DNA of 64,000 nt from positions 62,001 to 126,000 of the forward strand of contig CANGPN010000008.1 in assembly GCA_947456305.1 (NCBI GenBank), given 5' to 3'. The translations under genes and the position numbers were made by a program. The DNA comes from Comamonadaceae bacterium (GTDB lineage: Bacteria; Pseudomonadota; Gammaproteobacteria; Burkholderiales; Burkholderiaceae_C). Shown here one piece after another: positions 1 through 64,000 of this stretch. The notes under the pieces are model-generated. The model did not search any database. It had not been told where the DNA came from and was given only the letters and a program-made list of their open reading frames with translations. Within the stretch, counting starts at the first letter, position 1. The number at the start of each line of letters is the position of its first letter.

Positions 1-357
1 CTTCACTGCGTCATTAACGATGCTCAGTGCCTCCAAGAAGCAGGCAGAAAAGGCTTCGAAATGACCGTAATTGGTCGACTGAAGAGTGAGGCTCTGCTCA
101 TCAAGGATGAATGTGTGCGTCTTTTCAACATTGCCGAGCAGGAATCTTTCCTGCTGAACAGGCGTTGGAGTTGGAGGTTGTCCGTCTTGGGCAGTGATCT
201 GGATCGAGATGAAGTTCTGACGTTCGAAGTCGGGATAGCCCGCCTGACGAAGACTCTCTTGGATGCCGGGCAAGAAATCGCCAAGCTTCAAAATAGGGTT
301 GAACCGCACCTGGGCCAGGGTTAGATACACAGGCGGATTCTTGAGTGGGGTTCCCAT
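1..357 (-). CDS. TIGR04255 family protein, N-terminal part (cut by window edge)
   Basis: Reverse-strand frame starting with ATG at 355-357 and still open at base 1, so only 119 codons are visible. The N-terminus (PPVYLTLAQVRFNPILKL) followed by a stretch ending QAGYPDFE is what I know from the TIGR04255 family, a sporadically distributed family of about 250 residues with no assigned function. Two other frames across the same bases are open by chance but give arginine/serine-rich or unfamiliar proteins. The gene is divergent from a small gene at 468, and the pair shares a 110-bp control region with a direct repeat. Its function is unknown. Confidence 0.72.
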   Translation of the reverse strand, partial: MGTPLKNPPVYLTLAQVRFNPILKLGDFLPGIQESLRQAGYPDFERQNFISIQITAQDGQPPTPTPVQQERFLLGNVEKTHTFILDEQSLTLQSTNYGHFEAFSACFLEALSIVNDAVK

Positions 358-389
358 CGTTTGACTACCTTCAATTTTTAGCTTCGTTA

Positions 390-410
390 GTTTACACTAC
401 GGTTTACACT
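390..410. promoter_or_regulatory. Tandem 9-bp direct repeat in the divergent promoter region
   Basis: GTTTACACT occurs at 390-398 and again at 402-410, a start-to-start spacing of 12 bp. It lies between the TIGR04255 gene (left) and the small gene at 468 (right). Evenly spaced short repeats here suit a regulator binding site; no regulator is identified. Confidence 0.4.
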
Positions 411-467
411 TGAACAATGCCCCCTCAGTCAAAGTCTTATCGGTCACCATTAAATCAAGGAGTCGCG

Positions 468-716
468 ATGTCCAAGAACACCAAGCAGACGTCTACACGG
501 ATCGGCCAACTGGCGTCGGAAACATTACAAAGGAGCAGTGCTTCACAAGTAGCCAAGAGCTTGGCTGCTTCGGCTTTGTCTCAGCGAAATGGGGACAGGC
601 AGACGGGAGCCAAAATGGAAGATACAGCAGCACGAGTTCTTGCCAGCGACTACTACGCTAAGGCCACGAAGGTACTTGCCGCATCGGTCCTGTCTCAAGC
701 AAACAAGCAGCGCTGA
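468..716 (+). CDS. Small protein with an internal duplication (82 aa)
   Basis: The start is the ATG at 468 because AAGGAG lies eight bases upstream; the frame is open further upstream but has no ribosome site there. The protein is hydrophilic, rich in Ala/Ser/Lys and has no membrane segment. It is an imperfect tandem repeat: residues about 15-40 (SASQVAKSLAASALSQRN) resemble residues about 52-80 (AKATKVLAASVLSQANK), each half ending in LAAS(A/V)LSQ. Short proteins of this look are common as hypothetical proteins in Proteobacteria, often near mobile regions. No function is known to me. Confidence 0.7.
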   Translation: MSKNTKQTSTRIGQLASETLQRSSASQVAKSLAASALSQRNGDRQTGAKMEDTAARVLASDYYAKATKVLAASVLSQANKQR

Positions 717-1116
717 GTCATTCGTCACAAGAGCCTGATGTCGCTGACTTGAACAAATCGCGGCATCTCTGCCCCCTTGGAGTCGAAATTCAAATGAACT
801 TGGCTTTGATTGTTGGCTAACTTCTGATATTTGGGCAGTTATGGTTTGGCGCCATTGGCCGAGAGCGGCCTTGCTGCGCCCATTGATGATCAGATGCTCA
901 TGTTACATAGCTTACTTCTAAATAATTACTGGAACAGACTGCTTTATATGAATTGATGATGTAGGTGCAAGCTTCTTAAAAATACAAACTTGAATGAAGT
1001 AAAACTGAGAAAATACAAAGATCAATGACTCTTTGACACAAGCTCTAATGAGCAAGAACGACATAAATATATATAAATCAATAACTTATCAAAGTCTCAG
1101 ACACAAACTTAAGTGA
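717..1116. other. 400-bp intergenic stretch, right half AT-rich
   Basis: I see no credible gene here. From about 900 to 1100 the sequence is strongly AT-rich and stops occur in all frames, unlike the MarR gene that follows at once. It may hold promoters for that gene, but none stands out. Confidence 0.5.
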
Positions 1117-1152
1117 ATTTCAGCAGACTGGCGCCAATCCCACTTAGGCCGT

Positions 1153-1584
1153 TTGCTCGGCCACGCCATGCGTCGCTTCGATGAGCGTGTGTTGGAGTTG
1201 ATGGCCCAGCATATTGATGTGCCATTGGCGCTGGCCAATCTGGCAGCGCGCGACAAGGTCAGCGCAGCGCACATTCACATCACCCGGCATTTGCCGTTGA
1301 ACGGCGCACGCTTGAGTGAATTGGCCGACATGGCGGGCATGAGCAAGCAAGCCATGGGAGATCTGGTGACGCAATGCGAAGCCTGGGGTTTGGTTAAGCG
1401 CGAAGCCGACACGCTGGATGCGCGCGCTAAACGCATTGTGTTTACCGCTGACGGACTGGATTGGCTACGCGGTTTTGAACAAGCGGTGGCTCAGGCCGAA
1501 GAAGAGTTCCGGCAAGAAGTGGGTAATGACGTTGCTACCGTGGTCAGCCTCGGTCTGGAAGCCTATGGCAATGCCTATCGTTAA
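1153..1584 (+). CDS. MarR-family transcriptional regulator, possibly 5'-truncated
   Basis: Winged-helix regulator of the MarR type. Residues about 48-75 (LSELADMAGMSKQAMGDL) form the helix-turn-helix and AKRIVFTADGLDWL the wing. The only usual start is TTG at 1153, with no clear ribosome site. The frame stays open back to 1117, and the extra residues (SHLGRLLGHAMRRF) still look like family sequence, so the true start may be a rare codon at 1117, or the 5' end has been lost: a TGA at 1114-1116 and AT-rich DNA follow immediately. The two-component genes start 89 bp downstream on the same strand. The ligand is unknown. Confidence 0.7.
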   Translation: MLGHAMRRFDERVLELMAQHIDVPLALANLAARDKVSAAHIHITRHLPLNGARLSELADMAGMSKQAMGDLVTQCEAWGLVKREADTLDARAKRIVFTADGLDWLRGFEQAVAQAEEEFRQEVGNDVATVVSLGLEAYGNAYR

Positions 1585-1673
1585 CCCGAAGGACATGGCC
1601 TTGAATGCCCCGCGCAGACTTATCGCACCTAGAATGAATTCAGCAGACATGCATACCACCGGGGAGACGGCTC

Positions 1674-2357
1674 ATGCGCATATTGATAGCAGAGGATGAC
1701 CAAGTCCTGGCCGACGGCTTGCTGCGTACCTTGCGCGCATCCGGTGCTGCGGTAGACCATGTGGCCAACGGCAGCGAGGCGGATGCCGCCCTCATGACTT
1801 CCAGCGAATTCGATTTGTTTATTCTGGATTTGGGCTTGCCCAAAATGCACGGCCTCGAAGTATTGAAACGCTTGCGCGCGCGTGGCAACAGCATGCCGGT
1901 GCTCATACTCACTGCTGCTGACAGTGTGGAGGAACGGGTCAAAGGCTTGGACTACGGTGCCGATGACTACATGGCCAAACCATTTTCTTTGCAAGAGCTT
2001 GAAGCGCGTGTTCGGGCGCTCACACGACGCGGCATGGGCAGCACCACCGCCACCATCAAACACGGCCCGCTGGTCTACGACCAGGCCGGACGCATGGCCA
2101 CAATTGACGGGCGCATGGTCGAGTTGTCCGCCCGCGAATTGGGCCTGTTGGAAGTCTTGCTTCAACGCGTGGGCCGTTTGGTCAGCAAAGACCAGTTGGT
2201 AGAGCGCTTGTGCGAATGGGGCGAAGAGGTGAGCAATAACGCCATCGAGGTGTACATACACCGCTTGCGTAAAAAAATAGAAAAAGGCCCGATCCGCATT
2301 GCCACTGTGCGTGGTCTGGGTTATTGCCTGGAAAAAATCATTCCCCCGCCCGCCTGA
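1674..2357 (+). CDS. OmpR/PhoB-family response regulator
   Basis: Cytoplasmic two-component regulator of 227 residues, the usual length. The receiver domain (1-115) has the acidic pair in AEDD, the phospho-acceptor Asp52 in ILDLGLP, and the conserved Lys in DYMAKPFS. The C-terminal winged helix (about 130-220) has SARELGLLEVLL and the recognition region NAIEVYIHRLRKKI. GGGGAG about eight bases upstream supports the ATG at 1674. The kinase gene begins 13 bp after this stop, so they form an operon. The combination with a TctE-like kinase suggests a TctD-type regulator, possibly for carboxylate uptake or envelope sensing, but no target gene lies next to it. Confidence 0.9.
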   Translation: MRILIAEDDQVLADGLLRTLRASGAAVDHVANGSEADAALMTSSEFDLFILDLGLPKMHGLEVLKRLRARGNSMPVLILTAADSVEERVKGLDYGADDYMAKPFSLQELEARVRALTRRGMGSTTATIKHGPLVYDQAGRMATIDGRMVELSARELGLLEVLLQRVGRLVSKDQLVERLCEWGEEVSNNAIEVYIHRLRKKIEKGPIRIATVRGLGYCLEKIIPPPA

Positions 2358-2370
2358 TGCCGCGCGTCTT

Positions 2371-3798
2371 ATGGTGAAGCTGTTTCAACGCAGCCAGCGT
2401 TCACTGTTCGGTGAAATTCTGGACTGGATGCTGACCCCGTTTCTGCTGTTGTGGCCCATCACTTTCGGCCTCACTTGGCTGGTGGCTGAAGGCATTGCCA
2501 AGGTGCCTTTCGACCGGGGCCTGGGTCAGAACGCCAAAGCATTGGCGCAACTCGTCCAAAGTGATCATCGCTCCCTGAATTTTCATTTACCGCCGTCAGC
2601 GCTTGAGTTTTTGCAATCTGACAACACCGACACCGTTTACTACCAGGTACGCGGCGGTAATGGCGAATTGCTGGACGGAGAAGCCGGACTGCCGACACCG
2701 CTAGACGATGAAAAACTGGTCACCAACGAGCTGCGCTTGCGCGACGACCAGCTGAACGGTATTCCTGTCCGTGTGGCTTACATCTGGGTGCGGATACAAC
2801 CGCAAACCGCTCGGCCTGCGCTGGTGCAAGTGGCCGAGACCCTAGAGAAACGCTCGGTGCTGGCGCATGAAATCATCAAAGGCGTGATGTTGCCGCTGTT
2901 TGTTATCCTGCCCCTGGCCGTCTTACTGGTGTGGCTGGCATTGACGCGCGGTATCCAGCCTTTGAGCGAACTCGAAGACCGCATACGCCAGCGCAAACCG
3001 GATGACATGAGTCCGCTTGACGAATCTGCCGTACCCACTGAAGTCATGCCGCTGGTGTCTTCTGTCAATGATTTGCTGGAACGTCTCAAACACTCCATCG
3101 CTACCCAAAAACGCTTTCTTGCCGATGCCGCGCATCAACTCAAAACCCCGCTGGCTGGTTTGCGTATGCAAGCCGATCTGGCGCAACGCAGCGACGCCAA
3201 TGCAGAAGATTTGAAACAGTCGCTCAAGCAAATCGGTCGCGCCAGCAAACGCGCCACCCATACGGTTAACCAACTGCTGGCGCTGGCACGTGCAGAAAGC
3301 AGTGGCTCCGGCATGAACAAACACACTTGTGACTTGGGCTTGTTAACCATGGACGTGGTCAAAGACTCGTTGCAACGCGCTATGGAAAAACATATAGACC
3401 TTGGCTTTGAAGGACCTGAACCCGGCATTGCGCTGCTGCCCGGCAACCCGACGCTGCTCAAAGAAATGGTGCGTAACCTGATCGACAACGCCATCAACTA
3501 CACGCCTTCCACACCCGAGCACCCCGGGGTAGTGACCGCACGTGTCGGCGGCTCCCGCCAAGAAGGATGGCAGATTGAAGTGGAAGACTCAGGCCACGGT
3601 ATCCCGCCTTCCGAGCGCGAACGTGTGTTCGAACCGTTTTACCGGGCTTTAGGTAACGAGGCTGACGGCTCCGGCCTGGGACTGCCTATCGTGTTGGAGA
3701 TTGCCGAACAACACCTGGCACTCGTCACCTTGAGCGAAACCCGGCCCGGACATGCATCACCGGGTGCAAAATTCACCGTCAGTTTCGAAGCGCAATGA
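2371..3798 (+). CDS. TctE/QseC-type sensor histidine kinase
   Basis: Membrane histidine kinase of 475 residues, partner of the preceding regulator. The N-terminus has a first membrane helix (about 17-40) followed by a periplasmic domain of the 2CSK_N type seen in TctE, then a second helix (about 170-192). The HAMP/HisKA region carries phospho-acceptor His255 in DAAHQLKTPLAG. The ATPase domain has the N box NLIDNAINY and the G boxes EDSGHGIPP and GSGLGLPI. I chose ATG 2371; the longer frame back to 2299 would overlap the regulator gene. The signal sensed is unknown. Confidence 0.9.
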   Translation: MVKLFQRSQRSLFGEILDWMLTPFLLLWPITFGLTWLVAEGIAKVPFDRGLGQNAKALAQLVQSDHRSLNFHLPPSALEFLQSDNTDTVYYQVRGGNGELLDGEAGLPTPLDDEKLVTNELRLRDDQLNGIPVRVAYIWVRIQPQTARPALVQVAETLEKRSVLAHEIIKGVMLPLFVILPLAVLLVWLALTRGIQPLSELEDRIRQRKPDDMSPLDESAVPTEVMPLVSSVNDLLERLKHSIATQKRFLADAAHQLKTPLAGLRMQADLAQRSDANAEDLKQSLKQIGRASKRATHTVNQLLALARAESSGSGMNKHTCDLGLLTMDVVKDSLQRAMEKHIDLGFEGPEPGIALLPGNPTLLKEMVRNLIDNAINYTPSTPEHPGVVTARVGGSRQEGWQIEVEDSGHGIPPSERERVFEPFYRALGNEADGSGLGLPIVLEIAEQHLALVTLSETRPGHASPGAKFTVSFEAQ

Positions 3799-3877
3799 AC
3801 GGGGATTCATGCGGCGCATACGCTCTGCCTTGAGCGGTATGGACAATCTATAGATTCACCGCTTATTTCATTCAGCC

Positions 3878-4774
3878 ATGTTTTTTCTCGCTACCCGCCG
3901 CCACACGTTTTCCGTTTTATCGACCATATGTGTTTTAGGCTGGAGCAGTCTGGCGCAAGCGGCTTGCCCGACGGCTGCGGCCATTGATCGCTATGTGTCT
4001 GACTATGCCAAAGGCACACCTAGCGCAGGTTTTGGTGAACTCAACTTAGACGATGCCGAATGCGCCAAACAATTGCTGGCCCGCAAACTGTCTATGCATT
4101 TGGGTGCACTCAGCGGTTACAAAGCCGGGTTCACCAACGAGGCTTCGCGCTCTGCCCATCAAATGGATGCGCCGCGCTGGGGCTATATGTATGAGCGCAA
4201 CTTGATTGATATTCAAGCCGTGATTCCCGCCAACTTCGGCGCCTTCCCCGGCTTTGATGCCAATTTGATTGTCGAAGTGAAAGATGCCGGACTGGCCGAC
4301 GCGTTCACGCCATTGCAAGCCTTGCAACACATTGAATCCATCGTCCCGTTCATTGAACTCAGCGACCGCATGCTGACACCCCCGGTATCCGGTGCAGCTC
4401 TGGTGGCCAGCAATTTGTCGTTCCGGGGCGGTGTCAAAGGCCCGGAAATTCCGGTCGAAACCACACAAGCATTTGCCGATGCGCTCGCCGTTTTTACCGT
4501 GCGCATGTTGGACGATAGCCAGGACGGACAACTGCTGGGTCAAGCCAAAGGCGATAGCTTGATGGGCCATCCCCTGAACGTTGCTATCTGGCTGGCGCAA
4601 GCCTTGCAAAAGCAAGGCATTGTGTTGAAGCAAGGCGATTTGCTCAGCCTGGGCAGCCTGATCCCGCCGCAAACCCCGCGCCCCGGCCTGAAGCTGCGGC
4701 TGCAATACCTGGGTCTGCCCGGCGACCCCGAGGTCTCGGTGGAGTTCTCTGAGGCGTTTGACCGGGGCCGCTAA
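3878..4774 (+). CDS. Exported fumarylacetoacetase/2-keto-4-pentenoate hydratase-like protein
   Basis: Protein of 298 residues with a typical signal peptide (hydrophobic core VLSTICVLGWSS, cleavage after AQA at about residue 29). The mature part resembles the MhpD-type hydratase branch of the FAH superfamily: SGYKAGFTN, a metal-site-like segment around VEVKDA, a central SIVPFIELSDR, and the C-terminal LKQGDLLSLGSL. Enzymes of that family are normally cytoplasmic and act on 2-keto acids from aromatic breakdown; here a signal peptide would send it to the periplasm, so the substrate is open. It lies 79 bp after the kinase gene and may belong to its regulon. Confidence 0.75.
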   Translation: MFFLATRRHTFSVLSTICVLGWSSLAQAACPTAAAIDRYVSDYAKGTPSAGFGELNLDDAECAKQLLARKLSMHLGALSGYKAGFTNEASRSAHQMDAPRWGYMYERNLIDIQAVIPANFGAFPGFDANLIVEVKDAGLADAFTPLQALQHIESIVPFIELSDRMLTPPVSGAALVASNLSFRGGVKGPEIPVETTQAFADALAVFTVRMLDDSQDGQLLGQAKGDSLMGHPLNVAIWLAQALQKQGIVLKQGDLLSLGSLIPPQTPRPGLKLRLQYLGLPGDPEVSVEFSEAFDRGR

Positions 4775-4837
4775 ACCTTCCAAGTTCTGCTTCGGCATAG
4801 ATGCAGCAAGCTAGCGCTGAGAACCCAACTATGTAAA

Positions 4838-4852
4838 TACGAATAATTCTCA
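4838..4852. promoter_or_regulatory. Candidate Fur box upstream of the di-haem peroxidase gene
   Basis: Read on the minus strand the 15-mer is TGAGAATTATTCGTA. It matches the 7-1-7 Fur consensus TGATAATNATTATCA at 10 of 14 defined positions (6/7 in the left half). It sits about 40-50 bp before the possible start codons of the peroxidase, where a repressor would act. Judged by eye only. Confidence 0.4.
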
Positions 4853-4889
4853 TTTGATATGATGCGGTCATTGACCATGAAAGTTGCCC

Positions 4890-6182
4890 GTGTCCTCTCA
4901 TTCCTGCCCCACTGAAGCGCTCGCACCCTCTCAACGCATGATCAGCTTGTGGCCGCTGGCTGTCGCGCTGGGTTTGGGCGCCTTGGCACTGTGGCAGCTG
5001 CCAACGCCCGCCGATGAACCGCTGTCGCCATTGGCTGCCTTGGGCCGGGAAATATTTCATGACCCGTCGCTGTCTGCCTCCGGCCAACAGTCTTGTGCCA
5101 GCTGCCACCGCACCGAATTCGGCCATGCCTCTGCGCAAGGTATAGAAAAAGGCGGGCCGCAGATGCACGCCACAGGGCAACGCAACGTGCCTTCCATCCG
5201 CTATTTGCATACCCGCCATGCGATGCGCTTTGACAAAGAGGGCAAAGCATCCGGCGGGTTTTTCTGGGACGGCCGTGCGAGCAGTTTGCAAACCCAAGCC
5301 GCCGAGCCCTTGCTCAACCCGCTGGAAATGGCCAACAAGGATGCCGACGAGGTGGTCAAAAAACTCTCGCAAGCCGCTTATGCCAAGCAATTTGCCGCTT
5401 TGAACGGACAAGCGATTTGGCAACACCCTGGCCAGGCGTTCGCCGCCATGACGCAAGCACTGGCGGCCTACCAGCGCGAAGACCCTGACTTGCAGCGCTT
5501 TGACAGCCGGTTTGACCGCGTGATGCAAGGCCGGGCGACATTCACGCCGGCAGAAGAACGCGGCTGGGCCTTGTTCAAAGACACCGAAAAAGGCAATTGC
5601 GCCGCCTGTCACACGGCCGAACCCGCCGCTGACGGCACGCGAGCGCTGTTCACCGACCACAGTTACGACAACCTGGGTGTGCCTCGTCACCCGCGCCTGC
5701 CCGTGGCTACGCGTGACAGCGACTACGACTTAGGGCTTTGCAACAGCAAACAACTGACTGGTGAATCGAACAAGGCTGAACTCTGCGGTGCGTTCAAGGT
5801 GCCGTCGCTGCGCAATGTGGCGGCGCGCCAGGCTTTTTTCCACAACGCATCCATGACCGACCTGCGAGAAGTCATCGCGTTTTACGCCACGCGAGACACT
5901 GACCCTCAGCGCTGGTATGGCAAAAGCACGGCGTTCAACGATATTCCTGCCAAGTACCGGCGCAACGTCAACCGCAGCGAAGTGCCTTATGGCCAAAAAC
6001 CGGGCGAGCAACCGCGCTTGAGTGAGCAAGACATAGATGACTTGCTGGCTTTTTTACAGACACTCACGGACGCTGATCTGGCGAAATCAGTTGCAAAGCC
6101 TCGGGGCGAATCTGTTGCTCCAGACGCTGCGGCTCGCGCGGATCGGCCGGCTGCCAGCCCAGTGGCTTCAAATAACCGTTAG
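4890..6182 (+). CDS. Di-haem cytochrome c peroxidase (MauG/CcpA family)
   Basis: Periplasmic di-haem enzyme that reduces hydrogen peroxide with electrons from small cytochromes. It has two haem-binding motifs, CASCH near residue 70 and CAACH near residue 235, plus GREIFHDPSLSASGQ, GFFWDGRASSL and RKSPSLRN-like VPSLRNVAARQAFFHN typical of the family. An N-terminal hydrophobic segment (SLWPLAVALGLGALALW) serves as signal or anchor. The start is uncertain: TTG 4884, GTG 4890 (GAAAG six bases ahead) or ATG 4939; the upstream ones give the positively charged n-region. The last 33 or so residues (after TLTDADL) are low-complexity and lie antisense over the next gene, as if the original stop had been lost. 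A possible Fur box precedes the gene. Confidence 0.88.
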   Translation: MSSHSCPTEALAPSQRMISLWPLAVALGLGALALWQLPTPADEPLSPLAALGREIFHDPSLSASGQQSCASCHRTEFGHASAQGIEKGGPQMHATGQRNVPSIRYLHTRHAMRFDKEGKASGGFFWDGRASSLQTQAAEPLLNPLEMANKDADEVVKKLSQAAYAKQFAALNGQAIWQHPGQAFAAMTQALAAYQREDPDLQRFDSRFDRVMQGRATFTPAEERGWALFKDTEKGNCAACHTAEPAADGTRALFTDHSYDNLGVPRHPRLPVATRDSDYDLGLCNSKQLTGESNKAELCGAFKVPSLRNVAARQAFFHNASMTDLREVIAFYATRDTDPQRWYGKSTAFNDIPAKYRRNVNRSEVPYGQKPGEQPRLSEQDIDDLLAFLQTLTDADLAKSVAKPRGESVAPDAAARADRPAASPVASNNR

Positions 6183-6243
6183 ACCAGGCCGCAAAGCCCA
6201 GATTCACTTGCAAAAGCAACAGCACCAGGGCCCAGCGATTCAT
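6064..6243 (-). CDS. Small single-span membrane or secreted protein (59 aa)
   Basis: Short gene coupled to birA: its ATG (6241-6243) overlaps the birA stop in ATGA. The product starts MNRWALVLLLLQVNLGFAAW, a clear membrane helix or signal sequence, followed by a conserved-looking tail (LKPLGW, DPREPQRLEQQI, PEALQLISP). I know similar small proteins after birA in Comamonadaceae, without function. Its 3' 119 bases overlap, tail to tail, the end of the peroxidase gene. The overlap with birA makes it a credible gene despite its size. Confidence 0.7.
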   Translation of the reverse strand: MNRWALVLLLLQVNLGFAAWSNGYLKPLGWQPADPREPQRLEQQIRPEALQLISPDQRP

Positions 6244-7028
6244 GCTGCCCCCTCTGCGCGCACGCTGACTTCGTCGCTGCTCACCGGCACACGTCCGCCC
6301 GGGGTGTTCAGCCACAACACGCCCTCGTGGTCCACGCCGTCGGCTGTGCCGTGCAAACCATTGCCGAGTTGAAGTTCTCGCCCTGACAACACATCGCGGC
6401 GGGCAAATTCAGTGGCAAATGACGCAAAGCCTTGGGCACAAAACGTTTGCAAGCCAGCGACCAAAGCAGGCAACACCTTATGCAGCACGTCTTCAGCGGA
6501 TGTCTGCGCCGCCAACACCGAGCGCAAGCCCACGGGTTCGGTGCGGTAGTCTGCTGCAGGCGGTGCGGCCAGGTTCAAGCCTATGCCGATCACCGCAAAG
6601 CGTTCGAGCGCGGCATCGCCTTGACGCAGCACGGTTTCAATCAAGATGCCGCCAAGCTTGCGCGGCGTGGCCCAAGGTGCCAGCATCAAATCGTTAGGCC
6701 ATTTCAAGCCTATGCCTTTGTCGAGATGCGGGTCCAGCGCATCGGCCAGACAACAACCCACTGCCAGCGACAAACCCGACCAACTCTGCGGCGCAAGCGT
6801 CAAGCCCAGCGAAAAAGTGAGTGCATCACCGGGCCTGCTGTGCCACTGGCGACCTAAGCGGCCACGACCTGCGCTTTGTGTATCTGCCAGCAGTAGACAA
6901 GTGCGGGTGTCGCCTGCGCGGGCACGCCGCATGAGTTCGGTGTTGGTGGAATCGATGTCACTCACGTGCTCCACCAGCGCTTGCGGGTCCAGGGGTGCTA
7001 TCAGTGGTTGCAAGGCCTGCCAGTGCAT
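6240..7028 (-). CDS. birA: Biotin--[acetyl-CoA-carboxylase] ligase
   Basis: Cytoplasmic enzyme that activates biotin with ATP and attaches it to the biotin carrier of acetyl-CoA carboxylase. Landmarks are the substrate-specificity segment DSTNTELMRRA, the adenylate loop ADTQSAGRGRLGRQWHS (the RGR motif), and KWPNDLML followed by KLGGILIE. There is no N-terminal helix-turn-helix, so unlike E. coli BirA it is a pure ligase (262 residues). ATG 7028 is the first usual start after the SET gene stop at 7063; the frame runs further upstream without a start. It overlaps the small membrane protein gene by four bases. Confidence 0.92.
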   Translation of the reverse strand: MHWQALQPLIAPLDPQALVEHVSDIDSTNTELMRRARAGDTRTCLLLADTQSAGRGRLGRQWHSRPGDALTFSLGLTLAPQSWSGLSLAVGCCLADALDPHLDKGIGLKWPNDLMLAPWATPRKLGGILIETVLRQGDAALERFAVIGIGLNLAAPPAADYRTEPVGLRSVLAAQTSAEDVLHKVLPALVAGLQTFCAQGFASFATEFARRDVLSGRELQLGNGLHGTADGVDHEGVLWLNTPGGRVPVSSDEVSVRAEGAA

Positions 7029-7062
7029 GGTGTCAAGGCGATAGGGCAGTGTGACCGGGGTT

Positions 7063-7536
7063 TCAGTCTTTGGGCGACAACAAGGTGCCGCGACACATTT
7101 TGTAACCGCAACGGCACGGGTATTCAGCCAGCAGCTCGGGCGTGTATTTCTCGTCAATGACCAAGCCGTAGTCGTAATTCAACTCTTCCCCAGCTTTGAT
7201 CTTGCGCACAGTGCGGATAAAAATACGCCCGCCCGCTTCGTCGGCTTCGCAGTTAGGTGCACAAGAATGGTTGATCCATCGCGCATCGTTGCCGCCGTAG
7301 AGTGCATCGATCACATTTTTTTTGCTGACGTGAAAATAAAACGTGTGGTTAGGATCGCTGGGGTCGTGGGGATGGCGTTTTTGCGCTTTTTTCCAGCTGA
7401 TGACCTCGCCGGTGTACTCAATGATGATTTCGCCTTTGGCGATGGGCACCAGCGCAAAAACGCCCTTGCCATGCACGCCTGAGTTGCGGACTTCAATGCG
7501 TTTGCCATGGGCGGGTGCGATGATGGGGGAGGTCAA
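7063..7536 (-). CDS. SET-domain protein-lysine methyltransferase
   Basis: Protein of 157 residues that is almost entirely a SET domain with a post-SET zinc site. It shows the SAM-binding GVHGKGVFA, the pseudoknot motifs RWINHSCAPNCEA and ELNYDYGL, and the cysteines of PCRCGYKMCRGTLL. The family transfers methyl groups from SAM to lysines; bacterial members are few and their targets mostly unknown. The start appears to be TTG (7534-7536), as no ATG lies in frame nearby. It lies 34 bp before birA and is divergent from topB across an alternating purine-pyrimidine tract. A DNA- or ribosome-bound protein target is guesswork. Confidence 0.88.
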   Translation of the reverse strand: MTSPIIAPAHGKRIEVRNSGVHGKGVFALVPIAKGEIIIEYTGEVISWKKAQKRHPHDPSDPNHTFYFHVSKKNVIDALYGGNDARWINHSCAPNCEADEAGGRIFIRTVRKIKAGEELNYDYGLVIDEKYTPELLAEYPCRCGYKMCRGTLLSPKD

Positions 7537-7558
7537 GTTGAAAACTCTGGTAAGTTGA

Positions 7559-7589
7559 ATACGTACATGTGCGCGTGCGCGCGCACGCG
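7559..7589. promoter_or_regulatory. 31-bp perfect alternating purine-pyrimidine tract with an 18-bp palindrome
   Basis: Every base from 7559 to 7589 alternates purine and pyrimidine, and 7572-7589 is a perfect palindrome (CGCGTGCGC then GCGCACGCG). Such GC-rich alternation is the classic Z-DNA-forming pattern. It lies in the divergent region between the SET gene and topB, about 30 bp before the topB start. Confidence 0.6.
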
Positions 7590-7620
7590 AGGAAGCCGAT
7601 TGTATGCAAGGAATATGTTC

Positions 7621-10572
7621 ATGAGTAAAACACTGGTCATCGCTGAAAAACCTTCAGTGGCGCAAGACATCGTCAAGGCGCTGACACCGGCTGCGGGCAA
7701 ATTTGAAAAGCACGACGATCATTTCGAGAACGACACCTATGTGGTCACCAGCGCGGTCGGTCACCTGGTGGAAATTCAAGCGCCTGAAGAATTCGATGTG
7801 AAGCGCGGCAAATGGAGTTTTGCCCACCTGCCGGTCATTCCCCCGTATTTCGATTTAAAGCCGGTCGAGAAAACCAAATCGCGATTAGCGGCAGTGGTCA
7901 AACAAGCCAAGCGCAAAGATGTGAGCACCATCATCAATGCGTGTGACGCGGGCCGCGAAGGCGAGTTGATTTTTCGTTTGATCGAGCAATACGCAGGCGG
8001 TAAAAAGACGCTGGATAAACCAGTGAAACGTCTGTGGCTGCAGTCCATGACACCGCAAGCCATACGCGACGGTTTTGGCAGTTTGCGCACCGCCGCGCAA
8101 ATGCAGGGTTTGGCAGACGCAGCTCGCAGCCGCTCTGAAGCCGATTGGCTGGTCGGTATCAACGGCACGCGTGCGTTCACTGCGTTCAATTCGCGCGACG
8201 GCGGTTTCTTTCTCACCACCGTCGGCCGGGTGCAAACACCGACATTGAGCGTGGTGGTCGAGCGCGAAGAGTTGATTCGCAAATTCATCAGCCGCGATTA
8301 CTGGGAAATCCACGCGCAATTCGGCGCTGCCGCCGGGACTTATGCGGGCAAATGGTTCAACCCGCAACACAAAAAAGATGCGGACGACGCGGAGAAAAAA
8401 GAAGACCGCGTCTGGACGCTGGACGAGGCCAAAGCCATTGCCGATGCAGTGCGCAAACAAACCGCCACGGTCACCGAAGAAAGCAAACCCAGCAGCAAAG
8501 GCAGCCCGGGTTTGTTTGACCTGACCAGCTTGCAGCGCGAGGCCAACGGTCGTTTTGGTTTCTCTGCCAAAACCACTTTGTCGCTGGCGCAAAGTTTGTA
8601 CGAGCGCCACAAAGCCTTGACTTACCCGCGTACCGATTCACGCCATTTACCCGAGGACTATTTACCCACCGTCAAAGACACCATGCAAATGCTGGCCAAG
8701 AGCAGCATGGGTCACTTGGCACCGTTTGCCAAAACAGCGATTACTGAAGGCTATATCAAGCCAACCAAAAAAGTGTTTGACAACACCAAGGTCAGCGATC
8801 ACTTTGCCATCATCCCCACACTGGAAGCGCCCAGCGGTTTGTCTGATGCGGAACAAAAGCTGTACGACTTCGTGGTGCGCCGCTTCATCGCCGTCTTCTA
8901 CCCTGCCGCGCAATTCATGGACACCACGCGCATCAGCCAAGTGGCTGCGGCTGGCAAAAACCATCACTTCAAAACCACGGGCCGCGTGTTGATAGACCCG
9001 GGCTGGCAAGCGATTTACGACAAAGAAGTTGATGAGGAAGAAGACAAAGAGTCCGGCAAGATTTTGGTGAAACTGGCTGCGGGTGAACAACCGCGTGTGG
9101 AAGACGCCGATCCCAAAGGTTTGAAAACCCGACCGCCTGCGCGCTACAGCGAAGCCACCTTGCTCGGTGCGATGGAAGGTGCGGGCAAAACCGTGGAAGA
9201 CGACGAACTGCGCGAGGCCATGCAAGAAAAAGGCTTGGGCACGCCAGCGACGCGTTCTTCCATCATCGAAGGTTTGCTGAACGAGAAATACATGTTGCGC
9301 GAAGGCCGCGAATTGATACCGACGGCCAAAGCGTTCCAGTTGATGACACTGCTGCGCGGCTTGGGTGTGGAAGAACTCTCTCGCGCCGACCTGACCGGCG
9401 ACTGGGAATTCAAACTCTCGCAAATGGAAAAAGGCAAGTTGTCTCGCGAAGCCTTTATGCAAGACATCGCCGAGATGACCGGTCGCATGGTGAAAAAAGC
9501 CAAGGAATACGACCGCGACACCATCCCCGGCGACTACGCCACGCTGACCACGCCCTGCCCGAACTGCGGCGGTGTGGTGAAAGAAAACTACCGCCGCTAC
9601 ACCTGCATGGGTGCGCCGGGCGCGGTGGCCAAAACCAACGCCGAGGGTGAAACCGAAGGCCCGGGCTGCGGTTTCTCTTTTGGCAAAACACCGGCGGGTC
9701 GCACTTTTGAATTGACCGAAGTCGAGCAGTTTTTGAAAGACAAAAAGATAGGTCCGTTGGATGGCTTCCGCTCTAAAGCCGGTTGGCCGTTTGCGGCAGA
9801 GATCGCGCTGAAATACAGCGATGAAGAGAAAAACTGGAAGCTGGAATTTGACTTTGGCGACGACAAAAATGCCGAGAGCGGCGAGATTGTGGAGTTTGGC
9901 GATGCTGAAAATTTAGGCGCTTGCCCCAAGTGCGGCAGCGCGGTGCACGAGCATGGTGCGAACTATGTGTGCAGCAAATCCGTGCCCACCAATGCCCAGC
10001 CCACGCCGAGTTGCGATTTCAAAACCGGACGCGTCATATTGCAACAAGTGATTGAACACGACCAGGTGAGAAAACTGCTGAATGAGGGCAAAACCGATTT
10101 GCTGGAGAAGTTTGTGTCCATGCGCACCCGTCGCGCGTTCAAAGCCTATCTGACCTACGACGCGGAAGCAGGCAAAGTGAGTTTTGCGTTTGAGCCCAGC
10201 AAGTACCCGAAAAAAGGCGGCGCGCCCACCACCGCCGCTCTGGCCAAAGCCGCAGGCAAAACCATGCCCGGCAAGAAAACACCAGCGGCCAAAAAAGCCG
10301 CCAAAGCTGTGAAAGAAGCCAAGCCCAAAGCACCACGCAAAACCGCCGCAGGCAAAGCGCCTAGCGAGGCCTTAGCAGCGGTGATTGGCAATGAGGCCGT
10401 GGCGCGCACCGAGGTGATGAAAAAGCTGTGGAACTACATCAAAACCAACAACTTGCAAGACCCGAAAGACAAGCGCACCATTCAGTGCGATGCGAAATTG
10501 AAAACCGTGTTTGGCAAAGACTCGGTGGGAATGTTTGAGTTGGCGGGCTTGATTGGGGCTCATTTGAGTTGA
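7621..10572 (+). CDS. topB: DNA topoisomerase III with C-terminal SWIB domain
   Basis: Type IA topoisomerase that relaxes or decatenates DNA through a single-strand break. The Toprim domain starts at once (LVIAEKPSVAQ; acidic NACDAGREGE), and the catalytic Tyr335 lies in TYPRTDSRHLP. Two C-terminal zinc fingers follow (CPNCGG...YTC and CPKCGS...YVC). After a Lys/Ala/Pro-rich linker (about 850-900), the last 80 residues form a SWIB/MDM2 domain (EVMKKLWNYIKTNNLQDP, FGKDSVGMFELAGLI). At 983 residues it is far longer than E. coli TopB (about 650). I chose ATG 7621; ATG 7615 has AAGGA too close. Confidence 0.95.
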   Translation: MSKTLVIAEKPSVAQDIVKALTPAAGKFEKHDDHFENDTYVVTSAVGHLVEIQAPEEFDVKRGKWSFAHLPVIPPYFDLKPVEKTKSRLAAVVKQAKRKDVSTIINACDAGREGELIFRLIEQYAGGKKTLDKPVKRLWLQSMTPQAIRDGFGSLRTAAQMQGLADAARSRSEADWLVGINGTRAFTAFNSRDGGFFLTTVGRVQTPTLSVVVEREELIRKFISRDYWEIHAQFGAAAGTYAGKWFNPQHKKDADDAEKKEDRVWTLDEAKAIADAVRKQTATVTEESKPSSKGSPGLFDLTSLQREANGRFGFSAKTTLSLAQSLYERHKALTYPRTDSRHLPEDYLPTVKDTMQMLAKSSMGHLAPFAKTAITEGYIKPTKKVFDNTKVSDHFAIIPTLEAPSGLSDAEQKLYDFVVRRFIAVFYPAAQFMDTTRISQVAAAGKNHHFKTTGRVLIDPGWQAIYDKEVDEEEDKESGKILVKLAAGEQPRVEDADPKGLKTRPPARYSEATLLGAMEGAGKTVEDDELREAMQEKGLGTPATRSSIIEGLLNEKYMLREGRELIPTAKAFQLMTLLRGLGVEELSRADLTGDWEFKLSQMEKGKLSREAFMQDIAEMTGRMVKKAKEYDRDTIPGDYATLTTPCPNCGGVVKENYRRYTCMGAPGAVAKTNAEGETEGPGCGFSFGKTPAGRTFELTEVEQFLKDKKIGPLDGFRSKAGWPFAAEIALKYSDEEKNWKLEFDFGDDKNAESGEIVEFGDAENLGACPKCGSAVHEHGANYVCSKSVPTNAQPTPSCDFKTGRVILQQVIEHDQVRKLLNEGKTDLLEKFVSMRTRRAFKAYLTYDAEAGKVSFAFEPSKYPKKGGAPTTAALAKAAGKTMPGKKTPAAKKAAKAVKEAKPKAPRKTAAGKAPSEALAAVIGNEAVARTEVMKKLWNYIKTNNLQDPKDKRTIQCDAKLKTVFGKDSVGMFELAGLIGAHLS

Positions 10573-10640
10573 TTTGCTCGGTAGCTTTGCTTGGCTCATT
10601 CCGAGATTCATAGTGCCTTTTGATGCGCCGCGCCTGAATC

Positions 10641-10694
10641 AGGCTCGGCCTCGCCCCCACGCTTGCGCAACGTCGGCTAGGGTCGATCTGCTTC
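10641..10694. repeat. 54-bp direct repeat, left copy
   Basis: Begins aggctcggcct and ends atctgcttc. An ungapped comparison with 12660-12713 gives 48 of 54 identical bases in the same orientation. The two copies bracket the ATPase/TOPRIM pair. Confidence 0.75.
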
Positions 10695-10802
10695 TGCCGG
10701 CGTTAATGGAGTGCGGTTTGCTTGTGTCCAGACGGTTGGAGATTTCTTGGATATATACGCCGCAAGTCTGCTCAATTACCACATGAGAAATCTTGCTTTA
10801 GC

Positions 10803-10893
10803 CAATAATTCACAATAAATCGTCGAATTTGACGTTCAATGGCTGTATTATCAGGCTCAAATTGTCAATTGAACAATTAATTGTGAATTATTG
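10803..10893. promoter_or_regulatory. Perfect 14-bp inverted repeat in the defence-module promoter
   Basis: CAATAATTCACAAT at 10803-10816 is repeated in inverse as ATTGTGAATTATTG at 10880-10893, only 13 bp before the ATPase start. Between the arms, near 10861-10877, lies a second near-palindrome around CAATTG flanked by ATTGT and ACAAT. This looks like operator DNA for an autoregulator. Confidence 0.5.
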
Positions 10894-10906
10894 AATTGGG
10901 TTCATC

Positions 10907-12091
10907 ATGTTGAAGTCCTTTACCGTACGCAACTTTCAGTCCTTTCACGAGCAAGTCCACATTTCACTGGCGTTGAACAAACACACGCCGGATGACAACC
11001 GCTCGTTCATAACCCCTGCAGGCGCGAAGCTCAGCAAAGTTCTGGCAGTCATCGGCCCCAATGCCAGCGGTAAAACCACTTTGATCAAATCTTTGGCATT
11101 TTTGGATTGGTTTATTTGCCAGTCATTTCAAGCCAAAGTCGAAGCGTCCATTCCGTTGGCCACTCACTTTGGTGCAGAGGGCTCTGCCTCGGAATTCGAA
11201 TTGGAATTTGAGTTAGATGGCACTGAATGGAAATACCACCTGGTTGCCAGTGAAACCCGCGTTTATTCTGAACATTTGTATTGCAAATTAAGCAGAGCGT
11301 TTTCTTACGTTTTTGCACGCGTTTGGAATCCCGGTGCGCATTGCTACGACATCAAACAAAACCAATTCGGTTTTTTGCAAAAAGAAGCTGAACGCGTCAG
11401 AGAAAACGCGTCCTTGTTATCTACTGCGGCTCAATACCAAGTCCCCTTGGCCATGAAGATTTGCTCGATGCAAGTCTTTACCAATTTGAACGTCATGGGT
11501 AGCCACCACTTGGATGACTGGCAACTGTTTGGTGCGTCTGCTTTTTATTCTGGCAATGATGCTTTGCGCTTGAACATGACGCGATTGCTCAAAAGCTGGG
11601 ACTTGGGTTTGAGCGATATTCGCATTGAACGCCAAACTGTGACCCATGCCAATGGCGACAAAGAAGATTTATACATTCCCTTTGGCGTTCACACGGTCAA
11701 TGATGTTGAGCATGCCATCATGCTCAAGCAAGAATCCAGCGGTACCCAAGCGGCCTATCTTTTGCTGTCCCGTCTTTTGCCCGTCTTAACGACCGGTGGC
11801 ATTGCCGTGATAGACGAACTTGAAGCAGATCTGCATCCGCACTTGCTGATATCGATATTGGATTTGTTCTTTTCACCGGAGACCAACCCGCACAACGCAC
11901 AAATTATTTTCACTTGCCACTCGATGGAAGTGCTTAGCCTGCTACATAAGGCTCAAGTTGTGTTGGTGGAAAAAGACGCTCAATGTCAGAGCAATGCATG
12001 GCGACTGGACGAGGTTAAGGGCATACGCGCTGATGACAATTTATACGCCAAGTACATGGGCGGTTCGTATGGTGCTATTCCACAGTTGTAA
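10907..12091 (+). CDS. AAA family ATPase (AAA_15/RloA-like), putative phage-defence component
   Basis: Soluble ATPase of 394 residues with SMC/OLD-like layout. The N-terminal strand FTVRNFQSF is followed by the Walker A loop GPNASGKTT (50-58), a long middle domain, an ABC-signature-like segment QESSGTQAAYLLL (275-287), Walker B with catalytic acid AVIDELEADLHP (300-311), and the sensor FTCHSMEVL (335-343). Such ATPases occur beside RloB-type TOPRIM proteins, as here: the next gene starts 12 bp downstream. Related two-gene ATPase/TOPRIM sets (for example PARIS) guard against phage, so a defence role is inferred. Codon use is AT-richer than in the flanking genes, which fits horizontal gain. Confidence 0.82.
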   Translation: MLKSFTVRNFQSFHEQVHISLALNKHTPDDNRSFITPAGAKLSKVLAVIGPNASGKTTLIKSLAFLDWFICQSFQAKVEASIPLATHFGAEGSASEFELEFELDGTEWKYHLVASETRVYSEHLYCKLSRAFSYVFARVWNPGAHCYDIKQNQFGFLQKEAERVRENASLLSTAAQYQVPLAMKICSMQVFTNLNVMGSHHLDDWQLFGASAFYSGNDALRLNMTRLLKSWDLGLSDIRIERQTVTHANGDKEDLYIPFGVHTVNDVEHAIMLKQESSGTQAAYLLLSRLLPVLTTGGIAVIDELEADLHPHLLISILDLFFSPETNPHNAQIIFTCHSMEVLSLLHKAQVVLVEKDAQCQSNAWRLDEVKGIRADDNLYAKYMGGSYGAIPQL

Positions 12092-12102
12092 CCAAGGGTG
12101 CA

Positions 12103-12618
12103 ATGGCTGAACATTCATCGCCTCAGATTAAACAGCGACAAACTTTACTGGCCGTGGGCGAAGGAAAAGCTGATGCTGCTTTTCTGCGCTATCTGCGCGG
12201 GCTTTACTGTTCGGGCCGGCAAGGCGTGTCGGTCACCATCAGAAATGCAAACGGCAAAGGACCAAGCAATGTCATAAGCACAGCCTTTGGCGCGCTTCGA
12301 GTAGCCAGTTTTGATCAAAAACTTTGCTTGTTGGACACGGATATTGTTTGGACAGCTAAAAATATCTCCGATGCAAAGCGTCAAAAAATTCAGCTGATTG
12401 GCGCCACGCCATGCCTTGAAGGATTGTTATTGCAGATATTGGCCAAATCCGTTCCGACTGCAAGTGATGAGTGCAAACGGCAGTTAAAGAGCATCACAGG
12501 CAAGAGCATGTTTGAGGCTGAGGACTATGCAGGGTATTTTTCCTTCGAACTTTTACAACATGCACGGATTCGCATGGCAGAAGTAGATAGGCTGTTGAGA
12601 CTGTTTGAAGGCTGGTAA
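12103..12618 (+). CDS. RloB-like TOPRIM-fold protein, partner of the ATPase
   Basis: Protein of 171 residues. The opening strand and acid LLAVGEGKADAAFLRYL (Glu20), the acidic pair in CLLDTDIVW (Asp78, Asp80) and the motif ATPCLEGLLL (Glu106) match in order the three signature regions of RloB proteins (VCEGE..., DxD, PCFE), which have a TOPRIM-like nuclease fold. RloB proteins are usually around 200 residues, so this one is somewhat short. It follows the ATPase by 12 bp and probably acts with it, as an effector nuclease held by the ATPase. Function is inferred from family and context; a bare TOPRIM protein of other type cannot be ruled out. Confidence 0.72.
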   Translation: MAEHSSPQIKQRQTLLAVGEGKADAAFLRYLRGLYCSGRQGVSVTIRNANGKGPSNVISTAFGALRVASFDQKLCLLDTDIVWTAKNISDAKRQKIQLIGATPCLEGLLLQILAKSVPTASDECKRQLKSITGKSMFEAEDYAGYFSFELLQHARIRMAEVDRLLRLFEGW

Positions 12619-12659
12619 GTGAGTTAACAGGGTGAAGCGGGTTTTACGGTGCTTGAAGC

Positions 12660-12713
12660 AGGCTCGGCCTTGCCTCCATGATTGCGCAACGTCGGCTACG
12701 GTCAATCTGCTTC
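12660..12713. repeat. 54-bp direct repeat, right copy
   Basis: Same orientation as 10641-10694 with 48 of 54 bases identical. It overlaps the 5' end of the decayed mobile mystery A gene. Confidence 0.75.
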
Positions 12714-13002
12714 AATTGGCCACTTGGAAAGCGGCCAGCTTGAGGCCTCGGACGCAATCACTCTGGGCAGTCTGCGCACTGGCTGAGACTTTGTGCTGCG
12801 AACTGCAATACGCCTTGCTACCACGCATCAGCACAAAAACATGCTTCAAAGCCAAGCTGAAACGGTTGCGCATGAACGTTTACAACCGATTGCTCATTCG
12901 ATGGCGCTGGAGGACCAGGCTGTGGAGGAATCTCTGCACAAGCTTCAACTAGCGATGGCCGCCAAGTCATTGCTTGAAGGCTCACGCCGCGAACTTTGGT
13001 GA
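12673..13002 (+). pseudogene. Remnant of mobile mystery protein A (TIGR02612, antitoxin-like HTH protein)
   Basis: Three pieces of one protein lie in alternating frames. Frame 1 gives SIGHLESGQLEASDAITLG ending in a TGA at 12784; frame 2 continues LAETLCCELQYALLPR (about 12780-12827); frame 1 resumes with QHKNMLQSQAETVAHERL, SMALEDQAVEESL and ends LLEGSRRELW at 13002. Together they read like the second half of TIGR02612: the helix-turn-helix end, DCxLxYALVPR, MALEDQ and the final RLW. Two compensating frameshifts and a missing N-terminus make it a pseudogene. The partner B gene follows directly, as it does in intact loci. Confidence 0.7.
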
Positions 13003-13012
13003 CTTGTCACAG

Positions 13013-13069
13013 ATGGGCTTTGTCTACCCGCCAGGGACAACGCCGCTTGATCCAGATGAAGCTGCCGGG
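13013..13069 (+). pseudogene. 5' fragment of mobile mystery protein B (TIGR02613, Fic family)
   Basis: ATG 13013 opens MGFVYPPGTTPLDPDEAAG, the conserved beginning of TIGR02613 Fic-family proteins. After about 19 codons the similarity stops abruptly and the frame continues with unrelated residues before ending at 13162. The Fic domain is absent, so the toxin-like half is deleted. Confidence 0.68.
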
Positions 13070-13276
13070 CAGATAGGCGTTAACCTAGCGCTAGCTGACC
13101 CCGATTCAAACTCCAGGTGGATCGGAAACAGCTTGACTGAAAACCTTACACAGACTCATTGAATCGGGTTTAGGAAGTCTAGGCCTATGAACAGCCACTG
13201 TCTGTCAGCATGGCCCGCAGGCTGAACCAAGGTCTGCAAAATCCGGCGGAGGTGTTGACTAGTTAGACAGTCAAAG
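13070..13276. other. Intergenic DNA after the toxin-antitoxin remnant
   Basis: No gene is recognisable. A palindrome CTAGCGCTAG lies just after the point where similarity to the Fic protein stops. The rest shows no clear pattern. Confidence 0.4.
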
Positions 13277-13474
13277 TTACTGCTTGAATGGTTCCACACC
13301 ATCATATTTAAGCATCAGAATAGTAATGAATTGGTAGTTGTCGTGGGAAACAAGAAGCGCCCAATTAAAAAAGTGGCGAATTCTCCTGACACCATAATTT
13401 TGTTCTCGCAGATTTATAAATATTTCTTGTGAGTCCGCTTCTGTTAACTTGGGAATGATGTATTCAATTTGCAT
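13277..13474 (-). CDS. Small orphan protein (65 aa)
   Basis: AT-rich reverse-strand frame starting with ATG 13474, preceded by AAAAAGG at a suitable distance. The product (MQIEYIIPKLTEADSQEIF, then RRIRHFFNWALLVSHDNY) has mixed, protein-like composition and no membrane helix. I do not recognise it. It stands alone between the toxin-antitoxin remnant and another orphan, and its base use is unlike the housekeeping genes, suggesting transfer. It may also be a chance frame. Confidence 0.4.
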   Translation of the reverse strand: MQIEYIIPKLTEADSQEIFINLREQNYGVRRIRHFFNWALLVSHDNYQFITILMLKYDGVEPFKQ

Positions 13475-13601
13475 TTCTGGTTGCCTTTTTAAAAAATTTG
13501 CTACCTTTGATCTTTACGTCACGACAAAAAATTTTTAATCAGCAAACACACACATATTTTTGTTTTATATTTCTATCATGTGAACTTCAAGATAATTCTT
13601 T

Positions 13602-14177
13602 ATGTTTAGATATTTTTATGTTTTTTGCATCTGCTTTTATTGTTCAGCTTGCAATCAAAGTAACCATAGTGGAGAAGACTCAAGAACGGCATCAAAATTT
13701 CAATCCAAGACATCGAAATATCCAAGGTGTGCGGGCAGCTATGAGTTTGATAGGTGTATCGCCCAAGAAGAAATGTTGGCAAATGAACCACATGAAGCAG
13801 TTATTACTAGATCAAAAAAATTAGACGAAGAGCGAAAAAAGAATATGGATGCTGTTGCTTCCATGCAGAACTCAGATTTAAATTCCGACACTGTTGAAGT
13901 AATCACCTCTGTAACAACTAACTCTGACAAGAAAAATTGGTACGGTCACGATATAAATCGTGCCAACTGTTTTCAATCTGAAATGTCACCAGCTGACAGG
14001 ATTCGAGACTTACAGTCTTGGGGAGAATTTGCAAAAGTTAACGAAGTACCTAACGGCAGCGTTGAAGTTGGGCATGAAACATCTCAAGGCTTCAAATATT
14101 GGACCTACTACAAATCATTGCAGTCATGCATTGATTCATTGCCTCGTTCAAAACAAATACCATCTAAATATGAGTGA
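13602..14177 (+). CDS. Orphan lipoprotein-like protein (191 aa)
   Basis: AT-rich gene with a short hydrophobic N-terminus ending in a weak lipobox (FYCSAC, Cys about 17), followed by a hydrophilic, Ser/Asn/Lys-rich part. A Cys pair (RCAGSYEFDRC), WYGHDINRANCF and YKSLQSCIDSLP in the C-terminal half suggest a folded extracytoplasmic domain, perhaps with disulfides. I do not know the family. It is transcribed towards yajC but separated by 143 bp. The low GC marks it as part of the accessory island. Confidence 0.5.
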   Translation: MFRYFYVFCICFYCSACNQSNHSGEDSRTASKFQSKTSKYPRCAGSYEFDRCIAQEEMLANEPHEAVITRSKKLDEERKKNMDAVASMQNSDLNSDTVEVITSVTTNSDKKNWYGHDINRANCFQSEMSPADRIRDLQSWGEFAKVNEVPNGSVEVGHETSQGFKYWTYYKSLQSCIDSLPRSKQIPSKYE

Positions 14178-14320
14178 TATTTGTCTAGCCGACTGATTTA
14201 GTGATGCGCTCTAACGCTGGTTCGACAATTCAAAACAACTCAACACTCCCAGACACTCCAGATTCAACAGGTAATACCAACCGCATACAATCGCCGGTTG
14301 CCTGAACGAGGAGAAATTCT

Positions 14321-14653
14321 GTGCTGATATCGACTGCTTACGCTCAATCCGCCCCCGCTGCTACCCCCGCCAACGATTTATCTTCATCTCTCATGAGCAT
14401 GCTGCCGCTGGTGCTGATGTTTGTGGTGCTGTACTTCGTCATGATCCGCCCGCAAATGAAGCGCCAAAAAGAACTCAAAGCCATGCTCGACGCGCTGGCC
14501 AAAGGCGACGAAGTCGTCACCACCGGCGGCATGCTGGGCAAGATTGCCCAACTCGGCGACAACCAAATCGGTTTGGAAGTCGGTAACGGCGTGGTGTTGC
14601 AGTTGCAGCGCAGCGCCGTGGTGCAAGTGCTGCCCAAGGGCTCTATCAAATAA
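14321..14653 (+). CDS. yajC: Preprotein translocase subunit YajC
   Basis: Small inner-membrane protein (110 residues) of the SecDF-YajC complex that assists SecYEG. It has one membrane helix (SMLPLVLMFVVLYFVMI) followed by the signature RPQMKRQKELKAML and a small basic domain (KGDEVVTTGGMLGKI). The start is GTG 14321, with AGGAG eight bases upstream. First gene of the yajC-secD-secF operon; secD starts 12 bp later. Confidence 0.95.
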   Translation: MLISTAYAQSAPAATPANDLSSSLMSMLPLVLMFVVLYFVMIRPQMKRQKELKAMLDALAKGDEVVTTGGMLGKIAQLGDNQIGLEVGNGVVLQLQRSAVVQVLPKGSIK

Positions 14654-14665
14654 ATCGTCATCGCC

Positions 14666-16561
14666 ATGAACCGTTACGCTGTTTGGAAATACCTGGTCAT
14701 ATTGATCGCCGTGCTGCTGGGCAGTGTCTACACGCTGCCGAACTTTTTCGGCGAAGCGCCTGCGGTTCAAGTCTCGCCGGGACGCGCCAGCATCAAAGTC
14801 GATCTGGGCGTGCAAGGCAAAGTAGAAGAGGCGTTGAAAGCTGCCGGTTTGACGGCTTCCATGTTGACGCTGGAAAACAATTCGCTGAAAGCGCGTTTCG
14901 AAACCACCGATGAACAATTGAAAGCCAAGGACGCGATTCAGCGCACGCTGAACACCGAGGCTGACAACCCGTCTTACATCGTTGCGCTCAACTTGATTGC
15001 ACGCACACCCACATGGCTGAGCAGCCTGCGCGCCGCGCCCATGTATTTAGGTTTGGATTTGCGTGGCGGTGTGCACTTCATGTTGCAAGTCGACATGCAA
15101 GCCGCGTTGACCAAAAAAGCCGAATCGCTGGCAGGAGACTTGCGCACGCTGATGCGCGAGAAAAATATCCGTCACGGCGGCATTTCGCGCAACGGCCAAC
15201 AGATAGATATCGTGTTCCGCGAGCAAGCGGCTGCCGATGCAGCGGCCAATCTGCTGCGCGACCAGTTCCCCGATTTGCTGACCACGTTGACGCCCCAGGG
15301 CAGCGACGTGTTGCTGAACGCCAAGCTCAAACCTGAAGCCGGTCGCCGGGTGCAAGACCAGGCGCTGAAACAAAACATCACCACGCTGCACAACCGTATC
15401 AACGAACTCGGCGTGGCCGAGCCGGTGATTCAACAGCAAGGCTTAGACCGCATCGTGGTGCAACTGCCGGGCGTGCAAGACACGGCCAAGGCCAAAGACA
15501 TTTTGGGGCGCACCGCCACACTTGAAATCCGCATGGTGGACGAAAGCAGCGAAGCGCGTTCAGCCGAAATTGGCAGTGGCGCAGTGCCCTTTGGCGCAGA
15601 AAAATACCTGGACCGCAACGGCCAGGCGGTGGTGGTGAAAAAACAAGTCATGCTGACCGGCGAAAACTTGACCGATGCCCAACCCGGCTTTGACAACCAG
15701 ACGCAAGAAGCCGCCGTGCATTTGACTTTGGATGCCAAAGGCGCACGCATTTTCAAAGACGTGACGCGTGAAAACGTCGGCAAGCGAATGGCGATTTTGC
15801 TGTTCGAAAAAGGCAAAGGCGAAGTGGTTACCGCACCTGTGATTCGCACTGAAATCGGCGGCGGTCGCGTGCAAATTTCAGGTCGCATGACCACAGTGGA
15901 AGCAGCTGACACCTCGCTGTTGTTGCGCGCAGGCTCGCTGGCCGCGCCCATGGAAATCATTGAAGAACGCACCATCGGCCCGTCACTCGGCGCTGAAAAC
16001 ATCGCCAAAGGTTTTGACAGTGTGACCTGGGGCTTTCTGGCCGTCACAGTATTCATGTGTGTGTATTACATGTTGTTCGGCGTGATTTCCAGCGTTGCGT
16101 TGGCGGTGAACTTGCTGCTACTGGTGGCCGTGTTGTCTATGTTGCAAGCCACGCTCACACTGCCCGGTATGGCGGCTATGGCGCTGGTGCTGGGCATGGC
16201 GATTGATGCCAACGTGTTGATCAACGAACGTGTGCGTGAAGAGTTGCGCAACGGCGCAGCACCGCAGTCTGCGATTCACACCGGCTATGACCGCGCCTGG
16301 TCCACCATTCTGGACTCCAACGTCACCACGCTGATTGCCGGTCTGGCCTTGCTGGCCTTCGGCTCCGGCCCTGTGCGCGGCTTCGCGGTGGTGCATTGCC
16401 TGGGCATTTTGACCAGCATGTTCTCAGCGGTGTTTTTCTCGCGCGGTCTGGTGAACATTTGGTATGGCCGTCAAAAGCGTTTGCAATCCGTGTCGATTGG
16501 CACCGTGTGGCGGCCAGATGAGCTGAGCGCCAAAGCCATCGAACGCGCCAAAGCCGATTGA
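14666..16561 (+). CDS. secD: Protein translocase subunit SecD
   Basis: Inner-membrane component (631 residues) that uses the proton gradient to pull proteins through SecYEG. One N-terminal helix, a large periplasmic P1/head region with the motif YLGLDLRGGVHFMLQVD, and five C-terminal helices with GFLAVTVFMCVYYMLFGV and the conserved AMALVLGMAIDANVLI and VNERVREEL-like INERVREELRNG. Length and order are normal. It sits 12 bp after yajC and 54 bp before secF, so all three are cotranscribed. Confidence 0.97.
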   Translation: MNRYAVWKYLVILIAVLLGSVYTLPNFFGEAPAVQVSPGRASIKVDLGVQGKVEEALKAAGLTASMLTLENNSLKARFETTDEQLKAKDAIQRTLNTEADNPSYIVALNLIARTPTWLSSLRAAPMYLGLDLRGGVHFMLQVDMQAALTKKAESLAGDLRTLMREKNIRHGGISRNGQQIDIVFREQAAADAAANLLRDQFPDLLTTLTPQGSDVLLNAKLKPEAGRRVQDQALKQNITTLHNRINELGVAEPVIQQQGLDRIVVQLPGVQDTAKAKDILGRTATLEIRMVDESSEARSAEIGSGAVPFGAEKYLDRNGQAVVVKKQVMLTGENLTDAQPGFDNQTQEAAVHLTLDAKGARIFKDVTRENVGKRMAILLFEKGKGEVVTAPVIRTEIGGGRVQISGRMTTVEAADTSLLLRAGSLAAPMEIIEERTIGPSLGAENIAKGFDSVTWGFLAVTVFMCVYYMLFGVISSVALAVNLLLLVAVLSMLQATLTLPGMAAMALVLGMAIDANVLINERVREELRNGAAPQSAIHTGYDRAWSTILDSNVTTLIAGLALLAFGSGPVRGFAVVHCLGILTSMFSAVFFSRGLVNIWYGRQKRLQSVSIGTVWRPDELSAKAIERAKAD

Positions 16562-16615
16562 TACCCCGCATATTCAAGGCCTTGCTATTGCAGGCCTGAG
16601 GAACAAGGAACAGAC

Positions 16616-17575
16616 ATGGAATTTTTCAAGATCAAACGCGACATACCGTTCATGCGCCACGCGCTGTTGTTCAACGCGGTGTCCTTCATCACTTTTTTAG
16701 CAGCGGTGTTTTTCCTGTTCAGCCGTGGCTTGCATTTGTCGGTGGAGTTCACAGGCGGCACGCTGATGGAAGTGGGTTTCTCACAGCCGGTGGCGTTGGA
16801 TCCGATGCGCGCGCAAATCGCCGCACTCGGCTACAACGATGTGCAAGTGCAAAACTTCGGTTCGGCCCGCGATGTGCTGATCCGCATGCCGGCCGCCAAA
16901 GGCTCGACAGCCACCGAGCAAAGCGAGCGCGTGATGGCGGCGCTGAAAACCACAGACGCACAAGCTGTGCTGAAACGCACCGAGTTTGTCGGGCCGCAAG
17001 TCGGCGATGAACTCGCCATCGATGGCCTGAAAGCGTTGGCCTTTGTGGTGGTCGGGATCATGATTTATTTGGCCATACGTTTCGAATGGAAATACGCCGT
17101 GGCAGGCATCATTGCCAACTTGCATGATGTCATCATCATTCTGGGCTTTTTCGCTTTTTTCCAATGGGAATTTTCTCTTCCGGTGTTGGCTGCGGTGTTG
17201 GCCGTGCTGGGTTATTCGGTGAATGAGTCGGTGGTGATTTTTGACCGGGTGCGCGAGAACTTCCGTCGCTTTCGTAAGATGAACACGATAGAGATCATTG
17301 ACAACGCCATCACCTCAACCATCAGCCGCACCATCATCACCCACGGCTGTACACAGCTCATGGTCTTGTCCATGCTGTTGTTTGGCGGCGCAACTTTGCA
17401 TTACTTTGCGCTCGCTTTGACCATTGGTATTTTGTTTGGCATTTACTCGTCGGTGTTCGTTGCAGCCGCCATCGCCATGTGGCTGGGCATCAAGCGCGAA
17501 GACCTGATCAAGCATGTGAAAAAAGATGGCCCTGAAGAAGACCCTAACGACCCGAACTCAGGTGCGGTGGTCTGA
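16616..17575 (+). CDS. secF: Protein translocase subunit SecF
   Basis: Partner of SecD in the inner membrane, 319 residues. Shows the SecF signature GLHLSVEFTGGTLMEVGF, a shorter periplasmic domain, and six helices including VLAVLGYSVNESVVIFDRVR and SRTIITHG, all typical. AACAAGGAACAG precedes the ATG. An intrinsic terminator follows within 15 bp, so it ends the sec operon. Confidence 0.97.
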   Translation: MEFFKIKRDIPFMRHALLFNAVSFITFLAAVFFLFSRGLHLSVEFTGGTLMEVGFSQPVALDPMRAQIAALGYNDVQVQNFGSARDVLIRMPAAKGSTATEQSERVMAALKTTDAQAVLKRTEFVGPQVGDELAIDGLKALAFVVVGIMIYLAIRFEWKYAVAGIIANLHDVIIILGFFAFFQWEFSLPVLAAVLAVLGYSVNESVVIFDRVRENFRRFRKMNTIEIIDNAITSTISRTIITHGCTQLMVLSMLLFGGATLHYFALALTIGILFGIYSSVFVAAAIAMWLGIKREDLIKHVKKDGPEEDPNDPNSGAVV

Positions 17576-17589
17576 ACATCGCAGATATG

Positions 17590-17619
17590 AAAAAAGCAGC
17601 CTATAGGCTGCTTTTTTTT
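17590..17619 (+). terminator. Intrinsic terminator of the sec operon
   Basis: AAAAAAGCAGCC, loop TATA, GGCTGCTTTTTTTT: a 12-bp stem ending in a T run. It lies between the convergent secF and smg genes and can work in both directions. Confidence 0.9.
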
Positions 17620-17637
17620 GCGTGTTTGAAATGCGGT

Positions 17638-18126
17638 TCAGTGCGCGATGCGGTCCACGTTATCGTCACACAACTCGTCGAGCACCAAAGCATCAGGCTC
17701 AATGCCAGCACTCCAATACACCATGAGCACAATGATTTTCAAATCGTCCAAGCCCACCGGGTGATCGGTGACGGCCATGGCGCGATCCACCACGATTTCG
17801 CGCATTTGCGCCGACATGACGCCAGCGCTTTCCATGAAGGTGATGAAGCCCAGACACTGTGAACCCAGATGCTGCTGCTCGGCTTCGGAGTACACCCGCA
17901 TGCTCAAAGGCGACTGCACATAGGCCGGGGCCACGCGCTGCTGGTGCACTTGGATCAAGTCGGCGTGTTGGGCAGCACTGTTGAGGCCGGCCAGCCAGGA
18001 CAAGGCCTGCTGAATTTCATCGGCCTCAAAGCCTGCTGCGCTGAGCTTGCGGCCCAACAGCGGCAGTTCGGGACAAACATCACCACGCCAGTAGTGTTCG
18101 TAAACGTAAACAAGGACATCGAACAT
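17638..18126 (-). CDS. smg: Smg protein (DUF494)
   Basis: Protein of 162 residues. It begins MFDVLVYVYEHYW and contains GRKLSAAGFE and SWLAGL, then RVYSEAEQQHLGSQCLGFI, the marks of the Smg/DUF494 family. Smg is nearly always encoded next to dprA and def-fmt, as here; its biochemical role is not settled. I chose ATG 18126 because homologues start with MFDVL; the frame continues upstream into the dprA end. It lies 98 bp after dprA on the same strand. Confidence 0.9.
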   Translation of the reverse strand: MFDVLVYVYEHYWRGDVCPELPLLGRKLSAAGFEADEIQQALSWLAGLNSAAQHADLIQVHQQRVAPAYVQSPLSMRVYSEAEQQHLGSQCLGFITFMESAGVMSAQMREIVVDRAMAVTDHPVGLDDLKIIVLMVYWSAGIEPDALVLDELCDDNVDRIAH

Positions 18127-18224
18127 GACTGCAATATACCTTGTTTCAAACACGGTTTGCGGCCCGAGGATGAATCTGCCTGAAATTCGCATGTCATCAC
18201 TAAGCAAATGAGTGAAAAAGAGTG

Positions 18225-19391
18225 TCAGCACAGCTGCTGGTACAAGCCGCCAGGCATTTGCGCCACCCGGCCTGAGTCCAACAAAGCCTGCATAGCCACG
18301 AGTGCGTCCTCCAACACCAAGCTGCTGTCGAGCAACAACATTTCCAGGCTTTGCGGGTCGTGGCCCAAGGCCTTAAGCAATTCCTGCTGGTGTTTGTCTG
18401 TGACTGGCGCAATATTGGCTGGCATGACCTGATGCGCTTGTGTACTACTGACATACATAGGCAATTCTTCGAGCACGTCTTGCGCGTTCTCAACCAACTT
18501 TGCGCCTTGTCTCAGTAAGGCATGGCAACCGCGCGACAACACCGAATGTATAGACCCCGGCATCGCAAATACTTCTTTGCCTTGCGACAGCGCCATGTCT
18601 GCTGTGATCAGCGAACCCGACTTCAACGCCGCTTCCACCACCAGCACGCCGTGGCTTAAACCGGCGATCAATCGGTTACGCATGGGGAAATGGTGAGGTA
18701 ACGGTGGCGTGCCCGGCGGCAATTCGCTGAGCAGCCAGCCGTGTTGCGCCACCTGCTGGGCCAGCGCATGGTGTTGGCGCGGATACACCTGGTCCAAGCC
18801 GGTGCCGACCACGGCCACCGTTGCGCAGCGCTGCGGGTCGGGCTGTTGCAAGGCACCCACATGAGCGGCGGCGTCTATGCCCATGGCCAGACCGGACACG
18901 ATGCAACAACCGGCTTGTTGCAGTTGCGCCGCAAATGCTTTGGCGTTTTCTTTGCCCTGAGGTGTCGGGTTGCGGCTACCGACCACGGCCACGCCCAGCC
19001 AGCACGGTCTGTCGAGCTGCCCTTGGGCGAATAAAAGCAAAGGTGGGTCGTCCAGTTCGCGCAAAGTCATGGGGTAACTCTGGTGGTTCCAAGTCCAAAT
19101 AGCTTGTTGCACGCCGGGCTGTGTGTGTGCCAGCCAATCCAGCGTTCGCGCCAGCGCCGCGTCCCAGTCAGGCGGGTATCGCTGCAAAGCTTTGGCCTGC
19201 GCCTCGTTCAAATGGGCCAGCAATGCAAGTTCGGATTGGGCAAACACCGCGGCGGGCGAGCCGAACAGCGTCACTAGCCGGTGCTGCGTTTGCAAGCCTA
19301 AATGCGGCGTCAGACTCAATCGCAGCCAGTCCTGCCATTCGCCCGTTTGTGTGCTGTCATTGACGCGTTCTGCTTGGTGCGTGTCTTCCAT
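18225..19391 (-). CDS. dprA: DNA-processing protein DprA
   Basis: Loads RecA on incoming single-stranded DNA during natural transformation. The Rossmann-like core has [49 protein letters not shown] and [10 protein letters not shown], all hallmark motifs; a SAM-like N-terminal region and a C-terminal winged-helix segment ([20 protein letters not shown]) flank it. Start ATG 19391 has AAAGG about eight bases ahead; ATG 19397 is possible. The gene is divergent from def with 123 bp between. Its presence hints at competence, though no pilus or comE genes are in view. Confidence 0.93.
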
Positions 19392-19514
19392 GTGCATGCC
19401 TTTCATTTCAAGGCTTACAGCGTAGACACCGCTGATGTCACCGGTGTCACTCGCGCCTGCGATTTTTGTAACCGCGGCTTTACCTTGGGTTTTCAAAAAA
19501 GCGACAATAAGCGC

Positions 19515-20027
19515 ATGGCTTTACTACCCATTCTTTCCTACCCCGACCCGCGCCTGCACACCGTCGCCAAACCGGTGACTGTCGTGGATGACCGCATCCG
19601 CGCGCTGGCCGCCGACATGATTGAAACCATGTACGACTCCAAAGGCGTCGGCTTAGCCGCCACCCAAGTCAATGTGCACGAACGCCTGCTGGTCATGGAC
19701 GTGTCCGAAGAACACAACCAACCCATGGTGCTGATCAACCCCGAGTTGCTGTGGGCCAGCAAAGAGCGCATCAAAAACGAAGAAGGCTGTTTGTCGGTGC
19801 CCGGCATTTTTGACGGCGTCGAGCGGCCTGAGCGCGTCAAAGTACAAGCATTGAATGAACACGGCGAAACCGTCACCATCGAAGCCGAGGGCTTGATGGC
19901 GATTTGTATTCAACATGAAATGGACCATTTGATGGGCAAGGTGTTTGTCGAATACCTCTCGGCCCTCAAACGCATGCGCATCAAAAGCAAATTGCTCAAA
20001 GCCCAACGCGATTTAGAGCGCTCATAG
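19515..20027 (+). CDS. def: Peptide deformylase
   Basis: Metalloenzyme that removes the formyl group from new N-terminal methionine. The three motifs are present: [19 protein letters not shown] and the metal-binding HEMDH in [12 protein letters not shown]. The start ATG 19515 gives [14 protein letters not shown], the normal beginning, at 170 residues; the frame is open upstream without meaning. The fmt start follows its stop codon with no gap, so the two enzymes of the formylation cycle form one unit. Confidence 0.97.
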
Positions 20028-20987
20028 ATGCGCCTTGTTTTCGCCGGTACGCCGGCATTCGCCCGCACCGCACTGACCGCGCTTCACGCTGCCGGTCATG
20101 AGATCGCGCTGGTGCTGACCCAACCCGACCGCCCCGCCGGTCGCGGCATGAAACTGCAAGCCTCTGCAGTCAAACAATTCGCGCTTGAACACGGCATGCC
20201 TGTGTGCCAGCCGCACAGCTTGCGTTTAGACGGCAAATACCCCGATGAAGCATTAACGGCTCAACAAGCCATTGCCCAAGCCAACGCTGAACTGATGGTG
20301 GTGGTGGCCTACGGTTTGTTGTTGCCCGATTGGACTTTGCACAGCGTGCCCCAAGGTTGTTTGAATATCCACGCGTCTTTGCTGCCGCGCTGGCGCGGTG
20401 CCGCACCGATACAACGCGCCATTGAAGCCGGTGACAGTGAGACAGGCGTTTGCATGATGCAAATGGACGCGGGCTTAGACACAGGCGCGGTGCTGATGCG
20501 CGAAAGCCTGCCCATCAGCGACACCGACACCAGCGCCAGCTTGCACGACAAACTCGCGGCTTTAGGTTCGCGTTTGATTGTGAACACCTTGAATGCCTTG
20601 CCTCAACTTAACGCGCAAACACAACCTACTGAAGGCATCACATACGCCGCAAAAATTTTGAAAGACGAAGCGCTGATCGATTGGCAGTTGCCCGCGCTGC
20701 GTTTGTCGCAACGCATTCGCGCTTTCGATCCGTTCCCCGGTGCGCACACCTTGTGCGATGGACAGGTCCTGAAAATCTGGTCCGCTTTACCTGCTCAACT
20801 GTCAACCCGCGCCGCGCCAGGCACTGTGCTGCAACTGCATACAGATGCTTTCGATGTCGCCACAGGCGACGGCGTGTTGCGCGTCACGCAAGTGCAGCGC
20901 CCGGGCGGCAAACGCATCAGCGCCGCCGAGTTTTTGCACAGCCAAGCTTTGTCGGTGGGCATGGTGTTGGGGCAGGCCGCCGCTTAA
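20028..20987 (+). CDS. fmt: Methionyl-tRNA formyltransferase
   Basis: Formylates the initiator Met-tRNA using 10-formyl-tetrahydrofolate. It begins [16 protein letters not shown] and contains [13 protein letters not shown], the catalytic [20 protein letters not shown] (Asn/His/Asp trio with [12 protein letters not shown]), and a C-terminal OB-like domain (FPGAHT to [15 protein letters not shown]). It has 319 residues, the usual size. It starts right after def and ends three bases before azlC, so the four genes probably share a transcript. Confidence 0.97.
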
Positions 20988-20990
20988 TTC

Positions 20991-21725
20991 ATGTTTTTCG
21001 ATCCCGCCAATTTCCGCCATCCTGCTTTTCGCCAAGGCATGATCGACACACTCAAAGTTGCGCCCGGCATTTGGGCATGGGGCTTGATGACCGGCGTGGC
21101 CATGGTGCAAGCCGGATTGAGCCCGGCCATGGCCACCTTGATGACGCTGGTGATTTACGGCGGCAGCGCGCAACTGGCCGCCATTCCCCTCCTGGCCGCA
21201 GGTGCGCCTGCGTGGGTGATATTGGCCACCGCGTTTTGTGTGAACTTGCGCTTTGCGGTGTTCAGCTTGCATTTGCGCCAATACATGATGGCCTGGCCGC
21301 GCTGGCAGCGCTTAAGCATCGGGTACTTCATTGCAGATTTGAACTATGTGCAATTTGTTCACGCCCATCCGCAATCGTCTGACAACAGCGAAGGGCAGCG
21401 CAGCGAAATGGCCTACCTCAGCGGCAACTGTTTTTTGAATTGGATAGGCTGGCAAGTCACCGGCTTGATAGGCATAGTGCTGGCCGCGCAAGTGCCGTTG
21501 CAATGGGGACTGGGCTTTGCCGGTGTACTCGCGCTGGTTGGCATATTGTGTTCGCTCAGCCAAACGCGTTTGCGCGTGGTTTCGCTGGCGGTGGCGGGTG
21601 CAGCCGCTGTTGCCGCTTACGGCCTGCCGCTTCGCTTGAATATTTTGGTGGCGATTGCAGCGTCTGTCGCCGTGTGTCTGGTGTTGGAGCAAACCTCACT
21701 GGCAAACAACGAGGCCACATCCTGA
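20991..21725 (+). CDS. azlC: AzlC family branched-chain amino acid exporter, large subunit
   Basis: Inner-membrane protein (244 residues) with about eight helices. GLSPAMATLMTLVIYGGSAQ and NLRFAVFSLHLRQY are characteristic of AzlC/LIV-E permeases, which with AzlD export branched-chain amino acids or analogues. It follows fmt by three bases and its stop overlaps the azlD start by one base (TGATG), so they are translated together. The exact substrate is inferred from the family. Confidence 0.9.
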   Translation: MFFDPANFRHPAFRQGMIDTLKVAPGIWAWGLMTGVAMVQAGLSPAMATLMTLVIYGGSAQLAAIPLLAAGAPAWVILATAFCVNLRFAVFSLHLRQYMMAWPRWQRLSIGYFIADLNYVQFVHAHPQSSDNSEGQRSEMAYLSGNCFLNWIGWQVTGLIGIVLAAQVPLQWGLGFAGVLALVGILCSLSQTRLRVVSLAVAGAAAVAAYGLPLRLNILVAIAASVAVCLVLEQTSLANNEATS

Positions 21726-22063
21726 TGGAATGGTCCGAGGTTTTCACCGCCGTCGCCTTGGGCGTGATCACGCTGGTCACGCGCTGTTTTTTCTTTATCT
21801 CCGATCGTGAATTGCCGTTCCCGTCATGGGCACAACGCGGCTTGCAATACGCGCCCATCGCCGCGTTGGCCGCTGTGGTGATTCCGGAAATTGTGGTGAG
21901 CCACGGTGCGTTGGTGACCACCTGGCTGGACGCGCGGTTGTTTGGCGCGGTCGCTGGTGCGGGGTTTTATTTTTACAAGCGCGGCAAAGGGCAAGCAGTG
22001 CTGGGCACCATCGTGGTGGGCATGGCGGTGTTTTTACCGCTGCATATTGGCTTGGGCTGGTAA
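21725..22063 (+). CDS. azlD: AzlD domain protein, small exporter subunit
   Basis: Membrane protein of 112 residues with about four helices, starting at the ATG that overlaps the azlC stop. LGVITLVTRCFFF, RGLQYAPIAALAAVVIPE and a C-terminal VVGMAVFLPLHIGLGW fit the AzlD family (PF05437). It works with AzlC as the second half of the exporter. A longer open frame in the same phase begins inside azlC but has no meaning before this ATG. Confidence 0.88.
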   Translation: MEWSEVFTAVALGVITLVTRCFFFISDRELPFPSWAQRGLQYAPIAALAAVVIPEIVVSHGALVTTWLDARLFGAVAGAGFYFYKRGKGQAVLGTIVVGMAVFLPLHIGLGW

Positions 22064-22099
22064 ATATTCCTTTAGCGGGCGGCCAGTGACTTGTTCTTA

Positions 22100-22144
22100 G
22101 AGTTGTACAATTATGCAATTGAATTGCATTTTTGTACAAAACTC
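22100..22144. promoter_or_regulatory. Nested palindromic operator at the start of the DUF4143 ATPase gene
   Basis: TTGTACAA at 22103-22110 and 22132-22139, each itself a palindrome, flank a perfect 17-bp palindrome ATGCAATTGAATTGCAT (22113-22129). The whole block is an inverted repeat (GAGTTGTACAA ... TTGTACAAAACTC) and ends three bases before the start codon. Confidence 0.6.
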
Positions 22145-22146
22145 AA

Positions 22147-23334
22147 ATGTCCATCGCACGACAAGCTCAAGCTGCCATTGAACGTTTGCGCCGCACGTTT
22201 CGGGTGCTGGCCATCACAGGGCCACGCCAGTCAGGCAAGACCACATTGGCACGCATGTGCTTTGCCGATAAGCCCTACGTGAGCTTTGAAGATGTGGATG
22301 TGCGTCAACGCGCTCAAGCTGACCCGCGGAGTTTTTTGGCGCAATTTCCCGATGGCGCTGTGTTTGACGAGGTGCAACGCTTGCCAGCCATCTTGTCGAA
22401 TTTGCAAGGTCTGGTGGATGAGCGCCGCCGCATGGGAGATTTTGTACTCACCGGTTCTGAGCAATTCGGTTTGCGTGCAGGCATCAGCCAAAGCTTAGCG
22501 GGACGCGTTGCGCATTTGGAGTTGTTGCCATTGAGCTTGGCGGAGATCGCACTAACCCCGGCGTGGCGGCGCACTCCTTCACCCGACCTGATGCATATTT
22601 TGTGGCGAGGTGCCTACCCCGCGCTGATTGCGCCGGGTGATGCCGCGCCTGAGCCCTACGACTGGTATGCCCAATATTTTGCGACCTATGTGCAGCGCGA
22701 TGTGCGCCAAATCACCAGCGTGCAAGACCTGGCGGCGTTCGAGCGTTTTGTCATGCTGTGCGCAGGACGATGCGGTCAGTTGTTAAACACCGCATCGCTG
22801 GCCTCGGATGCAGGCATCAGTGTGAACACGGCCAAGCAATGGTTGAGTGTGCTGCAAGCCAGTTACATCATTCGCTTGCTGCAACCCTGGCATGAAAACT
22901 TCGGCAAACGTCTGGTCAAGATGCCCAAGCTGTATTTTTATGACACCGGTTTGCTATGTCATTTGCTGCGGATTGCCGATGCGCAAACACTGTCTACGCA
23001 CGCCATGCGCGGCGCGGTATTCGAGTCGTGGGTGGTGGCCGAAACCTTGAAGCACCGCTTAAACCAAGGGCTGGCCCCCGATGTGTATTTCTGGCGTGAC
23101 AACCACGGCACCGAGTTGGATTTGCTCTACCCTGAGGGCGGGCGTTTGTATCCGGTGGAAATCAAATCAGGGCAGACTTTCAGCACTGATTGGGTCCAGG
23201 GCTTGGACAAATTCAAACGCTATGCCGGTGATCGCGTGGGCCACACATGCGTGGTGTACGGCGGCAGCGATGCGTTTGAGTTTTTAGGGCATTCGGTGCG
23301 GACGTGGCAGTTGTTTGATGGGGCGGGGCGCTGA
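22147..23334 (+). CDS. AAA_14/DUF4143 ATP-binding protein
   Basis: Protein of about 395 residues with an N-terminal AAA_14 ATPase: Walker A ITGPRQSGKTTLAR, Walker B region GAVFDEVQRLP, sensor FVLTGSEQFGL, then LLPLSLAEI. The C-terminal DUF4143 domain shows AQYFATYVQRDVRQI, PKLYFYDTGLLCHLL, FESWVVAETLKH and FWRDNHGTELDLL...VEIKSG, a restriction-endonuclease-like core. These proteins are widespread, often orphan, and of unknown role. I prefer ATG 22147 to the in-frame TTG 22132, which lies in the palindromic operator. There is no clear ribosome site, so a leaderless or operator-controlled start is possible. Confidence 0.85.
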   Translation: MSIARQAQAAIERLRRTFRVLAITGPRQSGKTTLARMCFADKPYVSFEDVDVRQRAQADPRSFLAQFPDGAVFDEVQRLPAILSNLQGLVDERRRMGDFVLTGSEQFGLRAGISQSLAGRVAHLELLPLSLAEIALTPAWRRTPSPDLMHILWRGAYPALIAPGDAAPEPYDWYAQYFATYVQRDVRQITSVQDLAAFERFVMLCAGRCGQLLNTASLASDAGISVNTAKQWLSVLQASYIIRLLQPWHENFGKRLVKMPKLYFYDTGLLCHLLRIADAQTLSTHAMRGAVFESWVVAETLKHRLNQGLAPDVYFWRDNHGTELDLLYPEGGRLYPVEIKSGQTFSTDWVQGLDKFKRYAGDRVGHTCVVYGGSDAFEFLGHSVRTWQLFDGAGR

Positions 23335-23384
23335 GATACCGCGAACTTACCGAAGATGTTCCAGAAAAATATTTGAGGTTCCTT

Positions 23385-24005
23385 TTAGTTGCAGTAAGGC
23401 TTAGTTGGACTTCCGTTTTTTAATAACAATCTCAGCTCTTCGTGCTTTGTTTCAATATGCTGATAGAAGTCCATAAGATTTGACTCCTTATGGTCTAGTG
23501 CTTCCCAAACCTCAATTGGCAAAGCGTCTTTTAGGTTCCGATTCCACACCTCAACGAACTGCAATAAAGCTGGATAGTATCTTCGTGTTTCTTTGTCTGC
23601 AAGCCAGTAATTTTTTCTGAAATAGTCCAGCATTTCTTCGTAAAGGGGAAATAGCGCTTCTTCAAATCTTTGTTCATCGTAGTTAATAAGGTTTTTGTAT
23701 TGTTCCAATTTTTCAGAGATAGCCTTCTGTTTTTCATCTGGACTAAGCGCCTCGTTTTGATTGCCCAAGATTTCTAATTGCTCGTGAGCTTTGCCTTGAA
23801 TAGTCAATCGCAATTCAGCATTGTTCTGAATTATGTTCCTGATGCCAAGAAGGGGAGAATAAAACAAACTAAGCTGATTCTCAATGTACTTTAGTTGTCG
23901 TTGAGACTTTTCTCGCTGAGATGTAAGCCAAGCACCAATGAAGATTCCAAGCAAGCCACAAAAAGCCGAAATTGGTGTAAGAAATATTTGCTGGACTTCT
24001 GCCAA
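23385..24005 (-). CDS. Unknown protein with one N-terminal membrane helix (206 aa)
   Basis: AT-rich gene, apparently started by TTG 24005 just after an in-frame TAA. The N-terminus is a membrane helix (FCGLLGIFIGAWLTS) followed by a long charged, probably helical or coiled-coil cytoplasmic part (KYIENQLSLFYSPLLGIR, ISEKLEQYKNLI, FFPLYEEMLDYF-like segments). I recognise no family. It lies 14 bp after the gene at 24020-24604 and is read with it. Base composition differs from its neighbours, so the pair is probably acquired; an immunity or envelope role is only a guess. Confidence 0.6.
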   Translation of the reverse strand: MAEVQQIFLTPISAFCGLLGIFIGAWLTSQREKSQRQLKYIENQLSLFYSPLLGIRNIIQNNAELRLTIQGKAHEQLEILGNQNEALSPDEKQKAISEKLEQYKNLINYDEQRFEEALFPLYEEMLDYFRKNYWLADKETRRYYPALLQFVEVWNRNLKDALPIEVWEALDHKESNLMDFYQHIETKHEELRLLLKNGSPTKPYCN

Positions 24006-24019
24006 TTTACAGCCCCTAT

Positions 24020-24604
24020 CTAATTCTCAGAAAATGGGAACGATGATGCTGCTCCGTGGCTCAATCTCGCCACACCAGATTTAGCTTCTTTTTTTGCTAG
24101 ATCTTCATAGATCGCAAAATCTGTTGAGGTAATCACAAAAGATCTTTCCGACCCCAAATAGGAGTGACTATGTTGACCAGCGTCAATACCAATTAACAGG
24201 CGAGAAAGATTTTCTGGCGAAAGAAACAAGATGATCGATATGTCTGGAGCTTTCTTAAAGGTAAGTACATCCAAAAATCTTTCCATCGCAACCTGATTCA
24301 AATAAAAGAAGTGATGTATTTGACTTATATAAATCGACTGACTAGTTTCACCAAGTGTTACAAACGTCTCGACGTAAGGAAGTTCATTGTGGGCAAAATT
24401 TGTTCCTAGCTCGAGGAGCGGCGCATTTACAAAATGTTCTCCAATTTGATTCAGCTGTTGATCACCTGTATTGATGCAATAGTTTGCAACCTTGAATTGA
24501 AGTGAAAAATACTTTGTCTCAATAGCGTTTTCTGTCAAAAGAATTTCTGCTTGATTTATATCGTATTTGACGAAGCTAGTGCGTGCAGGGCTAATCAAAT
24601 TCAT
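24020..24604 (-). CDS. Unknown protein (194 aa), upstream partner of the membrane protein
   Basis: AT-rich gene beginning with ATG 24604 (MNLISPARTSFVKYDINQAE); a TTG two codons earlier is also in frame. The product is soluble, mixed alpha/beta in appearance, with a repeated pattern of aromatic and acidic residues (HHFFYLNQVAMERFLDVL, ISIILFLSPENLSRLLIGID). No family comes to mind. It heads a two-gene unit with the membrane protein downstream. Confidence 0.6.
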   Translation of the reverse strand: MNLISPARTSFVKYDINQAEILLTENAIETKYFSLQFKVANYCINTGDQQLNQIGEHFVNAPLLELGTNFAHNELPYVETFVTLGETSQSIYISQIHHFFYLNQVAMERFLDVLTFKKAPDISIILFLSPENLSRLLIGIDAGQHSHSYLGSERSFVITSTDFAIYEDLAKKEAKSGVARLSHGAASSFPFSEN

Positions 24605-24869
24605 ACCCAAAGCATACTGCTCAACCTAAACTTATGTCTATTTATATAACCGGCAAAGATCGTGACATAAAAACAAAAAACCACTTAATTCTGTACTCTA
24701 GTGGTTTAAAAGTGAAATTTTTTGAATTTTATAAGTAATTAATTTCATTAATTATTTTTACATCTCGCATTGGACTTAAACCAGATATTTACAAATTTTG
24801 TGAGTACGAAAACCTCTCCCACCCCCTCCGCCTAAAATGACACAAAACATTCACACGGAGACAAACCCC
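24605..24869. other. AT-rich intergenic region between the unknown pair and pgk
   Basis: Divergent region with long A/T runs and no open frame worth calling. It must hold promoters for pgk to the right and the unknown pair to the left. A possible GGAG lies ten bases before the pgk ATG. Confidence 0.5.
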
Positions 24870-26063
24870 ATGCAAATCATCCGCTTCGCCGATCTGTGCG
24901 CACAGGGCTTGGCCCGTGGCAAACGCGTGTTCATCCGCGCCGACTTGAACGTGCCTTTTGACGACCACGGCCGCATTTCCGAGGACACGCGCATTCGCGC
25001 TTCTGTGCCAGCTATTCAAATGGCTTTGGACGCCGGAGCCGCCGTCATGGTCACCTCGCACCTGGGTCGCCCCACCGAAGGCGCGTTCAAACCCGAGGAT
25101 TCATTGGCACCGGTGGCCAAGCGCTTGGCCGAGTTGTTGGGCCGCGAAGTGCCGCTGGTGGCGGATTGGGTGGGCGGCGTGTCTGTCGCCGCCGGTCAAG
25201 TGGTGATGCTGGAAAACTGCCGGGTCAATGTCGGCGAAAAGAAAAACAGCGAAGCGCTTGCCAAACAAATGGCCGCGCTTTGCGACATTTATGTCAATGA
25301 CGCCTTCGGCACTGCGCACCGCGCCGAGGGCACCACTTACGGCATCGCGCAGTTCGCGTCCGTGGCTTGCGCCGGGCCTTTGTTGTCCGCTGAAATCGAC
25401 GCCATCAGCAAAGCGCTGGCTGCGCCAAAGCGCCCGTTGGCCGCCATCGTCGCGGGCTCCAAGGTCAGCACCAAACTCACCATCCTGCAAGCGCTGGCGC
25501 GCAACGTCGACCAGTTGATTGTGGGCGGCGGCATTGCCAACACCTTCATGCTGGCCGCCGGTTTGAAGATAGGCAAAAGTCTGGCCGAGCCCGACTTGGT
25601 GGGCGAAGCCAAAGCGGTGATCGAAGCCATGAAAGCGCGCGACGCTGAAGTGCCGATTCCCACCGATGTGGTTTGCGCCAAAACCTTTTCTGCCGACGCG
25701 GTGGCCACGGTGAAGCCAGCCACCGAAGTGGCCGACGATGATTTGATTTTGGACATAGGCCCGGACACCGCCGCACGCTTGGCCACGCAACTCAAAGCGG
25801 CGGGCACTATCGTGTGGAACGGACCCATGGGCGTGTTCGAGTTCACGGCTTTCGAAAACGGCACCAAAGTGGTGGCACACGCCATTGCCACTTCGTCCGC
25901 ATTCAGCATTGCCGGTGGCGGCGACACGCTGGCGGCCATCGCCAAGTACGGCATCGAAAAAGACATTGGCTATATCTCTACCGGCGGCGGCGCATTCTTG
26001 GAAGTGCTGGAAGGCAAAACCCTGCCCGCGTTTGAGATATTGATGAAGCGTGCCCAAGCCTGA
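24870..26063 (+). CDS. pgk: Phosphoglycerate kinase
   Basis: Glycolytic and gluconeogenic enzyme interconverting 1,3-bisphosphoglycerate and 3-phosphoglycerate. Landmarks: [48 protein letters not shown], and the nucleotide-site glycines of [15 protein letters not shown] and [15 protein letters not shown] chose ATG 24870, with GGAG ahead, giving 397 residues; ATG 24837 would add 11 unlikely residues. It stands alone in sequence here, with pyk 3 kb and fba 7 kb downstream on the same strand. Confidence 0.96.
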
Positions 26064-26160
26064 ACACTCGGACAAACTGCATAGCTTGGTTGGCAAGCAA
26101 CTACTTAGTATGCGCTTTCCCTTAAGCTGATTTGCGCTTTAAGTACACATCAACAGCCAT

Positions 26161-26190
26161 AAAAAAAGCCCCGCAGTGCAGGGCTTTCGC
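26161..26190. terminator. Intrinsic terminator between convergent pgk and sodC
   Basis: AAAAAAAGCCC...GGGCTTT hairpin with the A run on the left, so the T run is on the minus strand. It therefore best ends sodC transcription and may serve pgk too. Confidence 0.8.
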
Positions 26191-26221
26191 ATTTTCAAAA
26201 CCTGTTCAACTGTCTGAAGCC

Positions 26222-26731
26222 TTACTTCGTGACCACACCGCAGCTGATGCGCGGTCCGGCATTGCCTGAAGGTTGTGTTTTGAAGTCGTCCGGGTCGCGG
26301 TGAATGATCATGCCGCGGCCGATGGCGTTGGCCGGGTTGCCCTCCAACAAACTAAAACTGGTGGTCTCAAAATTGACCACCGCTATCCCGCTGGCGTCTG
26401 CCTTGAGTGATGGCAAATCACCGGCATGGGTTTCGCCGTGTCCGTGCATGCCGTGCGTTTTGGCCAAAGGGTTGAAGTGACCGCCGGTGCCCATGCCGTC
26501 ACCGCTGGCGCAGTCGCCTTTTTCGTGGACATGAAAACCGTGCTCGCCATTGGCGCGCAAGCCTTCAATTTTTCCGGTCACTGACACCAGGTCGCCTTTT
26601 TGCACCAGCTCCAGCGTGCCGCTGGCTGTGTTGCCTTTGGTGGCTTGCATTTGTACGGTGGCGCGGTTGTCTGCGAGGGCGGCATTAACCCCGAAGGCGA
26701 TTAAAACGGAGAGGGCGAGCAAGTTCTTCAT
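26222..26731 (-). CDS. sodC: Periplasmic Cu,Zn superoxide dismutase
   Basis: Protein of 169 residues with a signal peptide (LLALSVLIAFGVNAALA, cleavage near residue 20). The copper and zinc ligands are visible in HGFHVHEKGDC, GGHFNPL, MHGHGETHAGDL and the C-terminal disulfide partner ISCGVV. It disproportionates superoxide outside the cytoplasm. It is a single-gene unit with its own terminator downstream and no linked regulator. Confidence 0.95.
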   Translation of the reverse strand: MKNLLALSVLIAFGVNAALADNRATVQMQATKGNTASGTLELVQKGDLVSVTGKIEGLRANGEHGFHVHEKGDCASGDGMGTGGHFNPLAKTHGMHGHGETHAGDLPSLKADASGIAVVNFETTSFSLLEGNPANAIGRGMIIHRDPDDFKTQPSGNAGPRISCGVVTK

Positions 26732-26861
26732 CAGGGATCCTTATAAGAAAGCAACAAAAAGACAATAACTTTTACTAAAGTATGAACTATGACATGGGTG
26801 GCGGCTATGGCAACTGGCCAATCGTATTCTCTGCGAAGCCGGTCTGACGCCTGTCAGCCAT

Positions 26862-26890
26862 GAAAAAAGCCCCGCGACGCGGGGCTTTTC
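26862..26890. terminator. Intrinsic terminator of the desaturase gene
   Basis: GAAAAAAGCCCCGCG, loop, CGCGGGGCTTTTC: a long GC stem with A and T runs on both sides. It lies 21 bp after the desaturase stop on the minus strand and can act both ways. Confidence 0.88.
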
Positions 26891-26910
26891 ATATTCATCA
26901 ACTACTTGCA

Positions 26911-27999
26911 TCAAGCCGGCAAACCGACCGGCGGTTGGCTGGTGGCACGGCCTTTGTAATCGGTCCAGCACTGACGGGTGAAGTCATACAGCTTGCAAGA
27001 GCGTGCGGTCTGGAAATACCAACCCCATGAAAACGGCTGCACGATGATGCGACCGGGCAGCAAAGTTTCCAGCTTGTTTTGCGCTTGCTTTAAACGGTAG
27101 AGCGGAATGCTCATGTCCACATGGTGTGCCGTGTGCTCCATGATGTGGTGCATCAGCGCGCCGATTTTGAACGGGAAGGTCAGGTGCACCGTGGTGGACA
27201 CAAACGGCTGGGCTTTGGCCCAGGCGCTGCGGTCGTCGTGCCAAGACACTTTCACATGGGTGTGGTGCACATAGACGACGAAGCCGATCATGGCGCACCA
27301 GAACAAAAACGGCACGGCCACGCTGAACAACAGTATCCAGGCGACGTTCTGGCCGGTGGCCAGCGCGGCGGCCACCATGCCGCCGACCCACAGGGCGGCG
27401 AAACCGGTGATCAGCCAGCTGTCTTTGGTGAAGATGGGGCGGCGGGTGGGCATTTCCTTGGCGTTGGGGAACACCATTTTTTTCCACCAGATTTCAATCA
27501 TGTAATAAAGGCCGGGGGCCCAGCCGCTACGGTAAGCGCGGTCCAACATGCGACCGGCAAAAGACAATTTGGCAAATTCTTCGCGGGTCAGCGGCGCCCA
27601 GACAAAATCGAAGCCTTTGAGGTTGGTGTAGCCATGGTGCACCACGTTATGGCCGATGTCCCACAAGCTGTAAGTGGTGAGCGAAGGCAGAAAAGCAATG
27701 CGGCCCACCCATTTGTTCAGGCCGCGGTGCGGCGTCAGGCTTTGGTGGCAGGCATCGTGGCCAATGATAAACAAGCGCCCGATGGTGAACCCCATGGCCA
27801 TGGCACACAGCAATTTGGCCCACCAGGCCTCGAACAACACGGTACCGGTCAACAAAGCCGCCCAGATGGCGTAGTCCAAGATCAGCAACAGCAAGGCGCG
27901 CACCGTGACACGTTCAGACAAAGGAACCAGCCATTCGCGAATCACCTTGCGGTGCGGCATGGGTTGTTCCAGGGGAATCGGTTGTTCAGTAAGGTTCAT
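26911..27999 (-). CDS. Membrane fatty acid desaturase
   Basis: Di-iron acyl-lipid desaturase of 362 residues. Three histidine boxes lie as expected: HDACH (81-85), HNVVHH (117-122) and HHIMEHTAHH (284-293), between two pairs of membrane helices (about 36-75 and 195-245). Such enzymes put double bonds into membrane fatty acids and often respond to cold. Start ATG 27999 was chosen because the extension upstream begins only with TTG or GTG. It is transcribed alone, with a terminator behind it. Confidence 0.9.
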   Translation of the reverse strand: MNLTEQPIPLEQPMPHRKVIREWLVPLSERVTVRALLLLILDYAIWAALLTGTVLFEAWWAKLLCAMAMGFTIGRLFIIGHDACHQSLTPHRGLNKWVGRIAFLPSLTTYSLWDIGHNVVHHGYTNLKGFDFVWAPLTREEFAKLSFAGRMLDRAYRSGWAPGLYYMIEIWWKKMVFPNAKEMPTRRPIFTKDSWLITGFAALWVGGMVAAALATGQNVAWILLFSVAVPFLFWCAMIGFVVYVHHTHVKVSWHDDRSAWAKAQPFVSTTVHLTFPFKIGALMHHIMEHTAHHVDMSIPLYRLKQAQNKLETLLPGRIIVQPFSWGWYFQTARSCKLYDFTRQCWTDYKGRATSQPPVGLPA

Positions 28000-28124
28000 A
28001 AAGAAGGGCAATGGCACCAAAAAGACAAGTGCTCTGAGTCTTGGGCCGCCTCAAAGGCGCCAGCTCAGTACGAACGTCATTGTAGCCAATCAAGCCTGTA
28101 AGCAGCCTGACAAACCGCTTACCC

Positions 28125-28793
28125 CTACCATCGCTCCGGTAAGCGCTTACAAACCCTGTACACCTTGTCAGGCTCGCGCACCACATAGCCGCCGGTGATC
28201 AGGTCTTTCATGATTCGGCTGACCATTTCCCGGCTGCAGCCGATTTGCTGGGCTATCTGGGCGTGAGTCATGGGCAAACGCCTGTCACCGTTAGCCGTCA
28301 GTGCGTCGCCGCTGCCCGAACGCTGCAACAACGCACTCAGGCGGCTGTAAGCGTCTGAAAACAAGGCCAGGCGGGTGGTTTCAGTGGCCATGCGCACCCG
28401 CTGCAATGCCAGTTTGAGCAATTCCATCGCCAGTTCAGGCGAACGCTGAATGACGGCCAGGGCCGATTCCCGTGAAATCACGCAGCACACGGTAGAGGTT
28501 AAGGTGATGACGCTGGCGCAGTGCGCGCCGCCGTCCAGCGCTGACACGCCTATCAACTGACCGGTGCCTGCCAGTGCCAAAGTGATTTCACGCGGCCTGC
28601 TGTCGTTGGACAGTGCGAATTCGCGCAGTCGCCCGGCCATCACCAAGTACAACTGGTGGCCGGTGTCGCCTTGTTGTATCAACAACATGTGTTTGCGGTA
28701 ATGGCGTACCTGCCCCTGGCGCGCCAGCAAAGTCAGGCCAGGCAGCGCCGCCTGATCCAGCCATTTGCTCGTTTCTTGTGTGGGAGTTTGCAT
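28125..28793 (-). CDS. Crp/Fnr family transcriptional regulator
   Basis: Protein of about 222 residues with a cNMP-type sensor domain (LLIQQGDTGHQLYLVMAGRLREF, about 40-65) and a C-terminal winged helix (THAQIAQQIGCSREMVSRIMKDLITGGYV, recognition helix in SREMVSRIM). The N-terminal four-cysteine iron-sulfur motif of FNR is missing, so it is not an oxygen-sensing FNR. ATG 28793 is favoured; the frame extends 31 codons upstream. It is divergent from pyk, with two TGTGA-containing repeats between them that it could bind, so control of pyk or itself is plausible. Confidence 0.9.
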   Translation of the reverse strand: MQTPTQETSKWLDQAALPGLTLLARQGQVRHYRKHMLLIQQGDTGHQLYLVMAGRLREFALSNDSRPREITLALAGTGQLIGVSALDGGAHCASVITLTSTVCCVISRESALAVIQRSPELAMELLKLALQRVRMATETTRLALFSDAYSRLSALLQRSGSGDALTANGDRRLPMTHAQIAQQIGCSREMVSRIMKDLITGGYVVREPDKVYRVCKRLPERW

Positions 28794-28868
28794 TTGCTGC
28801 ACTGTAGGCACTGGCAGCGGAAAACGGACCGAGCATGACTCACGAAATATGAAGGCAGGACTTAGGCT

Positions 28869-28912
28869 GTGTGACAACGCTGACACGACTTGCCTGGTTC
28901 AGCGTGTGACAA
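28869..28912. promoter_or_regulatory. Repeated GTGTGACAA in the crp/fnr-pyk divergent region
   Basis: The 9-mer occurs at 28869-28877 and at 28904-28912, 35 bp apart. It includes TGTGA, the half-site preferred by many Crp-type proteins. The binding protein is inferred. Confidence 0.3.
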
Positions 28913-28937
28913 TACTTCGATTCATTGCGGGATACAC

Positions 28938-30371
28938 ATGCCACACCACGCTACCAAAATCGTCGCCACTCTGGGGCCCGCTTCTAGCGATCCCGCCATC
29001 CTCGAAGCCATGATTCGCGCCGGGGTCAACGTGGTGCGGCTCAATTTCAGTCACGGTAAAGCGCAAGACCATGTGGACCGAGCCACGCTGGTGCGCGAAG
29101 CCGCCAAGCGCGCGGGTCGCGTGGTCGCCATCATGGCTGATTTACAAGGCCCGAAGATTCGTGTCGGTAAATTCGCCGAAGGCAAGGTTGATTTGCAAGC
29201 AGGTGCGGCATTCATTCTGGATGCCTCGCGCACCGAACCCGGCGACATACACGGTGTCGGTCTGGATTACAAAGAGTTGCCGCGCGATGTGAAGGCCGGT
29301 GATTTGTTGTTGCTCAATGACGGTTTGATTGTGCTGACTGTCGACAAAGTGCAAGGCGAGCAAGTGCACACCACCGTGAAAATGGGCGGCGAGTTGTCAA
29401 ACAACAAAGGCATCAACAAACAAGGCGGCGGTCTGACCGCACCTGCGCTGACCGGCAAAGACATGGAAGACATCAAAACCGCCATGTCTTTCCAAGCCGA
29501 CTATGTGGCGGTGAGTTTTCCGAAAAACGCCACCGACATGGAAATGGCGCGCCAGTTGTGCAACGTGGCCGCCGAGCCGTTCAAACACAAACCGGGTTTG
29601 ATCGCCAAGATAGAGCGGTTTGAAGCCATTCCGCATTTAGAAGAAATCCTGCGCGCCTCCGACGGCATCATGGTCGCTCGCGGCGATCTGGCGGTGGAAG
29701 TCGGTAACGCCGCCGTGCCCGCTTTGCAAAAACGCATGATCAAACTCGCGCGTGAAATGGACAAAGTCGCCATCACCGCCACGCAAATGATGGAGAGCAT
29801 GATCACCAACCCGGTGCCCACCCGCGCCGAAGTCAGCGACGTGGCCAACGCCGTGCTCGACGGCACCGATGCGGTCATGCTGAGCGCAGAAACCGCAGTC
29901 GGCAAATACCCGCTGGAAACGGTAGAGCAAATGGTGCAAATCTGCTCTGCCGCTGAAGACGCCGAAGAGGTGGCGCTGGACGCCGATTTCACCGGCAAAA
30001 CATTCACTTACATCGACCAGACCATTGCCATGGGCGCGTTGTTCACCGCGCATCACTTAGGTGCCAAAGCCATCGTCGCTTTGACTGACTCGGGTTCAAC
30101 GCCTTTGTGGATGAGCCGCCACCGCATACATATTCCGATTTACGCACTCACCACCCGCGAAAACACACAACGCCGCATGGCGCTGTACCGCAATGTGCAT
30201 GCGCTGCTCATGGACACCAGCACCGACCGCGACACCGCGCTGAACCAGGCCGAACACCATCTGAAATCGCGCGGCATCGTGGACCAAGGCGATGTGTATG
30301 CCATCACTTGCGGCGAACCCATGGGTTCACCCGGCGGCACCAATATGCTCAAGATATGTAAGGTGGGATAA
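28938..30371 (+). CDS. pyk: Pyruvate kinase
   Basis: Last glycolytic step, making pyruvate and ATP from phosphoenolpyruvate. Motifs: TKIVATLGPASSDP, GVNVVRLNFSHG, MADLQGPKIRVG, LIAKIERFEAI, the active-site MVARGDLAVEVG and the metal/K+ region TQMMESMI, then the C-terminal domain. Start ATG 28938 gives MPHHATKIV and 477 residues, normal for the family. Its last 23 bases overlap the end of the anti-sigma gene on the other strand. Confidence 0.96.
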   Translation: MPHHATKIVATLGPASSDPAILEAMIRAGVNVVRLNFSHGKAQDHVDRATLVREAAKRAGRVVAIMADLQGPKIRVGKFAEGKVDLQAGAAFILDASRTEPGDIHGVGLDYKELPRDVKAGDLLLLNDGLIVLTVDKVQGEQVHTTVKMGGELSNNKGINKQGGGLTAPALTGKDMEDIKTAMSFQADYVAVSFPKNATDMEMARQLCNVAAEPFKHKPGLIAKIERFEAIPHLEEILRASDGIMVARGDLAVEVGNAAVPALQKRMIKLAREMDKVAITATQMMESMITNPVPTRAEVSDVANAVLDGTDAVMLSAETAVGKYPLETVEQMVQICSAAEDAEEVALDADFTGKTFTYIDQTIAMGALFTAHHLGAKAIVALTDSGSTPLWMSRHRIHIPIYALTTRENTQRRMALYRNVHALLMDTSTDRDTALNQAEHHLKSRGIVDQGDVYAITCGEPMGSPGGTNMLKICKVG

Positions 30372-30552
30372 GCACCGCTTTGTCGGCTTGGCATTGTGCT
30401 TTCACAGCTTGCATCAACGCGGCATCTTTTTTCGTGAAGACGCGACAGTTACTGCAAATCAAGTGATGCCAACGGGCTTGCAGTCTCAGACCCGGTCCAG
30501 CGTCTGGCAGTTGGTCTGAGGTCAATAAAAAAATATATTGCCGGCACTTCAT
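30349..30552 (-). CDS. Small zinc-finger anti-sigma factor (zf-HC2 type), last gene of the MNIO operon
   Basis: Protein of 67 residues. It begins MKCRQYIFLLTSDQL and has a histidine-Cys-Cys cluster in RWHHLICSNCRVF, matching the Cys-x-His-x3-Cys-x2-Cys layout of ZAS/zf-HC2 anti-sigma domains. There is no membrane segment, so it would act in the cytoplasm, unlike the six-helix NrsF proteins I know from bufferin operons. Its ATG overlaps the sigma factor stop by four bases (ATGA). The 3' end runs 23 bp into pyk tail to tail. A zinc or thiol switch that responds to metal or oxidants is likely but inferred. Confidence 0.72.
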   Translation of the reverse strand: MKCRQYIFLLTSDQLPDAGPGLRLQARWHHLICSNCRVFTKKDAALMQAVKAQCQADKAVLIPPYIS

Positions 30553-31118
30553 AGCGAGTTAACTCCTGCAATCCCTTGCTGTGCGAGGCATAGCTGCAAC
30601 TGCTTACGCGCACGGCTCATGCACTGCCAATAATCAGATTTGTTCAATTGCAAGGCTTCGCAAATCTCTTGCGCTTCAAATTCCAAAAACGCTTTCATGC
30701 TGAATACCCGGGCGATTTTGTCCGGCAAATGATTGACACATGCATCCACCAAAGCCAAGAACTGGTTGTTTTGCAAACGCAACTCCGGTGAATTCCAAGT
30801 GCGCGGTGCATTCGCCGGTTCCCAGTGCCCGCCTGGCTCGAATAAGGCTTCATCAAGCTCATCGTCTTGCTGAGGGCAGGTATAAGCGGCTTGCCGATAG
30901 CGCTGTCGCAAAGCATCTGCAATTTTGTATTTCAACACCCCGAATACATACATGCGCGGGTCTACAGCCTCTGCAAAAGCTTGCGGTGCCTCCAGCAAAG
31001 CCAACAGCGCTTGTTGCACCGTGTCCTCGGCTATCTCGCGCGGCTGAATCAGCCGCATGGCCAGTTGCAGCATGGGCCCTCTGCAATGTGTGAGTAATTG
31101 CTGGATATCCACCTTCAT
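30549..31118 (-). CDS. ECF-family RNA polymerase sigma factor
   Basis: Protein of 189 residues with region 2 (AEDTVQQALLALLEAPQAF and YVFGVLKYKIADALRQRYRQ) and region 4 (NHLPDKIARVFSMKAFLEFE, ICEALQLNKSDYWQCMSRAR). These are the two DNA-binding domains of extracytoplasmic-function sigma factors. ATG 31118 lies four bases after the DoxX stop; the longer frame upstream enters DoxX. Its partner anti-sigma overlaps its 3' end. It very probably drives this operon from a promoter before the precursor gene, as in related systems. Confidence 0.88.
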   Translation of the reverse strand: MKVDIQQLLTHCRGPMLQLAMRLIQPREIAEDTVQQALLALLEAPQAFAEAVDPRMYVFGVLKYKIADALRQRYRQAAYTCPQQDDELDEALFEPGGHWEPANAPRTWNSPELRLQNNQFLALVDACVNHLPDKIARVFSMKAFLEFEAQEICEALQLNKSDYWQCMSRARKQLQLCLAQQGIAGVNSL

Positions 31119-31122
31119 CCCT

Positions 31123-31560
31123 TCAGTGCCCCGGTCCGTCACGCTTGAACATACCATCGAGTGACCACTCGCCTGCCCCGTTTGCGGCCAGTATGAAAAG
31201 CATCAAGCCCATCATCAATGGCACTTTGAATCCGTTGCCCGCATCTGTCTCAATCAGCCGCCACCCCGCCCAGCCTAAATCGAAGTGCACCGTATAGACA
31301 GCGACATAAGTGATGAACAGCAATCCCAAGGCCGCCATGCGTGTGAAGATACCCGCAACCAGCGCCAGCCCGAAAAGCAATTCGCCATAACTGGCTGCCA
31401 GCCAATTCAACTGCGGGCCCAGCCAGATCAACGGCCATGGAAAGTCCAATGTCGCAAACCAAGAAGGCGGATGCATGCCTGACATCAATTTTTGAAATGC
31501 CGCATACAAAAACTCCTGCGCCAGCCAAAGACGCAGCAGAAGTATCGACATGTTTTGCAT
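31123..31560 (-). CDS. DoxX-family membrane protein
   Basis: Inner-membrane protein of 145 residues with four helices (ILLLRLWLAQEFLYAAFQKL, ASYGELLFGLALVAGI, AALGLLFITYVAVYTV, PLMMGLMLFILAAN). It matches the DoxX family, which often accompanies DUF692 and DUF2063 genes and may serve electron or thiol-redox transfer. ATG 31560 follows the DUF2063 stop by four bases and precedes the first helix; the longer frame to 31617 would overlap the upstream gene. In bufferin-type operons this is the D gene. Confidence 0.85.
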   Translation of the reverse strand: MQNMSILLLRLWLAQEFLYAAFQKLMSGMHPPSWFATLDFPWPLIWLGPQLNWLAASYGELLFGLALVAGIFTRMAALGLLFITYVAVYTVHFDLGWAGWRLIETDAGNGFKVPLMMGLMLFILAANGAGEWSLDGMFKRDGPGH

Positions 31561-31564
31561 TGGC

Positions 31565-31837
31565 TTATGCCGTGACTCGCGCCAAATATGTTTGAAATTC
31601 ATTGTCCAAATCCCCATAAAAATGCGATGTCCATGCAGATTGCTTGACGAAATCCTCTATCAATTCAACCCATGCTGACTCACCCAATTGCTCACGCAGA
31701 GCGGGAAAAGAGGCACTCACCATTTGACTGGCGCCCAACCACACAAGATAGCGGTAGACCTGAAGGCCGCGCAACTCATAACCGTCAGGCACCTCGTCAC
31801 AGCGCCCTCTTACGTAGTCGAAAAATGCCGCAGACAT
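31565..31837 (-). CDS. Minimal DUF2063 protein (HvfC/BufC-like), 90 aa
   Basis: Begins MSAAFFDYVRGRCDEVPDGY; then RGLQVYRYLVWLGASQMVSASFP and AWVELIEDFV, the N-terminal DUF2063 domain that partners MNIO enzymes. Known HvfC/BufC proteins are about 250 residues with a second domain; this one ends after the first. The gene overlaps the 3' end of the DUF692 gene by 28 bases, so it is cotranslated with it. A shorter C protein would still fit the role of presenting the peptide to the enzyme, but this is inferred. No frameshift is visible that would have cut it. Confidence 0.8.
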   Translation of the reverse strand: MSAAFFDYVRGRCDEVPDGYELRGLQVYRYLVWLGASQMVSASFPALREQLGESAWVELIEDFVKQSAWTSHFYGDLDNEFQTYLARVTA

Positions 31838-32592
31838 GACAACTCCCGCTGTAAGACTTCTTCTGTGGGTATATCGTTGTCCCACTCCATCAACACATCC
31901 AGTCCATGGGACTGTTGCAGTTGCCCTGCCATCAGCGCGGTGTCTGGCTCAACCGGTTGGCTGTGGGTATCGATGAACATGCCAAAGCGCGCATCAAATT
32001 CATGGCCGGCCACATGCAAATAACTGACCTTGGATATATCAATGCGGCTGACAAAATCCGGCAGACTGATCAAGCCGTGGTTTTTGTGGTTCACCGCCAC
32101 ATTGTTGAGGTCCAACAGCAAGTTGCAATCTGCACGTTCGATGACGGCTGAGATGAATTCAAGCTCATCCATGCTTCCCCGATTGGTATACCAAGTGGTG
32201 TTTTCCACGGCGATGCGGCAGGCCAAGCGTTCTTGCACTTCTTGAATCCGGTCACTGACCCGAATCACTTCGGCTTGGGTCAGTTCAATCGGAAACAAAT
32301 CGTAGAGTTGATGCGCGTCCCCGCTGGCGGCCAGATGGTCCGAAAAAAAGGGGGTTTGCAATTCATCCATGAGTTGACGCACCGAGGCAAGGTACGCCTT
32401 GTTCAATGCAGATGTCCCGCCCAGGTTGAGCGAGACCGCATGAAGCCGGACAGATATGCCTTGGCAAATCAGGTCATGCAGGGCTTGGCGGTCGCGTCTC
32501 AGCCAATTCTCAGCGACCACCTCGACAAAATCGATCGGCAAGCCGGCCATGTCCCATGTGTGCATTTCTTTTCGATAGCCGACACCTAGCAT
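31810..32592 (-). CDS. DUF692 multinuclear non-haem iron oxidase (MNIO)
   Basis: TIM-barrel enzyme of 260 residues. The metal-binding side chains of the family are visible along the barrel: His51 (RLHAVSLNLGG), His86 (FFSDHLA), Glu130/Asn131 (AVENTTWY), Asp161/Asn163 (LLLDLNNVAVN), His193 and His197 (YLHVAGHE), Asp208 and His210 (FIDTHSQPV), Glu236 (LMEWDND). MNIO enzymes oxidise Cys (or Asp) side chains of a small peptide to oxazolone/thioamide or thio-oxazole groups. ATG 32592 has AAGGAG eight bases upstream. The peptide gene lies 34 bp before it and the DUF2063 partner overlaps its end. Confidence 0.93.
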   Translation of the reverse strand: MLGVGYRKEMHTWDMAGLPIDFVEVVAENWLRRDRQALHDLICQGISVRLHAVSLNLGGTSALNKAYLASVRQLMDELQTPFFSDHLAASGDAHQLYDLFPIELTQAEVIRVSDRIQEVQERLACRIAVENTTWYTNRGSMDELEFISAVIERADCNLLLDLNNVAVNHKNHGLISLPDFVSRIDISKVSYLHVAGHEFDARFGMFIDTHSQPVEPDTALMAGQLQQSHGLDVLMEWDNDIPTEEVLQRELSCLRHFSTT

Positions 32593-32626
32593 GGCCGCGC
32601 TCCTTTTCTATGCATTCGAAATTGTT

Positions 32627-32872
32627 TTATTTCTTATCGCCAGTTGTTTCCTTTTGGGTGCCCGTTTCTTTCTTGGCGCAGCTTGCTTCTTTCTTAGAAC
32701 AGCTGCTTTCCTTTTTAGAACAGCTTGCGTCTTTCTTAGAGCAGCTGGCTTGTTTGGCCTCTTTCTTACTGCAAGAGCCTGCGCCGCAACTTTTTTCGGG
32801 CTTATCTTGTGCCAAAACAGCACTGGAGGCGATGAGGGTGGAGGCCAAAATAGCGATGGATTTGATGTTCAT
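32627..32872 (-). CDS. Secreted Cys/Lys-rich peptide, likely MNIO substrate (bufferin/HvfA-like precursor)
   Basis: Protein of 81 residues with a signal peptide (IAILASTLIASSAVLA, cleavage after Ala21). The mature part is made almost only of Cys, Ser, Lys, Glu, Ala and Thr: Cys29 and Cys34 (SCGAGSC), then Cys44, 51, 58 and 65 spaced exactly seven apart in SC(S/A)KK(D/E) units. Known MNIO precursors use EGKCG repeats or paired Cys in DUF2282 proteins; these heptads differ. AAGGA lies eight bases before the ATG. It heads the operon; the enzyme gene is 34 bp downstream. Metal (copper) binding after modification is inferred from related systems. Confidence 0.82.
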   Translation of the reverse strand: MNIKSIAILASTLIASSAVLAQDKPEKSCGAGSCSKKEAKQASCSKKDASCSKKESSCSKKEASCAKKETGTQKETTGDKK

Positions 32873-32929
32873 GGTCAGTTTCCTTAGGTTGATGACAAAA
32901 AGTGTGTTGTTTCAATAGACACAATCTGT

Positions 32930-32965
32930 CAGTCGTTGACCTGCACTGAATCCTGACAAAATTTT
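32930..32965 (-). promoter_or_regulatory. Candidate sigma-factor promoter of the MNIO operon
   Basis: On the minus strand TGTCAGGATT (bases 32949-32958) lies about 80 bp before the precursor start and resembles the -35 box of some ECF promoters; no certain -10 box follows. A T-rich stretch flanks it upstream. Assignment by eye only. Confidence 0.25.
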
Positions 32966-33111
32966 TCGCCTTTTTTATCGACTTTCAATTTTTTCAACCT
33001 GTGTTTAAACCGGATTTAACTCTCATTAATTTCAGCGTCCCCTAGAATCGACGTGCTTTCATGCCCAAGCGGCTTCTCTCAGGCATTTTTAACTTCACTG
33101 GACAGACAACC

Positions 33112-34172
<1,061 letters not shown>

Positions 34173-34176
<4 letters not shown>

Positions 34177-35072
34177 GCATCGCGCTACACACCCACACGC
34201 TGGGCTCGCTGCCTTTGCTGGCGCGCGGCAAGGTGCGTGACAACTACACGGTCGGAGATGACCGCATTCTCATGGTGGCCTCGGACCGCATCAGCGCGTT
34301 TGACGTGGTGATGAACGAGCCGATTCCCGGCAAAGGCGCGTTGCTGACGCAAATGGCCTTGTTCTGGTTTGACAAGCTGCACCACATTTGCCCGAATCAC
34401 CTGACTGGCGACGCGCCCGAGTCTGTGGTGTCTGATGCCGAGCGCCCTTATGTGACCAAGCGTTCTATGTTGGTACGCCGCTTGCAACCTATTCCTGTTG
34501 AAGCCGTGGTGCGCGGCTATCTGGCCGGTAGCGGGTGGAAGGAGTACCAGCAATCGCAGTCAGTCTGCGGCGTGCCACTGCCTGGCGGCTTGCACAATGC
34601 CTCGCGTTTGCCAGAGCCCATATTCACACCCGCCGCCAAAGCAGCCGCCGGTGAGCATGATGAAAACATCAGCTTTGAACAAACGGTTGCCATGATCGGC
34701 GAAGATTTGGCCCAACGTATTCGCAACATCAGCATCGCCTTGTATGAAACCGCGTATGACATCGCCGCTGCCAAAGGCATTTTGATCGCTGACACCAAGT
34801 TCGAATTTGGCTTGAGCCCCGAAGGCACGCTGGTGTTGATGGACGAGGTGCTGACACCGGACTCATCTCGCTACTGGCCGGCCGATGCGTACAAAGAAGG
34901 TGCCAACCCGCCGAGTTTTGACAAACAGTATTTGCGCGATTGGCTGGAAACTGCTGAGCTTGACGGTGCGCCGTGGAACAAAACCGCGCCTGCGCCCGCC
35001 TTGCCAGAGGCCGTGATTTCCCTCACCGCCGACAAATACCAGGAAGCCTGGGCGCGTTTGCAATCGGCCTGA
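34173..35072 (+). CDS. purC: Phosphoribosylaminoimidazole-succinocarboxamide synthase
   Basis: Purine synthesis enzyme that joins CAIR and aspartate. Motifs: [60 protein letters not shown] and [13 protein letters not shown]. It is about 299 residues, the longer type found in Burkholderiales. The only fitting start is TTG 34173, overlapping the fba stop by four bases. With fba it forms a two-gene unit; purE and purK lie 3 kb further on. Confidence 0.93.
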
Positions 35073-35085
35073 GCACAGGCCCGGT

Positions 35086-36861
35086 TCATTGCGGTTTGGC
35101 TGGCTCGGTCAAACCCAAGCGGGCAATTTCTTTTTCCAGGTTCGCCAAATTAATGGGCTTGGACAAATAACCATCTGCGCCCAATGAGCGAAACCGCTCT
35201 TCATCGCCCAACATGGCATGCGCGGTGACCATCATGACCTTCAGGTGCTGACCACTGTCCGCTTCCCTTCGCCGTATCTCTGAAAGTGCAGCAATGCCGT
35301 CCATCTTCGGCATCATCACGTCCAGCAACAACATATCAAAGCTGTGTTGTGCCAGCGCTTGCAAACACTGCTGGCCATCGGCCACCAGGCTGACCTGGTG
35401 GCCGAGTTGCTCCAGCATCATCTTGGCTACCATTTGATTCACCGGGTTGTCTTCAGCCAGCAAAATGTTCAAGGGCTGTAAAGCAGTCGCGGGCAAAGCC
35501 GTGTGCGTGCTCGGCGGCTCTGAGTTGGCGACGGTCACTTGTTCGCACACCACACTGAAAGAAAAAACTGCTCCCTGACCCGGGGCACTGTCAGCGCGTA
35601 TGTAGCCGCCCATGTTTTGCACCAGCCGCCGGGTGATAGCCAAGCCCAGGCCGGTGCCGCTAAAGTGTCGGGTGATAGAGGTATCTGCCTGCACAAACGG
35701 TGAAAACAAGGCGTCGGTCTGGGCTGCATCAAAACCGATGCCAGTGTCGCGCACACACACATGCAAACGCAGCTGCTGAGACTGCGGTGCTAACTCGGAA
35801 CCCACCTCTACCTCCACCCGACCCTCGGCGGTGAACTTGATGGCGTTGTCAATCAGGTTACTGAGGATTTGCCGCAACCGCACCGGATCCGTCATCACAT
35901 GCACGGGCGTGTGGGTGTCCAGCTTTAATTGCAACAACAGGTTTTTCTTGTGGGCCAGTGGCTCAAACAAGCGCAAGGTGTATTCCAACAACTGCGGCAA
36001 ATGCACCGGGGTGGACTCAATGTCCATGGAGCCGGATTCGATTTTGGACAGATCAAGAATATTGTTGATGATGGACAGCAACTGGTCGCCCGAGCTTTGC
36101 GCCAAATGCAAATACTCGCGCTGCTCGTCGCTCAAACTGGTTTCGCGCAATAGTTGTATCAGCCCCAGCATGCCGTTCATGGGGGTGCGTATTTCATGGC
36201 TGATGTTGGCCAGAATTTCACTCTTTAAGCGGTTGGCCACTTCGGCGCGGTCGCGCGCTTGCATCAAATCAATTTCGTTGCTGCGCACCTGCGCAATGAT
36301 GCGTTGCTGCTCGACTCCTTCACGACGCAACCAGATGGACAAATAACCCATCATGCCGACAAAGGGCAAAAAATACGCGACGTGCAATACAAACGTCGAC
36401 CAAAAAGCCTGCGTGTCAAACACATACACCGGGATGCCGATGTACTGCGCGTAACCGGCCACCAAATGTTGCAAATAAATAAACACCGTGGCCGAAAAAA
36501 TGGTGCGCCAGTCCCGGTAATACAGCAACACGCCGATCAGGCCGAATGCAGCGAAATGCGCCTCGATATCACCGCCCGATTGATGAATGATGAGGCTGGT
36601 ATAGGCCATGAAAGCACAGGCCATGGTGATGCGGGTAATCAATTCACCGGCGTATTTCTTTTGCAGCCAATACGTGAGGGCCAGCGTTGGCAAGCCTATC
36701 AGCACAACGATATCCCAAGTGCCCCGGTAAGGCGCAATGGCCAGGCACACCAGTGTTAAAAACAGGTTCATCCCCACCATGATGCGGTCGGCCCGCACCC
36801 GGTAATCGAACAACGCCTGGTTGTAGGCGGATTCGGCTGCAAATACCTTGACGGGGTTCAA
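35086..36861 (-). CDS. Hybrid sensor histidine kinase with receiver domain
   Basis: Membrane kinase of about 591 residues. An N-terminal region of about six membrane helices ([17 protein letters not shown] to [17 protein letters not shown]) is the sensor. A coiled segment leads to HisKA ([15 protein letters not shown]), the ATPase ([26 protein letters not shown]) and a C-terminal receiver ([11 protein letters not shown]; acceptor Asp in [13 protein letters not shown]; Lys in YLSKPIN). The start is not ATG: TTG 36861 overlaps a small upstream gene in TTGA and fits best. No partner regulator lies alongside, so its output is unknown. Confidence 0.87.
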
Positions 36862-36986
36862 TTCAGGCACAGCCAGCCCTTTAATACATCGCGATAACTG
36901 AACCAAGCCAGTAACAGCAGGCAATACAGCATCCAAATGCTGACCAGTGCGACTGGTTTTTGAACTGGCGTATCGGGCTTGTGCAT
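36858..36986 (-). CDS. Possible 42-residue single-helix membrane protein
   Basis: ATG 36986 opens [11 protein letters not shown] followed by a clear helix ([18 protein letters not shown]) and ends TGA overlapping the likely TTG start of the hybrid kinase (TTGA). The junction mirrors that of fba and purC. There is no obvious ribosome site and I know no family, so it could be chance. Confidence 0.4.
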
Positions 36987-37087
36987 AGAAACAGATTAAC
37001 TGCTTAAGCTTGCAGATAGTGCCGCTGCTGCCACGACGCGAAAGATGTCCACGGTGCCGTGGCCTGATCGAGTGAAGCAGCCTCTGG

Positions 37088-38044
37088 TTAGTTCAACGCC
37101 ATGCTCAATTTACGGCGGTACTTGGACACCAGTTCGGCCTGCGGATCGTCCAGCGCAACCGCCTTGCCGGTCAGTTCAATGCCGCCAGCGCTTTTGCCGG
37201 GTATGGGCTGCTCGCCTTTGGCTTTGACCGGGGTCAGCAGTTCCAACACGGCGACGATGTTTTTGCGCGCCGCTTCCTCGTTCCAGGTTTTGTCGCGCAT
37301 CACAATTTCCAGCAACTCGTCCATGGCCGCCGTCCATTCGGATGCCGCCATCAGCAAACGTGCTTTGGCCAGACGGGTGTCGAAATCGCGTTTGTTTTTT
37401 TCGATCAAGGCATCGAATTGCGCGAGTTGCCAGTGGGCGCGTTCATCGGTATTGGCGAAATGCAGTGCCTGACCCCAGTGGTGCAATGCCTCGAACCGCA
37501 GTTGCAGCGGAATTTGCGCCAGCGCCGGGGCCAGCGCCGTTTGTGCTTTGTCCAACTCGCCGACCGCCATCAATAACTTGACGTATTCAAACCGGGCATC
37601 GTCGTTGGCCGGATTGACGGCCAGTGCTTCTTGCAACTTGGCCAGTGCGGCATCGGCATTACCTTCGGCCAGCAGTTCTTCGGCGGCGCTCAAATCTTCT
37701 TCGGCCATCAACTCGTTTTCGCCGGGCAAATGCTTGTCCAGAAACTCGCGCAATTTGCCCTCGGGCAAAGCGCCCATGAAACCGTCGACCGGCTTGCCGC
37801 CCATCATCAGCACACAAGTGGGAATGCTGCGAATGCCAAAAGCCTGCGACAGTTGCTGCTCGTCATCAGAATTGATCTTCACCAGCTTGAAGCGGCCGGC
37901 GTAATCGACTTCGAGTTTTTCAAGCACCGGCCCTAAGGATTTGCAAGGGCCGCACCACGGTGCCCAGAAATCCAGCAGCACAGGAATATCGTTGGAAGCC
38001 AGAATGACTTCGGCTTCAAAATTCTCAACAGTCACATCAATCAT
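37088..38044 (-). CDS. cnoX: Thioredoxin-TPR co-chaperone CnoX
   Basis: Protein of 318 residues. The N-terminal thioredoxin domain has the active-site [14 protein letters not shown] (Cys31, Cys34), SIPTCVLM and GALPEGKL; a C-terminal helical TPR-like domain (about 125-318: [24 protein letters not shown], and [14 protein letters not shown]) follows. CnoX/YbbN protects chaperone clients and hands them to GroEL. Here the CxxC pair is complete, as in alphaproteobacterial CnoX, not the SxxC of E. coli. ATG 38044 gives the usual [10 protein letters not shown] start; it is divergent from purE. Confidence 0.9.
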
Positions 38045-38151
38045 GGGTCTGGGGTCCACAGGAATAAAATCGGTCAATCCATAGCACCGGGCGCGTTTAC
38101 CCGGTTCTTCGTTCAACCCTAAGCTTACCCGCAGTTCAACTGCGCTTCACT

Positions 38152-38646
38152 ATGTCCTCTGTTCTTATCGGTGTGGTCATGGGCTCCAGCTCCGACTGGG
38201 ACACCATGCAACATGCCACGCAAATCCTGCATGACTTCGGTGTCGCCCATGAAGCGCAAGTGCTGTCCGCCCACCGCATGCCGGACGAGATGTTCGCCTA
38301 CGCCGAATCAGCCCATGCGCGCGGCTTGCAAGCCATCATCGCCGGGGCAGGCGGCGCGGCGCATTTGCCGGGCATGCTGGCGGCCAAAACCACCGTGCCG
38401 GTGCTTGGTGTGCCGGTGGCCGGTAAACATTTACAAGGTGTGGATTCGCTGCACAGCATTGTGCAAATGCCCAAAGGCATTCCGGTAGCAACCTTTGCTA
38501 TCGGTGCGGCAGGCGCGGCAAACGCGGCTTTGTTCGCCATTGCCATGCTGGCTTTGCACAACCCGGCGCTGCACCAAGCCTTGCAGGATTTCCGTCAACG
38601 CCAAAGCGATGCCGCCCGTCAAATGACGCTGCCGCCTGTCGCATGA
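38152..38646 (+). CDS. purE: N5-carboxyaminoimidazole ribonucleotide mutase
   Basis: Converts N5-CAIR to CAIR in purine synthesis; 164 residues. Motifs: GVVMGSSSDWDTMQ, VLSAHRMPDEMF, IAGAGGAAHLPGMLA, TTVPVLGVPV and QMPKGIPVATFAIG. It overlaps purK by four bases (ATGA), so the two steps are made together. Confidence 0.96.
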   Translation: MSSVLIGVVMGSSSDWDTMQHATQILHDFGVAHEAQVLSAHRMPDEMFAYAESAHARGLQAIIAGAGGAAHLPGMLAAKTTVPVLGVPVAGKHLQGVDSLHSIVQMPKGIPVATFAIGAAGAANAALFAIAMLALHNPALHQALQDFRQRQSDAARQMTLPPVA

Positions 38647-39839
38647 GCGGTTTACCTTTGAAGCCCGGCGCCATGCTGGGCGTGTTGGGCGGCGGTCAAC
38701 TCGGGCGCATGTGGTCGCACGCCGCCCAAAGCCTGGGCTACCGCACTGCGGTGCTGGACCCGGACCCTGACAGCCCCGCCGGTCTGGTCAGTCACCTGCA
38801 TATTCAAACCACCTACCTCGATCCGCAAGGGCTGGCGCACATGGCTTCTCAATGCGCCGCCATCACCACCGAATTTGAAAACGTACCCGCCGAAGCGCTG
38901 GCACAACTGCAACAACAGTTGCCGGTCTCACCCGGCCCAGATGCGGTGCGTGTTGCGCAAGACCGCGCGTTAGAGAAAGCCCATTTCGTGCGCTGCGGTG
39001 TGCCGGTGGCACCGCACCAAGTGATTCACAACGCGGCTGAACTCGCACTGGTTCCAGAAGACTTGCTGCCCGGTATTTTGAAAACCACGCGCTTGGGCTA
39101 CGACGGCAAAGGGCAGGTGCGGGTGAATTCAAGCGCCGAGCTTGAGGCTGGTTTTGCGCGGCTGCAATCCGGGACTGAACCGGTGGTTTGCATTCTGGAA
39201 AAACGCCTGCCGCTGGCCGCCGAATGCTCGGTGGTGCTGGCGCGCAGCCACGACGGGCAAACCGTGCATTTGCCGCTGCAAACCAATCTGCATCGCGACG
39301 GCATTCTGGCGGTCACCGAGGTGTATGACGGTGCGCTGTCTGCCGAGACCACCGAACTGGCTTTACGCAGCGCCTATGACATTGCCCGCCAACTCAACTA
39401 CGTCGGTGTGTTGTGCGTGGAATTTTTTCTGCTGCAAGACGGCCCGGAGCGGGATGCACTGGGGCCGCTGGTGGTGAATGAAATCGCACCGCGCCCGCAC
39501 AACAGCGGCCACCACAGCATCAACAGCTGCGATGTGTCGCAGTTTGAATTGCAGGTGCGCTGCATGGCCGGTTTGCCCTTGACCCCGCCGCGTTTGCACA
39601 GCCCCTGCGTGATGTTGAATTTGCTCGGCGATATGTGGCTGCAACAAGGCGACACGCCGGTTGAACCAAACTGGGCGCAGCTGCTGGCGCTGCCCGGCGT
39701 GCATTTGCATTTGTATGGCAAAACCCAAGCCAAGCCCGGTCGCAAAATGGGCCATGTGACGGTCACTGCTGCGGACATGACGCAAGCGCGGCGCGTGGCA
39801 TTGCAAGCGGCGGGCGTGTTGGGCATTGCACCGTGGTGA
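38643..39839 (+). CDS. purK: N5-carboxyaminoimidazole ribonucleotide synthase
   Basis: ATP-grasp enzyme (398 residues) making N5-CAIR from AIR and bicarbonate. Begins with the nucleotide-fold GVLGGGQLGRMW, has TTEFENVPAEAL, KTTRLGYDGKGQ, and NEIAPRPHNSGHHSI, all typical. Start overlaps purE; the stop overlaps the GTG start of the Sua5 gene by seven bases. Confidence 0.96.
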   Translation: MSGLPLKPGAMLGVLGGGQLGRMWSHAAQSLGYRTAVLDPDPDSPAGLVSHLHIQTTYLDPQGLAHMASQCAAITTEFENVPAEALAQLQQQLPVSPGPDAVRVAQDRALEKAHFVRCGVPVAPHQVIHNAAELALVPEDLLPGILKTTRLGYDGKGQVRVNSSAELEAGFARLQSGTEPVVCILEKRLPLAAECSVVLARSHDGQTVHLPLQTNLHRDGILAVTEVYDGALSAETTELALRSAYDIARQLNYVGVLCVEFFLLQDGPERDALGPLVVNEIAPRPHNSGHHSINSCDVSQFELQVRCMAGLPLTPPRLHSPCVMLNLLGDMWLQQGDTPVEPNWAQLLALPGVHLHLYGKTQAKPGRKMGHVTVTAADMTQARRVALQAAGVLGIAPW

Positions 39840-40858
39840 AGCTGACGGTCATGCCTGCAGATATCGCCCTTGCAGCGCAAACTTTGGCAGACGGTGCCTT
39901 GTTGGGCTTGCCGACAGAAACGGTCTACGGTCTGGCCGCTGATGCGCTCAACCCGCAAGCGGTCGCTGCTGTGTTTGCGGCCAAAGGCAGGCCGGCGGAT
40001 CACCCGCTGATCGTGCATGTGGCCAGCCCGGCGCAAGTGCCTCTATTCGCCAGCGACGTGCCCGCGTTCGCCCGCGCGTTGATGGACGCTTATTGGCCCG
40101 GTCCGCTGACTTTGATATTGCCGCGCCGCCCCGGTGTGGCCGATGCAGCCGCAGGCGGCCACGACACGGTTGCACTGCGTTGCCCGTCTCACCCGCTGGC
40201 GCAACAGGTGTTGCAACAAGCACTGGCCCTAGGCGTGCAAGGCGTGGCCGCACCCAGCGCCAATCTGTTTGGCCGCGTCAGCCCGACCACGGCGGCGCAT
40301 GTGCGCCAAGCGTTTCCAGATTTGCAGGTGCTGGACGGCGGTGCATGTGATGTCGGCATTGAATCCACCATCGTCGACGCCAGCCGAGGCAAACCTGTGT
40401 TGTTGCGCCCCGGCATGTTGACACTTGCTGCATTGAGCGAGGTCTGCGGCATGCCGGTGTCGCGTGACACAGTGGCCGCTGCCACCCCCACTGAAACCGG
40501 GTCGCATGCACCGGCCACAACCGGCAGTCTGGCTTCGACACCAGCTGCCCCGGGAAGTCTGGCTTCGCATTACGCACCACGCGCGCGGGTCAGGTTGATG
40601 ACGCTTGCAGACATGCAAACTGCTTTGCCAACTTCACCCAAGGCCCGCGTGGCGCTGTGGCTGCGCTCTGCATGGCTTGTGCCGCCCGGTGTCAAACGCT
40701 TGGCCATGCCCGGCGATGCTGCTGCGTGTGCCCACGAATTGTTCGCACGTCTGCACGAGCTTGATGCCGCCGAAGTGGATGAAATTTGGGTGGAAACACC
40801 GCCCGTTGATGCAACATGGGACGGTGTGCGCGACCGGCTGCAACGCGCCAGCGCATGA
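39833..40858 (+). CDS. L-threonylcarbamoyladenylate synthase (Sua5 type)
   Basis: Makes the threonylcarbamoyl-AMP used for the t6A tRNA base. The YrdC domain shows LPTETVYGLAADA, FAAKGRPADHPLI, WPGPLTLIL, APSANLFGRVSPTTA and GIESTIVDAS. A C-terminal Sua5 domain follows a linker where SLASHYAP is preceded by a repeated GSLAS (bases about 40520-40570). At 341 residues it is the long form. GTG 39833 overlaps the purK stop. The partner tsaB lies 4 kb downstream. Confidence 0.92.
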   Translation: MVKLTVMPADIALAAQTLADGALLGLPTETVYGLAADALNPQAVAAVFAAKGRPADHPLIVHVASPAQVPLFASDVPAFARALMDAYWPGPLTLILPRRPGVADAAAGGHDTVALRCPSHPLAQQVLQQALALGVQGVAAPSANLFGRVSPTTAAHVRQAFPDLQVLDGGACDVGIESTIVDASRGKPVLLRPGMLTLAALSEVCGMPVSRDTVAAATPTETGSHAPATTGSLASTPAAPGSLASHYAPRARVRLMTLADMQTALPTSPKARVALWLRSAWLVPPGVKRLAMPGDAAACAHELFARLHELDAAEVDEIWVETPPVDATWDGVRDRLQRASA

Positions 40859-40924
40859 ACACTTGGCAATCACTCACCGCATTTGACACAGCGTGTGCAT
40901 GCATCGACGCAGGCCGTTGAGCGC

Positions 40925-41548
40925 ATGTTGCTGACTGAGGTACACGCGACTTTTTTTCTGGCCGCCGTACTGCTGGCCTTGACCCCGGGCCCTGACAATG
41001 TGTTCGTGTTGTTGCATTCAGCGCAACACGGCGCACGCAGCGGTTTGCTGGTGGTACTGGGTTTGTGCACCGGATTGTTGGGCCACACAGCAGCCGTGGC
41101 GCTGGGTCTGGCGGCATTGCTGGCATCAACCGGCTGGGCCTGGTTGCTAATTAAAAGCGCCGGGTGCGCGTATTTGCTCAGGCTGGCCTGGCTGTCCTGG
41201 CACGCGCCCGCCGCCCGCACCGACACCGCTGATACGCCTGCACTGAGCGCGCGCAGCAGCTACTGGCGCGGCGTGTGGATGAATCTGAGCAACCCCAAAG
41301 TAGCCGTGTTTTTTCTGGCGTTTTTGCCGCAGTTTGTGCAAACCGAATCCTTGCAGCCAGCCTGGCAACAAATTCTGCTGTTGGGCGGCTTGTTCATACT
41401 GGCCACGCTTCTGGTTTTCGGCGGGTTGGTCCTGGGCGCAGGCCGCTGGGGCGAGCGCTGGTTGTCGTCTGAACGTGGACAAGCTTGGTTGAACCGCTTG
41501 GCGGGGCTGTTGTTCAGCGCGCTCGCTGTGCGCTTGTGGCTGGTTTGA
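40925..41548 (+). CDS. LysE family translocator
   Basis: Inner-membrane exporter of 207 residues with about six helices. The RhtB/LysE signature FLLALTPGPDN-like segment (VLLALTPGPDNVFVL), QHGARSGLLVVLGLCTG and MNLSNPKVAVFFLAFLPQF are present. It exports amino acids or related metabolites; the substrate is unknown. ATG 40925 is chosen over the in-frame TTG 40883. It is 66 bp after the Sua5 gene and convergent with the lipoprotein gene. Confidence 0.88.
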   Translation: MLLTEVHATFFLAAVLLALTPGPDNVFVLLHSAQHGARSGLLVVLGLCTGLLGHTAAVALGLAALLASTGWAWLLIKSAGCAYLLRLAWLSWHAPAARTDTADTPALSARSSYWRGVWMNLSNPKVAVFFLAFLPQFVQTESLQPAWQQILLLGGLFILATLLVFGGLVLGAGRWGERWLSSERGQAWLNRLAGLLFSALAVRLWLV

Positions 41549-41603
41549 ACTTATCCACTGGGGTATTTACCGGCGTCAACCCTCAGTGGCTACCCATTCA
41601 ACG

Positions 41604-42071
41604 TCAAGGCTGGCGGCGTTTGTCCGGCGCCAGACACACTTTGTCGGCCAGTTTGTCCTCCAGACTACCGGCCTGAATCGGCTGCCACTTCAACAATGGC
41701 CAGTCCTTGGGCTGGTCTGACCACCAATTCAGACCTTCGGCTTTGCTGTGTATGGCCACGACTTCGTTGTTTTCCACCACGGTTCGCATCAACCACATGC
41801 GCTGCCTGTCGCGGCAATTCAAGTTGATTTGCAATTTCTCATACAAATAAGGCGAATTGGCAGACCGCTTTTGCAGCCAGAAGGTGCGGAACAGATCGTG
41901 TTTGGCCAAGCCGGCCATGTCTATGCCGTAATGCACACCTTCGGGCGTGAGCACCACGGTTTCCCAAACCGTCGCCAGATCCACGCTGTAAACCGCCTGG
42001 TAGGACTTTTTAGGCGTTTGACAACCGCCCAGCAGAAAGAACGCACAGGCCCAGATAGCCACGGTTTTCAT
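41604..42071 (-). CDS. Putative lipoprotein of unknown function (155 aa)
   Basis: Signal peptide with lipobox (IWACAFFLLGGC, Cys about 17), so it is likely anchored in the outer membrane. The mature part has AVYSVDLATVWETVVLTP, NLNCRDRQRMWLMRTVVENN and a final CLAPD, resembling no family I can name. ATG 42071 gives the best signal peptide; the frame extends six codons upstream. It lies convergent to lysE and 83 bp after dacB on the same strand. Confidence 0.75.
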   Translation of the reverse strand: MKTVAIWACAFFLLGGCQTPKKSYQAVYSVDLATVWETVVLTPEGVHYGIDMAGLAKHDLFRTFWLQKRSANSPYLYEKLQINLNCRDRQRMWLMRTVVENNEVVAIHSKAEGLNWWSDQPKDWPLLKWQPIQAGSLEDKLADKVCLAPDKRRQP

Positions 42072-42154
42072 CCACATCCTCTCGTTCAATCGCAGGGCAA
42101 ATTCAATAAATATACCAATATTGTTTAATTAGTCTTTAAATTTGTCAAATATTA

Positions 42155-43582
42155 CTACTTTTCGTGACTGGGCCGTATGCCTGCTGTCCAGTCGATCAAG
42201 GCATCCATCACCGGTCTGGCCTGGTGGGCGTTGGCATGGTTGACCATGGCCACCAGCACATAACGCTGGCCGTTGGCGGCATCGACATACCCGGCAATGC
42301 CCATGACATCGCGCAAACTGCCGGTTTTCAAATGTGCGGAGGCGCTGCTTTTGCTGCGTTTCAAGGTGCCGTCCAAGCCGGTCAACGGCAATGAGGCCAG
42401 CAACTCGGGCATGAACGGTTGAGCCCAGCCCCATTGCAACAACCCGGCCAGCGCTTGCGCGCTGATACGCGCATCGCGGCTCAGACCCGAGCCCTTGTCC
42501 ATGTGCGGCGGCTCCAGCGACACCAGACGCTCGCGCCACCAAGTCTGTACCACGTCGACTGCCAAAGCATGACTGCCGCTGCCGCGTTTTTGCACCGCCA
42601 ATGTCAAAAACAATTGCTCGGCCATGACGTTATTGCTGAATTTGTTGATATCGCGCACCACTTCAGCCAGCGTTGGCGACTCATGGAACAACACCGGCTT
42701 GAGGCCCGGCGCCAACGCAGCCTCGCGCACGCTGCCGCTGAGCTGCCCGCCGATTTGCAACCACATGCCGTGCACTGCGCGCGCGGCAAACCTCTCAGGC
42801 TCTGCATATGCCACCGGCCAGGTTTTCTCGGCGCAGGCCAGCGGGTAGTTACCGTTGAACGCTATGTTCAAGGGGTTGGAAAAATCGGCTTTCAAACCGC
42901 CCCGGTAATCACTGCAATCTGCGTTTGACAGCGGCACACTGGCCGGCCATTTGACACCGGCCAGCGGCGGCTCGACATGCACCCGCGCCAGCTTGTTGGC
43001 GGCGTCAGGGACGAACTGCAACAGCAGCGATTTGTAATTGATCAGTAACCCGTCTGGCGCGGCGTTGTACGGCCGAAGCGGCTCGCCGTCAAAGCCGCCG
43101 GGGTCTTGCGGCGGCACGTTGAAAACACTGCGGTCAAGCAGGATATCCCCTTGTATGCTGCGCACACCCAGGCCTTGCACCCGGCGCAGCAGCAGCCACA
43201 GTTGCTCAACCCCTAAGCGCGGGTCGCCGCTACCTTGTAGGTAAAGATTACCGTGCAAAACGCCGTCGCGCACCTGGCCGTCCAGGTATACCGGGGTGCG
43301 CCAAGTGAACACCGGCCCGAGCAGGTCCAACGCCGCCGTGGTGGTAACCAATTTCATCAGGGAGGCCGGGTTGCGCGCCAGCCCCGCCTGGTGCTGTAAG
43401 CGAGCGCTGGCGTTTTGCACCGGCAACACCACCACGCTCAAGGCCTCGGCAGGCAAACGCGCTGTTTTCATGGTTTCTTGCACTGCGGGAGGCAAGGTAG
43501 CGGAAGTTTGTGCCAGCGAATCAATGCAACCGGCTATCAGCAGGGCGCTCAACACCAAACGGTCAATGTAATTCGTAGGCAT
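42155..43582 (-). CDS. dacB: D-alanyl-D-alanine carboxypeptidase/endopeptidase (PBP4)
   Basis: Periplasmic class C penicillin-binding protein of 475 residues with a signal peptide. The active site shows the three motifs: SLMK (Ser74, Lys77, in NPASLMKLVTT), SNN (in KFSNNVMAE) and KTG (in AHLKTGSL). It trims cell-wall peptides and cuts cross-links. The insertion between the first and second motif is the size seen in DacB. Single-gene unit divergent from the EamA gene. Confidence 0.93.
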   Translation of the reverse strand: MPTNYIDRLVLSALLIAGCIDSLAQTSATLPPAVQETMKTARLPAEALSVVVLPVQNASARLQHQAGLARNPASLMKLVTTTAALDLLGPVFTWRTPVYLDGQVRDGVLHGNLYLQGSGDPRLGVEQLWLLLRRVQGLGVRSIQGDILLDRSVFNVPPQDPGGFDGEPLRPYNAAPDGLLINYKSLLLQFVPDAANKLARVHVEPPLAGVKWPASVPLSNADCSDYRGGLKADFSNPLNIAFNGNYPLACAEKTWPVAYAEPERFAARAVHGMWLQIGGQLSGSVREAALAPGLKPVLFHESPTLAEVVRDINKFSNNVMAEQLFLTLAVQKRGSGSHALAVDVVQTWWRERLVSLEPPHMDKGSGLSRDARISAQALAGLLQWGWAQPFMPELLASLPLTGLDGTLKRSKSSASAHLKTGSLRDVMGIAGYVDAANGQRYVLVAMVNHANAHQARPVMDALIDWTAGIRPSHEK

Positions 43583-43629
43583 AAGTGCATTATCAAACCT
43601 GCGGTCAGCCCAGCACGGATAATCACCGT

Positions 43630-44616
43630 ATGCAATCTTTTATGAAACAGCTGCTCAGTGGCTCGTCGCGCCACACCGGCTGGTTGGCCGCTGTTGTCAC
43701 CGTCTGTATCTGGACTGCTTTTATCGTCATCGCCCGGGCGTCTGCGCGCCACGCACTGCTGCCACTGGACATCACCTGGGCGCGCATCATGGGGGCGAGT
43801 GTGATTCTCCTGCCCTGGTGCTGGTGGTCTGTTCACAAACAGCGTCAAACCGACCCCTCCATAGGCTCGTTCGGCGGCTTTTCGCCGCTACCCTGGCGAC
43901 TGACGGTGGTCACTGGTTTTTTCGGCGGCTTGTGCTATGCGCTGCTGGTCTACAGCGGCTTTTTTTTCGCGCCTGCCGCCCATGGATCGGTATTGATGCC
44001 GGGCAGCCTGCCTTTGTGGACCAGCTTGCTGGCGGTGTATTTGCTGGGCGAGCGTTTGCACGGACTGCGCTTGCTGAGCCTGGCCATGATTGTGGGCGGC
44101 GACCTGCTGGTCGGCGGCAGCAGCTTGCTACATGCATTTGAAGGCGGCACAGTCTGGATCGGCGACCTGCTCTTTATTGCAGGCAGTCTGTCGTGGTCTA
44201 CCTACAGCGTGTTGAGCCGTCGCTACCAGTTGCAACCGGTTCCCGCCACCATGGCCATCACCTGTTTTGCATTTTTTACTTTTATGCCTGCTTACGCCGT
44301 GTTGTGCATGACGGGTGTGTTGGACACCCATTTACTCAGCGCACCCTGGACCGAGGTCTTGTGGCACGCGGTGTTTCAGGGCGGCGGCTCGGTGGTCTTG
44401 TCGGGCATCAGTTTCACACTGATGATTCGCGCATACGGCCCCGTGCGCTCGACCATGATCACTTCTCTGGTGCCCGGACTGTCTGCGCTGGGCGCGGTGC
44501 TGTTGCTGGACGAACCTTTGAGCTGGCAAGTGATGCTGGGCTTATCGCTGGTGACGCTGGGCATTGTGTTCGGCGTGCAACGCGTGCGCCCGGCCCCTTT
44601 GAAAGCCACAGCATGA
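43630..44616 (+). CDS. EamA family transporter
   Basis: Inner-membrane protein of 328 residues with ten helices in two EamA repeats (about 10-150 and 160-320), as in drug/metabolite exporters. GGLCYALLVYSGFFFAP, GSVLMPGSLPLWTSLLA and LVPGLSALGAVLLLDEPLS mark the repeats. Substrate unknown. The stop overlaps the tsaB start in ATGA, so it is read with tsaB and rimI. Two ATGs (43630, 43642) are possible. Confidence 0.88.
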   Translation: MQSFMKQLLSGSSRHTGWLAAVVTVCIWTAFIVIARASARHALLPLDITWARIMGASVILLPWCWWSVHKQRQTDPSIGSFGGFSPLPWRLTVVTGFFGGLCYALLVYSGFFFAPAAHGSVLMPGSLPLWTSLLAVYLLGERLHGLRLLSLAMIVGGDLLVGGSSLLHAFEGGTVWIGDLLFIAGSLSWSTYSVLSRRYQLQPVPATMAITCFAFFTFMPAYAVLCMTGVLDTHLLSAPWTEVLWHAVFQGGGSVVLSGISFTLMIRAYGPVRSTMITSLVPGLSALGAVLLLDEPLSWQVMLGLSLVTLGIVFGVQRVRPAPLKATA

Positions 44617-45314
44617 ATTTGCTGGCTATAGACACCGGCACCGAGCGCATGTCGCTGGCCGTGTGTCGCGGCGAACAGCTGTTCAGGCACGACGGTATGG
44701 CCGGGGCTCAGGCCTCTATGCACTTGTTGCCATCGATTCTGAGTCTGCTGGCTCAGGCGCAACTGCGCTTGGCTGATTTACAGGCGATTGCCTTCGGCTG
44801 CGGGCCCGGGGCGTTCACCGGCTTGCGCACCGCTTGCTCGGTCGCCCAAGGGCTGGCACTGGCGGCGGATCTGCCCGTGCTGCCTGTCGACAGCCTGATG
44901 TGCATCGCAGAAGCCGCCCGTGAGCACAACCCTCGCGTACTGTCGCTGCTGGACGCGCGCATGGGGCAGGTCTACACGGGTGCGTACGAATGGCAAGACC
45001 AGCGCTGGCAGACTTTGGCGGCGCCAGCCTTGGCGTTGGCCGATGGATTGAGCGTTCCTACTGCCTGGTCCGGTCTGCCGTTTGCTGTCGCAGGTAACGC
45101 CATGCCGGCGCACAGCGCGGGTTTGCAACACCTGCTGCTAGCAGGCGGAAAAGCCATCGAAATCTGGCCTCAGGCAGACGCCTTGTTGTGTCTGGCCCGG
45201 CAAGCCTGGGCGCGCGGTGAGGCTGTGGCCGCATCTGCCGCTGTGCCCGTTTACGTGCGTGATGACGTGGCCCGCACCACGGCGCAACGCCTGGCCGCGA
45301 AAACACCGGCATGA
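44613..45314 (+). CDS. tsaB: tRNA threonylcarbamoyladenosine biosynthesis protein TsaB
   Basis: Pseudo-ASKHA protein that pairs with TsaD to build t6A on tRNA. Begins LLAIDTGTERMSLAV and has FGCGPGAFTGLRTACSVAQGLA and LDARMGQVYTGAY. 233 residues, the usual length. It overlaps genes on both sides by four bases (ATGA), so EamA-tsaB-rimI is one translational unit. Confidence 0.94.
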   Translation: MNLLAIDTGTERMSLAVCRGEQLFRHDGMAGAQASMHLLPSILSLLAQAQLRLADLQAIAFGCGPGAFTGLRTACSVAQGLALAADLPVLPVDSLMCIAEAAREHNPRVLSLLDARMGQVYTGAYEWQDQRWQTLAAPALALADGLSVPTAWSGLPFAVAGNAMPAHSAGLQHLLLAGGKAIEIWPQADALLCLARQAWARGEAVAASAAVPVYVRDDVARTTAQRLAAKTPA

Positions 45315-45811
45315 AGTTCAAGCCGTTCAGCAACTCCGGTTCCGCCGATGCGCCAGCGATGAATCCGCTGCCAACGCCTGAGCCTATGAGCCAGAGCATG
45401 TTGCCCGGTCTGCTGCTGGTGGAACAAAGCGCTTACTCGCACCCGTGGACTGCGATGAATTTCACCGACGCCATGGTCTCGGGCTACCACATGCCGGTCT
45501 GGCGCGTAGACGGCGAGGTCTGGAGCTACCTGGTCGCCATGCGCGGTGCCGACGAGGTGCATTTGCTGAATTTCACCGTCGCCCCCGCCAGGCAACACCG
45601 TGGTCTGGGGCGGCACATGCTGGACCATTTGCTGAGTTGGAGCCGCGCGCAAGACGTGCACGCCATCTGGCTGGAAGTGCGGGTCAGCAACCAACGCGCC
45701 ATAGCCATTTACACCGCTTGCGGTTTTGTGCAAGACGGCGTGCGCCCCGGCTATTACCCGGCGCACCACGGTGTGCGCGAAGACGCGGTGGTCATGTCTT
45801 TGTCTTGGTGA
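45311..45811 (+). CDS. rimI: Ribosomal-protein-alanine acetyltransferase RimI
   Basis: GNAT acetyltransferase of 166 residues. The acetyl-CoA loop is ARQHRGLGRHMLDHL, followed by EVRVSNQRAIAIYTACGF and RPGYYP, all RimI-like. It acetylates the N-terminus of ribosomal protein S18. The N-terminus carries about 25 extra residues rich in Pro/Ser before the fold. Start overlaps tsaB. Confidence 0.92.
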   Translation: MKFKPFSNSGSADAPAMNPLPTPEPMSQSMLPGLLLVEQSAYSHPWTAMNFTDAMVSGYHMPVWRVDGEVWSYLVAMRGADEVHLLNFTVAPARQHRGLGRHMLDHLLSWSRAQDVHAIWLEVRVSNQRAIAIYTACGFVQDGVRPGYYPAHHGVREDAVVMSLSW

Positions 45812-45834
45812 ACCGACAGTGGTAACTTAAGCCC

Positions 45835-46719
45835 ATGTCTATGAACCTGGATTCACGTCAACGCGCCATGCTCGCCGAAATCGGCGTGCGGGTGTGGCAA
45901 CCTCTGGAGACCGAGATTTCTTCAGGGACTGCAGCCCCGGCTATCACTGTCACTGCGGTCGCCGCACCGGCGCCTGAGCGCGCTGCCCCGTTGACAAAGC
46001 CTATTCCCCGGCCAGTCGCACCGCCGCCGCCCGCAGCGCCTTTGATAACCCGCAGCGACAGCCAGACCCGGTCTTTGCAAGCCTTGCCCGTCGGCATCGC
46101 AGAGATAGACTGGCAAGGGTTGAAACAAGCCGCCGCTGGTTGTCAAGCCTGTGCCTTGTGCCACAACCGCAGCCACAGCGTGTTCGCCGAAGGCTCACCT
46201 GCCGCTAACGGTCAAACGGTTGACTGGCTGATCGTCGGCGACGTGCCGGGAGATGCTGAAGACGCCAGCGGCTTGCCTTTTGACGGGCCTGCCCGCCAAT
46301 TGCTTGTCGCCATGCTGCAAGCTATGGGCTTGAACAGCCGGGGCGGCCAAGCACTGCCCGACGGCGTGGTGCTGGTCAGCGCTTTGAAATGCCGGGGATC
46401 GTCACAGCGCCAAACCTCGGCCGAGGAGATAGCGCAGTGTCAACCTTACCTGGCGCGGCAAATAGCTTTGCTGCGCCCGCGCGTTATCCTGGCTTTAGGT
46501 CGCGTGGCCGCTCAAGCGGTGTTGCAGACGCCCGCAGACGCGCCAACAGCAGACAGCCTGCCCCTGGGCAAACTGCGCGGCCAGGTGCACCAGGCTCACG
46601 GCAGCGCCGTCATCGTCAGTTACCACCCTGCATTTTTGTTGCGTTCACCGGCGGACAAAGCGCGCGCCTGGGCCGATCTGTGCCTGGGCATGGCGCAGTC
46701 AAAGGCCGCCCCGGGCTAA
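45835..46719 (+). CDS. Uracil-DNA glycosylase, family 4
   Basis: Removes uracil from DNA. The family-4 iron-sulfur cysteines are seen in CQACALC (103-109), LKCRG and EIAQCQPYL; the active site is GDVPGDAEDASGLPFDGPARQLL with SYHPAFLLR at the end. A Pro/Ala-rich N-terminal arm (about 35-75) is not part of the enzyme and may be a flexible tether. 294 residues. It lies 23 bp after rimI and 59 bp before pyrF, in the same direction. Confidence 0.9.
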   Translation: MSMNLDSRQRAMLAEIGVRVWQPLETEISSGTAAPAITVTAVAAPAPERAAPLTKPIPRPVAPPPPAAPLITRSDSQTRSLQALPVGIAEIDWQGLKQAAAGCQACALCHNRSHSVFAEGSPAANGQTVDWLIVGDVPGDAEDASGLPFDGPARQLLVAMLQAMGLNSRGGQALPDGVVLVSALKCRGSSQRQTSAEEIAQCQPYLARQIALLRPRVILALGRVAAQAVLQTPADAPTADSLPLGKLRGQVHQAHGSAVIVSYHPAFLLRSPADKARAWADLCLGMAQSKAAPG

Positions 46720-46778
46720 GGTGTATGAGCCCGGCAGCGCCAGCCCGTCATGCTAAGCACCTGCCTACAATCCTAAGC

Positions 46779-47627
46779 ATGAGCTTCTTAGACCAACTGG
46801 ACCGTGCCGCCACGCTTAACCACTCCATGCTGTGCGTCGGCCTGGACCCCGAGCCGTCCCGCTTTCCGCTGGACATGGCAAACCGCCCCGATCGGATTTT
46901 TGATTTTTGCGCGCACATGGTGGACGCCACCCGCGAGCTGGTGTGCGCTTTCAAACCGCAAATCGCCTACTTTGCCGCGCACCGCGCCGAGGCACAGCTG
47001 GAGCAACTGATAGCCCACATACGCCAAGTCGCGCCCGAGATCCCGGTGATTCTGGACGCCAAGCGTGGCGACATAGGCAGCACCGCCGAGCAATACGCCA
47101 TTGAAGCCTTTGAACGCTACGGTGCGGATGCCGTCACCTTGTCACCCTTCATGGGCTTTGATTCGGTAGAACCTTATTTGAAGCGCCACGGCAAAGGCGC
47201 TTTTTTGCTGTGCCGCACATCCAATCCCGGTGGTGATGATTTGCAAACCCAGCGCCTGGCGTCGGTCGCCGGTACGCCCCGCTTGTTTGAGCACCTGGCG
47301 CATCTGGCACAAACGCAATGGAATTTGAACGGCCAATTGGGGCTGGTCGTCGGCGCCACCTACCCGGCAGAAATTGCACGCGTGCGCGAGATCGCACCCA
47401 CACTGCCCCTGCTGATCCCCGGCATAGGCGCACAAGGCGGAGATGCGCAAGCCACGGTGGCCGCAGCATTGAGCCGAGAAGGCGCTCACAAGCCCGGGCC
47501 GATCATTGTCAATTCATCGCGCGCGATTTTGTACGCCTCGGGCGGCGCCGATTACGAACAAGCGGCACAGCTGGCCGCCCGCGAAGCCAGAGACACGCTA
47601 AGCCGCGCAAGCGCAGCATTGGCCTGA
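46779..47627 (+). CDS. pyrF: Orotidine 5'-phosphate decarboxylase (group 2)
   Basis: Last step of UMP synthesis. The group-2 signatures are CVGLDPEPSRFP, the catalytic DAKRGDIGSTAEQYA, TLSPFMGFDSVEPYL and LLIPGIGAQGGD. 282 residues. ATG 46779 gives MSFLDQLDRAA; the frame open further upstream lies inside the glycosylase gene. Confidence 0.95.
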   Translation: MSFLDQLDRAATLNHSMLCVGLDPEPSRFPLDMANRPDRIFDFCAHMVDATRELVCAFKPQIAYFAAHRAEAQLEQLIAHIRQVAPEIPVILDAKRGDIGSTAEQYAIEAFERYGADAVTLSPFMGFDSVEPYLKRHGKGAFLLCRTSNPGGDDLQTQRLASVAGTPRLFEHLAHLAQTQWNLNGQLGLVVGATYPAEIARVREIAPTLPLLIPGIGAQGGDAQATVAAALSREGAHKPGPIIVNSSRAILYASGGADYEQAAQLAAREARDTLSRASAALA

Positions 47628-47670
47628 ACCGGGCAAGCAGGTAAGCCGCGTTCCGTACTTGTTTTTTTAA

Positions 47671-47759
47671 ACACTGTTTTCAGAAAAAAGCAAATCAAAT
47701 CAACTGGTTAATGCACACTTACCGAATCTGAGCTATGTTCATGTATTCAAAAACAGTGT
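47671..47759. promoter_or_regulatory. 10-bp inverted repeat before the winged-helix gene
   Basis: ACACTGTTTT at 47671-47680 and AAAACAGTGT at 47750-47759, three bases before the start codon. The arms flank AT-rich promoter DNA. A dimeric regulator could bind both arms, perhaps the product of the adjacent gene. Confidence 0.4.
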
Positions 47760-47762
47760 GCC

Positions 47763-48110
47763 ATGACATCGAACCGAACTAAATTCTTTGCATTTCTTGA
47801 ATCCGTCAACCACATTGAGCACCAGCACCATCACAAGCTACCTGACATAGATGCTCAGGTGTTGTTGATACGTGTGGCCATAGCGCATGACAAAAAGCAA
47901 GCTTTGAACGTGACGCAGGCGATGAACCTGAAGAGCATAGGTTCGCCTGCCATGTTGCATCGCAAAATCAATGATTTGCTCAACCTGAACATGATTGAAC
48001 TGGTGTTTGAAGGCAGCAACCGGCGTACCAAGTACCTGTTGCCCACGTCACATGCAATGGAAATCCTGGACGAGATGGCCGATGCTGCGGCCAAGGTTTA
48101 CCAGCCCTGA
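47763..48110 (+). CDS. Winged-helix DNA-binding protein
   Basis: Protein of 115 residues. An Asp/Glu-His N-terminus (VNHIEHQHHHKL) precedes a winged helix: ALNVTQAMNLKSIGSPAMLHRKINDLLNLNMI (turn near residue 60) and the wing RRTKYLLPT. It is like MarR or phage-type regulators, with no family I can name for sure. The histidine cluster could bind metal, which is a guess. It is convergent with uvrA and has an inverted repeat in its promoter. Confidence 0.75.
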   Translation: MTSNRTKFFAFLESVNHIEHQHHHKLPDIDAQVLLIRVAIAHDKKQALNVTQAMNLKSIGSPAMLHRKINDLLNLNMIELVFEGSNRRTKYLLPTSHAMEILDEMADAAAKVYQP

Positions 48111-48117
48111 ACCTGGA

Positions 48118-51099
48118 TCAACCGGGCAACAAGCGCTGTAGATACCGACCGGTCACGCTGTCCGGATTGCGTGCGATTTGCTCGGGCGTGCCAGTGGCCA
48201 CGACTTGGCCGCCACCACTGCCGCCTTGCGGCCCCATGTCTATCACCCAATCTGCTGTTTTGATCACATCTAAATTGTGCTCAATCACCACCATGGTGTT
48301 GCCCGCATCCACCAACTGACGCAAAACCTTGAGCAGCAAATCGATATCGGCGAAATGCAAGCCCGTGGTCGGTTCATCCAAGATGTACAGCGTTCTTCCC
48401 GTATCGCGTTTGCTGAGTTCAAGCGCCAGCTTCACTCGCTGCGCTTCGCCGCCTGACAAAGTGGTGGCCGCCTGACCTAAGCGTATGTAACCTAAGCCCA
48501 CCTCCATCAAGGTGGTGAGCTTGCGCGCCAAGGTGGGCACGGCTTTGAAAAACGCCAGCGCATCCTCCACCGTCATGTTCAAAATTTGCGCGATGTTTTT
48601 GCCCTTGTATTGCACATCCAGCGTTTCCCGGTTGTAGCGCTGTCCTAAACACACATCGCAAGGCACGTACACATCGGGCAGGAAATGCATTTCCACTTTG
48701 ACCATGCCGTCACCCTGACAAGCGCTGCAACGCCCGCCGTCGACATTGAATGAAAACCGGCCCGGCCCGTAACCACGCTCGCGCGCCATGGTCACCTCGG
48801 CCATCAATTCGCGCAACGGAGTGAACAAGCCGGTGTAAGTGGCCGGATTGGAGCGCGGTGTGCGGCCGATGGGCGACTGGTCCACGTTGATGACTTTGTC
48901 GAAATGGTAGAGGCCCAGAATGTCATCGTGTGCCGCCGGTTCTTCGTGCGCCCGGTGGATTTGTCGAGCGACTGCTGCATACAACGTGTCGTTCACCAAC
49001 GTGGATTTGCCCGAGCCTGATACGCCGGTGACGCAGGTGAACAAACCAACGGGAAATTCGACCGTCACGTTTTGCAGGTTGTGGCCGCGTGCGCCGACCA
49101 CGGTCAAAGCCTGCTTGGCGACGGTGCGACTGGCTGGCACAACCGGACTGCCAAACACATTGGTGGCCGGTGCCTGAACCACTGCTGCGGGTTGTTGCAA
49201 CAACCAATCACGGCGTTTGTCAGGCACGGCAATCGATAAAGCACCGCTCATGTAGCGCCCGGTCAGAGACTGCGGGTTGGCTTCAATTTCGGCCGGTGTG
49301 CCCTGCGCCATCACGCGCCCGCCGTGCACGCCTGCGCCCGGGCCCATGTCTACGCAATGGTCGGCGGCGCGGATCATGTCTTCGTCATGCTCAACGACGA
49401 TGACGCTGTTGCCGATGTCGCGCAAATGTTTGAGTGTGTCGATCAAGCGGTCGTTGTCGCGCTGGTGCAAACCGATGCTGGGTTCGTCCAACACATACAT
49501 CACACCAGTAAGGCCAGACCCGATTTGCGAAGCCAGTCGAATGCGCTGGGCTTCGCCGCCGGACAAGGTGTCGGCGCTGCGTGACAAGCTGAGGTAGGTC
49601 AAACCCACGTCGTTCAAAAACTTCAAACGGTTGGCGATTTCTTTCACCACTTTGTCGGCGATGTCGGCCTTGTTACCTTCGAGCTTGAGGTTTTGAAAAT
49701 ACGACTGGCATTCGGACAAGGTGGTGTGGCTGACATCGTGCAGCGTGCGTGCCTGCGTGCCTGTGCCCAGACGCACATGGCGTGCTTCGGCGCGCAAGCG
49801 CGTGCCTTCGCAAGCCAGGCAAGGCCGGTGGCCACGGTAACGCGCCAGTTCTTCGCGCACCAGTGTTGAGTCGGTCTCACGGTAACGACGGCTCATGTTG
49901 TTCACAATGCCTTCAAACGGATGCGACTTGCTGGTTTTGCGCCCGGCCTTGGCCCCCGACTCCAGCACATAACTGAATTTGATCTCCTCTTCGCCCGAAC
50001 CGAACAACAGCACTTGTTTGACGTTGTCCGTCAGTTGTTCAAACGGGGTCTCCAGATCGAAGCCATAGTGTTTGGCCAGACTCTCCAACATGGCGAAGTA
50101 GTAGGCGTTGCGTTTGTCCCAGCCTTTGATGGCACCGCTGGCCAAGCTGATATCAGGAAACGCGACGATGCGCGCCGGGTCGAAAAAGCTTTGTTCGCCC
50201 AAGCCTTCACAGTCCGGGCAAGCACCCATGGGCGAGTTGAATGAGAACAAACGCGGCTCAAGCTCACCGATGGCGAAATTGCAATGCGGGCAAGCGAATT
50301 TGGCGTTGAACGCCTGCTCTTTGCCGCTGTCCAAATCCAGCACCAGCGCACGCCCGTCGGCCAGGCGCAGCGCGGTTTCCATGCTCTCGGCGATGCGCTG
50401 TTGCATATCGGGGCGCACTTTGAGCCGGTCCACCACCACATCAATATCGTGCTTTTCTTTTTTGGCCAAGGCCGGCACATCGGCGAGTTCCACCACTTGA
50501 CCGTCCACCCGAAAGCGCACAAAACCTTGCGACTGCATTTGCGCAAACACGTCGACGAATTCACCTTTGCGCTCGCGGGCCACCGGGGCCATGAGCAATA
50601 TGCGCGTCTCTTCGGGCATGGCCAATACCGCGTCCACCATTTGCGACACGCTGGAGGCCTGCAAAGGCACACCGTGCTCGGGGCAGTGCGGTGTACCGGC
50701 GCGTGCAAACAGCAAGCGCAGGTAATCGTGAATTTCAGTGACAGTACCGACGGTAGAGCGCGGGTTATGGCTGGTGGCTTTTTGCTCGATGGCAATGGCT
50801 GGCGACAGGCCTTCGATCAAATCCACATCCGGCTTGTCCATGCGCTGCAAAAACTGGCGCGCATAGGCTGAGAGGCTTTCCACATATCGCCGCTGGCCTT
50901 CGGCGTACAAAGTATCAAACGCCAAGCTGGATTTGCCGGAGCCGGACAAACCTGTGATCACTACCAACTGGTTGCGTGGAATATCAAGGTCTATGTTTTT
51001 CAGGTTGTGGGTGCGGGCACCGCGCAGGCTGATCTGGCCGAACGCGCCGCGACTGTGGATATGGTTCAGCAGGTAATTGGCGTCTGAGGGTGAATTCAC
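48118..51099 (-). CDS. uvrA: Excinuclease ABC subunit A
   Basis: Damage-recognition ATPase of nucleotide excision repair; 993 residues. It has two ABC modules: Walker [20 protein letters not shown] near the N-terminus and [16 protein letters not shown] in the second half, with signature [13 protein letters not shown] and [13 protein letters not shown]. Zinc fingers are seen around [11 protein letters not shown]...CPDCEGLG and [11 protein letters not shown]...[10 protein letters not shown]. The single gene is far from uvrB/uvrC. Start ATG 51099 gives [15 protein letters not shown]. Confidence 0.97.
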
Positions 51100-51243
51100 T
51101 GGTTTGTTTTTATTCCGGGCAACCTGACATCATAGTGAATGCGGATGTCAGCGGTCTAGTCTGCGGCCTCTCTGGTTGCTGCAAAGCTCACAGTCACACC
51201 TAGTGAACCTGGCCGGGCCTTAATAAGCTTGATAATCCTGGCT

Positions 51244-52503
51244 ATGACATCCACCTCGCCCGACACGCTGGTGCCACGCCTGGCTTCGCCGCTGGTGGCG
51301 GTGCTGTGTGTCGCGCTGCTGACCAGTACGGCGCTGACCAATATCTGTATGTTGCTACTGGTCTTGCTGTCGCTGTGGGCCTGGACGCACTTTCGCTGGC
51401 CGGACAGCGAATGGGCGCTGGCCAAGCCCTTGTTTATCCTCATAGCACTGTTCTGCCTTTGGGACCTGGGCGCCAATCTACTGGGCGGTAATAGCCTCTT
51501 AGATTCTTTGCAAGCCCTGCGCCATGTGCGTAAATTCTTTTTTGTGCTGCTGTTGTGGCCGCTGTTTACCTCGCCGAAGGTCGCACGCCATGCCATGCTG
51601 TCACTGGGTGCAACCGTATGTGTACTGGCTGCAGCCAATTTGGTGTGGACGTTGGTTCTGCATCACCCCGAGTCCATGACCTCCTTCATGTCCAATCTGC
51701 ACGGTCAAATCCTGACCGGCATGGTGTTGCTGCTGGTTCATGCCGCACTGGTGCAGCGCTACCGGCCCTTGCAGTTAACCGGGCTTGCTTTGTTGTTGCT
51801 GGCCTCACTGTTTTTTGCCGCCCATCGCCGTACTGGTTATGTTTTGCTGGCCGCAGGCAGTGTATTGATGCTGTGTCTGCTTTGGCAAAGCCAAAACGGG
51901 CGACGCCGCCGGACGACTTTGCTTGCGGGTATGGGCATGCTGGCGGCTTTGGTACTGCTAGCCGGTTTATCAACTACGGTACAAGAGCGCGTGGCCTTGT
52001 TTTTTACCGAGTACCAGCAGTTTCTTCAGATGGCGCCGGCACAAAGAAGCCAGCTTGAGACCTCGGTCGGCTTGCGCTTGCAATACTTTCTATCCTCTTG
52101 GGTCATAGTGCAAGACCACTTCTGGACAGGCGTAGGCTCGTTGAATTTCAAACCGCTGTTCTGGGAAGTCAACCACGCCATGGGGGCTACCAACCCGGTG
52201 ATGTTTGCCCCTAACCCGCACAACGAATATCTGTATATGTGGACGACCAAAGGGTTGATCGGCTTGTTGCTGTACATCGGCATTTTTGTGCAAGCCTGTC
52301 GCATGGCCGCGCTACGCCAAGAGTCATGGCAACGCCACGGTCTGTGGATGTTTGTCTGCCTATTTCTGACCAGTATTGTGTTTAACTCTATGAGCATAGA
52401 CATGGTCGAAGGCCATTTCATGATGCTGGTGCTGCTGGTGTTTTTGGCGCCTGCGCGCATTTGGACGGCAGACCAAGCTGACAGGAGTGCTGCAGCTTGC
52501 TGA
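51244..52503 (+). CDS. O-antigen ligase/polymerase family protein
   Basis: Inner-membrane protein of 419 residues with about eleven helices and the large periplasmic loop of the Wzy_C (WaaL) family, with the key motif PNPHNEYLYMWTTKGLIGL near residue 330. It would join O-antigen or other glycan to lipid A-core. The adjacent GT2 gene starts before its stop, and the glycan genes follow, so it belongs to LPS assembly. ATG 51244 is preferred to the in-frame start at 51229. Confidence 0.82.
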   Translation: MTSTSPDTLVPRLASPLVAVLCVALLTSTALTNICMLLLVLLSLWAWTHFRWPDSEWALAKPLFILIALFCLWDLGANLLGGNSLLDSLQALRHVRKFFFVLLLWPLFTSPKVARHAMLSLGATVCVLAAANLVWTLVLHHPESMTSFMSNLHGQILTGMVLLLVHAALVQRYRPLQLTGLALLLLASLFFAAHRRTGYVLLAAGSVLMLCLLWQSQNGRRRRTTLLAGMGMLAALVLLAGLSTTVQERVALFFTEYQQFLQMAPAQRSQLETSVGLRLQYFLSSWVIVQDHFWTGVGSLNFKPLFWEVNHAMGATNPVMFAPNPHNEYLYMWTTKGLIGLLLYIGIFVQACRMAALRQESWQRHGLWMFVCLFLTSIVFNSMSIDMVEGHFMMLVLLVFLAPARIWTADQADRSAAAC

Positions 52504-53312
52504 GCATCATTGTTGCGGTGCATAACCAGTTGGCAATGAACCGCCTGTTCTGGCAGCATTTGTCAGTCCACACCCAAGGCGAGTGGGAGTTGATCATTGT
52601 CGACAACGGCAGCAGCGACGGCAGCGGTGAATTCTTTGCGGCCCAAGGGGCGACCGTGCTGCGCAATGACGGCAACTATTCGTATCCGTATTGCCAGAAC
52701 CGGGGCATAGCAGCCGCCAAAGGCGAATGGCTGGCTTTTCTGAACAACGATGTGATTGTGCCGGCCAACTGGAACACACGCTTGCAAGCATCTATGCAAC
52801 ACCACGGCATGGACGTGATGACATCTTGCGGGATTGAACATGTGGAAACCGTGGCGGCCACCAAGCGGCTGCGCCGCCGCTGGCGCTGGATCAAAAACCT
52901 GGTGCTGCTGATCGCTGGCAGAGGCGAGACCTCGCTGGCACTGATGCACCGCCTGATGTACCCGCGCTGGCAGCATTTCACCGAGCAACGCAGCCGCGAC
53001 TTTGGTTTGCAGCGCAAACCCGGTTTTGTCGGCAACACCGTCATGATGACGCGTCGCGCCTTGGATGTGATTGGTGTCTGGGACGAGCGCATACAAGCCG
53101 CAGATTTCGATTTGTACATGCGGGTGCAGCAACGTCACATCATGCACGGCGATATTCAACCGGTACATATAGCGCTGGACGTGTTTGTGCACCACTACAT
53201 CCGCCTGACCGAAGGGGTGAGTTACCCGCCGTTTGTCGATCGCGACCGGTTGATACGTTTGCAAGATAAATGGACCGAGGCCGAGCTGACAGCCTTGGCC
53301 CCGCCAGCCTGA
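52497..53312 (+). CDS. Glycosyltransferase family 2
   Basis: GT-A enzyme of 271 residues: SIIVAVHNQLAMN, IIVDNGSSDGSGEF, LAFLNNDVIVPANW (the metal site is NND rather than DxD), and RALDVIGVWDERIQAADFD. It adds a sugar to a growing glycan from a nucleotide sugar. The TTG start overlaps the ligase stop by seven bases. Acceptor and donor are unknown. Confidence 0.87.
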   Translation: MLSIIVAVHNQLAMNRLFWQHLSVHTQGEWELIIVDNGSSDGSGEFFAAQGATVLRNDGNYSYPYCQNRGIAAAKGEWLAFLNNDVIVPANWNTRLQASMQHHGMDVMTSCGIEHVETVAATKRLRRRWRWIKNLVLLIAGRGETSLALMHRLMYPRWQHFTEQRSRDFGLQRKPGFVGNTVMMTRRALDVIGVWDERIQAADFDLYMRVQQRHIMHGDIQPVHIALDVFVHHYIRLTEGVSYPPFVDRDRLIRLQDKWTEAELTALAPPA

Positions 53313-53372
53313 TCGGTTCTGCACCGATTTACGTTCTCACCCTTTGATGTCCCCATACACCTGCCACCACCC

Positions 53373-54278
53373 ATGAGCACCGCGCGCGCACTCAGCCTGC
53401 AAGGCTTTGCCAGTTTGTTGCTGGTGGCTTTGCTCATGGCCGGTAACCATGTGTCGGCCAGACTGGCGTTCAACAGTGGGCTGGATGTGGCCACGGCGGT
53501 AGTTGTGCGCAGCGCTGCCACCGCATTCGTGGTCGGCCTGCTGGTATGGCGCATGCAAACCCCGTGGCAACTCACCCCCCAACACCGGCGCGGCTTGTTG
53601 CTGGTGGGTTTGCTGATCGGGGTGCAAAGCCAATTGCTTTATGGCGCGGTGTCGAGACTGCCGGTGGCGTTGGCCTTGCTGGCATTCAACACCTACCCGC
53701 TGTGGGCGGCCTTGTGGAACCGCTTGCTTTACAAACATCCGCCCGAACCTCAGGTGCTGCTGGCCATGCCAATCATCTTGTGCGGTCTGGCGCTGGCGCT
53801 GGATGTGGCGGGTGCCGCTTCGGGTTTGGGCATGCGCCAGCAATGGGCGGTGATGGGAACAGGTGTGGCGTTTGCACTTGGCGCGGCGGCGAGTTTTGGT
53901 TTGGTGTTGGTCTGGACGCAGCATGAAACCATAGGACTGGACGGACGGGTGCGTACTTTTTTCAGCCTGTTGCTGGCTGCGACTGTGGCGGGCGCAGTGA
54001 TAGTCTGGCAAGGCGGGCCGCATTGGCCGCAGACTGACATCGGCTGGTGGGGATTGGCAGGTTTGAGCTGCTTGTACGGCAGCGGTTTCACGTTGATGTT
54101 CACCGTGTTGCCCAAACTCGGCGTGGCGGCCAACAGTGCCATCATGAACATGGAGCCGGTGTTCGCGCTGGCCTTGGGTTGGGCGGTGCTGGACCAGCAG
54201 ATTGCACCGGTGCAAATCGTCGGGGCTTTGCTGGTCGTGTCGGTGGTGATTTTTCTGGGTTTGAGAAAGCGGTCATGA
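53373..54278 (+). CDS. EamA family transporter
   Basis: Ten-helix drug/metabolite exporter of 301 residues with two EamA repeats (MAGNHVSARLAFNSGLDVA and NSAIMNMEPVFALALGWAVLDQQ). It overlaps the next gene in ATGA, so it could help move a metabolite or lipid intermediate for LPS, but no substrate is shown. It is distinct in sequence from the EamA gene near tsaB. Confidence 0.87.
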   Translation: MSTARALSLQGFASLLLVALLMAGNHVSARLAFNSGLDVATAVVVRSAATAFVVGLLVWRMQTPWQLTPQHRRGLLLVGLLIGVQSQLLYGAVSRLPVALALLAFNTYPLWAALWNRLLYKHPPEPQVLLAMPIILCGLALALDVAGAASGLGMRQQWAVMGTGVAFALGAAASFGLVLVWTQHETIGLDGRVRTFFSLLLAATVAGAVIVWQGGPHWPQTDIGWWGLAGLSCLYGSGFTLMFTVLPKLGVAANSAIMNMEPVFALALGWAVLDQQIAPVQIVGALLVVSVVIFLGLRKRS

Positions 54279-55282
54279 ATACATTGGGTTTGAGCACGAA
54301 AGACAGATGGCTGGTGGGCTGGCGCATGTGCGTGTCTACAGTTTTGAATTGGTATGCCCGCTGGCCGCTGAAATGGCAACTGCGTAACCTGTGGGTCTGG
54401 TTGCTGGTGCGCTACACACCGCCGCAGCGCAGCGCAGGCTCGCGCCGCTTAGCGGCATTGAGCGAAGCCGCACAACAACGCCTGCCTCTGTATTGCAAGC
54501 TGCAAGGGCCGCTGACGCTGCCGCCGGGTGCTGTGTTGGCGCGCGATGTGAGCATCATGCGCCACAGCTATTACGTCGGCGATATGTTGCGCGGGCTGTA
54601 CCCGGCGTTTCTGGACAAGCGGTTTTTCCGTTTGTTCGGCGATGTCAACTGGGTACCCGATGTGCCCAGCCTAGTGAAAAGCCGCCCCATTGGTGACGAC
54701 AACCACAACGGGGTGCTGTTGCCCATGGACATGCGTCGCCATTTGCGTTTTCCACGCGACCCGTATGACTTCCGCATGAAGCGCGCGGGCATGGTCTGGC
54801 GCGGTGCCAGTTACCAACCCAATCGCCAGCTGTTTTTAAACGAAACCGCCAAGATGCCTTTTTGCGATGCAGGCAACCCGGCACTGGCGCATGACGACCC
54901 GCATTACAAACCCCGGCTCAGCATCTTCGAGCAGTTGGAATACAAATACATTTTGTCCATCGAAGGCAATGATGTGGCGACCAACCTGAAATGGATTCTG
55001 AATTCGCAATCGCTGTGCATCATGCCCAAGCCGCGATTTGAGACCTGGTTTTTAGAAAGCCGTTTGCAAGCCGGAGTGCACTATGCCGAGCTGGCCGACG
55101 ACTTCAGCAATTTGCAGCAGCTGTTCGACCATTACGAACAGCACCCCGAAGAAGCTTTGGCCATCATCCGCCAGGCAAACGCTTACACCAGCCAATTCAA
55201 AAACATGCGGGCCGAACGCTTGCTGAGTGCGCATGTGTGTCAGGCGTATTTCGCGGCCACCGGCCAACTCCCCCCGGCTTGA
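54275..55282 (+). CDS. Glycosyltransferase family 90 (CAP10-like) LPS protein
   Basis: Protein of 335 residues. The C-terminal half carries LEYKYILSIEGNDVATNLKW, SQSLCIMPKPRFETWFLE and DDFSNLQQLFDHY, the CAP10 pattern of GT90 transferases (nucleotide-sugar contact by the EGND/S motif). Bacterial members such as LpsA modify LPS. The N-terminal part is basic with one or two amphipathic or membrane-associated stretches. Start ATG 54275 overlaps the EamA stop. No signal peptide; cytoplasmic. Confidence 0.82.
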   Translation: MNTLGLSTKDRWLVGWRMCVSTVLNWYARWPLKWQLRNLWVWLLVRYTPPQRSAGSRRLAALSEAAQQRLPLYCKLQGPLTLPPGAVLARDVSIMRHSYYVGDMLRGLYPAFLDKRFFRLFGDVNWVPDVPSLVKSRPIGDDNHNGVLLPMDMRRHLRFPRDPYDFRMKRAGMVWRGASYQPNRQLFLNETAKMPFCDAGNPALAHDDPHYKPRLSIFEQLEYKYILSIEGNDVATNLKWILNSQSLCIMPKPRFETWFLESRLQAGVHYAELADDFSNLQQLFDHYEQHPEEALAIIRQANAYTSQFKNMRAERLLSAHVCQAYFAATGQLPPA

Positions 55283-55427
55283 GCCTCAGCCACGGCGATG
55301 ACTCTGCGGAGGAACACCGGCTTGCGCTTTAAGATACCTGCTATTGCGCTCGTGCACGCTGACCAAGCCGTGCAGGAGGTGTGTTGTATAGGCCAGCGCT
55401 GTTTGCCGGTCAACTTTTAGCTTCACC

Positions 55428-56009
55428 ATGACCGACCCGAATTTTTTGAACAACTTGCATGAACACCTGAGCCTGTTTCAGCAACTGAACTCGCTGGATC
55501 AGCATGTGGACCAAGCCATCAATGCCTGTGTGCACAGCCTGCGCGCTGGCGGCAAGCTGATGTTTTGCGGCAATGGCGGCTCTGCCGCCGACAGCCAACA
55601 TTTGGCAGCGGAGTTCACCGGACGCTTCATCAAAGACCGCCCGCCGGTGGCTGCGATTGCTTTGTCCACCGACACGTCGGCTTTGACTTGCATTGCCAAC
55701 GACTATTCGTTTGAAGCGATTTTTGCCAGACAAGTGCAAGCCATTGGTAAACCCGGCGATTGTTTGATCGCCATTTCCACCTCGGGCAATTCGGGCAATG
55801 TGCTGGCCGCTGTGGCCGCCGCCAAAGCTTTGGGCATCACTTGCATAGGCTTGCTCGGGCGCGACGGCGGCAAGCTCAAGCCCCAGTGCGATATCTCCAT
55901 CGTGGTGCCCAGCCAAGTGACAGCGCGGATACAAGAAGCGCATATTCTGATCGGCCACAGCTTGTGCGGCGCGGTCGAACAACAACTGGGGCTGGTGACT
56001 GCCGACTGA
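55428..56009 (+). CDS. gmhA: Phosphoheptose isomerase
   Basis: SIS-domain enzyme of 193 residues that turns sedoheptulose 7-phosphate into D-glycero-D-manno-heptose 7-phosphate, the first step to LPS core heptose. Motifs: FCGNGGSAADSQHLAAEF and ISTSGNSGNV. It is 12 bp before hldE in the same operon. Confidence 0.92.
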   Translation: MTDPNFLNNLHEHLSLFQQLNSLDQHVDQAINACVHSLRAGGKLMFCGNGGSAADSQHLAAEFTGRFIKDRPPVAAIALSTDTSALTCIANDYSFEAIFARQVQAIGKPGDCLIAISTSGNSGNVLAAVAAAKALGITCIGLLGRDGGKLKPQCDISIVVPSQVTARIQEAHILIGHSLCGAVEQQLGLVTAD

Positions 56010-56021
56010 GAACACAGACCC

Positions 56022-57455
56022 ATGAATAACCCGCCATCCCACCCCACCCCGGATTTTTCCCGCGCCCGTTTACTCATCGTCGGCGATGTGATGCTAGACA
56101 GCTATTGGCACGGCCCCACCGGGCGCATCTCACCCGAAGCACCGGTGCCGGTGGTGCATGTGAACAAAGAAGAAGTGCGACTGGGCGGCGCGGCCAATGT
56201 GGCTGCCAACACCGCTGCGCTGGGCGTGCAAACCACCTTGATGGGTCTGGTCGGTGACGACGCATCTGCGGCACACATGCAGCAACTGCTGGCCGAGCGA
56301 CACATCAGCGCGCATTTGCAAAAAGTGTCGGGCAGCAAAACCATCACCAAGCTGCGCATCATTTCGCGCCAGCAGCAACTCATTCGGCTGGACTTCGAAG
56401 ACCAGTTCCCCCAATGGCAAGCCGATGCTTTTTTGCAAAGCTTTAAAGAGCAACTGGCGCATGTAGACGCGGTCATTCTGTCCGACTACGCCAAAGGTGC
56501 GTTGCGCCGCGCCGCCGACATGGTGGCGCTGGCCCGCGCAGCGGGTAAGCCGGTGATCATCGACACCAAGGGCACGGATTTCGAGCGCTACCGGGGCGCG
56601 ACGGTGATCACACCGAACATGGGTGAGTTCGAGGCCGTGGTCGGGCGTTGCGCCAACGATGCCGAGATTGAAACCAAAGGCCAGCAGTTGCGCGCCTTGC
56701 TGGATTTGCAAGCGGTGCTGGTCACCCGAAGCGAAAAAGGCATGAGTCTGATGGAGCGCGACCAAGCGGCGGTGCATATTTCCACCCGCGCACAAGAGGT
56801 GTTCGATGTGACCGGTGCGGGCGACACCGTGGTGGCCACGCTGGGCGCGGCACTGGCCGCCGGGCTGCCGCTGACACAAGCCATGAACCTGTCCAACGTG
56901 GCAGCAGGTTTGGTGGTGGCCAAACTCGGCACCGCCACCGTCAGCTTTCAAGAGTTGAGCCAGGCATTGCAACCCGGCAGCGGCGAGCACGCGGTCTACA
57001 ACGAAGATGCCATGTTCGAGCGCATACAACAAGCACGCGCCGCAGGCAAACGCGTCATCATGACCAACGGCTGTTTTGACATCCTGCACCCGGGGCACAT
57101 CGATTATTTGGAAAAAGCCCGGGCCTTGGGCGATATGTTGTTTGTCGCGGTCAACGACGACGACTCGGTGCGACGGCTCAAAGGCGATGGCCGTCCGGTC
57201 AACCCGCTGGCCACCCGCATGCGCATGTTGTCAGCGCTGGCCTGTGTCAACGGTGTGGTCGCGTTTGCTGAAGACACGCCCGAGCGTTTGTACTGCCGAC
57301 TGCTGCCGCATGTGCTGGTCAAAGGCGGCGATTATTCAACCGACCAAGTGGCGGGCGGCGCATGCGTGACCGCCGCCGGTGGCGAAGTGGTGATACTGGA
57401 TTTTCTGGCCGGGCATTCCACCACCAGCCTGATACAAAAAATTCAGCAAACCTGA
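56022..57455 (+). CDS. hldE: Bifunctional heptose 7-phosphate kinase/heptose 1-phosphate adenylyltransferase
   Basis: Fusion of 477 residues. The N-terminal ribokinase-like half (1-315) has LGGAANVAANTAALG, LRIISRQQQLIRLDFE and the catalytic VTGAGDTVVATLGAALAAG; the C-terminal nucleotidyltransferase half (340-477) has MTNGCFDILHPGHIDYL and VNDDDSVRRLKGDGRPVN. Makes ADP-heptose with gmhA upstream; the product is epimerised by hldD downstream. The fused form is usual in gamma- and many betaproteobacteria. Confidence 0.95.
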   Translation: MNNPPSHPTPDFSRARLLIVGDVMLDSYWHGPTGRISPEAPVPVVHVNKEEVRLGGAANVAANTAALGVQTTLMGLVGDDASAAHMQQLLAERHISAHLQKVSGSKTITKLRIISRQQQLIRLDFEDQFPQWQADAFLQSFKEQLAHVDAVILSDYAKGALRRAADMVALARAAGKPVIIDTKGTDFERYRGATVITPNMGEFEAVVGRCANDAEIETKGQQLRALLDLQAVLVTRSEKGMSLMERDQAAVHISTRAQEVFDVTGAGDTVVATLGAALAAGLPLTQAMNLSNVAAGLVVAKLGTATVSFQELSQALQPGSGEHAVYNEDAMFERIQQARAAGKRVIMTNGCFDILHPGHIDYLEKARALGDMLFVAVNDDDSVRRLKGDGRPVNPLATRMRMLSALACVNGVVAFAEDTPERLYCRLLPHVLVKGGDYSTDQVAGGACVTAAGGEVVILDFLAGHSTTSLIQKIQQT

Positions 57456-57464
57456 ACCTGCTGA

Positions 57465-58484
57465 ATGGCTAAACCTTTGCACCTGCTCATCAGCCGCACC
57501 GATGCCATTGGCGATCTCTGCCTGACTTTGCCATCTATCGGTTGGTTGAAATCCTTGCAACCCGAATGGCGCATCACCTTGTTGGTGAAAGCCTATGCCG
57601 CGCCTGTGGCCCAGGCTTGCCATTGGGTGGACCAGGTAGCGGTCTTGCCCGAAGAGATGAACGCTACGCAGCTCAGCGGCTGGTTGCGTGGTTTGCAAGC
57701 CGATCACATCGTGCACGTGTTTCCCAACCGCCGCATTGCAACCGCTGCGGCACAAGCCGGTATCAAACAACGCAGCGGCGTCTGGGGACGCGTTTACCAC
57801 TGGTTCAACTGCAACAACCGGGTCTGGATGAGCCGTGCGCGCAGCAACCACCACGAGGCCTACCTCAACCTGTTGCTGCTGTCCAAGTTGTTGCATCTGC
57901 CTACACCGTCTGATGCCGAGTTGCGACAACATGTGGTCGATTGGTCAGGCATGCGTCCTGGCAGAAGTACAGTGAAGAACAACCACATCGTGTTGCATCC
58001 GTTTTCACGCGGCAACGGGCGCGAATGGCCGGTTGAATATTTCGCCGCGCTGGCGCAGTTGATGATCGATGACGGCTGGCAACCGGTGATAGGCGGCACC
58101 GCCCAAGATGCCCAAGCGTTTGCCGCGCACCAAGCCTTGTTTCCTGCCGGATGTTTGAATGTGATGGGCGAGGACTCGCTGGCGCAATACATACAGCGCA
58201 TCGCAGATGCGGCGGGTTTGGTTGCCTCGGGCACCGGGCCTTTACACATCGCATCCCTGCTGGGTCAGAATGGCGTCGGGCTGTTTCCTCCCAAACACGG
58301 TGTGAGCCAAACACGTTGGGGCGCCATCGGTCCGGCCAACACCAATTTGCAATTGCCCGGGCCGTGTGACACCGTGTGCAGCAACCACGAATGCGCCTGC
58401 ATGCGGGCCATCAGCCCGGCGCAAGTCTGGCTGGCTTTGCAACAGCATCTGACAGCTACGCTGACGACGGATGCAACTCAGTGA
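57465..58484 (+). CDS. Glycosyltransferase family 9 (heptosyltransferase-like)
   Basis: Protein of 339 residues of the WaaC/WaaF family. The N-terminal half begins LLISRTDAIGDLCLTLPSIG; the C-terminal half has LHPFSRGNGREWPVEYFAAL, ADAAGLVASGTGPLHIASLLG and GLFPPKH (donor site). It transfers heptose from ADP-heptose, in line with its place after hldE. Which core heptose it adds is unclear. Its last 14 bases overlap the start of the small gene at 58471. Confidence 0.88.
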   Translation: MAKPLHLLISRTDAIGDLCLTLPSIGWLKSLQPEWRITLLVKAYAAPVAQACHWVDQVAVLPEEMNATQLSGWLRGLQADHIVHVFPNRRIATAAAQAGIKQRSGVWGRVYHWFNCNNRVWMSRARSNHHEAYLNLLLLSKLLHLPTPSDAELRQHVVDWSGMRPGRSTVKNNHIVLHPFSRGNGREWPVEYFAALAQLMIDDGWQPVIGGTAQDAQAFAAHQALFPAGCLNVMGEDSLAQYIQRIADAAGLVASGTGPLHIASLLGQNGVGLFPPKHGVSQTRWGAIGPANTNLQLPGPCDTVCSNHECACMRAISPAQVWLALQQHLTATLTTDATQ

Positions 58485-58629
58485 GCCACGGTTTTATTTG
58501 CGAAGACAATCGGCATTGGTCAAAGAGGTGTGCAAGATCACCGCACAGGTTGTGCGCGGCATGCCTGTCGGCACACACCTGACCACCGACCAAACTCACG
58601 ACTTACCAACGGAATGGCTTCATCCATGA
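58471..58629 (+). CDS. Small protein (52 aa) translationally linked between GT9 and hldD
   Basis: ATG 58471 lies 14 bases inside the GT9 gene, and the TGA at 58627-58629 shares the ATGA of the hldD start. The product has mixed character: basic N-terminus (SEPRFYLRRQSALVKEVCK) and a tail TDQTHDLPTEWLHP, no membrane helix. Overlaps at both ends leave no gap in the operon, which argues for a true gene. I do not know a family for certain. Too short for usual ORF cut-offs. Confidence 0.62.
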   Translation: MQLSEPRFYLRRQSALVKEVCKITAQVVRGMPVGTHLTTDQTHDLPTEWLHP

Positions 58630-59588
58630 TCATCGTCACCGGCGGCGCCGGCCTCATCGGCAGCAACCTGATCGAACAACTCAACCAGCAAGGTCATACC
58701 GACATTCTGGTGGTCGACCATTTGAAAAACGGTCAGAAGATGCACAACCTGGCCGACTTACATATCCGCGACTACCTGGACCGGGACGATTTCATGGCGC
58801 GGGTGCAAGCCGGGCAAGACTTGGGACATGTGCACACCGTGTTCCATCTGGGCGCGTGTTCTGCCACCACCGAATGGGACGGCCAGTTCATGATGCGCAA
58901 CAACTTTGAATACAGCAAAACCTTGTTGCACTGGTGTCAAGCCATCAACGCGCAATTCATTTACGCGTCATCTGCATCTGTGTATGGCTTGGGCAAACAC
59001 GGCTTTGTCGAGCAGCGCGCCGCCGAGTTGCCGATCAACATGTACGCGTTCTCCAAATTCCAATTCGACCAATACGTGCGCAGCTTGCAAGGGCGGTTGC
59101 GTCACCAAGTGGTGGGCTTGCGCTATTTCAATGTCTACGGCCCGCGCGAAGCGCACAAGGGCAGCATGTCATCCACGCCGTTTCACTTCAACCGCCAGGT
59201 GTTGAGCGACGGCATCTGCCGCTTGTTTGAAGGCACAGACGGATACGCCGACGGCGAACAGCAACGCGATTTTGTGTATGTCGGCGATTGCGCCAAAGTC
59301 AACCTTTGGTTCATGCAGCACGGACAACACAGCGGCATCTTCAACCTGGGCACCGGCCACGCCCAATCGTTCAACGACATGGCCCGCGCCGTGCTGGCTT
59401 GGCATAAACAACACCGCCAAGTGGATGCGCGCATGGAATACATCCCGTTCCCGGCGCATTTGCAAGGCGCTTACCAAAGCTATACGCAAGCGGACATATC
59501 AGCCTTGCGCCGTGCCGGTTACAGCGACACGTTTTTGAATGTCAGCCAAGGGGTGAATGCGTATTTAGATTGGCTGAATCGCAGCTGA
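58626..59588 (+). CDS. hldD: ADP-L-glycero-D-manno-heptose 6-epimerase
   Basis: Converts ADP-D-glycero- to ADP-L-glycero-manno-heptose. NADP-fold start IVTGGAGLIGSNL, FHLGACSATTEWDG, active site YASSASVYG with YAFSKFQFDQYV, and FNVYGPREAHKGSMSS. 320 residues. ATG 58626 is selected because the upstream small gene ends in ATGA here; ATG 58614 is possible but has no space for a ribosome site. Confidence 0.95.
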   Translation: MIIVTGGAGLIGSNLIEQLNQQGHTDILVVDHLKNGQKMHNLADLHIRDYLDRDDFMARVQAGQDLGHVHTVFHLGACSATTEWDGQFMMRNNFEYSKTLLHWCQAINAQFIYASSASVYGLGKHGFVEQRAAELPINMYAFSKFQFDQYVRSLQGRLRHQVVGLRYFNVYGPREAHKGSMSSTPFHFNRQVLSDGICRLFEGTDGYADGEQQRDFVYVGDCAKVNLWFMQHGQHSGIFNLGTGHAQSFNDMARAVLAWHKQHRQVDARMEYIPFPAHLQGAYQSYTQADISALRRAGYSDTFLNVSQGVNAYLDWLNRS

Positions 59589-59643
59589 ATCAGCCTGTGT
59601 TGTCGTGACTCTGCGTTAAGCCAGCAAGAGCTTGTGCCGTATT

Positions 59644-59709
59644 GCGACTTTTTTAAAGTACTTTGTGAATTAGTCGCGACTTTTTTACAAAGTGATGAAC
59701 AAAAGTCGC
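59644..59709. repeat. Repeated GCGACTTTT motifs in the gap between hldD and waaF
   Basis: GCGACTTTTTT occurs at 59644 and again at 59676, and the inverse AAAAGTCGC at 59701-59709. The first two copies continue with similar bases (AAAG, TGAA). AGTCGCGACT (59672-59681) is a perfect 10-bp palindrome. Nothing else lies in this 130-bp convergent gap. Confidence 0.55.
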
Positions 59710-59718
59710 TATTTCACG

Positions 59719-60726
59719 TCACAGCGACTGCAACAACTGCGCCACCCGCTCCGGCCGGATGTCGTTCAAACAACGGGTATGACCGAACTGGCAGGTGCGT
59801 GCATAACAAGGCGCGCAATCCAGCGGCGGAGAATATTGCGGGTCGTCGGCCAGCCAAATCACCTGCGCTTTGTCGCTCAAAGGCGGCGTATGGCACGGGC
59901 TGCTGGAGCCGAACACCGCCACTTGCGGCACGCCCAAAGCGGCAGCCACATGCATCAGCCCGGAATCATTGCTGACCACGTCGCGCGCGGCTGAAATCAC
60001 ATCAAAGGCTTGCGACAAACCGGTTTTCCCGGCCAGGTTCAGCACATGCGGGCTGTCGGCCAAACCGCATATGGATTGGCACAAATCCGCTTCCTTGGCC
60101 GAGGCCAGCAACACCACACGCCCGGGCAACATGCCGCACAAAGCCGCGACATGCTGGGCAGGCCACATCTTGGCCGGGCCGTATTCGGCACCGGGCGCGA
60201 TCACGGTGTAGTCACCTGCTTGCAGGCCAAAGGTCTGCAAGCTGTGCCGTACGCTGTCTGTGGGACGCTGTAACACCGGTCGCATGGCGTGGTCGGCTGT
60301 CAGTGGTTCGCCGCTCAAAGCCAAATAAAAATCAACCATAGGCGGACGCGCGTCGCGCGGTGGATTCGGCAGGCGCTGCGTCAACAGCACATAACGCGAT
60401 TCGCCGTGGTAACCGATGCGCTGTGGGATATTGGCCAGCCAAGGAATCAAGGCGCTTTTCAAAGAATTGGGGCCGACATAAGCGCGCTCAAACTGGCCGC
60501 GCCACTGACGCGCCAAGGCTTTGCGTTCAGCCCATTGCAGGCTGCCGTGTTTGAACGGCAACGCCACCACGGCTTCAACCGATGGCATATGTTGGTAAAC
60601 CGGCGCCACCCAAGGCAAGGCGGCCACCGTGATGCGCTCGCCGCGCGCGTGTAATTGGCGCAGCAGCGGCTCGGTCATGACCGCGTCGCCAATCCACTGC
60701 GGGGCGATGAACAGGCTGCGGGTCAT
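59719..60726 (-). CDS. waaF: Lipopolysaccharide heptosyltransferase II
   Basis: GT9 enzyme of 335 residues. Begins LFIAPQWIGDAVMTEPLLRQ, has VGPNSLKSALIPWLA and YHGESRYVLL, then VIAPGAEYGPAKMWPAQH and VSNDSGLMHVAAALGVPQVAVFGSSSP, the WaaF pattern. Adds the second heptose to the LPS core. Convergent with hldD, it lies 21 bp after a zinc-finger gene in its own direction. Confidence 0.92.
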   Translation of the reverse strand: MTRSLFIAPQWIGDAVMTEPLLRQLHARGERITVAALPWVAPVYQHMPSVEAVVALPFKHGSLQWAERKALARQWRGQFERAYVGPNSLKSALIPWLANIPQRIGYHGESRYVLLTQRLPNPPRDARPPMVDFYLALSGEPLTADHAMRPVLQRPTDSVRHSLQTFGLQAGDYTVIAPGAEYGPAKMWPAQHVAALCGMLPGRVVLLASAKEADLCQSICGLADSPHVLNLAGKTGLSQAFDVISAARDVVSNDSGLMHVAAALGVPQVAVFGSSSPCHTPPLSDKAQVIWLADDPQYSPPLDCAPCYARTCQFGHTRCLNDIRPERVAQLLQSL

Positions 60727-60747
60727 TGACAGGCAAGAAAGCGGGTT

Positions 60748-60957
60748 TTAATGCGCGTGCACATGTTCACCGTCTTTCAAACGGTAAACGGTAGAGCAAT
60801 AAGGGCACTTGGCTTCGCCGGTGCGGGCCACGTCTAAAAACACCTTGGGGTGGGTGTTCCAGGTTTTCATGTCAGCCAGCGGACTGGGGCAAAACACGCC
60901 GCCGTGGCTGTTCAGGTCGGCGGCTTTGAGTTCTATGGGTTGGGTTTTGGCGTTCAC
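60748..60957 (-). CDS. Zinc-finger CHCC domain protein (69 aa)
   Basis: Small protein with the zf-CHCC fold (like the C-terminus of mitochondrial NDUFS6): the zinc ligands are in FCPSPL, THPKVFLD, and CPYCSTVYRL. GEHVHAH at the end. It lies four bases after ilvE and is regularly found beside ilvE and waaF in Burkholderiales. Its role is unknown. Confidence 0.87.
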   Translation of the reverse strand: MNAKTQPIELKAADLNSHGGVFCPSPLADMKTWNTHPKVFLDVARTGEAKCPYCSTVYRLKDGEHVHAH

Positions 60958-60961
60958 GTGA

Positions 60962-61900
60962 TCAAACGGCGGTCAGCCAGTGGGCGTATTTAGGGTTGCG
61001 GCCATTGACGATGTCAAAGAACGCGCTCTGGATTTTTTCAGTGATCGGGCCACGGCTGCCGATGCCGATTTCAATCCGGTCGAGTTCACGGATAGGCGTG
61101 ACCTCGGCGGCGGTACCGGTGAAGAAAGCCTCGTCGGCGATGTACACCTCGTCGCGGGTGATGCGCTTTTGCACAATTTCCAGACCCAAATCTTTGGCGA
61201 TATGGAACACCGTGTTGCGGGTGATGCCGTTCAAAGCACCGGCGGACAAATCGGGCGTGTAAATCACGCCGCCTTTGATGATGAATAAGTTTTCGCCCGC
61301 ACCTTCAGACACAAAACCCGAAGCATCAAGCAACAGCGCCTCGTCGTAACCGTCGTCCAGCGCTTCCATGTTGGCCAAAATGGAGTTGGTGTAGTTGCTG
61401 ACCGCTTTGGCCTGCGTCATGGTGATGTTCACATGGTGGCGGGTGTAGCTGCTGGTTTTGACGCGGATGCCGCGCTTCATACCGTCTTCACCGAGGTAAG
61501 CGCCCCAGGTCCAAGCGGCGACCATCAAATGGATGCGGTTGCCTTTGGGGCTGACACCGAGTTTTTGTGAACCAATCCAGGTGAGCGGGCGCACATAGCC
61601 GCTTTTCAAGTTGTTGGCACGCACCACGGTGCGTTGCACTTCGTTCACCTCGTCTTGGGTGAACGGGATTTTCATGCGCAGAATTTTCGCGCTGTTAAAG
61701 AGGCGCTCGGTGTGTTCTTGCAAACGGAAGATGGCAGTGCCGTTGACAGTCTCATAAGCGCGCACACCTTCGAACGCGCCGCAGCCGTAATGCAAAGTGT
61801 GTGACAGCACATGGATTTTCGCGTCGCGCCATTCGACCAGCTCGCCATCCATCCAGATCTTGCCGTCTCGGTCGTGCATGGGGGGTGGCAGGGCGCTCAT
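60962..61900 (-). CDS. ilvE: Branched-chain amino acid aminotransferase
   Basis: Fold-IV PLP enzyme of 312 residues making Leu, Ile and Val. Landmarks: the beginning HDRDGKIWMDGELVEWRDAK, LHYGCGAFEGVRAY, the PLP lysine in ITMTQAKAVSNYTNS, and the C-terminal FFTGTAAEVTPIRELD. Start ATG 61900, with GGAAAT ahead. It leads the ilvE-zf-CHCC-waaF group on the minus strand. Confidence 0.95.
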   Translation of the reverse strand: MSALPPPMHDRDGKIWMDGELVEWRDAKIHVLSHTLHYGCGAFEGVRAYETVNGTAIFRLQEHTERLFNSAKILRMKIPFTQDEVNEVQRTVVRANNLKSGYVRPLTWIGSQKLGVSPKGNRIHLMVAAWTWGAYLGEDGMKRGIRVKTSSYTRHHVNITMTQAKAVSNYTNSILANMEALDDGYDEALLLDASGFVSEGAGENLFIIKGGVIYTPDLSAGALNGITRNTVFHIAKDLGLEIVQKRITRDEVYIADEAFFTGTAAEVTPIRELDRIEIGIGSRGPITEKIQSAFFDIVNGRNPKYAHWLTAV

Positions 61901-61942
61901 GGAAATCCTTTCGGGGGCATCTACAGTTAAAAGGGTACGATT

Positions 61943-62359
61943 TTACGTCTCAACAGACGGCGACAAAGCGGGCTCGGCACGGATCAACTGCGAATGCATC
62001 AAACGCCCCTCTTGAAATGTGCATTCCACCCGGTCGCCTGCTTCGTCCTGCCAAAGGAATATTTCCGGTTGCACACCTTTGTCGGATTGCAAATGACCCA
62101 GGCTGCGCGCCAGCCCTATGACCGTAAGCAAACGCTGGCCCGGGTGCAATTTCGCATGGAACATGACAGCGTTGTCCAGCGAGCCCATGGGCCGCTCGGC
62201 GGCGCTCTCCATGGTTTTCATCAAGCGGCTGACGTGCTGCAACAACCAAAAAATGATGCCGCTGGAGACCAGCGAAAAACCCCACCAGCCGAAAGCGCGG
62301 AAGGAGAGAAACAACAGCCCGGCCAGGCCTGCGGGGATGAAAATATTTCGCCAGTTCAT
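61943..62359 (-). CDS. Inner-membrane protein of unknown function (138 aa)
   Basis: Two close helices (IFIPAGLAGLLFLSFRAF and WWGFSLVSSGIIFWLLQHV) followed by a cytoplasmic part with RLMKTMESAAERPMGSLDNAVMFHAKLHPGQRL and LLTVIGLARSLG. The family is common next to ilvE in Burkholderiales in my memory but has no function. ATG 62359 is preferred, but ATG 62377 also fits. It ends 42 bp before ilvE on the same strand. Confidence 0.78.
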   Translation of the reverse strand: MNWRNIFIPAGLAGLLFLSFRAFGWWGFSLVSSGIIFWLLQHVSRLMKTMESAAERPMGSLDNAVMFHAKLHPGQRLLTVIGLARSLGHLQSDKGVQPEIFLWQDEAGDRVECTFQEGRLMHSQLIRAEPALSPSVET

Positions 62360-62392
62360 GCGCCGATTTTGACGCATGACATCGATCTGTTT

Positions 62393-62866
62393 TTATTTAG
62401 GCAGTTTGACGGTTTTGCCGTTGAACTCACCGGCGGCGGCTTGGGCATGGCAAGCGCTGCAATTGGCAGCGCTGACACGCATGGGCTTTTTCCAAAAAGC
62501 AGCCGGTATTTTTTTGCTGTTGCGGTGTATGTTTTGCCACCAATCGCTTTGGGTGATGCGGTGTTGCGGCGGGTCTTGGCTGGCCGCCGGTGCGAACGTG
62601 TCTGCGTTTTTTTGCAGCCAATCTGAAATTTCATTTTGCGTGTCCACGTTCACCATGACGCTGCCGCCGAAATGCGACGGCATGTCTGCCATCAACTGCT
62701 GCCAAGCCGTGGCTGAGAGCATGCCGGGTGGATACGCGTTGTGACACACCGTGCATTGCTGCGTGTAAGGCGTGAATGCAGGAATGGGCACGCTGACCTG
62801 GGCTTGCGCGAATGACGCAGCGCTCAGGCACATGGCCAGTAGCAGCGTTTTTTGAATAGACAACAT
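62393..62866 (-). CDS. Di-haem cytochrome c (DHC family)
   Basis: Periplasmic protein of 157 residues with a signal peptide (TLLLAMCLSAASFAQA). Two haem motifs: CTVCH near residue 40 and CSACH near residue 137. The spacing, AYPPGMLSATAWQQLMADMPSHFG and IPAAFWKKPM fit the DHC proteins that pair with the haem protein SHP and a cytochrome b561, neither of which is in view. ATG 62866 starts the signal peptide. Confidence 0.85.
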   Translation of the reverse strand: MLSIQKTLLLAMCLSAASFAQAQVSVPIPAFTPYTQQCTVCHNAYPPGMLSATAWQQLMADMPSHFGGSVMVNVDTQNEISDWLQKNADTFAPAASQDPPQHRITQSDWWQNIHRNSKKIPAAFWKKPMRVSAANCSACHAQAAAGEFNGKTVKLPK

Positions 62867-63012
62867 AGCGGCTCCAGTGAAAGACTGAAAACCATTGTCA
62901 AAACAAAACGGGGATGCCGTTTTGATCCAGCGCAACAAACGACGGGTTACGCGGCCAGGTGCTGTTCATTCGCCGTCAGCTATGTTGCTGCACAACCAGG
63001 GGGCATGGCCAT

Positions 63013-64000
63013 TCAATCCAAATGCCGCAACACCGCAATCGCCTGATCCACCCGCTCAATGGCATGCACCGTCATGCCTTCAATGGGTTTTTTAGGCGCA
63101 TTTGCTTTGGGTATCAAAGCCACACTAAAGCCCAGCTTGGCGGCTTCTTTCAAACGCTCTTGGCCGCGCGGTGCGGGCCGCACTTCACCGGCGAGTCCAA
63201 TTTCACCAAAGGCCAAAAAGCCTTTGGGCAAGGGCTTGCCGCGCAAACTGCTTTGTATGGCCAGCAACACCGCCAAGTCGGCCGCCGGTTCGCTGATGCG
63301 CACGCCGCCCACCGCATTCACAAACACGTCCTGGTCCATGCAAGCCACACCGGCGTGGCGGTGCAACACGGCCAGCAACATGGCCAACCGGTCGCGGTCC
63401 AAACCCACCGACAAACGGCGTGGCGACGGACCGCCGCTGTCAACCAAGGCTTGTATTTCCACCAGCAACGGGCGCGTGCCTTCCAAGGTCACCATGACGC
63501 AACTGCCGGGCACGGGCTCGGCGTGTTGGCTCAAAAAAATCGCGCTCGGGTTGCTGACGCCTTTGAGGCCTTTTTCGGTCATGGCGAACACGCCGATTTC
63601 ATTTACCGCACCGAAACGGTTTTTGATGGCCCGGACCAATCGAAAACTGGAATGCGTGTCGCCTTCAAAGTAAAGCACGGTGTCGACCATGTGCTCAAGC
63701 ACACGCGGACCTGCCAATGCGCCTTCTTTGGTGACATGGCCGACCAACACAATCGCCGTGCCGCTGGACTTGGCCAAGCGCGTCAAATGCGCGGCGCATT
63801 CGCGCACTTGTGCAACCGACCCGGGCGCACTGGTGAGTTGGTCCGAGTACACGGTTTGTATCGAATCAATCACCGCGATATGCGGCGCTTGCGTTTGCAA
63901 AGTGCTGATGATTTTTTCCAACTGGGTTTCAGCCAACACATTCACACGGCTGTTATCCAAACCCAGCCTGCGTGCACGCAAGGCCACTTGAGCGCCGGAC
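63013..64000 (-). CDS. radA: DNA repair protein RadA, C-terminal part (cut by window edge)
   Basis: RecA-like protein of homologous recombination. The frame stays open to base 64000 (SGAQVALRARRLG just at the edge), so the zinc finger and Walker A are outside. Visible are IAVIDSIQTVYSD (Walker B), VLVGHVTKEGALAGPRVLEHMVD, the RadA motif RAIKNRFGAVNEIGVF, and the Lon-like C-terminal domain with VGGVRISEPAADLA and AFGEIGLAGEVRP. No stop before the final LRHLD. Confidence 0.95.
   Translation of the reverse strand, partial: SGAQVALRARRLGLDNSRVNVLAETQLEKIISTLQTQAPHIAVIDSIQTVYSDQLTSAPGSVAQVRECAAHLTRLAKSSGTAIVLVGHVTKEGALAGPRVLEHMVDTVLYFEGDTHSSFRLVRAIKNRFGAVNEIGVFAMTEKGLKGVSNPSAIFLSQHAEPVPGSCVMVTLEGTRPLLVEIQALVDSGGPSPRRLSVGLDRDRLAMLLAVLHRHAGVACMDQDVFVNAVGGVRISEPAADLAVLLAIQSSLRGKPLPKGFLAFGEIGLAGEVRPAPRGQERLKEAAKLGFSVALIPKANAPKKPIEGMTVHAIERVDQAIAVLRHLD

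Follow-up and report, generated by a model that had tools for sequence, protein, structure and literature searches.

A probable copper-buffering RiPP operon with a DUF2063-only MNIO partner and its own ECF sigma/ZAS anti-sigma pair in a Comamonadaceae bacterium

What does a small oxidase operon that carries its own sigma factor produce, and how is it controlled? The question is raised by six genes on the minus strand of the window, the 64,000 nucleotides of contig CANGPN010000008.1 analysed here (positions 30349-32872; Table 1). All six are found where the original prediction placed them, with open frames, and Pfam and NCBIfam scans support the families of the enzyme, the partner, DoxX and the sigma factor. 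Their order is secreted Cys-rich precursor, MNIO (DUF692), DUF2063 partner, DoxX, ECF sigma factor and zinc-type (ZAS) anti-sigma factor. The complete set, order kept, occurs in 12 of 16 related loci, the window counted in (10 of 11 loci of a first relative set and one of four of a further set). Since the order recurs across related loci, the set exceeds chance. The predicted RiPP-type MNIO operon is supported. The operon is probably of the captophorin/oxazolin type, making a copper-buffering peptide and acting as a positive-feedback stress cassette; the modification, the metal, the inducer and the role of DoxX are what we infer.

Table 1. Features of the operon and its surroundings in the window
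Feature	Position	Strand	Basis
ECF-type promoter GTCAGGATT-N13-CGAC, upstream of precursor gene	32932..32957	-	same element in relatives
RiPP precursor, 81 aa, Sec-type signal peptide, six Cys	32627..32872	-	sequence; homologue before MNIO in relatives
Predicted signal peptide, about 21 aa	32810..32872	-	read by eye from sequence
Cys core SCGAGSCSKKE, then repeats around SC(S/A)KK	32669..32791	-	sequence, clade comparison
MNIO oxidase (DUF692, MbnB_TglH_ChrH), 260 aa	31810..32592	-	family scans, alignments
DUF2063-only partner, 90 aa, without C-terminal RRE-type domain	31565..31837	-	family scans, clade comparison, model
DoxX / HvfX-like membrane protein	31123..31617	-	family scans, clade comparison
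ECF sigma factor, TIGR02943 family	30549..31118	-	family scan, Neisseria comparison
Zinc-type (ZAS) anti-sigma, 67 aa, C3 / H29-x3-C33-x2-C36	30349..30552	-	sequence, clade comparison
Insertion: stretch missing from pyk-fba interval of nearest relative examined	30368..33085	.	relative comparison

The enzyme matches PF05114 with an E-value of 8.6e-68 (228.9 bits, curated cut-off 25). Nine residues, which we take to be its metal ligands (H51, H86, E130, D161, H193, H197, D208, H210 and E236), are present and invariant across the 16 clade members, in agreement with the prediction of an oxidase with all its ligands. H51, H86, E130, D161, H193, D208 and H210 align with identical residues in 3BWW, 8HCI and 7DZ9. 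For H197 the match is confined to 3BWW; E236 is shared by 3BWW and 8HCI and lies beyond the end of the 7DZ9 alignment. The score against the HvfB family NF003818 is 211.7 bits (240.5 and 249.2 for clade members L016 and L066), under the equivalog cut-off of 360 that the Neisseria control passes with 371.8 bits, and that against the bufferin maturase BufB (NF050167) is 197.1 bits, under its equivalog cut-off of 310. Therefore, the chemistry cannot be deduced from these two families.

The substrate also appears to be of an unusual type, as had been proposed. The last four Cys of the precursor are spaced 7 residues apart, and the clade repeats are C-S-K-K units, not EGKCG. The Pfam scan yields no family at E-values up to 1, and the one NCBIfam match, to the PtrA N-terminal domain, is weak (E 0.093, below cut-off). 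An identity as Buf1 bufferin is rejected, as the DUF2282 domain of Pfam has no match. An identity as HvfA/oxazolin is rejected as well: the precursors of the window and of two other clade members match neither NF050188 nor the KCGExKCG motif model NF050137, the latter cut-off being exceeded by the Neisseria control and by one same-genus precursor (L005), while these two controls themselves remain below the cut-off of NF050188. A homologue of the precursor sits before the MNIO gene in all 15 related loci; in the four from Comamonas the two genes are about 0.45 kb apart. CSKK is not among the motifs tested on FonBC, as these are named in the available part of the paper, and published precursor lists may already include such repeats.

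The partner is distinctive as well. It matches DUF2063 (PF09836; E 1.2e-11, 45.2 bits, cut-off 27.2), the domain by which PME type 1 proteins are recognized; this type is further defined by a C-terminal RRE-type domain, NGO1945_C (PF22106), and a total length of about 250-260 aa. In the available text of PMC13419390, PME-family partners are described as fusions of DUF2063 with an RRE, complete or partial, and it is the RRE that is taken to bind the leader. The short protein that had been predicted is borne out, since DUF2063 stands alone, without the RRE-type domain, in all 16 loci. Because relatives L064 and L066 have no upstream extension, the ATG at 31837 is the most likely start; an upstream GTG at 31885 would make a protein of 106 aa. 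PF22106 detects all three full-length controls and neither of the two clade members tested, and exceeds its cut-off in none of the 16 clade genomes (G400 has one sub-threshold match), although the profile is not fully sensitive, as G166 has a 264-aa DUF2063 frame without a match. In an order-wide sample, 104 of 106 DUF2063 matches lie within frames of at least 203 aa.

It could be imagined that the operon is decaying, the short protein being a useless remnant and the peptide unmodified. A whole domain is indeed gone from the partner, and the MNIO of the window has the longest end branch among the 16 clade rows of the tree (0.69 changes per column). This reading is nevertheless very improbable: the short form is kept in every one of the 16 loci with 24 invariant residues, its structure model is confident (pLDDT 90.1), the clade MNIO is the sole one found in 13 of 16 genomes, and no frame of the six is interrupted. 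The partner's profile corresponds to the N-terminal domain of NGO1945; the top Foldseek matches of the model are MbnC and NGO1945, with insignificant E-values.

Since the clade differs in its substrate repeat, its specificity pocket and its partner, its enzyme might make another modification than known thiooxazole enzymes, or use other Cys positions. The specificity site, FonB Phe250 / BufB2 Asp251 (PMC13097082, available part), is by our alignment Asn in 15 of the 16 clade MNIOs and His in one, and together with the CSKK repeats and the failure to reach any NCBIfam equivalog cut-off this gives the idea some substance. We regard it as rather unlikely, as the presumed ligands are invariant, the enzyme is 36% identical to the gonococcal MNIO, and all characterized MNIO-PME1 cases in the available part of PMC13097082 install 5-thiooxazole.

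The six-family gene set as such has a precedent in the Neisseria sigmaE operon (NMB2140-NMB2145 / NGO1948-NGO1943), which already has DoxX, precursor, MNIO, DUF2063, sigma and ZAS genes, the families of the meningococcal operon being read from the gonococcal locus. In meningococcus this operon controls its own expression, with MseR as its ZAS anti-sigma (PMC2893595), and the gonococcal product gonophorin carries 5-thiooxazoles (PMC13097082). The Neisseria operon differs in that the DoxX gene comes first, the partner combines NGO1945_C with DUF2063, and the repeats of the precursor are of the EGKCG type. In comparison with this operon, the DUF2063-only partner, the C-S-K-K repeat and the Asn at the specificity site are different, as judged from sequence. 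The Haemophilus hvf operon (oxazolin) shares precursor, MNIO, DUF2063 protein and DoxX, whereas its sigma pair lies at another place, HvfC includes an RRE domain and the precursor has AEGKCGEGKCG repeats. In Cupriavidus metallidurans, gigPABT, induced by Cu and Au, combines precursor, MNIO, DUF2063 and DoxX genes with the adjoining ECF sigma/anti-sigma pair rpoQ-rsqA, but the sigma genes are divergent, RsqA is predicted to be membrane-bound, GigP is of the DUF2282 type and GigB has 258 aa. Deletion of rpoQ left gig expression undiminished; therefore, an adjoining ECF sigma factor need not drive such an operon. Caulobacter sigF-CC3252 (nrsF) with CC3254-CC3257 has the same core genes and an autoregulated ECF sigma factor, but an NrsF-type membrane regulator, a GTAACC-N16-CGAA promoter, a DUF2282 precursor and a 254-aa partner. 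The comparison also draws on PMC10304878, PMC5413113, PMC3240639, PMC3511200, PMC12452194 and PMC12668002.

The control genes resemble those of Neisseria. The sigma factor, most likely starting at the ATG at 31118, scores 167.2 bits against TIGR02943 (cut-off 162.2), a cut-off likewise exceeded by its Neisseria counterpart, to which it is 40% identical over 154 aa. The anti-sigma gene overlaps the sigma gene by 4 nt. Its product has no transmembrane segment (judged by eye) and shows the ZAS (MseR-type) pattern, H-x3-C-x2-C with a Cys 26 residues before the His; C3, H29, C33 and C36 are invariant in all 12 clade anti-sigmas. These Cys correspond to those of MseR, where Cys34 is indispensable and Cys4 and Cys37 also count (PMC2893595, available part). 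The only family match, NF052368, is weak (25.9 bits, cut-off 50; 25.5 for L016 and 73.7 for the Neisseria control), and the gonococcal counterpart is matched at E 8e-6. As the small ZAS protein MseR is already published for the meningococcal operon, and H. influenzae RpoE2 with its 67-aa anti-sigma HrsE was studied alongside the homologous DoxX cluster (PMC7907618), the suggestion that the anti-sigma class sets this operon apart is not supported. The DoxX protein, for which the ATG at 31602 is the probable conserved start, matches PF07681 (E 1.7e-15) and scores 75.2 bits against the HvfX family NF050144, below the cut-off of 80.

Self-controlled expression, also part of the original prediction, is supported by a conserved ECF promoter. 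GTCAGGAWT-N13-CGAC precedes the precursor gene in all 12 loci with the sigma/ZAS pair (one mismatch in L022) and in none of the four without it, and is close to the published Neisseria sigmaE motif (GTMAGBWTT / CGTCTAAH, 12-13 nt spacer; PMC2893595). Two of these four loci, those of Thauera and G488, have the Caulobacter-type SigF/NrsF pair instead, and an exact copy of the published sigmaF site, GTAACC-N16-CGAA, can be made out by eye in the Thauera upstream region. An exchange of sigma modules along the tree was considered and rejected: four changes of the ZAS label are needed, shuffled labels are equal in 500 of 500 cases, and we claim no single origin or direction. The exact pattern has two matches in the window's genome, against one for the reversed-pattern control; one is at the operon and the other falls in an unrelated locus, within an open frame of 172 aa on the opposite strand. 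In 11 relative genomes there are 27 matches, of which 10 belong to the 10 operons with a sigma gene, and the remaining 17 compare with 34 control matches. A wider sigma regulon is rejected, no credible second target such as msrAB being found with the exact pattern in the window's genome.

A mechanism can be proposed on this basis. The MNIO, activated by the DUF2063-only partner, would oxidize Cys in the precursor repeats in the cytoplasm, probably to 5-thiooxazoles; the modified peptide would be exported by Sec to the periplasm, where it would chelate Cu(I) or related thiophilic metals, and DoxX may have an undefined redox or handling role in the membrane. The sigma factor would transcribe the whole operon, its own gene included, from the single promoter before the precursor, and would be held by the ZAS protein until a cytoplasmic thiol-oxidizing or metal signal frees it. 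It is this self-transcription with ZAS release that would make the operon a positive-feedback stress cassette. As to the inducer, the meningococcal regulon, in the available part of PMC2893595, does not respond to H2O2, diamide or singlet oxygen. Of the predicted copper- or metal-buffering peptide, metal buffering is retained as probable and copper itself as an inference.

The same genes could primarily serve hypochlorite or thiol oxidant defence. In that case the Cys-rich, modified peptide would be a thiol buffer, either sacrificial or redox-active, and would bind metal only secondarily. RsrA, a ZAS anti-sigma, responds to thiol oxidation (PMC2893595), Neisseria sigmaE strongly controls msrAB, and H. 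influenzae RpoE2, whose expression rises with HOCl and H2O2, was studied with its 67-aa cytoplasmic anti-sigma HrsE together with the homologous DoxX/MNIO cluster (PMC7907618). This seems unlikely to be the main role, because characterized MNIO-PME1 products generally bind Cu (PMC13097082), gig responds to Cu and Au, and in the window's genome the exact promoter pattern points to no credible further target such as msrAB.

As to its origin, the operon has been inserted in the window between pyk and fba. Relatives of the locus include Comamonas, Aquabacterium, Bordetella, Thauera and genomes of other families. An MNIO is found at E-values up to 1e-20 in 10 of 84 same-genus genomes, its own included; those of the nine others are only 31-36% identical, and vertical inheritance in the genus is rejected. 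A plasmid origin is likewise rejected, since the MNIOs in 337 plasmid records (at least two of them N. gonorrhoeae records of chromosome size) are all below 60% identity.

It is possible to speculate further, if tentatively and at somewhat less than even confidence, that the MNIO holoenzyme of the clade is a naturally minimal one, of a captophorin-like subclass that lost the RRE and in which a lone DUF2063 suffices. Cofactor tuning by the partner would then be split from leader recognition, substrate choice would have shifted to a new Cys-x-Lys-Lys repeat that is recognized by a pocket with Asn, and ECF modules (sigma/ZAS or SigF/NrsF), each with its own promoter, would be interchangeable. With a conserved DUF2063-only lineage, the role of each partner domain becomes directly testable, and the clade adds another repeat type for mapping the substrate rules of MNIOs. 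For the host, the operon seems to be a compact, probably self-regulated metal-buffering cassette, recently inserted between two housekeeping genes.

The operon in the window consists of six closely spaced genes. Family scans bear out the assignment of five of them, the precursor being without a family. There is an overlap of 4 nt between the sigma and anti-sigma genes, and one of 28 nt between the MNIO stop and the partner start if the latter is the conserved ATG at 31837. Convergent to the anti-sigma gene is that of pyruvate kinase (pyk), whose 3' end contains the anti-sigma stop codon; at the insertion junction, the final anti-sigma residues are thus encoded by the antisense strand of pyk.

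Coordinates of the operon and of related features
Feature	Position	Strand	Remark
Six-gene operon	30349-32872	minus	81-aa secreted Cys-rich precursor, MNIO, short DUF2063 protein, DoxX, ECF sigma, 67-aa anti-sigma
Anti-sigma stop codon within pyk	30349-30371		
Promoter element	32932-32957	minus	GTCAGGATT-N13-CGAC, upstream of precursor
Core operon with divergent SigF/NrsF pair, Thauera	L018:3422-4599		replaces the sigma/ZAS pair
Core operon with divergent SigF/NrsF pair, genome G488	L064:4430-5607		replaces the sigma/ZAS pair
DUF4148 gene, Comamonas	L022:4641-4964		between precursor and MNIO
Second, remote DUF692-like protein	L014:1731-3176	opposite to operon	481-aa frame, 26% identity, about 2 kb from operon

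In the same genus, the comparison covered 29 fba loci, the window's own excluded, from part of the 39 other genomes with a match. In 28 of these loci, pyk adjoins fba without space for the operon, with gaps between alignment ends of 7-136 nt in 27 loci and 837 nt in one; the 29th has no pyk in the stretch examined. In the closest relative, the alignment ends at window position 30367 and restarts at 33086, with 16 nt there instead. The GC content of the operon is somewhat lower than that of the window (51.7% vs 56.2%). The operon was probably gained horizontally. MNIOs at 31-36% identity also occur in nine further genomes of the genus (loci L003-L013); where the DUF2063 match is clear (L005-L008), the frame measures 223-282 aa.

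A scan of 84,980 species genomes by exact short peptides, which detects close relatives only, found 11 loci with MNIOs at 57-63% identity (Aquabacterium MAGs, three; Burkholderiales MAGs, two; Bordetella trematum, one; Comamonas, four; Thauera, one), and ten of them have the six genes in unchanged order. Among 399 sampled genomes of the order, a match at E <= 1e-55 was obtained in five, namely the own genome and one genome from each of four other families. Judged within the 7 kb taken around each, one of these four loci is a complete six-gene locus, one has four genes and a divergent SigF/NrsF pair, and the remaining two have four and three genes with no sigma seen. Counted together and with the window included, 12 of the 16 loci are complete, a number that represents fewer independent observations owing to near copies (L019/L020, L014/L017 and the four Comamonas loci). 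About 0.45 kb separates precursor and MNIO in the Comamonas loci; the three inspected (L021, L022 and L024) all have an extra small gene there, a DUF4148 gene in L022, the one scanned.

The precursors of this clade have a signal-peptide-like start, followed usually by KCGAG(S/T)CGKKE and by repeats like (D/E)-x-x-C-(S/A)-K-K; the C-S-K-K of the repeat is not a literal Cys-Lys. HvfA models did not match the window precursor or the two other clade precursors tested, whereas matches were obtained for the precursor of Neisseria and for that of the same-genus locus L005, the only one tested of L003-L013, which fits the HvfA motif model. The substrate-contact site is reported as Phe250 in FonB and Asp251 in BufB2 (PMC13097082). 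In an alignment to the gonococcal enzyme, which has Phe at this site, 15 of the 16 clade enzymes carry Asn and the remaining one His.

The DUF2063 partner is short throughout: counted from the conserved start, it measures 89-101 aa in all 16 loci (L063 with Leu for Met). A profile built from ten of the 16 partners aligns with positions 22-93 of NGO1945 (structure 3DEE, 249 residues; E 1.2e-5), and the best Foldseek matches of the partner model (pLDDT 90.1) are MbnC and 3DEE, at E-values (2.2 and 2.7) that are not significant. Full-length partners of Neisseria and of two same-genus genomes contain both DUF2063 and the RRE-type domain NGO1945_C; two clade partners scanned beside them matched DUF2063 only. 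A survey of 150 genomes of the order gave 106 DUF2063 matches; the stop-to-stop frame around the match has at least 203 aa in 104 cases, and the two exceptions (97 and 127 aa) are both from the clade. Thirteen of the 16 genomes yielded no MNIO besides that of the clade, none of the 16 has NGO1945_C above its cut-off (one sub-threshold match in genome G400 lies next to another MNIO), and the window's genome has a single DUF2063 match. Borrowing of an RRE partner is therefore unlikely in the window's genome, with two reservations: this genome is 86.9% complete, and the NGO1945_C profile is imperfectly sensitive. Short DUF2063-related partners without RRE are reported in general for PME type 2, whereas PME type 1 is reported to be narrowly full length (PMC12452194).

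The meningococcal sigmaE promoter is described as GTMAGBWTT, 12-13 nt, CGTCTAAH (PMC2893595), and the gonococcal locus carries GTCAGTTTT-N12-CGTCTAA. With a pattern set after these sequences had been seen, the Neisseria motif being the lead, GTCAGGAWT-N13-CGAC stands 5' of the precursor at every one of the 12 loci that have the sigma/ZAS pair (one mismatch in L022), at a distance that is uncertain in L015 and L063 because the precursor start codon is. At each of these loci, 1000 first-order Markov resamples never reached its score. It is found in none of the four loci without the pair (best scores 8, 8, 8 and 9 of 13). By eye, the Thauera locus has an exact match to the published sigmaF site GTAACC-N16-CGAA, and in the G488 locus a GTAACC stands 16 nt ahead of CGTA. 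Sigma type and promoter type thus pair up across loci. The MNIO tree of the 16 rows does not fix the number of gains or losses of the sigma pair. The anti-sigma residues C3, H29, C33 and C36 are kept in 12 of 12, with the spacing of C4/H30/C34/C37 in MseR (PMC2893595).

A search of open-licence papers, in their main text and by queries other than the exact combination, found no description of the short-partner clade. The window operon looks like the captophorin and oxazolin systems, and it is a variant of these rather than a plain member, because the HvfB, BufB, HvfA-motif and full PME1 tests were all negative. Its control is probably like that by sigmaE and MseR in Neisseria.
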